Below are positions 1-28,567 of a stretch of 28,567 nt of DNA, piece after piece. The first letter of the stretch is position 1; every line of letters begins with the position of its first letter. The DNA comes from a virus, in the IMG/VR virus record IMGVR_UViG_3300040806_001024, positions 1 to 28,567 of that record; one strand, written 5' to 3'. A program made the translations under genes and the position numbers. The notes below the pieces were generated by a model that saw nothing but the letters and a program-made list of their open reading frames with translations, was not told the origin of the DNA and did not search any database.

Positions 1-182
1 TAGGCATGAAAGTAAAAGTAATAGATGCTACGGGGTCAGCGACTACTAACCCTATTACGTTAAACAGCGGTGGTTACAAAATAATGGGAGACGCAGGAGA
101 TATGACTATTTCTACTAGCAGAGCGGCTCTCACATTAGTATATTTTAATACCGATCACGGTTGGATACTAGGAGAGATTTAA
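1..182 (+). CDS. C-terminal end of a phage structural protein (5' partial)
   Basis: The reading frame is open to the left edge of the window (first full codon at position 3) and stops with TAA at 180-182. The visible part, about 59 residues, contains KVKVIDATGSATTNPITL, then a glycine and IMGDAGDMTIST, and ends HGWILGEI. The pattern (DA.G.A..NPI.L, I.G, I....ALTLVY, W.L) is the beta-rich C-terminal module I know from many phage tail and fibre proteins. An ATG at position 6 could be read as a start, but the module normally begins further upstream, so the gene is most likely truncated by the window edge rather than 58 residues long. The next gene begins 1 nt after the stop, inside the same late operon. 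Exact identity is unknown. Confidence 0.6.
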   Translation, partial: GMKVKVIDATGSATTNPITLNSGGYKIMGDAGDMTISTSRAALTLVYFNTDHGWILGEI

Positions 183-183
183 T

Positions 184-468
184 ATGGCAACTACATACGA
201 ACAGTTTAGAGTTAGCTTAGACGTTATAGGGAGAGACTGGGTTCCTTCCGCAAATGTGTCGTACGATCTAGGGCATAGTGATAGACGTTGGAGACACTTA
301 TATTTGTCTGGGTCTACTATTCATTTAGGTGGCGCAGACATTAGCGCTACAGGAAGCGCAGTTAATCTTCCTGCAGGAACTACAGTAGCTGGTTCAACAG
401 TAAAAACAGAAGCAGATGGTGGTATAACAGACGCCACAGCGATAGCATATGCTGTCGCACTAGGATAA
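184..468 (+). CDS. Small fibre-like structural protein
   Basis: This 94-residue protein begins after GGAGAG with a suitable spacing to the ATG. Residues about 20-45 contain NVSYDLGHSDRRWRHLYLSG followed by STIHLGG. This is the YDLG...RW.DLYLSG.TI.LG motif that recurs in tail-fibre and neck-associated proteins of marine phages and is usually followed by a coiled coil or chaperone domain. Here the protein stops soon afterwards with GITDATAIAYAVALG. It is therefore only the motif plus a short tail. It may be a small structural subunit or the stub of a once longer fibre. It sits between another structural C-terminus and the 1855-residue virion protein. The class is supported by the motif; a specific role is not visible. 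Confidence 0.6.
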   Translation: MATTYEQFRVSLDVIGRDWVPSANVSYDLGHSDRRWRHLYLSGSTIHLGGADISATGSAVNLPAGTTVAGSTVKTEADGGITDATAIAYAVALG

Positions 469-479
469 AGGAGAGTTTC

Positions 480-3400
480 ATGGCTAAAAATTTAGTATTA
501 GGCTATGAGTTAGAAACAGCATCAAACACGGTAATAATTCCGGGTAACGTTTTTGCTGAGAATATTCAATTAATTACAGACGTAGATTCTGGCACCATCA
601 TTTATAATTTTGCAGACCCTAACAAAGGGTTTAGTGCAGTTACGTATAATAATCAAACAGAAAAAACATCTATTGTATTAGATCAAGATATCTCTTCTTT
701 GTCTAGTAATACTAAACTTCAAATATTTGTTGATGGGGACAACTCTGTAAATGTTACAGACGAGCTTCTAGACCCTGTTAACAAATTTAGAGTATCTAAT
801 CCTGAAAACTTAATTGATACAGACTTTGAGTACGGACTACAAAGTACAAAGTGGGAGACTCTCGAGCTGTCTGGTAATATACCTTCTTTCTATGCTTCTG
901 GCACTGATGGAGGTATAAGAGGCATAAACAGGATAGACTCTATTAGTGGGTCTAATGCTATTACTTGTTCATTTAATGAGCCTCATGGTCTTGTAACAGG
1001 CTCGCCATTCTTAATACAAGGTTTGAGTGCTAAAAATGCAGAAGGCAAATACTTAATTACTTCAGTTATTGACGATTTTACCTTTACATATAAAGCAAAA
1101 GGTACGCAAAACTTTACCGGAAAAATAAACGGTCCTTATACTACTATTGACCCTGGTCAGTTTTATATCGGCTCTCAAATAGACTATAACACCGATCCCG
1201 GCATTACGTCAGACGCTTCTGAAAATAGCACACTTACAATTTCTACACCCGAAGCGCACGGTCTTCAATCAGGCTCTAATATATACTTACTAAATACTAT
1301 TGCACCTAAAAAGTTAACTGTAACACAGAACACAGCTACAGCTCCTGATGGGCGTCCTTATGTAGACTTTCAAAATTCTTTAACTACTCCTTTAGATGCT
1401 GATCTAACTCAAACAGAAACTAAACAGCTTAGAGGCATGTATTACAAAAAAGTAGATGCCACCAATGTTGATACTACTACAGACAGAATTTTGTGGGATG
1501 GACATAAGTTAAAAGACGGCGATGCCTTACTATACGTACCATCTAACGGAGATTCTCCTATTGGGGGCCTAACTCCAATGAAAATATATTTTGTAAGAGA
1601 TGTTATAAATGGGACCAGCTTTAAGCTAGCTAACAATGATACGTCAGGTTCAGGTGTACCTTCTATGGACACTGCTATAAACTTAACTAGCGAAGGCACT
1701 TATAATTTTGGTAGGGGTCAGTTTATACTTTCTTACTGGTTGTCCTACTACTATGCTCAGAGATATCAATATTATACTCTCATGTATACAAAAGGTCACA
1801 GGTATGCTAGAGGATCTGGTTGGGATCTTTATGATGCCTCTTTTGTGAACAACTCTGAAGGCGGTTATGTAGGCTTAATGGGTGGTCGTCCTGATTATTT
1901 TGTGCTCGCTTCTAATGATGGTAGGAACGTATGGTCAACTATACGTAGATACGGTTGGTACTACCCTTGGGACGACTCAGGGTATATGAGCAATTCAGAT
2001 ACCTATCTTGGTAGTCCTGCTATGTACGACTCTAATAATATTGCTGACGATAAAAACTTTATAGAAGACGTAACTCGTTACTCAGGTATAGGGTACAACT
2101 GGGCTAAAAGCTCTAGAGCCAACGATTCATATTCTAGAGGCTTCTTTAGTCTTTATAATGTTGGTCAGTATACAAGCTCAAATTGGTCAAACTCATCTCT
2201 ATTAAACTATAGATATTTTTTAATTCCGCTTAAAGAAGACGAAGAAGCAGACACTTTATACTTTCCTAACGCTAACTGGGAGACAGGTGATACTCTTATT
2301 ACGGACTCATCTACTAATCTTTGGTACCCTACTTGGACAGCCACTAATAATTATTCCACTAACTATGATAATTCTTACACTAATGTACCAGGTAACACAA
2401 ACTACACTGTAGATGCTATCTCTAAGCAAAGAATTAAGCTAACCTACGCAGGGGGCAACACTAGACTAGGTAGAGTAGGGTATGGTGCAGACAGCAATAC
2501 TATGTCTGTCACAGCTAATGTCACTAATACTACAAAAAATACTCTATACATCCCTTCGCACGGCATATCTGTGGGAGATACTGCTACTGTCACTACTACT
2601 GGCGCTGTACCTGCTACTGAGTCTGGAGCTAAAGTTCTAGACAGTACCACTAATATGACAGAAATGACAGATATACTAGACAGCACCTTACAAGCTTGGA
2701 TTGACAGTTATAGTGGAGTTGGAACTCCTGTATCTACAATTTTAGATGGCTCAGCGTATTACTATCCTATTAGATATGGCCAGAGCTTCCCTTATATTTT
2801 AAATAGTAGTTACTTACGTTTAAACCAGGGTTATGTAAATCATCCTGGTTTAAGCGCTTTTAGCTATAACCAAAGTGCTGCTGACAGAAACTGGGCTACA
2901 GGTAATGTAGAGGACCTTCTTAAAGGTACTACTGCTGAAGGGCTGGGGTATAATGCTAAGTCTAGTGTGGCATGGGAAAGAAATAAGCAGGTAGACTTTT
3001 ATTCTTGGGCAGCTGCTCCTCCTAAAGACGCTCTTACCGATTTCCGTTGGTATACTTATATCTACAATCAAAGTTCTGAGACTTTTACCTCTATTAACAG
3101 AACAAATTTATCAGGTACTAACTGGTACTATGAAGCTCAATATACTAGACTGTTGTATAGCACTCGCTCAGGCGTTATAGCCAAGATACGTTTCTGGAAT
3201 GAAGATTGGCAACCAGGAACTAATGATTTTACTATCCAAAACCCTTCTGCTCAACAACTATACGGAACTGGGGAGGATTACTTAGAGTATAACTTTATTA
3301 TTCAAAAGAACCATAATGGATATTATACTACTACAGAAGTAGAAAGTTTAATCTCTGACATGGCACAAAATTTAAATGATCAGTTTCTTAACCCTAACCT

Positions 3401-6047
3401 TTCAGCTGGTGACACTGTATCTTTTAATATTGTAAACAATGATAGAATAGGACTTAAAACTTCCTCTGGAGCAGAGTATAATTTTACAGACGCAGGAACC
3501 CCGAACACTAGTTTTGCTCTTTCAGGCGCTGCAGGATTTGGCATACTTGATGGGACCTATACTATTACCGATACCCCCAGCGATGACAGTCTTACGATTG
3601 AGGTACCTTTTGAAGCATCACCTAAAGAGATTCTATTTAATGCTAATATTGCAGTCAGTACTAGCGACTACTCTATTAATATACCTACGGGACATAATCT
3701 ACTATCTGGCACACCTTTAGTGTATGAAGCTGCTTCAGGACAGAGTAATGTAGGGGGTCTTGAAAATGGATCTGTCTATTATGCTTATGTGTTAGATGAC
3801 GTATATTTTCAACTAGCCTCTAATACAGCTTCTGCTTCGTCAGGAGATGTTATAGAGCTTAGTAATGCAGCTTTAGGAGCTCATAGCTTAACGGCTAACG
3901 TAGTTAATGGTCTTGTACCTGCTACAGGTAATGTTGGAGTATCGGGAAATAAAGTTACTGGGGATGTTACTCTATTTAAGAGATACTATAAGCCAGGAGA
4001 TAGCTTTATTTATGTGGACAATTCTACAACTCCAGGTAGTATACAAGAGGCTACAGTAGCTGCTATTACTGACGATATCGAGATGTATCTGACAAATGAT
4101 GCGCCTGCAGAAGTAACTAATTCTCATTATATGATTGGTACTCAAATTTATACTCGTCCAGATGGTACATTCCAACATAGACCTTTTGATGGCGGAGTAG
4201 AAATTACAGCAGGCTCCTCTCCTGATAGTCAGATTATTAGACAGACACGAAAATACTTTAGATATCAGTCTGGTAAGGGCATTCAAGTATCTTTAGCTAT
4301 TAACTTTAATCCTCCTAGACCTTTCTTATCTTTAACTTCTAGTGCTAATGTGATTACTGGTGTAACTGAATACCCTCATGGGCTCTCTAACTCTTCACCT
4401 GTTGAAATCACTGGAGCAACAGTTGAAGGATATAATGGAGTACATACAATAGCGTCTATTCCAGATGAGTTCTCTTTAACGTACCAAACAGATTCTAACC
4501 CTGCAGGTTCTATAGCAGGCGGATTCCCTGAGTATTCTGTAGAAGGGTGGGAAAACTCTGCAGTTCGTGCAGGCTTATTTGACGATCAAAATGGCCTATT
4601 CTTCGAGTATGATGGTTCTGATTTATATGCGGTTAGAAGATCTTCTACTCAACAAATACCCGGTAGAATATCTGCTAGAAGTAGAAGTACTGTTATAACA
4701 GGTACTAATACTAGGTTTACTTCTCAGCTGTCTGTCAATGATAGGATAGTTATAAGAGGTATGACGTATAAGATAGTAAAGATATCTTCTGATACTAGAC
4801 TAACCGTACAGCCAGCCTATAGAGGTATAGATTCTGACAACATTATTGCTACTCTAACAGTTGATACTCGTATACCTCAAAGCGCTTGGAATGAAGATAT
4901 ATGTGACGGTACTGGTCCTAGTGGGTTTGTACTTGACATTAAAAAGATACAAATGGCCTATATAGACTACTCATGGTACGGCGCAGGTAAAGTACGCTTC
5001 GGCTTTAAAACTACAAAAGGCAGGGTTAACTATGTACACTCTTTCTTACATAATAATAGAATTACAGAAGCCTACATGAGATCAGGTAACGTACCTGCTA
5101 GGTATGAAATAGAAAATACAGGCCCTGTAAGCTATGTACCTTCTCTATTTCACTGGGGTACTTCTGTTATTATGGATGGCAGATTTGATGATGATAAAGC
5201 TTATCAGTTTACAGGATCATCTGAGACTCTAACCTTTACTAATGGTGAGTCTAACTCTGCTAATACAACAGCAGCTTCGTCATTAAGCTACTACTATAAT
5301 AGACAAAGACGTACTTATGATTGGTATTTAACATTAGATTTTGCTACTGCTGACGCAAGCAAATTCTCTACAGGTACAGCTTTGTACACTGCAGACGAGG
5401 AGCTTGACGGCCAGAAAGTTGATAGAGCTTTTTATAGCGGAAGCAACTATAGAGTGCAGATATTCTTAGAGTCTGGGTTTTATAGTCCAAGCAACTACCC
5501 TAGCATATCGAGCGGTACAGCAGTCAGTATCGGTGCCCCCTCAACTGGAGGAGACGATACTGAAACTCTACAAAACTTTATCCCTCTTATCTCTATCAGA
5601 CTTGCTCCTTCAGTGGACAACTCTATTACGGGTAACTTAGGTGCTAGAGATATCATCAATCGAATGCAGCTACAGCTTAAAGAGGCAGGAGTTATTGTAA
5701 CGCACGACTCAGAGGTTGCTTTAATTCTTAACGGCAATCTAAACAACTTAAATTTTGAAAATGTTACTTCTCCTTCGTTATCTAACCTAGTAACACACAA
5801 GGCAGGAGACGATATTATTGGTGGTAAAGAAATTTACTCTTTCCGTGCCAGTGCAGGTACTTCTACTACTCAAGACTTATCTCAGGTGTCTGATTTAGGT
5901 AACTCTATTTTAGGTGGAGACTCGGTGTTCCCTAATGGTCCTGACTTGATTACTATAGCTGTTAAGCCTATTGACACTTCAAGCATTAGTTCGTCTGATC
6001 CTTACCAAACTTCAGCACGACTAACCTGGACAGAATCACAAGCTTAA
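480..6047 (+). CDS. Very large (1855 aa) virion structural protein, baseplate or tail-fibre type
   Basis: A strong AGGAG precedes the ATG. The chain is built from repeated beta modules with an HGL..G signature: near residues 167 (PHGLVTGSPFLIQG), 258 (AHGLQSGSNIYLL), 692 (SHGISVGDTATV), 1068 (GHNLLSGTPLVYE) and 1299 (PHGLSNSSPVEITG). Residues about 1395-1450 carry RSRSTVITGTNTRF and a YRGIDSDN turn. Around 1480-1530 lies a segment with IDYSWYGAGKVRFGFK and EAYMRSGNVPARYEI, which I recognise from large structural or baseplate-associated proteins of T4-like cyanophages. Residues about 417-650 are unusually rich in Tyr, Trp, Asn and Ser. No signal peptide or enzyme motif is visible. Most likely it is a large baseplate or fibre-network protein of the tail tip. 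Virion protein is likely; the exact position in the tail is inference. Confidence 0.7.
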   Translation: MAKNLVLGYELETASNTVIIPGNVFAENIQLITDVDSGTIIYNFADPNKGFSAVTYNNQTEKTSIVLDQDISSLSSNTKLQIFVDGDNSVNVTDELLDPVNKFRVSNPENLIDTDFEYGLQSTKWETLELSGNIPSFYASGTDGGIRGINRIDSISGSNAITCSFNEPHGLVTGSPFLIQGLSAKNAEGKYLITSVIDDFTFTYKAKGTQNFTGKINGPYTTIDPGQFYIGSQIDYNTDPGITSDASENSTLTISTPEAHGLQSGSNIYLLNTIAPKKLTVTQNTATAPDGRPYVDFQNSLTTPLDADLTQTETKQLRGMYYKKVDATNVDTTTDRILWDGHKLKDGDALLYVPSNGDSPIGGLTPMKIYFVRDVINGTSFKLANNDTSGSGVPSMDTAINLTSEGTYNFGRGQFILSYWLSYYYAQRYQYYTLMYTKGHRYARGSGWDLYDASFVNNSEGGYVGLMGGRPDYFVLASNDGRNVWSTIRRYGWYYPWDDSGYMSNSDTYLGSPAMYDSNNIADDKNFIEDVTRYSGIGYNWAKSSRANDSYSRGFFSLYNVGQYTSSNWSNSSLLNYRYFLIPLKEDEEADTLYFPNANWETGDTLITDSSTNLWYPTWTATNNYSTNYDNSYTNVPGNTNYTVDAISKQRIKLTYAGGNTRLGRVGYGADSNTMSVTANVTNTTKNTLYIPSHGISVGDTATVTTTGAVPATESGAKVLDSTTNMTEMTDILDSTLQAWIDSYSGVGTPVSTILDGSAYYYPIRYGQSFPYILNSSYLRLNQGYVNHPGLSAFSYNQSAADRNWATGNVEDLLKGTTAEGLGYNAKSSVAWERNKQVDFYSWAAAPPKDALTDFRWYTYIYNQSSETFTSINRTNLSGTNWYYEAQYTRLLYSTRSGVIAKIRFWNEDWQPGTNDFTIQNPSAQQLYGTGEDYLEYNFIIQKNHNGYYTTTEVESLISDMAQNLNDQFLNPNLSAGDTVSFNIVNNDRIGLKTSSGAEYNFTDAGTPNTSFALSGAAGFGILDGTYTITDTPSDDSLTIEVPFEASPKEILFNANIAVSTSDYSINIPTGHNLLSGTPLVYEAASGQSNVGGLENGSVYYAYVLDDVYFQLASNTASASSGDVIELSNAALGAHSLTANVVNGLVPATGNVGVSGNKVTGDVTLFKRYYKPGDSFIYVDNSTTPGSIQEATVAAITDDIEMYLTNDAPAEVTNSHYMIGTQIYTRPDGTFQHRPFDGGVEITAGSSPDSQIIRQTRKYFRYQSGKGIQVSLAINFNPPRPFLSLTSSANVITGVTEYPHGLSNSSPVEITGATVEGYNGVHTIASIPDEFSLTYQTDSNPAGSIAGGFPEYSVEGWENSAVRAGLFDDQNGLFFEYDGSDLYAVRRSSTQQIPGRISARSRSTVITGTNTRFTSQLSVNDRIVIRGMTYKIVKISSDTRLTVQPAYRGIDSDNIIATLTVDTRIPQSAWNEDICDGTGPSGFVLDIKKIQMAYIDYSWYGAGKVRFGFKTTKGRVNYVHSFLHNNRITEAYMRSGNVPARYEIENTGPVSYVPSLFHWGTSVIMDGRFDDDKAYQFTGSSETLTFTNGESNSANTTAASSLSYYYNRQRRTYDWYLTLDFATADASKFSTGTALYTADEELDGQKVDRAFYSGSNYRVQIFLESGFYSPSNYPSISSGTAVSIGAPSTGGDDTETLQNFIPLISIRLAPSVDNSITGNLGARDIINRMQLQLKEAGVIVTHDSEVALILNGNLNNLNFENVTSPSLSNLVTHKAGDDIIGGKEIYSFRASAGTSTTQDLSQVSDLGNSILGGDSVFPNGPDLITIAVKPIDTSSISSSDPYQTSARLTWTESQA

Positions 6048-6056
6048 GGAGGTGCT

Positions 6057-6527
6057 ATGTCAATATTACGTATAAAACCTGGACTCATAGAGTCACAAAA
6101 CGCCTCTGATGGCGATGTACTAACCTACAACTCCTCTAACGGGGTTGTAGAGTTTGGTACTGGAAGCGATGGGAATACTAATATAACAGTAGGTACTACA
6201 CTAGTGTCTAACTCTTCTGTTATTGTAGAGGGTGGTCAAGGTATTGATATTTCAGCCGACGATGTAGCACATACAGTAACTGTTACTCCTGTTATGGCTA
6301 ATGCAACGTCAGACGTTTTTTCGATTGATGGAAGTTCAAATTCATTTTCTACATCAATTTCAGTTGCAAACACGACTATGGTGCTAGTCAGCTACAACGG
6401 ATTGTTACAAGATCCTACACGTTATAGCGCTAACACTACTCACCTAAATTTAAATAACACAGCACCACTTACTGCCGGATCAAATTTAGAAATTAGATAT
6501 TTTAGCTTTTTTGCTTTTCAAGGGTGA
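6057..6527 (+). CDS. Small tail-fibre protein with NGLLQ-type beta domain
   Basis: This 156-residue protein starts after a near-perfect AAGGAGGTG. The first 30 residues (MSILRIKPGLIESQNASDGD and following) resemble a fibre N-terminus. Residues about 50-80 form a G.GI.I..D...TVTV beta segment. The C-terminal 60 residues contain VLVSYNGLLQDPTRY, LNLNNTAPLTAGSNLEIRY. This NG.LQ.P..Y......L.L....PL..G..I.+R domain also occurs in the two following genes (6533-8338 and 8342-9973), so the three share a structural building block. It is probably a short fibre or adaptor subunit. Specific function unknown. Confidence 0.6.
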   Translation: MSILRIKPGLIESQNASDGDVLTYNSSNGVVEFGTGSDGNTNITVGTTLVSNSSVIVEGGQGIDISADDVAHTVTVTPVMANATSDVFSIDGSSNSFSTSISVANTTMVLVSYNGLLQDPTRYSANTTHLNLNNTAPLTAGSNLEIRYFSFFAFQG

Positions 6528-6532
6528 TTTGA

Positions 6533-8338
6533 ATGGAACTTAATAAACTTCGTTTATCTCAGATAGACACATCAGACATAGAAACTTCAGATTTTGCTTC
6601 GCAAACTCAGGTTGATAGTGTCCAAAGCAATCTGAGCTCTTATGCAAGCTATGCTAATACTACTTTTGGTACAGGCGGAGGCACTGCTACAGGCAACGGA
6701 GTTGTGTTCTCAACTTCTACTACTACTGATGCTTCTAACGCCTATTCATTAGCTATAACTAATAATGGAATGACAGACTGGACATTAAGCTCAGGTTACG
6801 ATAGGACAGGTGCTGTATCTGGTAATGATGCTAATGTATATATTGAAGAAGGTGATGTTATTAGCATTACTAATAATGCTGGCAGTGCTCACCCTCTCTA
6901 CATTAAGTATAACTCGTCTGTAGGAGTAGAAGACGCAGTAGCAGGTGTTTTAAATCAGGGAGCTTCAGACGGTGCAACACTAAGTTGGGATACCTCTGTA
7001 GGTGATGCAGGAGTTTACTTTTACCAGTGTGCGTCTCACTTAGAGATGAATGGGTATTTAGTAGTAGAATCTACAGGTACCTACACCTCTACAGATTACT
7101 ACTCTTTATCTAATGTGTTTTCTCTTCCTCAGTCTGTTGAGTATAAAGAAAATCTACTAGTATATATTAACGGTCTATTACAGCATCCAGATGCGTATAG
7201 TATCTCTAGCGCTAATCTAACTCTTGCTAACTCTGATCCTCTTCCAGTAAATATGAAGATCTCAGTAAGAGAGCTAGCAGTTGCAGGAGGGTTAGCTAAC
7301 GTAGCTTTAGCAAATGTTTCTGAAGCACGAGCTTCAAATGCAGCTAATGGTACACTAACTTTTGACTATGAAGGCTCTAACCTTTACATCTATGACGGTA
7401 CTGTAGCAGGAGGGTACTATCTTCCACTAACGCAGGCTGTTGCTTTAGATGTAGGCGCTACCTTTCAAGGATCTACGAGCGGGTATTCTTCTGGTGGTTA
7501 TAGCACAGTGTATTCAAATGTTATCGACAAGTTTCCATTTGTGAGTGATGCAAATGCAACAGATGTTGGTGATTTGACGGTAGCAAGAAGAGCAGCAGCA
7601 GGTCAATCTTCAGAGGTATCTGGTTATACTTCTGGTGGCTATGCGTCAATGCCGCCTACGCCTGGTGATAGCAACGTAATTGACAAATTTCCATTTGCAG
7701 CTGACGGCAACGCAACTGATGTTGGCGATTTAACATTAGCAAGAAATCAAACTGTAGGTCAATCGAGCGAGGTGTCTGGATATACTTCAGATGGTTCTTA
7801 TGTAGGCGGTTATTCAACTGTAATCGATAAATTTCCGTTCGCTTCTGATACAAACGCAACTGACGTAGGCGATTTGATGCTAGCAAAGGAAGGCGGCGCG
7901 GGCCAATCCAGCACAACATTTGGATATAGTTCAGGCGGATTCGTGTCGCCATATACCAATGTAATTCAAAAATTTCCTTTCTCTTCTGATACAAATGCAA
8001 CTGACGTTGGTGATCTGACGGTAGCAAGGAGATATGCAACAGGGCAATCAAGTACAGCATCTGGTTATACTTCCGGGGGCGCGAACAGCATCATTGAAGG
8101 TACAATTGATAAATTTCCATTTGCAACAGATGCGAATGCAACTGATGTTGGTGATTTATCACAAGCTAGAGCCCTTGGTGCTGGTCAGTCATCCACGGCT
8201 TCTGGGTATACTTCAGGTGGTTCAGGTCCAGCCAACTCAAATGTAATTGACAAATTTCCATTTGCAGCTGACGGCAATGCAACTGATGTTAGTGATTTGA
8301 CAATAGCTAGAACCAGGGTTGTAGGGCAACAAGTATAG
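6533..8338 (+). CDS. Adhesin or fibre with cupredoxin-like domain and six-repeat kelch-like propeller
   Basis: This 601-residue protein has at least four parts. Residues 1-25 (MELNKLRLSQIDTSD) match the start of the next gene. Residues about 60-180 look like a cupredoxin: EEGDVISITNN, a His in GSAHPLYI (H120), then a final strand FYQCASHLEMNGYLVV giving C166, H169 and M172. His...Cys-x2-His-x2-Met is the arrangement of a type-1 copper site. Residues about 195-245 repeat the INGLLQHPDAY domain. Residues about 275-295 hold the LTFDYEGSNLYIYDG linker. Residues 316-601 are six repeats of about 46-50 residues with consensus SGYTSGG...IDKFPFASD.NATDVGDLT.AR...GQSS, most simply one six-bladed kelch-like propeller. 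It is probably a host-recognition or surface-binding virion protein. Copper binding is inferred from the motif only. Confidence 0.72.
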   Translation: MELNKLRLSQIDTSDIETSDFASQTQVDSVQSNLSSYASYANTTFGTGGGTATGNGVVFSTSTTTDASNAYSLAITNNGMTDWTLSSGYDRTGAVSGNDANVYIEEGDVISITNNAGSAHPLYIKYNSSVGVEDAVAGVLNQGASDGATLSWDTSVGDAGVYFYQCASHLEMNGYLVVESTGTYTSTDYYSLSNVFSLPQSVEYKENLLVYINGLLQHPDAYSISSANLTLANSDPLPVNMKISVRELAVAGGLANVALANVSEARASNAANGTLTFDYEGSNLYIYDGTVAGGYYLPLTQAVALDVGATFQGSTSGYSSGGYSTVYSNVIDKFPFVSDANATDVGDLTVARRAAAGQSSEVSGYTSGGYASMPPTPGDSNVIDKFPFAADGNATDVGDLTLARNQTVGQSSEVSGYTSDGSYVGGYSTVIDKFPFASDTNATDVGDLMLAKEGGAGQSSTTFGYSSGGFVSPYTNVIQKFPFSSDTNATDVGDLTVARRYATGQSSTASGYTSGGANSIIEGTIDKFPFATDANATDVGDLSQARALGAGQSSTASGYTSGGSGPANSNVIDKFPFAADGNATDVSDLTIARTRVVGQQV

Positions 8339-8341
8339 AAC

Positions 8342-9973
8342 ATGAACCTAATAAATCTTCGTTTATCCCAAATAGAACCTTCTACCGACTCTGAGATTGC
8401 TCTGCGCTCTCAGAGTGATGGCGTATCTTCAAACGTAGATAGTTTTGCTGCGTATGCTAATTCTACTTTTACTACTGGTGGGTATTCAAACTCTGTTGTG
8501 TTAAGCGAGAGTATCAAATACCTAAGCAGTACTAACGCTAATTCAGCTTATGCAGACTCTAATTCTTTTGTGCTAGGCTCTGCTATTAATTCTAGAGATA
8601 ATTTACTAGTATATTTAGATGGTATTCTTCAACATACAGATCAGTATACAGTAGAGGGTACCTCCTTAACCCTTTCTAATACAGACCCTCTCCCCAAAGA
8701 CATTTCTGTCGGTATTCGCCACCTACAAACCTCTAATGTTTTAGTAACTACTTCCGCAGGCGCTAATTCTATAGCAGCCTCTAACGGAACTATAGCTTGG
8801 GATTATGAGACCAAACGACTGTATGTATATGATGGATCTACAATTGGTGGTTATGCATCTAATACTGCAACACAATCTGTAGTTTCTCCTTTTTTTGCTA
8901 AGGGATTTTCAGACGCCTCAGCCACTAAGACTGTCTCTTTAGTAGAAACTTTAGCTTCTGGCCTCACATCTTATGCAGATAGGTCTAGAATTATTGTTAC
9001 TACATCTAAATACTTATTTGTAGATGCTCCTTCTACATCTAATCCACACACTAATCTTAAAATATATGATATTCAAGGAGACAATAAAACAAGCCCTTCA
9101 TATATAGACACTCAATCTATTAATGGGTGGGCACCAGCTGCTTTTATAGGTTACGGAGACACTCTGTTTTACTGCGATGGTAATAATCTATACTCAGCGT
9201 CGTTTGACGGAGCTTCTCTTTCTACCTTAGATACTATTACAGGCACGAGCGTCGATGGTATAGGAGGAGAAGTTAGGCTTTGGACTCGAGACGATGGAAA
9301 CACATACTTGATCTGTGCTCAACATCCTTATTTTACTGTAGTGAACATTACGGACCCTTCAGCTCTCAGTACTGAGTTTACTCATAATATGGCAACCTAT
9401 AGCCGTGCTTGGGCAGTTACAAACAAGTGGTTAATGGTATTTCATCAGAATGGTTTTGTAGGGCAAGCTAAAATAGGAGAATATTTAGACGGCGGTACAG
9501 TTTCAACAGCTACTTCATCTACTAATTCTTCTTGGAGAGGGCTTAACCAGCGCAGCGGCGCAATTATTACAGTAGGCTCTGCTAAGTACTTTGTATGGGA
9601 CTATTTTACTGGTGTGTACGCAGCGCAACTCTATGACGATACAAATGCTACAGGGCCTGTAGGTTCTACATTTGCAAGCACTCCTGTTGCTTACGGCACG
9701 CCAAGTCAATCTTACCCTCAAGTCTGGAAAGATGATTATGATAATATATTTATCAACTATTATACTCCTGAAAACTTTTTTAGGGCGTTAACTTTCTCTG
9801 GTAGTGCCTGGACGAATACTTTTGGATCTAATATAGACAACTACCTACTTGTAGGGGGTGTAGGTATAGGTACAATTAATAGCAGAGATCAATTCGCAAT
9901 ACACGATGAGGTTGCTTATATAACCTCTTACGATAGTGATACAGATTTAAACCTGCTAAAAGTAATAGTATAA
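8342..9973 (+). CDS. Fibre or adhesin protein with putative beta-propeller head
   Basis: The 543-residue product starts MNLINLRLSQIEPSTDSE, clearly paralogous to the N-terminus of the preceding gene, and again carries the NGxLQ-type domain (LVYLDGILQHTDQY, about residue 90-125) and the GTIAWDYETKRLYVYDGS linker (about residues 148-166). The C-terminal 370 residues differ from the kelch proteins: strands such as KYLFVDAPS, NLKIYDIQGD, GDTLFYCDGNNLYSAS and VAYITSYDSDTDLNLLKVIV recur at intervals typical of a propeller of LVIVD or WD-like type. The start lies 3 nt after the previous stop. It looks like a copy of the same anchor with a replaced head domain. Receptor binding is an inference from architecture and position. 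Confidence 0.62.
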   Translation: MNLINLRLSQIEPSTDSEIALRSQSDGVSSNVDSFAAYANSTFTTGGYSNSVVLSESIKYLSSTNANSAYADSNSFVLGSAINSRDNLLVYLDGILQHTDQYTVEGTSLTLSNTDPLPKDISVGIRHLQTSNVLVTTSAGANSIAASNGTIAWDYETKRLYVYDGSTIGGYASNTATQSVVSPFFAKGFSDASATKTVSLVETLASGLTSYADRSRIIVTTSKYLFVDAPSTSNPHTNLKIYDIQGDNKTSPSYIDTQSINGWAPAAFIGYGDTLFYCDGNNLYSASFDGASLSTLDTITGTSVDGIGGEVRLWTRDDGNTYLICAQHPYFTVVNITDPSALSTEFTHNMATYSRAWAVTNKWLMVFHQNGFVGQAKIGEYLDGGTVSTATSSTNSSWRGLNQRSGAIITVGSAKYFVWDYFTGVYAAQLYDDTNATGPVGSTFASTPVAYGTPSQSYPQVWKDDYDNIFINYYTPENFFRALTFSGSAWTNTFGSNIDNYLLVGGVGIGTINSRDQFAIHDEVAYITSYDSDTDLNLLKVIV

Positions 9974-9986
9974 TAAGGAATTAATA

Positions 9987-10634
9987 ATGCCTCTATATAA
10001 ACCTTCTTCCTCTCTTCTTGCAATTAGTGCTAATGCACAAGAAGCATCCACTACTGTAGGACCTGCAGGGTCTTTTAAGTGGAACTATGAAGATAATCAG
10101 CTTCACATATATGATGGAGTCACTCTTGGAGGCTTTATTCGTTCTTTTGAGGCAGAGGGTGCCGGAGGGGGAGTTTCAGGGCCTGTAGAGACTAAATTTT
10201 ATACTGAGTTTGATTCTAATACGTCTAATAAATTTACTTATGAGTTTGAGTACGCAACTTGGTTAGACTCTTTTGTAGCCGCTTCTAATGTAACAGAGTT
10301 GCGTTCTTACTTTAGTCAAGGGCTTGGAGAAATTACTCCTACTCATACTCTCACAGACACTACTCAAATTGCAGCATTCCAAAACGCATTATCTACAGGG
10401 GTGGGATATACAGCATCCTCAGGATGGTCAGTAGCATTTTCTTGCGGTAGTCCTAACTCTGGAAGTATCTCTACGTGGTCCAACTCTCCTTATTTTTACT
10501 TTGAAGAAGGAGCAGGATGTAACTGTAATGCTACTCCTGTACTTAGACCGCTTATTGGTAATTCTAACTGGGGTGGCTACGGCGGCGGCTGTAGCCAACC
10601 TACTCAGTTTATGGGGATGGGCTTTATAGTATGA
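9987..10634 (+). CDS. Fibre-like protein with glycine/cysteine-rich C-terminus
   Basis: An AAGGA precedes the ATG. The 215-residue protein has the shared linker SFKWNYEDNQLHIYDGV at about residues 29-45, a short glycine stretch (EGAGGG), and a middle beta region. Its last 60 residues are unusual: GAGCNCNATP, then NWGGYGGGCSQPTQFMGMGF. Counting the FSCGSP site just before, there are four cysteines in a glycine- and aromatic-rich tip. This might bind metal, form disulfides after virion release, or simply be a compact tip. The stop overlaps the next ATG by 4 nt (ATGA), implying translational coupling. I do not recognise a named family. Assignment to the adhesin group rests on the linker and on its neighbours. 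Confidence 0.55.
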   Translation: MPLYKPSSSLLAISANAQEASTTVGPAGSFKWNYEDNQLHIYDGVTLGGFIRSFEAEGAGGGVSGPVETKFYTEFDSNTSNKFTYEFEYATWLDSFVAASNVTELRSYFSQGLGEITPTHTLTDTTQIAAFQNALSTGVGYTASSGWSVAFSCGSPNSGSISTWSNSPYFYFEEGAGCNCNATPVLRPLIGNSNWGGYGGGCSQPTQFMGMGFIV

Positions 10635-11638
10635 TAACAAAATTTAACACACAATTATTTGATATTTCTATGAACTCTTACACTCTAGCAAACACTGCGG
10701 GTGCTAACGGTCAAATATCTTATAACTATGAAACAGGCAAGCTGTACATTCATGATGGCTTTGGGAATAAGTTTAGTAACACTTTAGTTCAGACTGGTCC
10801 TACTATTAGTCAGATGCAAGGTTCTAGCTATGGATATTCCGCTGGGGGCGGTAATCAATCAGGCATTGATTTATATCCATTTGCGTCTGAAACTACTACG
10901 AGTGTAGGACCAACTGCATTAACATACCCTTCCGGCGATGCGGCGGCAAATTCTAGCAGAGAAAATGGTTATTCATCAGGGCCTGTATACGGTACTCAGA
11001 ATGTTATCCAAAAGTTTTCTTTCCCACTTGCTAGTAGCTCTAACGACGTGGGCGATTTAACTGTTGCGCGCCGGAGCGGTTCCGGCTCATCATCTACAGT
11101 ATCAGGATATACTTCTGGTGGTGTTGCTGTACCGGCTATTTCTAATATAATTGACAAATTTTCTTTTGCAGCTGATGGTAACGCAACGGACGTTGGCGAT
11201 TTAACTACAACTGCTTACACCGCAACAGGGCAAGCGTCAACAACACATGGTTATAGAGCCGGCGGATATAACGCCAATGTTATTGACAAATTTCCCTTTG
11301 CATCTGATACAAATGCAACTGATGTTGGTGATTTACCGGGCAATACAGGCTATTCGACAGGTAATTCTAGTGGAGAAAATGGATATGTTTCGGGCCAAGC
11401 GGGGAGCGTCGGAACCACCGGGATCCAAAAGTTTCCTTTTGCTACTGATACAAATGCATCTAATATTGGCAACTTGACATTTGGCAATTACGTAGCTTCT
11501 TCCCAAAATTCATCCACTGACGGATATGTTACTTATAGTACAACAGATAAATTTTCTTTTGCTTCTGATGGCAATGCGACTAATATTGCCTCATCCTTTA
11601 TTACAGGATCCGCTATAGGCACTGGCCATCAAGTTTAA
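10631..11638 (+). CDS. Six-repeat kelch-like propeller adhesin
   Basis: This 335-residue protein consists of a short anchor, the linker NTAGANGQISYNYETGKLYI/HDG (about residues 18-40) and, from residue 67 to the end, six kelch-like repeats. Repeat marks are GYSAGG, GYSSGP, GYTSGG, GYRAGG, GYVSGQ and a degenerate GYVTYS, each followed by an IDKFPF or IQKFSF strand and, in the less degenerate copies, N.TDVGDL. The last repeats have lost most of the GG loop. The frame overlaps the preceding stop by 4 nt. The family is a phage-borne propeller repeat; by analogy with other terminal propellers it may bind host surface glycans. Binding partner unknown. Confidence 0.65.
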   Translation: MITKFNTQLFDISMNSYTLANTAGANGQISYNYETGKLYIHDGFGNKFSNTLVQTGPTISQMQGSSYGYSAGGGNQSGIDLYPFASETTTSVGPTALTYPSGDAAANSSRENGYSSGPVYGTQNVIQKFSFPLASSSNDVGDLTVARRSGSGSSSTVSGYTSGGVAVPAISNIIDKFSFAADGNATDVGDLTTTAYTATGQASTTHGYRAGGYNANVIDKFPFASDTNATDVGDLPGNTGYSTGNSSGENGYVSGQAGSVGTTGIQKFPFATDTNASNIGNLTFGNYVASSQNSSTDGYVTYSTTDKFSFASDGNATNIASSFITGSAIGTGHQV

Positions 11639-11675
11639 ATATTTCGAGACAGAGAGCAACAGGAGCACAATACTA

Positions 11676-12680
11676 ATGGTAGATTTTATAACCCCCTCAA
11701 ACATAGATATTAGAGCAAATGACGCAGTAGCTAGTAATACAGCTGGTGCTAACGGTCAGTTTCTTTTTAATACAACCTCTAACTCACTGCATGTGTACGA
11801 TGGATTTAGTATAGGAGGTTATAAAACAAGCTTAACCATTAGGGTATTACCCCCTTCAGCACAAGGCTCAATCAGCGGTTATACTTCTGGAGGCGGCATT
11901 TCTACATCAGTAAACACAATTGATAAGTTTTCGTTCAGTGCTGATGGAAACGCAACTGACGTAGGGGATCTTACGCAATCTAGGAAAAAAATGGCAGGAC
12001 AATCTAGTTCTACTCACGGTTATACTTCTGGTGGGACGATTCCAGGTTCTGTAGACACAATCGACAAGTTTCCTTTTACCTCTGATTCAAACGCTTCTAC
12101 TGTAGGTAGCTTAACCCAGGCAAGAAGCGGATGTGTAGGTAATGAGAGTCCTGTAAGCGGTTATTCAAATGGCGGTGGTGGTATTATTGATAAGTTCCCT
12201 TTTGCCTCTGATACAAATGCAGCATCAGTAGGCAATACTCTAGCCCCAAATGGAATGTATGGCGCTGGTCAGAGTTCTGCTACTCATGGATACGCTACGG
12301 GCCACAACGTCCCCGCCGTAGATACAATCGAGAAATTCCCTTTCAGTTCTGATACAAATGCTACTGATGTAGGAGAATTAACAGCTGCTAATTTTGGAGG
12401 GATAGGTACAAATAGTAATTCTCACGGGTATCAAGGAAAAAACAATCTTATTGAAGAATTCTCTTTTTCCTCTGATAGTAGCGCTACTTCGGTAGGAACC
12501 ATGTCATCCCCTGTTAAATGGTATGCAGCAGGACAATCTTCTACTACTCATGGTTATACCTCTGGCTCTACAGGATCGTCGGCTACTATAGACAAGTTTC
12601 CTTTTTCTTCTGGAGGGCCTGCTTCTGCAATCGGCAATCTTACTCAGGGTAGATACGCATGTACAGGCCAACAAGATTAA
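11676..12680 (+). CDS. Six-repeat kelch-like propeller adhesin
   Basis: The 334-residue product is a close structural paralogue of the preceding one: the linker NTAGANGQFLFNTTSNSLHV then YDG near residues 20-42, and the first repeat beginning at residue 68, the same position as in its neighbour. Six repeats follow (GYTSGG, GYTSGG, GYSNGG, GYATGH, GYQGKN, GYTSGS), with IDKFPF or IEKFPF strands and SDTNATDVG. The sequence ends TGQQD. An AGGAG lies upstream of the ATG. Codon choice here (TCT, ACT, GGT) follows the surrounding genes more closely than that of the 10631-11638 paralogue. It is the last gene before the largest non-coding gap. Predicted role: exchangeable surface-binding head of the tail or fibres. 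Confidence 0.65.
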   Translation: MVDFITPSNIDIRANDAVASNTAGANGQFLFNTTSNSLHVYDGFSIGGYKTSLTIRVLPPSAQGSISGYTSGGGISTSVNTIDKFSFSADGNATDVGDLTQSRKKMAGQSSSTHGYTSGGTIPGSVDTIDKFPFTSDSNASTVGSLTQARSGCVGNESPVSGYSNGGGGIIDKFPFASDTNAASVGNTLAPNGMYGAGQSSATHGYATGHNVPAVDTIEKFPFSSDTNATDVGELTAANFGGIGTNSNSHGYQGKNNLIEEFSFSSDSSATSVGTMSSPVKWYAAGQSSTTHGYTSGSTGSSATIDKFPFSSGGPASAIGNLTQGRYACTGQQD

Positions 12681-12789
12681 CAAAGACTTATAAAGTCAAC
12701 CATTATAGACTACACTGCAGTACAACAATATTAATAAATCTTTGTTTAAAAAAATTTGACTTCTCGTAAAGAATATAGGACAATACACT
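12681..12789 (+). promoter_or_regulatory. Intergenic region with candidate promoter
   Basis: At 109 nt this is the longest non-coding gap in the window. It contains a short hairpin (GACTT, 3-nt loop, AAGTC at 12685-12697) right after the upstream stop. A TTGACT hexamer at 12756-12761 is followed 17 nt later by GACAAT at 12779-12784, which matches the -35 box well (5 of 6) and the -10 box weakly (4 of 6). An AGGA at 12777-12780 serves as the ribosome binding site for the ATG at 12790. The hairpin has no clear following U-tract, so I do not call it a terminator. The same TTGACT hexamer occurs in the better promoter at 24324. Confidence 0.35.
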
Positions 12790-13110
12790 ATGGCAACAAA
12801 TAATTTCAAACTAATTTCATCTTCTACTATTAGTAGTACCAATGACACGCTCATAAATACTGCAGCGACTGCTACTACTATTGTTATACATTCTATCTAT
12901 CTTACTAATGTAGGAGAGAATACTACCTATTCAAATGTAAAAGTAAATGATACTAGCGCCTCATCTACTACTCATATTGCGCGTAATGCATCTATTCCTG
13001 AGGGGGAAACACTTATTCTAGATAAGCCGTTAAATCTTGAGGCAGGAGATAGCCTCTATGTAAGAGGAGCTAATTTAGAAGTTACTGTGAGTGCTTTGGA
13101 GATAAGTTAA
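12790..13110 (+). CDS. Small phage structural protein
   Basis: This 106-residue beta-rich protein has the pattern TTIVIHSIYLTNVGENTTYS, then a THIARNASIPEGETL stretch and LNLEAGDSLYV. This order (a universal-strand segment, N.G......V.V.D, IP.G..L......L..GD.+.V) is common to small conserved proteins of marine phages usually annotated as virion or neck-associated proteins. It begins 9 nt after AGGA and directly follows the candidate promoter region. Its last base is the first base of the next gene (TAATG overlap). Function within the virion is not known to me. Confidence 0.55.
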   Translation: MATNNFKLISSSTISSTNDTLINTAATATTIVIHSIYLTNVGENTTYSNVKVNDTSASSTTHIARNASIPEGETLILDKPLNLEAGDSLYVRGANLEVTVSALEIS

Positions 13111-15827
13111 TGTACTTAAAAAGACTAGGAAATAGCATTGCTTATTTTCCTAATATTTCTGAATTAAAAGATAACACGAACCGTCTATATTCTATAGGGG
13201 GTTCTTTGTATTTTAATGGTCAAGAAGTGGGTAGTGGTAGCGGAGACGCTTCTAACACTTGGACCAATGCTAACGATCATACAACCTATACTGCCCTTTC
13301 TGGTCTTATTAACACTGTTAACTCTAATGTAGACGCATTACCTGATTCAGCGGCAAATGACTATTCAACTTATACTACCCTTTCTGGTCTTATTAACACT
13401 GTTAACGCTAATGTAGACGCATTACCTGATTCAGCGGCAAATGACTATTCAACTTATACTACCCTTTCTGGTCTTATTGACACTGTTAACGCTAATGTAG
13501 ACGCATTACCTGATTCAGCTGCTAACGACTACTCAACCTATACTTCCCTTTCTAGTCTTATTGACACTGTTAACGCTAATGTAGACGCATTACCTGATTC
13601 AGCGGCAAATGACTATTCAACTTATACTACTGTTACTGCAAATTTATATAGCACATGGAATTCTTTAGATACTAGGATTAATGCTCTTGATGCAGGGTCT
13701 AATACCTCAGTCAGTGACCTTATTGCAGGTATAGAAGGTGCTAATACTAATATAGACACGATACAGAGTAATATAGACACCAGTATCTCTACAGGCAGTG
13801 TAATCCCTGCTAGTGATAATTCAGGGTATGTAGGAAATGCACTATTTACTTGGTCTTCTGGCAGATTTACTAGCTTTAATATTGAAGAAGAACTAGAAGT
13901 GGGGGGCAGTGTAACTATCGAAGGTAACTTAACTGTTTCAGGCAATGTAGTTACAGTAAACGCTTCTGAATTGTCCCTTGAAGATAACATGATTTATCTT
14001 AACGCCAACAATACAGTTACTAATCCAGATTTAGGATTTGCAGGCAACTATAATGATGGCACCTATCAGCACGCAGGATTTTTTAGAGACGCTACTGACG
14101 GGAGATGGAAAGTTTATGAAGGGTACACCCTTGAACCCGATGAAAGCCCTTATATAGATACTTCTCACGGTAGCTTTGCATTGGCTACTTTTGAGGCTGA
14201 CGAGATTGTAGCCGCCAAAGCAATTATTAATTCTGTAAATGTGCTGTCTAACGACTATGCAACCTATACTACCCTTTCTAGCCTTATTAACACTGTTAAC
14301 TCTAATGTAGACGCATTACCCGATTCAGCTGCTAACGACTATTCAACTTATACTACCCTTTATAGCCTTATTAACACTGTTAACTCTAATGTAAACTCAT
14401 TACCCGATTCAGCTGCTAACGAACTGCTAATTATAGGTTCGGATGGAACTAGTATTGTAAGTGATGACACACTTAACATTGACCCAAGCAACAACTATGT
14501 GGGTATTAACCAAACATCACCAGAAGTAACATTACATATGACAGGCGAAGGTGCTCAAACAGCACAAATTCGTATGGAGCAGTACAATGACAGTGTTGAC
14601 GCTCCAGATTTAAGAACAAGAAGATACAGAGGTACAATTGCCTCACCACTTGCTATACAATCAGGTGATTATCTTTATAGGAGTAATCACGAATATTGGA
14701 ATGGTTCAGCGCTTATTGTAGGTGGACAGTTTGCTTTTGACAACGCCAACAATGCCAACAGAACACAGTTTACGGTTGCGGTTACCACAGACGGTACATC
14801 AGTTGAAGCCAGTACAAATGATGATGTGCAATTTAAGATTGATGGTAACGATGGCGGTGCTATTACATTTAACAATGCATACAAGTTTCCAACCAGCGAT
14901 GGTACTTCTAACCAATTTTTACAAACTGATGGTAGTGGAAACTTAACCTTTGCCGATATTGGCATTGATCCTGCTGCTAACGACTATTCAACCTATACTA
15001 CCCTTCTAGGGCTTATAAATACAGTAAGCGCTAATACAAGTGCTGCGCCTGATAGCGCAGCGAATGATTACACAACTTATACAACTGTTACTGCAAATTT
15101 ATATAATACTTATACAACTCTTAACACAGCTATTGACACTGTTAACGGTAATGTAACTCCTGTTAACTTAGATTTACTAACCCCTAGTGCTAATCTTACG
15201 GGAGTAGTAGGTAATGCGCTAAGTACGTATTCTAGTGGGTATTTTAATAACCTAAATGTAGTATCGACTATTTATAGTGACAAAATACTGTACTCTAATA
15301 TGTATTCAAATGAGGTAGACCTACCTAGTGCTACTACTTATCATGGTATGTTTGCCCATGTCCATGCTACAGGTGCTGGGTATTTTTCTCATAACGGAAG
15401 TTGGAATAAATTAATAGACAATACCACCCCTACAATTGCAGCTACTACAGCTCTTGTAGCGGGGGGTGCCACTAACCCTTCAACATCTACGTTACATGTT
15501 ACAGGTAACGCATATATTTCTTCTGATACTCTTATTGGAGGGACTCTAACAGAATCTTCATCTGTACGGTTAAAAGAAAATATTATACCACTGAACAATC
15601 AACTAGATAAATTAATGTTGCTCCGACCTGTAGAGTATGATAAGATAGACTCAAGAAATCATGAATACGGACTGATAGCAGAAGAAGTAGCAAATGTAAT
15701 TCCCCAAGCAGTATCTCTTGGAAATTCAGCTATTCAGTATACTAGACTAGTACCCGCACTAATTAGTGCAATTCAAGAGCTAAAACTAGAAATAGAGGAG
15801 TTAAAACGTGGCAGTATTATCACCTAA
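13110..15827 (+). CDS. Long tail fibre with C-terminal S74-type intramolecular chaperone
   Basis: The 905-residue fibre starts with a short anchor, then carries 28-residue repeats (NDYSTYTTLSGLI then NTVN.NVDALPDSAA) in tandem from residue 55. A module near residues 283-375 (SELSLEDNMIYLNANN, NYNDGTYQHAGFFRDATDG, SHGSFALATFEA) matches one I know from T4-like cyanophage fibres. Two more repeats follow, then a distinct insert (about 438-619), two further repeats and a second fibre segment. Residues about 816-905 form the chaperone: SSSVRLKENI, YGLIAEEVANVIPQ, YTRLVPALISAIQEL and a terminal heptad coil. In the S74 family this domain trimerises the fibre and often cleaves itself off at a serine just before the RLK.N motif; the candidates here are S816-S818. 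It is a trimeric receptor-binding fibre by family knowledge. Confidence 0.82.
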   Translation: MYLKRLGNSIAYFPNISELKDNTNRLYSIGGSLYFNGQEVGSGSGDASNTWTNANDHTTYTALSGLINTVNSNVDALPDSAANDYSTYTTLSGLINTVNANVDALPDSAANDYSTYTTLSGLIDTVNANVDALPDSAANDYSTYTSLSSLIDTVNANVDALPDSAANDYSTYTTVTANLYSTWNSLDTRINALDAGSNTSVSDLIAGIEGANTNIDTIQSNIDTSISTGSVIPASDNSGYVGNALFTWSSGRFTSFNIEEELEVGGSVTIEGNLTVSGNVVTVNASELSLEDNMIYLNANNTVTNPDLGFAGNYNDGTYQHAGFFRDATDGRWKVYEGYTLEPDESPYIDTSHGSFALATFEADEIVAAKAIINSVNVLSNDYATYTTLSSLINTVNSNVDALPDSAANDYSTYTTLYSLINTVNSNVNSLPDSAANELLIIGSDGTSIVSDDTLNIDPSNNYVGINQTSPEVTLHMTGEGAQTAQIRMEQYNDSVDAPDLRTRRYRGTIASPLAIQSGDYLYRSNHEYWNGSALIVGGQFAFDNANNANRTQFTVAVTTDGTSVEASTNDDVQFKIDGNDGGAITFNNAYKFPTSDGTSNQFLQTDGSGNLTFADIGIDPAANDYSTYTTLLGLINTVSANTSAAPDSAANDYTTYTTVTANLYNTYTTLNTAIDTVNGNVTPVNLDLLTPSANLTGVVGNALSTYSSGYFNNLNVVSTIYSDKILYSNMYSNEVDLPSATTYHGMFAHVHATGAGYFSHNGSWNKLIDNTTPTIAATTALVAGGATNPSTSTLHVTGNAYISSDTLIGGTLTESSSVRLKENIIPLNNQLDKLMLLRPVEYDKIDSRNHEYGLIAEEVANVIPQAVSLGNSAIQYTRLVPALISAIQELKLEIEELKRGSIIT
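13272..13607 (+). repeat. Tandem 84-nt in-frame repeats (four full copies) in the fibre gene
   Basis: Four consecutive units start at 13272, 13356, 13440 and 13524, each 84 nt (28 codons) and nearly identical at DNA level. A fifth, diverged unit starts at 13608. Further copies of the same unit lie at 14250-14333, 14334-14417 and 14979-15062. They encode N.Y.TYTTLS.LI..VN.NVDALPDSAA, which would form an elongated trimeric shaft. The high DNA identity suggests recent duplication or ongoing homogenisation, and makes copy-number change by recombination likely. Confidence 0.9.
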
Positions 15828-16935
15828 TTCGACGTTAGGCTCTAATGTTATCTTCACTACCCAAGATGATGCAATAACCTCTAATGTATTTTACGAATTG
15901 CCAGACTTGGGTGCTACTGCTAAGTCTGGCGCTGCTATTTTTAAGCACGCAAATGGTACTATACAGTATGGGTACTTAGCTGCAGATACTGTTGTAGCCT
16001 ACGGAGATACAGAGGGTTATATATCAGGAGGACAAATTAGCATTAGCCCTAGTACCACCACAGACAGTATACAATCTTTCCCGTTTGTTAACGGTACTTC
16101 AATGACTAATGTAAAAAATTTAATAGCGCCTAATATATATATAATGGGAGGCTTTAATAGTACTACACATGGTTATACCGCAGGAGGTAGAAGAGTACCT
16201 ACAGGGGATATTCCCTTAGGGATCACTTCTACAGACGCTATAGAAAAATTTTCTTTTGCTGATCTTAACCCCTCTTCCTCAGTAGGAACTTTAAGTTCAG
16301 CAACATTTGGTGGTGCCGGTCATTCTTCTACATCTTATGGGTATGCTTCTGGTGGTAGACAAGGTCCTCCCTTTGTATATGTGGCTACTATAGATAAATT
16401 TCCTTATACAAGTGAAGGCTCAGCCTCAAACATAGGAAGTATAGTGCAGACTAGTATGTATCATGCAGGGCATTCAAGTTCTACAGATGGGTACGTTAGT
16501 GGAGGATCAAATCCGCCGGCTACTCCAGTATCAGACGTTATCCAACGTTTTCCTTTTTCCTCTAATTCCCCTTCTACAGATATAGGAGAATTAACACAAG
16601 CACGTCAGAGATCTTCAGGCAGCTCTAGTTCTACACACGGTTATACCACTGGTGGGCTTATAAGTCAAGCTAATTCGTCAAATATAGAAAAATTTACATT
16701 CTCATCCTCAAGCACGTCTTCAAGTGTTGGAGACCTTACATGGGCTAGACAACTTGCAGGAGGGGGTAATTCTAGTACTACTGATGGATATAGTTCGGGA
16801 GGTGTTAATCCCTTTTTATCTCCAGCATTCGGAACTAGTATAGATAAGTACCCTTTTAGCTCTGATACCCCTGCTACGACTATCCCTGCCTCTTTATCGG
16901 TGGGAACTACATATTCCTCTTCTCAGAATTCATAG
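15808..16935 (+). CDS. Six-repeat kelch-like propeller adhesin
   Basis: The gene starts with GTG at 15808, 7 nt after GAGGAG, and overlaps the end of the S74 fibre by 20 nt in another frame. The 375-residue product begins MAVLSPNSTLGSNVIF, has a diverged linker (FKHANGTIQYGYLAADT, about 47-63), then six kelch-like repeats from residue 70 to the end: GYISGG, GYTAGG, GYASGG, GYVSGG, GYTTGG, GYSSGG, with IEKFSF, IDKFPY, IQRFPF, IEKFTF and IDKYPF strands. It has exactly six units, like the other three kelch genes here, but the repeats are more diverged and the loops longer, so this is an older member of the family. A predicted surface-binding virion protein. Confidence 0.65.
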   Translation: MAVLSPNSTLGSNVIFTTQDDAITSNVFYELPDLGATAKSGAAIFKHANGTIQYGYLAADTVVAYGDTEGYISGGQISISPSTTTDSIQSFPFVNGTSMTNVKNLIAPNIYIMGGFNSTTHGYTAGGRRVPTGDIPLGITSTDAIEKFSFADLNPSSSVGTLSSATFGGAGHSSTSYGYASGGRQGPPFVYVATIDKFPYTSEGSASNIGSIVQTSMYHAGHSSSTDGYVSGGSNPPATPVSDVIQRFPFSSNSPSTDIGELTQARQRSSGSSSSTHGYTTGGLISQANSSNIEKFTFSSSSTSSSVGDLTWARQLAGGGNSSTTDGYSSGGVNPFLSPAFGTSIDKYPFSSDTPATTIPASLSVGTTYSSSQNS

Positions 16936-16945
16936 GAAATTATTA

Positions 16946-18403
16946 ATGGCAAAATTAACACCAGACTCTAAAGTAGATGGTTCTCAGATCTACACAGGAA
17001 ACGTAGAGCTAAATACTTCTGTGGCTGGATCTAATTCCCCTGATCTGTACTATCTGTATAAATATTCAAATGGTACTCTTAGATGGGAAGCGGTCCCCGC
17101 AGCTTTAGAGCCTAACATAGAATTTAGTACCGCTACGCCAACACCTACTCCAACACCTACTCCAACACCTACTCCAACACCTACTCCAACACCTACGCCC
17201 ACCCCAACTTTTACTCCTTTTACTAATCAAACTACCACTACTGGTAGCGAAGCTTTACCTCCTAGTACTGCAGGGTATACAGTTACTTACGAGTTAGTAG
17301 GTTCCGGAGGTGCTGGGGGTTTAGCAGGTTCTCCCTATGCCAAGGACGGGATAACTCCAGGACCTCTAGGCCCTTATGCTACTTACCCTGCTGTTAATTA
17401 TCCTACTCCTACAGCTTACCAGTACCACATAGGAGGGAGCCCTGGAGGAGGAGGCGGAGGGGCAGGAAGCATCCAAGGGGGCAGCTTTGTTATCCCTGCT
17501 TCTGGTCCTTTTACTTTTAACTATACTATTGCCGGCGTAACCCCTTTTGGGGCGGGATCTGCTAGTGATATCAGCCACCCTACTATCACTACTGTTACTG
17601 CTAGCGGAGGTTCTCAAGGAACTACAGGTGCTGGAGATCCTGCTACTAATGGTGTGTTAGGGCCTGCTAATGTTAATAACCTTAGGTTTTATCCTTCGAC
17701 TAATAATCCTGGTAGTGCAGGCAGTGTTAATCCGGCACTAGCCTCTAACCCTACTGCCGTAGGTAAAGGAGGTTGGGGTTATTGGGGTAATGGTAGCCCT
17801 CCTGGAGGGTCAACCAACAATCCGCCTACTTCTCCTAGATCGGGTGCTGCAGGAGGTATCTACTACTCTGTAGTGGAAAATTCTCCAACACCTACGCCAA
17901 CACCTACGCCAACACCTACGCCAACACCTACGCCTACTCCCTCAGTTTACGACATAGAAATGTTTTATAACCCTGCTCCTCAGATACTTGAGATCGATAC
18001 AAGTACAGGAGCATTAAGTACCGCTCCTGGACCATACTCTTTTACATCAGTAACTAAAGTTAGTGGGCCCACTGAGCCTCAAGCTACCCACTTTTCATCT
18101 TTTAGTACTATTACTGTATCAGATGTTCAAGCTGCGGGAGATTTAAGCGCTTCCACAGAATGGGTAAAAATGTACTGGACAGGGTCACCTACAGGGTCGC
18201 AACTTTCAAATACCGCAGATGATGGAACTTATAGACCTATGGGTACTCCTAATCCAGCTAGCGCACCTGCTACAAGTTATGTAAACTTTTACGTAACTAA
18301 AGCCCCAGGCGTAGGTCCTTATATAGCACCAGGGATGACACCTAATCCCGTAAATAACCCAGCCGCTTCTTGGAAAGTGAAGTGGCGTGTAACACTAGAT
18401 TAA
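16946..18403 (+). CDS. Adhesin with two Thr-Pro repeat linkers and a glycine-rich domain
   Basis: The 485-residue product begins MAKLTPDSKVDGSQIYTGN, related to the starts of the genes at 15808 and 19776, and has the short linker KYSNGTLRWE. A first (Thr-Pro)n tract follows (codons at 17135-17209). Next comes a glycine-rich beta domain (VTYELVGSGGAGGLAG, GGSPGGGGGGAGSIQGGS, GKGGWGYWGNGSPPGG) that resembles the glycine-rich heads of phage adhesins. After a second (Pro-Thr)n tract (17885-17941) there is a C-terminal beta domain ending WKVKWRVTLD. The Thr-Pro tracts would be stiff, extended spacers between globular heads. The two genes immediately downstream encode 2OG/Fe(II) oxygenases, which makes this protein a candidate substrate for proline hydroxylation; that link is inference. 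Confidence 0.68.
   Translation: MAKLTPDSKVDGSQIYTGNVELNTSVAGSNSPDLYYLYKYSNGTLRWEAVPAALEPNIEFSTATPTPTPTPTPTPTPTPTPTPTPTPTFTPFTNQTTTTGSEALPPSTAGYTVTYELVGSGGAGGLAGSPYAKDGITPGPLGPYATYPAVNYPTPTAYQYHIGGSPGGGGGGAGSIQGGSFVIPASGPFTFNYTIAGVTPFGAGSASDISHPTITTVTASGGSQGTTGAGDPATNGVLGPANVNNLRFYPSTNNPGSAGSVNPALASNPTAVGKGGWGYWGNGSPPGGSTNNPPTSPRSGAAGGIYYSVVENSPTPTPTPTPTPTPTPTPTPSVYDIEMFYNPAPQILEIDTSTGALSTAPGPYSFTSVTKVSGPTEPQATHFSSFSTITVSDVQAAGDLSASTEWVKMYWTGSPTGSQLSNTADDGTYRPMGTPNPASAPATSYVNFYVTKAPGVGPYIAPGMTPNPVNNPAASWKVKWRVTLD
17135..17209 (+). repeat. In-frame 12-bp microsatellite encoding Thr-Pro repeats
   Basis: About 75 nt of alternating ACN and CCN codons, mostly built on the 12-bp unit CCAACACCTACT. 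The DNA is nearly perfect in its middle copies. Slippage in whole 6- or 12-bp steps keeps the frame, so the linker length can vary without loss of the protein. Confidence 0.9.
17885..17941 (+). repeat. Second in-frame 12-bp microsatellite encoding Pro-Thr repeats
   Basis: About 57 nt built on CCAACACCTACG. It differs from the first tract in the last base of the unit (ACG in place of ACT), so the two tracts have been expanded separately rather than copied as a block. Confidence 0.9.
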
Positions 18404-18422
18404 CCATAAGAAAGGTAAAAAT

Positions 18423-19160
18423 ATGACACCCGCAGAGGTATTTAAGCAAAATAAGTATATCGTATTTGACGGCGTACTACAAAAAGAAACTTGTGAGCAT
18501 TTAACTGATTATATGTTTCTAAAAAAAGAAGCAGGCTACTTAGAGCCTCCTGTAGCTCTTGGAGGTACTGACACTCAATGCCCTAAAAGTTGGAGCATTT
18601 ATGGTGACCCTGCTTTTGACTCTATTCTACGTAAGATGGCCCCTAGCCTATCTAAAATGTTAGGAGAAGAGCTTGTACCTGCTTATACATATGCACGTAT
18701 CTATGAGCCAGGAGAAGTTTTAGAGTGGCATGTAGACCGTCCTAGCTGTGAAATTTCTGGGACTATGACTCTTGGGCTAGCCGACATTAAAGAATTATGG
18801 CCTATCTATGTAGGCACTCCAGGCTCTAAAGAGAAAGTAGGCAATCCTATCATGATTGGTGTAGGAGAACTTATGATGTATCAAGGAGAGCAGGTACCTC
18901 ACTGGCGCGATAGGTTTGAAGGGCAATGGCAGGTACAAGTATTCTTTCACTATGTTAAAGCTAATGGTCCTCACGCTAAGGAACACGCTAAAGATGGGCG
19001 TCCGAGCTTAGGTATTTTTAAATCCTCTACAGAATATGATAAACAAACAAAAAGAATTATTGAATATGCAAACGGTGCTAGACCGGTAGAACAAGAAACA
19101 AAAACTGTAGTAAAAGACTCACCTTCTACTACATTAAAACCATTTACTTTTGAGGCTTAA
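18423..19160 (+). CDS. 2-oxoglutarate/Fe(II)-dependent oxygenase-like protein
   Basis: The 245-residue product has a double-stranded beta-helix oxygenase signature. The HxD iron ligands are in EVLEWHVDRPSCE (H103, D105), preceded by YTYARIYEPGE. The distal histidine is in QVPHWRDRFEG (H160), followed by a strand QVQVFFHYV. The residue ten positions after H160, where prolyl-hydroxylase-like enzymes keep an Arg or Lys for 2-oxoglutarate, is Gln here; R162 or R164 may take the role, or the co-substrate pocket differs. The C-terminal 65 residues are polar and look like an added tail. AAAGG precedes the ATG. The gene is followed at once by a second oxygenase. Family assignment is good; the substrate is unknown. 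Confidence 0.78.
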   Translation: MTPAEVFKQNKYIVFDGVLQKETCEHLTDYMFLKKEAGYLEPPVALGGTDTQCPKSWSIYGDPAFDSILRKMAPSLSKMLGEELVPAYTYARIYEPGEVLEWHVDRPSCEISGTMTLGLADIKELWPIYVGTPGSKEKVGNPIMIGVGELMMYQGEQVPHWRDRFEGQWQVQVFFHYVKANGPHAKEHAKDGRPSLGIFKSSTEYDKQTKRIIEYANGARPVEQETKTVVKDSPSTTLKPFTFEA

Positions 19161-19161
19161 T

Positions 19162-19776
19162 ATGTTACTTTTACAAAAAGAACTACCACCTATTCCATCT
19201 ATTATTGTGCACGATAAAAACACTTGCCCTGACGACACTAATCTATACTTTACTCCTGAAGAGTGTATGTGGATTAGAAAGTGGGCAGAAAACAAAACAC
19301 CTCAGTTCGCTTCTGTAGGCTCTGGTAATGAAAATGAGGTGAGACGTAGTACAAGAGACGTATATCTTGTTGGTATGCCTAGAGACGAAATGACAGATGG
19401 CATTTACCGTAAGATTTTATATCAAGTAGACTATGCTAATAAAAATGGATTTAATTTTGATTTACAAGGAATTTTGCATGATCTACAAGTACTTAGGTAT
19501 ACAGACGCTACTCAGCAGCACTATGATTGGCATATTGATATCAGTGGCGGTAATGCTACAGGCAGAAAAATCTCATACATCATTCAATTAAGTGATGAAG
19601 ATGAGTATGAAGGAGGAGAGTTAGAAGTCTTTGACGGTAATAATCATATCGCCCCCAAAAAACAAGGCACAGTAGTAATGTTTCCTAGTTATATGAGCCA
19701 TAGAGTATCTCCCGTAACTAAAGGCACTCGCTGGAGCTTGGTTATCTGGATTCAAGGAACAACTCATTTTAGGTAA
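19162..19776 (+). CDS. 2-oxoglutarate/Fe(II)-dependent dioxygenase (prolyl-hydroxylase-like)
   Basis: I place the start at the ATG at 19162 (GAGG 6 nt upstream, 1 nt after the previous stop) rather than at an in-frame TTG at 19150, giving 204 residues. The catalytic set is complete: HxD in QHYDWHIDIS (H124, D126), the distal histidine in YMSHRVSPV (H180) and, exactly ten residues later, R190 in KGTRWSLVIWIQG for the 2-oxoglutarate carboxylate. GGELEVFDG and GTVVMFPS are the usual strands between. This arrangement is that of prolyl-4-hydroxylase/PiuC-type enzymes, which oxidise protein or small-molecule substrates using O2 and 2-oxoglutarate. The stop overlaps the next start (TAATG). Adjacent virion proteins are plausible substrates, but nothing in the sequence proves it. 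Confidence 0.85.
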   Translation: MLLLQKELPPIPSIIVHDKNTCPDDTNLYFTPEECMWIRKWAENKTPQFASVGSGNENEVRRSTRDVYLVGMPRDEMTDGIYRKILYQVDYANKNGFNFDLQGILHDLQVLRYTDATQQHYDWHIDISGGNATGRKISYIIQLSDEDEYEGGELEVFDGNNHIAPKKQGTVVMFPSYMSHRVSPVTKGTRWSLVIWIQGTTHFR

Positions 19777-20768
19777 TGGCTAAACTTACAGGACCTACCA
19801 CAGTAGGAGGACAAGAAGTTAGGAGAGTTAGGTACCAAGATTTTTTAGAGAATCTTGCTGCTAACTCTTCCCCAGGAGAAGGTGTAGTAGTAACGTCTAA
19901 TGTTACTTATAGCTACAGCTTTAGTTATCTTTCAGACGGTCAGGTAGCAAATGACGCTTCTTGGACTGTTTTTCCTGGTAGCTGGACTGTTGATCTGTCT
20001 AATGTAACTTCCGACAGTGTTAACTTTAGTGTAAATTCTCAGGATACTTCTCCCTCTGGCCTAGCCTTCAGCTCTGATGGCACTAAGATGTACATAGTTG
20101 GGACTGGCAATGACAGTGTATATCAATACAGTTTGTCTACAGCTTTTGACTTAAGTACAGCCTCATATGATAGTGTTAGCCTTAACGTAAATAGTCAGGA
20201 TAGTATTCCCTTTGGAATGGCATTCAACACTGATGGCAGCAAGATGTATATTTCTGGCCTTGCAAATGACACTATATTTCAATACAGCCTATCTACAGCT
20301 TTTGACTTAAGTACAGCCTCCTACGATAGTGTCAGCTTCAGCGTAAGTAGTCAGGATACTGTTCCTTATGGCCTAGCCTTCAACTCTGATGGCACTAAGA
20401 TGTACATGGTTGGTTATGCCAATGCAAGTGTATATCAATATACTTTGTCTACAGCTTTTGACTTGAGTACAGCCTCCTACGATAGTGTCAGCTTCAGCGT
20501 AAGTAGTCAGGATCTTGTTCCCATTGATCTAGCCTTCAACTCTGAGGGCACTAAAATGTATATTTTGGGAAGTAACTCTATCAAAGGGTATCAATACACT
20601 TTATCCACAGGCTTCGACCTAAGCACCGCCTCGTATGATAGTGTTAGTTTTAGTGTCTCTAGTCAGGATACTTCTCCCCAGAGTTTTGCTTTCAGCACCG
20701 ATGGAACTAAGATGTACCTAATAGGCCGACAACTTGACAGAGTTTACCAATATAGCACAGGATTATAA
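19776..20768 (+). CDS. Beta-propeller virion protein made of 52-residue repeats
   Basis: The 330-residue product begins MAKLTGPTTVGGQEVRRV, an N-terminus similar to those at 15808 and 16946. From residue 93 it consists of 52-residue units with consensus P.GLAFNSDGTKMYMVG, then N.SVYQYTLSTAFDLSTASY and DSVSFSVSSQD. Units start at residues 93, 145, 197 and 249, and a final partial one at 301. This is the NHL/YVTN/SMP-30-like propeller repeat type. The C-terminal partial unit (VYQYSTGL) could close the ring with the first strand segment (SVNFSVNSQD), a usual way of locking propellers. It is a second, unrelated propeller class beside the kelch-like proteins, again likely a surface-binding head. 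Confidence 0.65.
   Translation: MAKLTGPTTVGGQEVRRVRYQDFLENLAANSSPGEGVVVTSNVTYSYSFSYLSDGQVANDASWTVFPGSWTVDLSNVTSDSVNFSVNSQDTSPSGLAFSSDGTKMYIVGTGNDSVYQYSLSTAFDLSTASYDSVSLNVNSQDSIPFGMAFNTDGSKMYISGLANDTIFQYSLSTAFDLSTASYDSVSFSVSSQDTVPYGLAFNSDGTKMYMVGYANASVYQYTLSTAFDLSTASYDSVSFSVSSQDLVPIDLAFNSEGTKMYILGSNSIKGYQYTLSTGFDLSTASYDSVSFSVSSQDTSPQSFAFSTDGTKMYLIGRQLDRVYQYSTGL
20052..20765 (+). repeat. 156-nt tandem repeats in the propeller gene
   Basis: Units begin at 20052, 20208, 20364, 20520 and 20676 (the last one partial). The segment coding for STAFDLSTASYDSVSFSVSS is nearly identical in the central copies, while the blade faces differ. This points to repeat-level duplication or gene conversion with selection for variety at the exposed loops. 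Confidence 0.85.
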
Positions 20769-20771
20769 TAG

Positions 20772-20825
20772 ATGACAATTAATAGTACCGTATCAGGATA
20801 TTCAACGGGGGGAAATCAAGTATAG
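20772..20825 (+). CDS. 17-residue remnant of a kelch-like adhesin gene (possible coupling leader)
   Basis: A short frame ATG...TAG encodes MTINSTVSGYSTGGNQV. The GYSTGG is the hallmark loop of the kelch-like repeats in this window and the ending NQV with its CAAGTATAG codons matches the end of the 6533-8338 gene (QQV, same nine bases). The simplest reading is a kelch-like gene that lost nearly everything between its start and its last residues. Its TAG overlaps the GTG of the next gene (TAGTG), and the GGGGGGA inside it lies where the next gene needs a ribosome binding site, so it may persist as a translated leader. Confidence 0.5.
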   Translation: MTINSTVSGYSTGGNQV

Positions 20826-21271
20826 TGTACTTAGTTTATGTTGAGGATTTTCCTGTTGAAGCTTTAACTCCTGCCTTTCCTAGACCTGCATCTTTTTATA
20901 AGTCTCGTCCAGAGTTTTTAGAAATGCAGAAAATTATAATTGACAGTCTACTAGCAGATGGGTTAAAATATCCATTATGTGCTATAAATAAATTAGATAA
21001 TGGTATTGTCTATCATGTGGGTATGGGTATGCAAAGATTAGCTGCCCTTAAAAAACTAGATTGGGCTACTTGTAAAGCTGTAATAGCTTGCAGACCTACA
21101 GATTCTTATATCCCTTTAGGGCTTCCAATAAAGAATAGAAAAGAATTAGAAGACGTATTTGGGACTAGTCTTAGAAAGTTTCATTTAGCGCCTAATTCTT
21201 TTGAGGCACAACCAGCTGAAGATCCTAAACAGTGGGATCCTATTAGACTTAGAAATGAGGGGAACAAATGA
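20825..21271 (+). CDS. ParB/Srx-like domain protein
   Basis: The 148-residue product starts at GTG, overlapping the preceding short frame by 1 nt. It has the ParB N-terminal pattern: a helix MQKIIIDSLLADGLKYPLC, then NKLDNGIVYHVGMGMQRLAA with the G...R motif at about residues 66-71, and LDWATCKAVIAC. In true ParB this domain binds CTP and drives partition. Phages carry stand-alone versions near the terminase whose role is not settled; proposals include DNA-end handling or nuclease activity. No helix-turn-helix DNA-binding domain is visible downstream, and the protein is short for ParB. It overlaps the next gene by 4 nt (ATGA), putting it in the packaging operon. Confidence 0.6.
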   Translation: MYLVYVEDFPVEALTPAFPRPASFYKSRPEFLEMQKIIIDSLLADGLKYPLCAINKLDNGIVYHVGMGMQRLAALKKLDWATCKAVIACRPTDSYIPLGLPIKNRKELEDVFGTSLRKFHLAPNSFEAQPAEDPKQWDPIRLRNEGNK

Positions 21272-22149
21272 CTAACGAAGTCACAAGTTACAGCGAAAAA
21301 AACGAAAATAAAGACTTAAGCGTATGGATTCAGGATGCTCAAACAACACATCTTAGTGATGTTTTTTCTGCAGAAAATCTTCCTTACGTGCAAAGCTTTG
21401 GCAATAGAACTTTAGCAGAGAATGCGCAATTAGCAGAACTAGCTATTTTAAATTGTCAAGAAACAGAGCGTATTTGGAACCGTTCACACTCTCAGTGGAC
21501 ATGGAGACACATTAATTTAAGCTACGCTGCACCATTTAAAAACCTACGACAAGTGAGTGCAGAAGTTTCTTCTAAACGAGAAGCGTTAGAAGAGGCAAAA
21601 TGGAACTGGCTAAAAACCCAAGCTAAAATTAAGATTAAAGAAGAACAGATACAAAAAGAACAAAACCCTAATAAAAGAGAGTTATTAGAAATTGAGCTAG
21701 CCCAGATGAAGTCTCAAAGTGCTTCAGGAATGAAGTATGTAGAGGGAGCTATGAAAGATGTTATTACCCTTTCAGAGCTTTATGATCAGCTAAAAAGACC
21801 TTATGAAGGTTACAGCGAGGCAGACTTTGAGCAAGAGGAAGCTAAAAGCCACTTAAAAAGAAGCTTAGTGCAGTGTCTAAGAGATATTAGACAGAGTGGA
21901 CGCATTACTAAGGGCGAACAAGAATATTTAGAGCAGATCGGGGCTAATCCAGGAAAAGTATTTCAGGATATGATACATTATCTGCAAGAAGAAGAACAAA
22001 GTGACGATTATACTGTCACAGGAATGTACAACTTTTTAGACACTATGTGCGACAAACTGATAGATCAACTAAAAGTAGATGAAGTGCGAATGCAACTTCA
22101 GGGTCTTGAGCACACTATTCTTGATAAAGCCTTATTTAAATCAGAATAA
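21268..22149 (+). CDS. Coiled-coil protein upstream of terminase (small-terminase candidate)
   Basis: The 293-residue product is mostly helical. Residues 50-90 contain ENAQLAELAILNCQETERIW and RSHSQWTWRHINLS. Residues about 95-150 form a long charged heptad region (EVSSKREALEEAKWNWL, KIKIKEEQIQKEQ). The C-terminal half is acidic. I do not recognise the family. Position, two genes before the large terminase subunit and coupled to the ParB-like gene, plus an oligomerising coil, would fit a small terminase subunit or packaging accessory protein, but there is no visible helix-turn-helix to support DNA binding. A GAGGGG precedes the ATG, and the gene is followed by a 12-nt gap with GAGGAG for the next one. 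Confidence 0.4.
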   Translation: MTNEVTSYSEKNENKDLSVWIQDAQTTHLSDVFSAENLPYVQSFGNRTLAENAQLAELAILNCQETERIWNRSHSQWTWRHINLSYAAPFKNLRQVSAEVSSKREALEEAKWNWLKTQAKIKIKEEQIQKEQNPNKRELLEIELAQMKSQSASGMKYVEGAMKDVITLSELYDQLKRPYEGYSEADFEQEEAKSHLKRSLVQCLRDIRQSGRITKGEQEYLEQIGANPGKVFQDMIHYLQEEEQSDDYTVTGMYNFLDTMCDKLIDQLKVDEVRMQLQGLEHTILDKALFKSE

Positions 22150-22161
22150 GAGGAGACTATT

Positions 22162-22824
22162 ATGATAGTTGAATATATGTTAGAACAAGTTGGAAGAGGT
22201 GACGCTAAGCGCGCCCCTTCTTTTATTAGAGACGGAGGTCATTGGTTTAATCCATCAAACTTTACGTACTTAGGATGGGTACCTAATCTTGCAGAAAGAG
22301 AATTTTATGTGCCCGATTCTTTATCTGTAATGACCAGACAAGATGTTATAGATAGAGGATTAAGCCTTCATGCGTCTTTTCCTATGGTTAACTATGGAGA
22401 GGTAGCTAATATAGAAGAAGAGCCTACAACCTTAACAGACGCAGAAGTTACTACACTGTTGGGAGATTGGTACGATACAATGACTAATAACTACACTCAG
22501 CAGCCTGCAGAGGCTTATGTAAGTTATGATAGCGGTACTATTACCGCACGAGTAGTTTTTGCAAGAAAAGGTCTTATTATTACTGGCACCCCTCAGCTAG
22601 ATGTGAGTGTAGGGGGTATTACAAGTACCTTAGATTATCAAACGAGTAACTTCAACTCTATTACATTTACAAAAACACAAGCAGCAAGCTCGGGAACTGA
22701 GATTTCCCTAGATGCAAATACCTCTATTACCTTAAACGGAGGTACTATTACAGACGGTACGGATAATGTTATTTTATCTTTAACTTCTCTGAGTGAGAGC
22801 GAATTAAGTATTACCGTAGAATAA
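22162..22824 (+). CDS. Small virion-like protein with a C-terminal beta domain
   Basis: GAGGAG precedes the ATG. Residues 1-75 (MIVEYMLEQVGRGDAKRAPS, GGHWFNPSNFTYLGWVPN) have no family I can name. The middle has a short helical part (LTDAEVTTLLGDWYDTM). Residues about 130-220 form an immunoglobulin-like beta domain: GTPQLDVSVGGITSTLDYQ, FNSITFTKTQAASSGTEI, SITLNGGTITDGTDNVIL. Such domains decorate phage capsids or tails. The stop overlaps the start of the large terminase (TAATG), so it is translated with the packaging genes. It may be a decoration or head-fibre subunit. This is a weak assignment based only on the beta pattern. Confidence 0.45.
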   Translation: MIVEYMLEQVGRGDAKRAPSFIRDGGHWFNPSNFTYLGWVPNLAEREFYVPDSLSVMTRQDVIDRGLSLHASFPMVNYGEVANIEEEPTTLTDAEVTTLLGDWYDTMTNNYTQQPAEAYVSYDSGTITARVVFARKGLIITGTPQLDVSVGGITSTLDYQTSNFNSITFTKTQAASSGTEISLDANTSITLNGGTITDGTDNVILSLTSLSESELSITVE

Positions 22825-24092
22825 TGTCAGATAACTATTTTAAAGTACCCGTAGATAAACTAACTTCTAAATTACCTGCTAAGTTCGGGTTTACAGAGTT
22901 TAATCCTAGTCAAGCAGCTATGCTTCAAGGATTAGAAGATAATAGATTCTGGGTACATATATCTGCCAGAAGAACAGGAAAGTCTAGTGCGGCAGCAGTA
23001 CTAGCATTAGCAAAGCTACTAGAACCTAATCAACAGGTTCTAGTAGTAGCGCCAGACTATAACTTATCCTCAATTATCTGGGATTACACTACTGAGCTTA
23101 TTCAAGCCTTTGGTATCGAAACAAAACGTTTGAATCTGAAAGATAGAGTTGTTAGGCTAGTTAATGATAGTACTTTTAGGCTACTATCTGCTAATAACAG
23201 ATCGAGCCTCGTAGGTAGGGCAGCAAATCTTCTTATCGTAGACGAGGCTGCTATCATACCAGACGATGAGTATTTTACTAGAGATCTAAGACCTGCTCTA
23301 TCGACCTATGAAGGATCTAGAGCACTATTTATTTCTACTCCTAGAGGTAAACAGAATTACTTATATAGTTACTATACTAGAGGAGACGACACTCATTATA
23401 ACGAATGGGGAAGTGGTTTATACCCTTGGCACGTTAATCCTGCACTAAAAGAAGCAGATATTGAAGAAGCTAAGAAAACACTGCCTCCTACTATTTTTAA
23501 GCAAGAGTATTACTGTGACTGGGTAAGCTTTGAGGGTCAAATCTATAAAGTTGAAGACTCAATTCACTTAATAAACACTAAAAAATATATAGAACCTGGC
23601 GATTCAAGATATACTTTTATAGCAGGGTTAGATATGGGCTTTAGAGACGATACTGCCTTTGTTGTAGTTGCTACTGATGGGAGCAATTATTTTGTAGTAG
23701 ATGAGTACATAGCTTCTGAAGGGACTACTTCTTCTCACGCAGAAGTAATTCAAGAAATGGTAGAACAGTGGCAGGTTGAGAATATCTATATTGATTCGGC
23801 GGCGGCACAAACAAAAGCTGACTTAGCCTATGACTATGATATTTTTTGTGAGAACGCAGTTAAATCTGTAAACGACGGTATAAGTTTCTTACAGGTTCTT
23901 GTAGAGAACGGAACCTTATTTTTTGATGAAGAGGATGCAGAACGCACATACGCTAGTGTAAATGGCTACAGATGGAATACAAAAGGGGAAAAAGCAAAAC
24001 CCTTACACGATTGGACTTCTCACTGTTGCGATGCTTTACGATATGCTATTTATTCTTATACTAAGACTTCTGCCGTGGGTATCTATGCCTAG
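22824..24092 (+). CDS. terL: Terminase large subunit
   Basis: The 422-residue protein shows the full ATPase-nuclease plan. ATPase: Walker A SARRTGKSS (47-55, K53), Walker B LLIVDEAA (136-143, D140, E141) and the coupling motif STPRG (171-175). RNase H-like nuclease: AGLDMGF (D270), IYIDSAA (D324) and SHCCDALRYA (D403), giving the usual three acidic metal ligands. It packages the genome into proheads and cuts concatemers, working with the portal encoded 650 nt downstream. Its length is close to compact terminases. The 3' end overlaps the next small gene by 8 nt. The arrangement TerL, HNH, portal, protease, capsid is the standard HK97-type order. Confidence 0.95.
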   Translation: MSDNYFKVPVDKLTSKLPAKFGFTEFNPSQAAMLQGLEDNRFWVHISARRTGKSSAAAVLALAKLLEPNQQVLVVAPDYNLSSIIWDYTTELIQAFGIETKRLNLKDRVVRLVNDSTFRLLSANNRSSLVGRAANLLIVDEAAIIPDDEYFTRDLRPALSTYEGSRALFISTPRGKQNYLYSYYTRGDDTHYNEWGSGLYPWHVNPALKEADIEEAKKTLPPTIFKQEYYCDWVSFEGQIYKVEDSIHLINTKKYIEPGDSRYTFIAGLDMGFRDDTAFVVVATDGSNYFVVDEYIASEGTTSSHAEVIQEMVEQWQVENIYIDSAAAQTKADLAYDYDIFCENAVKSVNDGISFLQVLVENGTLFFDEEDAERTYASVNGYRWNTKGEKAKPLHDWTSHCCDALRYAIYSYTKTSAVGIYA

Positions 24093-24312
24093 AAAAATGA
24101 ACAAAACTAAAAACGGTATGTTCCCTATTAGAAAGAAGCATACCGTTAAAACATTAAAAAAAGACGTTAAGTCTTTAAGAAAAAACGGCTATCCTGTAAA
24201 GATAGCTCTTCATACCTTAGAGGGTATTAAAAAGAGTAGTCCTAAGAAGAGCAGTAAGGCTCGGGGAACAAGTACTATACCCTCTAAGAAGTATGTAAAG
24301 AAGAAAAGATAG
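24085..24312 (+). CDS. Small highly basic protein
   Basis: I place the start at the ATG at 24085, inside the end of terL, giving 75 residues. A longer frame is open upstream but runs entirely through terL and is not credible. The product is packed with Lys and Arg: MPRKMNKTKNGMFPIRKKHT, VKTLKKDVKSLRKNGYPVK, and a lysine/serine tail ending KKYVKKKR. The central part could form a helix pair. It could bind DNA or RNA, or neutralise DNA during packaging; no family is recognised. An ATG at 24097 is an alternative start. No strong ribosome binding site is visible, so it probably depends on coupling to terL. Confidence 0.5.
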   Translation: MPRKMNKTKNGMFPIRKKHTVKTLKKDVKSLRKNGYPVKIALHTLEGIKKSSPKKSSKARGTSTIPSKKYVKKKR

Positions 24313-24323
24313 AAAATAAATTT

Positions 24324-24352
24324 TTGACTGCAACCAAAATGAGAGCTATAAT
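24324..24352 (+). promoter_or_regulatory. Sigma70-type promoter before HNH-portal-capsid genes
   Basis: TTGACT (24324-24329) and TATAAT (24347-24352) are separated by exactly 17 nt, a near-consensus bacterial sigma70 promoter (5 of 6 and 6 of 6). It sits in the 48-nt gap between the basic protein and the HNH gene. Transcription would start at about 24359-24361, almost on the HNH start codon. Confidence 0.75.
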
Positions 24353-24360
24353 TAAGAAAA

Positions 24361-24741
24361 ATGTCAGACCTGAAAAGATTACCTGTTAAGTACGTTAGAG
24401 ACTTCATAAAAAAAGATTATGTATACGACTCTGGGTGTTATATTTGTGGTGCAGAAACAGAATTAGAGCTACATCATTTATATAGTATATCAGAGCTATG
24501 GAATTCTTGGTTAGATAGTTTCAAAATAGATTCTAGTAGGTTAACTTTAGAAAAAGTAAAAGAACTTAGAGTAGTATTTTATGAAGAACATAAAGAACTG
24601 CTAGGCTCTGGTAACTTATATACTCTGTGTAAAAACCACCACCAAAGATTACACAACATTTATGGTGCTAGATATTCTAATTGGAGGTCTCAAAAAGTAA
24701 AAGACTGGTTAGAGAGTCAAAAAGTTAAATTTGGAGAATAG
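24361..24741 (+). CDS. HNH endonuclease, packaging-associated
   Basis: The 126-residue protein has a zinc-type HNH fold: C26-x2-C29 in SGCYICGAE, the catalytic-type ELHHLY (H38, H39), and LCKNHHQRLH (C90, H93, H94, H98). The last segment RYSNWRSQKVKDWLESQ is a basic helix. In HK97-like and related phages a small HNH protein next to terL is needed for terminase-dependent DNA cleavage and packaging, and this position fits that role better than a homing endonuclease. No Shine-Dalgarno sequence is visible. The predicted transcription start coincides with the ATG, so the message may be leaderless. The stop is 1 nt before the portal ATG. Confidence 0.85.
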   Translation: MSDLKRLPVKYVRDFIKKDYVYDSGCYICGAETELELHHLYSISELWNSWLDSFKIDSSRLTLEKVKELRVVFYEEHKELLGSGNLYTLCKNHHQRLHNIYGARYSNWRSQKVKDWLESQKVKFGE

Positions 24742-24742
24742 A

Positions 24743-26041
24743 ATGGCAGGGCCTATAAATTGGATTAGAGAAAAGTTAAACCCTATCCAGCCGTATCTAC
24801 AAAGCCAAGAGCCTCTAATTCAGCCAGAGAGCAATGTAGATTTTAGAACAGCGTATGATCAGGTTGAGATTATACACAGATGCGTTGAAATGATGATTAA
24901 TGCTGTAGTAGGTATTCCTTACGCAGTAGAGCCTGGAAGCCAAGGCGGACCAGTAAAAAAGTTAGACAGATTATTAAATGAACGCCCAAACCCTTTTGAG
25001 GATAGAGCTAGATTTTTTAGAAGAGCAATACTAGATCTTTTATTAGATGGTAATGCTTTTTTCTACTATGATGGAAAAGATTTATATATACTACCTGCTA
25101 ACGATGTTGAGATTGTAACAGACGCTAAAAGATTTGTAAAAGGTTATACTTATTTAGTAAGTGGTTCAGGGTCTAGCTATGACTCAGGGTTTGAACCTTT
25201 TGGTTCTTCTTCGGGTACTCCCTCTTCTAGCAGAGGAACTAAAGAGAGTACTGAGATATACTTTGACTCAGCAGAAGTAATTCATGTAAAAGATGACAGT
25301 GATGATAGTATATTTAGAGGAAGAAGTAGGTTAAGAAGCTTATCAGACCTAATAAACTTATACTATGCCTTACTTAAGTTCCAAAGACAGTTCTTTAAGA
25401 ATAATGCTATACCGGGAGTAGTCTTAACCACTGAGGCGGTTTTAAGCTCTAAGATTAAAGACAGACTTCTTCAATCTTGGAGAAACTCATATACTACTAT
25501 TTTTGATGGGGCTAGAAATCCTGCTATTTTAGACGGTGGCTTAAAAATAGATAAGTTTAGTGACGTAAACTTTCAAAGTTTAGATTTTGAAAGTAGCGTA
25601 GAGCGGCTACAGCAAGACATGGCTAAAGCCTTAGGAGTACCATATACATTATTAAAAAGTGGTAATAATGCTAATATATCTTCTAATCAGGTATTATTTT
25701 ATGAGCATACTATAATACCTATAGTTCATCAATTTACTAGTGCCTTTACGCATTATTTTAATTCAGTACGAATTAGACCAGATTTAGTGCACATACCAGC
25801 ACTACAACCAGATCTTAAATCTCAAGCCCAATATTATACCTCTTTAGTTAATGCAGGCATAATCACAGCTGACGAAGCAAGATTGAAATTAAACTTCCCT
25901 GAACTCAGGGAAGAAGCCACTTCAAAAATTCGCATACCTCAAAATATTACTGGTAGTGCTACAAACCCAGAGTTGGGTGGAAGACCTAAAGACGGTGATA
26001 AAGTAGAGGATGCAACGCAAACGGAGTTAGATAATGACTGA
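24743..26041 (+). CDS. Portal protein, HK97 type
   Basis: I choose the ATG at 24743 (GGAG 6 nt upstream, inside the HNH gene's end) over an in-frame TTG at 24731, giving 432 residues. HK97-type portal signatures run through the chain: VEIIHRCVEMMINAVVGIPY near residue 40, RLLNERPNPFEDRARFFRRA and LDLLLDGNAFFYYDG around 75-110, EVIHVKDDS near 175, RGRSRLRSLSDLINLYYALL, then MAKALGVPYTLLKSG and SNQVLFYEHTIIPI around 290-325. A short Gly/Ser-rich loop (about 138-165) is inserted in the wing. The portal forms the dodecameric ring at the capsid vertex through which TerL pumps DNA. It overlaps the protease start by 8 nt. Confidence 0.93.
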   Translation: MAGPINWIREKLNPIQPYLQSQEPLIQPESNVDFRTAYDQVEIIHRCVEMMINAVVGIPYAVEPGSQGGPVKKLDRLLNERPNPFEDRARFFRRAILDLLLDGNAFFYYDGKDLYILPANDVEIVTDAKRFVKGYTYLVSGSGSSYDSGFEPFGSSSGTPSSSRGTKESTEIYFDSAEVIHVKDDSDDSIFRGRSRLRSLSDLINLYYALLKFQRQFFKNNAIPGVVLTTEAVLSSKIKDRLLQSWRNSYTTIFDGARNPAILDGGLKIDKFSDVNFQSLDFESSVERLQQDMAKALGVPYTLLKSGNNANISSNQVLFYEHTIIPIVHQFTSAFTHYFNSVRIRPDLVHIPALQPDLKSQAQYYTSLVNAGIITADEARLKLNFPELREEATSKIRIPQNITGSATNPELGGRPKDGDKVEDATQTELDND

Positions 26042-28567
26042 TAAAAAATTTTATATCCATAGTGATAACATAGAAGTAAAATCAGCATCTTCCTCAAAGA
26101 AGTCTTTTAAAATTGCAGGATATGCAAATACATCTACTAAAGACAGAACAGGAGATATTGTTTTACCAGAGGCATGGTTAAAGGGGGTAGAGAACTATAG
26201 AAAAAACCCAGTTCTTTTATACCAACATGATCATAGTAAGCCTATCGGTAAAGCAGAGTCTGTTAGAGTAGATAAAAAAGGTATTTTTGTTGAAGGTTCT
26301 GTATCTGATGCAGCAGAAAAGCTGCACGGAGTACAAACTTTAATCCAAGACGGAGCTTTAAAAAGCTTTAGTGTAGGATTTAGAGTTAAAGATGCTGATT
26401 ACGACAGAACAGAAGACACTTTCTTTATTAAAGAATTAGAGCTTTTAGAAATTAGTGTGGTCAGCGTACCTGCTAATCAAGAATCTCTATTTAGTATACG
26501 CAAATCTTTTGATGACGACTCAAGCTACGAAGAGTTTAAAAAGCAATTTGTAAAAGAAGATGCTGAAGAGCTTAAGGTAGAAGATTCTACTGAAGAAGAC
26601 ACTGCTAAAGAGCTACAAGAAGAAGCAGTAGAGAAAGCTTCCGAAGAAGTAACAGAGGTTAAAGAGGTAGAGGAAGAGGTTATCGAGGAAGATCCTAATA
26701 CTCCTATCCCATTCTATAACATGCTAAGCGCTGATACTGCAAAACTAAACAACGGGGATACGGTAAAACTAGAGGGCAAACGATATAATATCAAAAAAAT
26801 TGCTACCGCCGAATCACCATATTTCATATTTAAAGAAATTGACATTCAAGGAGTTTCAAGCGATAATACTATCAAGATTAATGCTGAAACTTTATCAGTA
26901 GTTAATTCTTGGGATGTGAACACTAAGTTTGATATATCTATGATTACTCATTCAAATATCACAAATATTACTGATAAAGAGAGACAAACTATTAAGTCTC
27001 AATTTAACGACTTAGTAAAGTCTTCAGAGCTAGAGCTATTTAATTTAAAAAGCAAAGTAAAAGAAGACAACCAACAACAAACTCTGAATTCGTTAATGAA
27101 TTTAAAAAGCATGAATTCAGACTCTTGGAGTGATACTCATTATTCACTTGCACAGAGATTTGTTAAAACTATTAACGCACTTATCGAACTTCCAGAAGAA
27201 GAAGATAGAAATTTCGCATTGAAAATAAACGGTTATCTAACCGATAATAAGGAGAATAAAGAGATGGCAGAACAGGAAATTGGTGATACCATCACTGTTG
27301 AAACAAAAGCTACAGAAGCTCCAGTAGTTGAGGAGAAAAAAGTTTCTGCTCACGTATCTGAGCCAAGAGTAGCAGAGCTAGTCGAAAAGACTGGTGCAAA
27401 AATTATTGAGCAGTCTGACGAAAAGATCAAGGCTGGCAATGAAGACCATGAAAATTCCCGCTTGTCTGAAGAACTAGCAGAATTAAGAGGTCAAATGAAA
27501 GCATATCGTGAGCAAATCGATTCTTTCACAACAAGCAAAATGCATTATCAAGAGAGCACACGTAACCACGCACAGTTCTCGCAAAAAGACCTATCGAATG
27601 CATATTTCTTGTCTAAAGCACTACGCAAGAGCCCAATGGATACCAAGTACGGTATGCGTATGAAAGACGTAGTCGCTGGTAACAACGTTGAAGCATTTGA
27701 AAACGCATTCAGCACCAACGTGTATGAAGAAATGAGACAGCAGTTAGTTGTTGCTCCTTTATTCAACCGTATCGGTGTTAACGCTAAAGCTTTCTCCGTA
27801 CCAGTCGCAAGTGAAGATACCGATGATGCAATCGCACAATTTACAAGCGGTACATACACAACTGATACAAATAGCAACGTGCCTACTTCTAATCAGCACC
27901 AGCTAAAATCAGTAGAGTTAACACCTCACAAATTTATGGTTAAAACTCACATCGCAAAAGACGAAGAAGAAGATACAATTCTTCCACTAGTAGATTTCCT
28001 ACGTTCCGCAGCTACACGTCGTCTAGCTCGTTTCACGGATAAAGTACTTCTTCGTGGTACAGGAGCATTAACAGGCTTCGACGCTACAGAATCTCTATCT
28101 GCAGGTTCTACTGGCGGTATCGGTGGTGTAGCTTCCCCAATTAAAGGTGTTATCAACCACGCGGGTGCTGTAACAGCTCTTAACGTTTATCGTGGTATTG
28201 GTCTAACCGGTACAGACGCTAACACAGCTAAAGCTAACGCAGCTACTGTAGCAAGTGCTAGAGCCGCAATGGGCAAGTACGGCTTATCTTTAGGCGAAAA
28301 CCTAGTTATGCTAACATCGGTAGAAGGCTACAATAACTTTGTAACCGAAAACGATTTCCAAACAGTAGATAAGTTTGGCGCACAAGCGACTTACTTGACA
28401 GGTTCTATCGGAGCTATCTACGGAATCCCACTATATATTTCTGAGTTCATGGACACAGTATCTAGCACTGCTAATAATCGTGTTCTAGGCACTATGATCT
28501 ATAAGCCAGGATTCTTAATTGGTGAGCGTCGTGCTATGGAAGTTGAAAGTGAATATCTTCCTGAGCG
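26034..28567 (+). CDS. Prohead protease fused to major capsid protein (3' partial)
   Basis: One open frame runs from the ATG at 26034 to the window edge (at least 844 codons, no stop). Residues 1-155 are an HK97-type prohead protease: LLYQHDHSKPIGKAE (H65), LKSFSVGF (S111/S113; S113 best fits the usual SxGF) and LLEISVVSVPAN. Residues 160-222 are a very acidic, coiled scaffold-like stretch. Residues 225-405 are an unrecognised spacer with a small beta unit (NGDTVKLEGKRYNIKKI) and helices. From M411 comes a delta-like helical segment and then the HK97 capsid fold (EEMRQQLVVAPLFNRI, LRGTGALTGFD, GAIYGIPLYISE). In HK97 the protease and capsid are separate genes; here they are joined. The chain is probably processed by its own protease. 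The capsid part uses CGT/CGC, AAC and TTC codons far more than its neighbours. Confidence 0.9.
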   Translation, partial: MTDKKFYIHSDNIEVKSASSSKKSFKIAGYANTSTKDRTGDIVLPEAWLKGVENYRKNPVLLYQHDHSKPIGKAESVRVDKKGIFVEGSVSDAAEKLHGVQTLIQDGALKSFSVGFRVKDADYDRTEDTFFIKELELLEISVVSVPANQESLFSIRKSFDDDSSYEEFKKQFVKEDAEELKVEDSTEEDTAKELQEEAVEKASEEVTEVKEVEEEVIEEDPNTPIPFYNMLSADTAKLNNGDTVKLEGKRYNIKKIATAESPYFIFKEIDIQGVSSDNTIKINAETLSVVNSWDVNTKFDISMITHSNITNITDKERQTIKSQFNDLVKSSELELFNLKSKVKEDNQQQTLNSLMNLKSMNSDSWSDTHYSLAQRFVKTINALIELPEEEDRNFALKINGYLTDNKENKEMAEQEIGDTITVETKATEAPVVEEKKVSAHVSEPRVAELVEKTGAKIIEQSDEKIKAGNEDHENSRLSEELAELRGQMKAYREQIDSFTTSKMHYQESTRNHAQFSQKDLSNAYFLSKALRKSPMDTKYGMRMKDVVAGNNVEAFENAFSTNVYEEMRQQLVVAPLFNRIGVNAKAFSVPVASEDTDDAIAQFTSGTYTTDTNSNVPTSNQHQLKSVELTPHKFMVKTHIAKDEEEDTILPLVDFLRSAATRRLARFTDKVLLRGTGALTGFDATESLSAGSTGGIGGVASPIKGVINHAGAVTALNVYRGIGLTGTDANTAKANAATVASARAAMGKYGLSLGENLVMLTSVEGYNNFVTENDFQTVDKFGAQATYLTGSIGAIYGIPLYISEFMDTVSSTANNRVLGTMIYKPGFLIGERRAMEVESEYLPE
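27249..27266 (+). promoter_or_regulatory. Internal ribosome binding site and in-frame start of the capsid part
   Basis: AAGGAG (27249-27254) lies 9 nt before ATG 27264-27266, which is in frame with the long protease-capsid frame (codon 411) and marks the start of the delta-like/capsid section MAEQEIGDTI. Such a strong site inside a gene suggests a separately translated capsid protein. Confidence 0.65.

Follow-up and report, generated by a model that had tools for sequence, protein, structure and literature searches.

A candidate nested start for the capsid protein inside a protease-capsid fusion gene of uncultured T5-related phages

Could a single phage gene supply both a scarce protease-bearing chain and the bulk of the shell protein? 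This question is raised by a 28,567-nucleotide stretch of viral DNA (IMG/VR record IMGVR_UViG_3300040806_001024; hereafter the window), in which ORF analysis finds 844 codons without a stop at 26034-28565. The frame continues past the window end and terminates, as read from contig L001 (99% identical), about 40 codons beyond the edge. An earlier reading of this DNA, made without database searches (the sequence-only reading), had described here a single open frame joining an HK97-type protease, an acidic stretch, a spacer of about 180 residues and a capsid protein, and this description is borne out by the uninterrupted codons and the Pfam domains. Here, we interpret the gene as a nested gene pair, in which a few tethered fusion chains and many capsid chains would be made from one ORF, a reading to which we assign a probability of roughly 0.8. 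The coordinates of the features are collected in Table 1.

Table 1. Features of the fused gene and of its two putative translation starts in the window.
Feature	Position	Strand	Basis or remark
Ribosome-binding site of the fusion ORF, weak	26020..26033	+	GGAG, 7 nt; anti-SD duplex -6.1
Fusion gene of protease, linker, spacer domain and capsid protein	26034..28567	+	Open frame and Pfam; leaves the window
S78 prohead protease domain, residues 1-175	26034..26558	+	Pfam PF04586, 3.6e-23
Acidic linker	26559..26699	+	Length in relatives ~45 to ~190 residues, frame kept throughout
Spacer: beta-barrel-like domain and helical domain	26700..27248	+	AlphaFold2 pLDDT 84, pTM 0.80
Possible RNA hairpin CGGTT-ATCT-AACCG, just 5' of the SD	27230..27243	+	Sequence conserved in the clade
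Internal Shine-Dalgarno (SD) sequence AAGGAG	27249..27254	+	Anti-SD duplex -9.3
Internal ATG (codon 411), putative capsid protein start	27264..27266	+	Conservation, constraint, codon-usage break
Capsid N-terminal coil, inferred delta/scaffold-like	27264..27560	+	Aligned to T5-type capsid N-terminal region; model of low confidence
HK97-type capsid protein core, C-terminus outside the window	27561..28567	+	PF05065, 1.2e-9; PHROG 267, 9.8e-9

The Peptidase_S78 profile (PF04586) matches residues 13-154 (3.6e-23, profile positions 3-153 of 165), and H65 and S113, named earlier for the protease, are invariant in A1, an alignment of 12 sequences. By this profile coverage and the conserved catalytic His and Ser, the N-terminal part belongs to the S78 prohead proteases. 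The Phage_capsid profile (PF05065) matches residues 557-837 (1.2e-9, over the curated cut-off), and the capsid part also matches the major head protein of PHROG 267 (9.8e-9); the AlphaFold2 model of the capsid protein was of low confidence (pLDDT 52.6, pTM 0.38) and was left out of the fold search. Both domains lie inside one uninterrupted ORF, that is, the gene is a protease-capsid fusion.

Since the window is one metagenomic record, an assembly or sequencing artefact might have taken out a stop codon between two ordinary genes. However, more than 160 IMG/VR ORFs from many samples carry the identical fusion intact, by which such an artefact is ruled out, its chance being negligible. The relatives were gathered by scanning IMG/VR, and the set comprises 165 ORFs, with a few contigs counted twice, and a non-redundant subset of 66 ORFs (<80% identity); these sequences share ancestry, so counts across them are not independent. 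Both domains share one frame in the 165 ORFs, 66 of them at <80% identity, and no split of protease and capsid was found among the examined related loci spanning both domains. The same fusion, which the sequence-only reading had suggested seeking in related phage genomes, is thus present there, and a stop between the two parts, which it had named as the sign of an assembly error, occurs in none of the related genomes of the clade. Clades with the full spacer have 71-99% and ~45-55% identity, one further clade keeps the beta-barrel half of the spacer only, the helical half being absent, and a clade without the spacer has ~31-40% identity. On the evidence of these gene sequences, a large uncultured group of T5-related phages encodes its shell protein as the end of a protease-plus-shell gene. 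A search of GTDB genomes gave no close host or prophage.

Then, is there a second start within the fused gene? The sequence-only reading had pointed to an AAGGAG lying 9 nt before ATG codon 411. This site is indeed present at 27249-27254, with the ATG at 27264, and within the window's own clade AAG GAG and ATG are identical in every locus covering it, although an upstream Lys elsewhere is encoded by AAG in only about one quarter of cases. ATG 411 is the sole in-frame ATG of the ORF with a 7-nt SD match. Furthermore, codons 399-407 form the most synonymously constrained stretch of the gene in this clade, with 1 synonymous difference observed against 112 expected (ratio 0.009; 1% quantile of the null, 0.20). 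Among the representatives, 39/39 have an ATG preceded at 6-9 nt by AGGAG or a better match, with differing flanking residues and spacing, and in the spacerless clade the start can be GTG with AAGGAG. An SD core with an in-frame start lies between the protease and the capsid core in 63 of the 66 non-redundant ORFs, where the density of such starts at the boundary is 6.5 times that in the rest of the same ORFs; some relatives (L029, L161 and L145) have no more than a weak SD. Shuffling synonymous codons of the linker yields an SD with a start in ~31/66 ORFs, as against the 63/66 observed, and this control is conservative, since K/E-rich linkers give rise to SD-like strings in any case. Inside the gene there is therefore an in-frame start that has a ribosome-binding site to itself and is kept among relatives, as a nested pair demands. 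The pattern of substitutions indicates that this start is under selection, and very probably it is in use.

The calculated pairing with the anti-SD sequence points in the same direction. The start of the fusion ORF overlaps the end of the portal gene by 8 nt, and its site pairs in the window at -6.1 kcal/mol vs. -9.3 for the internal site; the internal site is also the stronger of the two in 37/38 relatives. In addition, synonymous codon usage breaks at about codons 394-411. In the window, CGY accounts for 1/10 of Arg codons before M411 and 15/19 after it, while the NNC fraction goes from 0.32 to 0.57, and none of the other large genes of the window has the codon usage of the capsid part. Among the 39 representatives, which are related sequences, CGY is higher downstream in 39/39 (p 4e-12) and NNC in 36/39 (p 7e-11), and the rise begins in the first 20-100 codons past the start, so that the shift is already present in the coil expected to be lost at maturation. 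In one subclade (about L189-L210), Arg in the capsid part is encoded by AGA, and the Arg marker is therefore host-dependent. The turn to a highly-expressed style of codon usage at the internal start fits more ribosomes downstream of it than upstream.

Could the capsid protein instead be freed entirely from the full fusion by self-cleavage, the internal ATG being a leftover methionine of the ancestral gene? Self-processing of S78 proteases is established, the protease would act in cis, and the frame is always open, all of which accord with such a polyprotein. However, a vestigial start would not preserve the nucleotides of AAGGAG as the synonymous differences above show them to be preserved, nor would it be kept despite clade-specific flanks and spacing. 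The codon-usage break at the start, which fits more ribosomes downstream, also speaks against it, and about 46 kDa extra per capsid subunit would need room inside the shell. We consequently hold a purely polyprotein gene to be highly improbable.

Another possibility is that the conserved stretch ahead of M411 serves as a promoter or as an RNA-processing site and so gives rise to a separate capsid mRNA, since the constraint reaches upstream of the SD and the stretch contains a sigma-70-like match at 27219-27248 and the possible hairpin at 27230-27243, the latter coinciding with the most constrained codons. The sigma-70-like hexamers are, however, not kept in relatives, and a transcript beginning after that -10 box would start downstream of the SD; the promoter candidate at 27219-27248 was rejected on these two grounds. 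As for processing, covariation was sought for the hairpin within the clade and none was found, and most other clades are without it. Even if a separate mRNA were made, translation would begin at the nested ATG, and we judge this explanation to be very unlikely. In the clade L045-L049/L091, a different hairpin, GTATAT...ATATAC, lies upstream of the internal SD.

In the scheme of two products, their co-assembly, dosing and cleavage that we infer for the nested gene pair, initiation at the first start (26034, with its weak site and 8-nt portal overlap) would give small amounts of the long protease-linker-spacer-capsid chain, and initiation at the second (27264, strong site) would give large amounts of the capsid precursor alone, both products being read in one frame and ending at one C-terminus. 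Fusion chains, as the minority, would probably enter capsomers via their capsid part, so that protease and spacer come to lie inside the procapsid, in a dose that the ratio between the two sites of initiation would set. At maturation, the protease would release itself by cleavage and also remove linker, spacer and delta-like coils. We lean towards the fusion chain being such a tethered minority subunit, with less assurance than we have in the use of the internal start. It could also be that the nested start is used with no tethering at all, the fusion cleaving itself in the cytoplasm to leave a free protease, and the loss of the stop being neutral. Separate genes suffice in T5-like relatives and the fusion could have been a one-time neutral event, but 66 lineages (<80% identity) are without return to a stop or frameshift, and linker lengths change by whole codons only; this alternative is thus unlikely. 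The frame kept in 66 lineages suggests that the fused chain is under selection, and it is from this maintenance of the frame only that a function of the fusion chain is deduced.

What might the parts between protease and capsid core do? The spacer (~180 residues) is predicted by AlphaFold2 with good confidence to consist of a small beta barrel and, after it, a helical domain. Searches of Pfam and PHROG gave no family with a meaningful E-value, and the predicted fold had no match in the PDB. The best viral fold lead was the prohead protease of HSTV-2 (probability 1.00, E 0.085), for which the profile comparison was not significant; the T5 decoration protein was also considered and was rejected. 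As the spacer lies upstream of M411, it is part of the fusion only, and one may speculate that it is an interior or targeting domain. The scaffold had earlier been placed in the acidic coil (residues 160-225), which now appears doubtful. The coil that directly follows M411 (about residues 411-510) aligns with the T5-type capsid N-terminal region. It is most likely the scaffold-like (delta-like) part, and it lies within the predicted capsid product.

Among annotated records, TerL (~40% identity), the protease and the capsid protein are closest to those of T5-like phages. The order TerL - HNH/nicking endonuclease - portal - protease - capsid is the same in T5 (Demerecviridae), where the capsid protein (pb8) starts directly after the protease. 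However, T5 has the head protease and the major head protein (pb8) in two genes with a stop between them, is without the spacer domain, and has the gene of a decoration protein lying between those for portal and protease; the separate protease and capsid genes of a T5-type head module are not found in the window. In T5_ev219, protease and capsid are separated by 17 nt, and the capsid start CGGAG...ATGACTATTGAT comes right after the protease stop. At the corresponding position, L029, a relative with the fusion, carries AGAGGG...ATGACTATAGAA in frame. This match in position implies that the internal start is a retained capsid gene start, and the fusion probably arose when the stop of the protease gene was lost and the start of the capsid gene remained. 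Elsewhere in the window, a 2OG-Fe(II) oxygenase gene (19189-19773; PF13640, 1e-19) lies between the tail genes and the terminase. In the tail-fibre region, adjacent ORFs at 6533-12680 and 15808-16935 have common repeated GYTSGG...IDKFPF units and are apparent tandem paralogues, and an ORF at 16946-18403, in the tail-fibre-like part, has long Pro-Thr repeats flanking Gly-rich segments.

Protease-capsid fusions as such have been met before. As far as the accessible text of the reports goes, actinophages have ORFs that unite an S78 protease with an HK97 capsid protein (PMC5513430, PMC9671004, PMC12760985), an arrangement termed unusual in one of them (PMC5513430). They are other phages, with GC-rich genomes and without the spacer domain, and their fusions are annotated in that text as one product, with a nested capsid start unmentioned. 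Among 16 actinophage fusions checked here, at least 10 have an in-frame boundary start with an SD of at least 5 nt, for example GMA5 (ATG265 with AGGAGG), McGonagall (ATG276 with AGGAG) and PensacolaC28 (GTG216 with AGGAGG); four have weaker boundary starts, and SallySpecial and EricDab have none. Synonymous shuffling gave 6.8 expected against 9 observed, a weak null in which linker residues encode SD-like strings, and it is therefore only the boundary position that carries the actinophage case. In the Gordonia phages SallySpecial (L118:952-954, codon 134) and EricDab (L119:1057-1059, codon 117), the SD-ATG separates the protease from an N-terminus that spans the membrane, which suggests that these genes have another nested start or that their annotated start is wrong. 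With even odds, protease-capsid fusions in general are genes with two products, both in the T5-related clade and, as an independent case, in small actinophages; in them a hidden start would give the bulk capsid protein and the rare full chain would carry the protease into the shell, with copy number set via two ribosome-binding sites.

If so, it would be answered how the 1:1 protease and capsid chain of the published fusions could build a shell. Many database entries for a 'major capsid and protease fusion' would then conceal a further start, that of the true capsid protein, and the capsid masses and N-termini predicted from them would be wrong. The fused gene would also be a natural means of packing an enzyme, covalently tethered and in a low, fixed amount, inside a shell.

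The fusion itself is already known from actinophages (PMC5513430), and nested capsid expression from it appears to be undescribed: in the literature searched, with most subscription journals outside coverage, no nested in-frame capsid start was reported. Compared with HK97 gp4/gp5, the gene has the same protease and capsid families and a delta-like scaffold at the capsid N-terminus; in HK97, however, the gp4 protease and the gp5 capsid protein are separate genes, and scaffold, not protease, is joined to the capsid protein.

Lambda C/Nu3 and herpesvirus UL26/UL26.5 each make a long protease chain and a short chain from an internal in-frame start, with a shared C-terminus and a stoichiometry set by the two starts. 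The nested product of C/Nu3 is the scaffold alone, whereas the short product here would hold the whole major capsid protein. The gene would therefore be C/Nu3-like in its working rather than a member of the C/Nu3 type, and with it the capsid protein itself would join the nested in-frame head genes.
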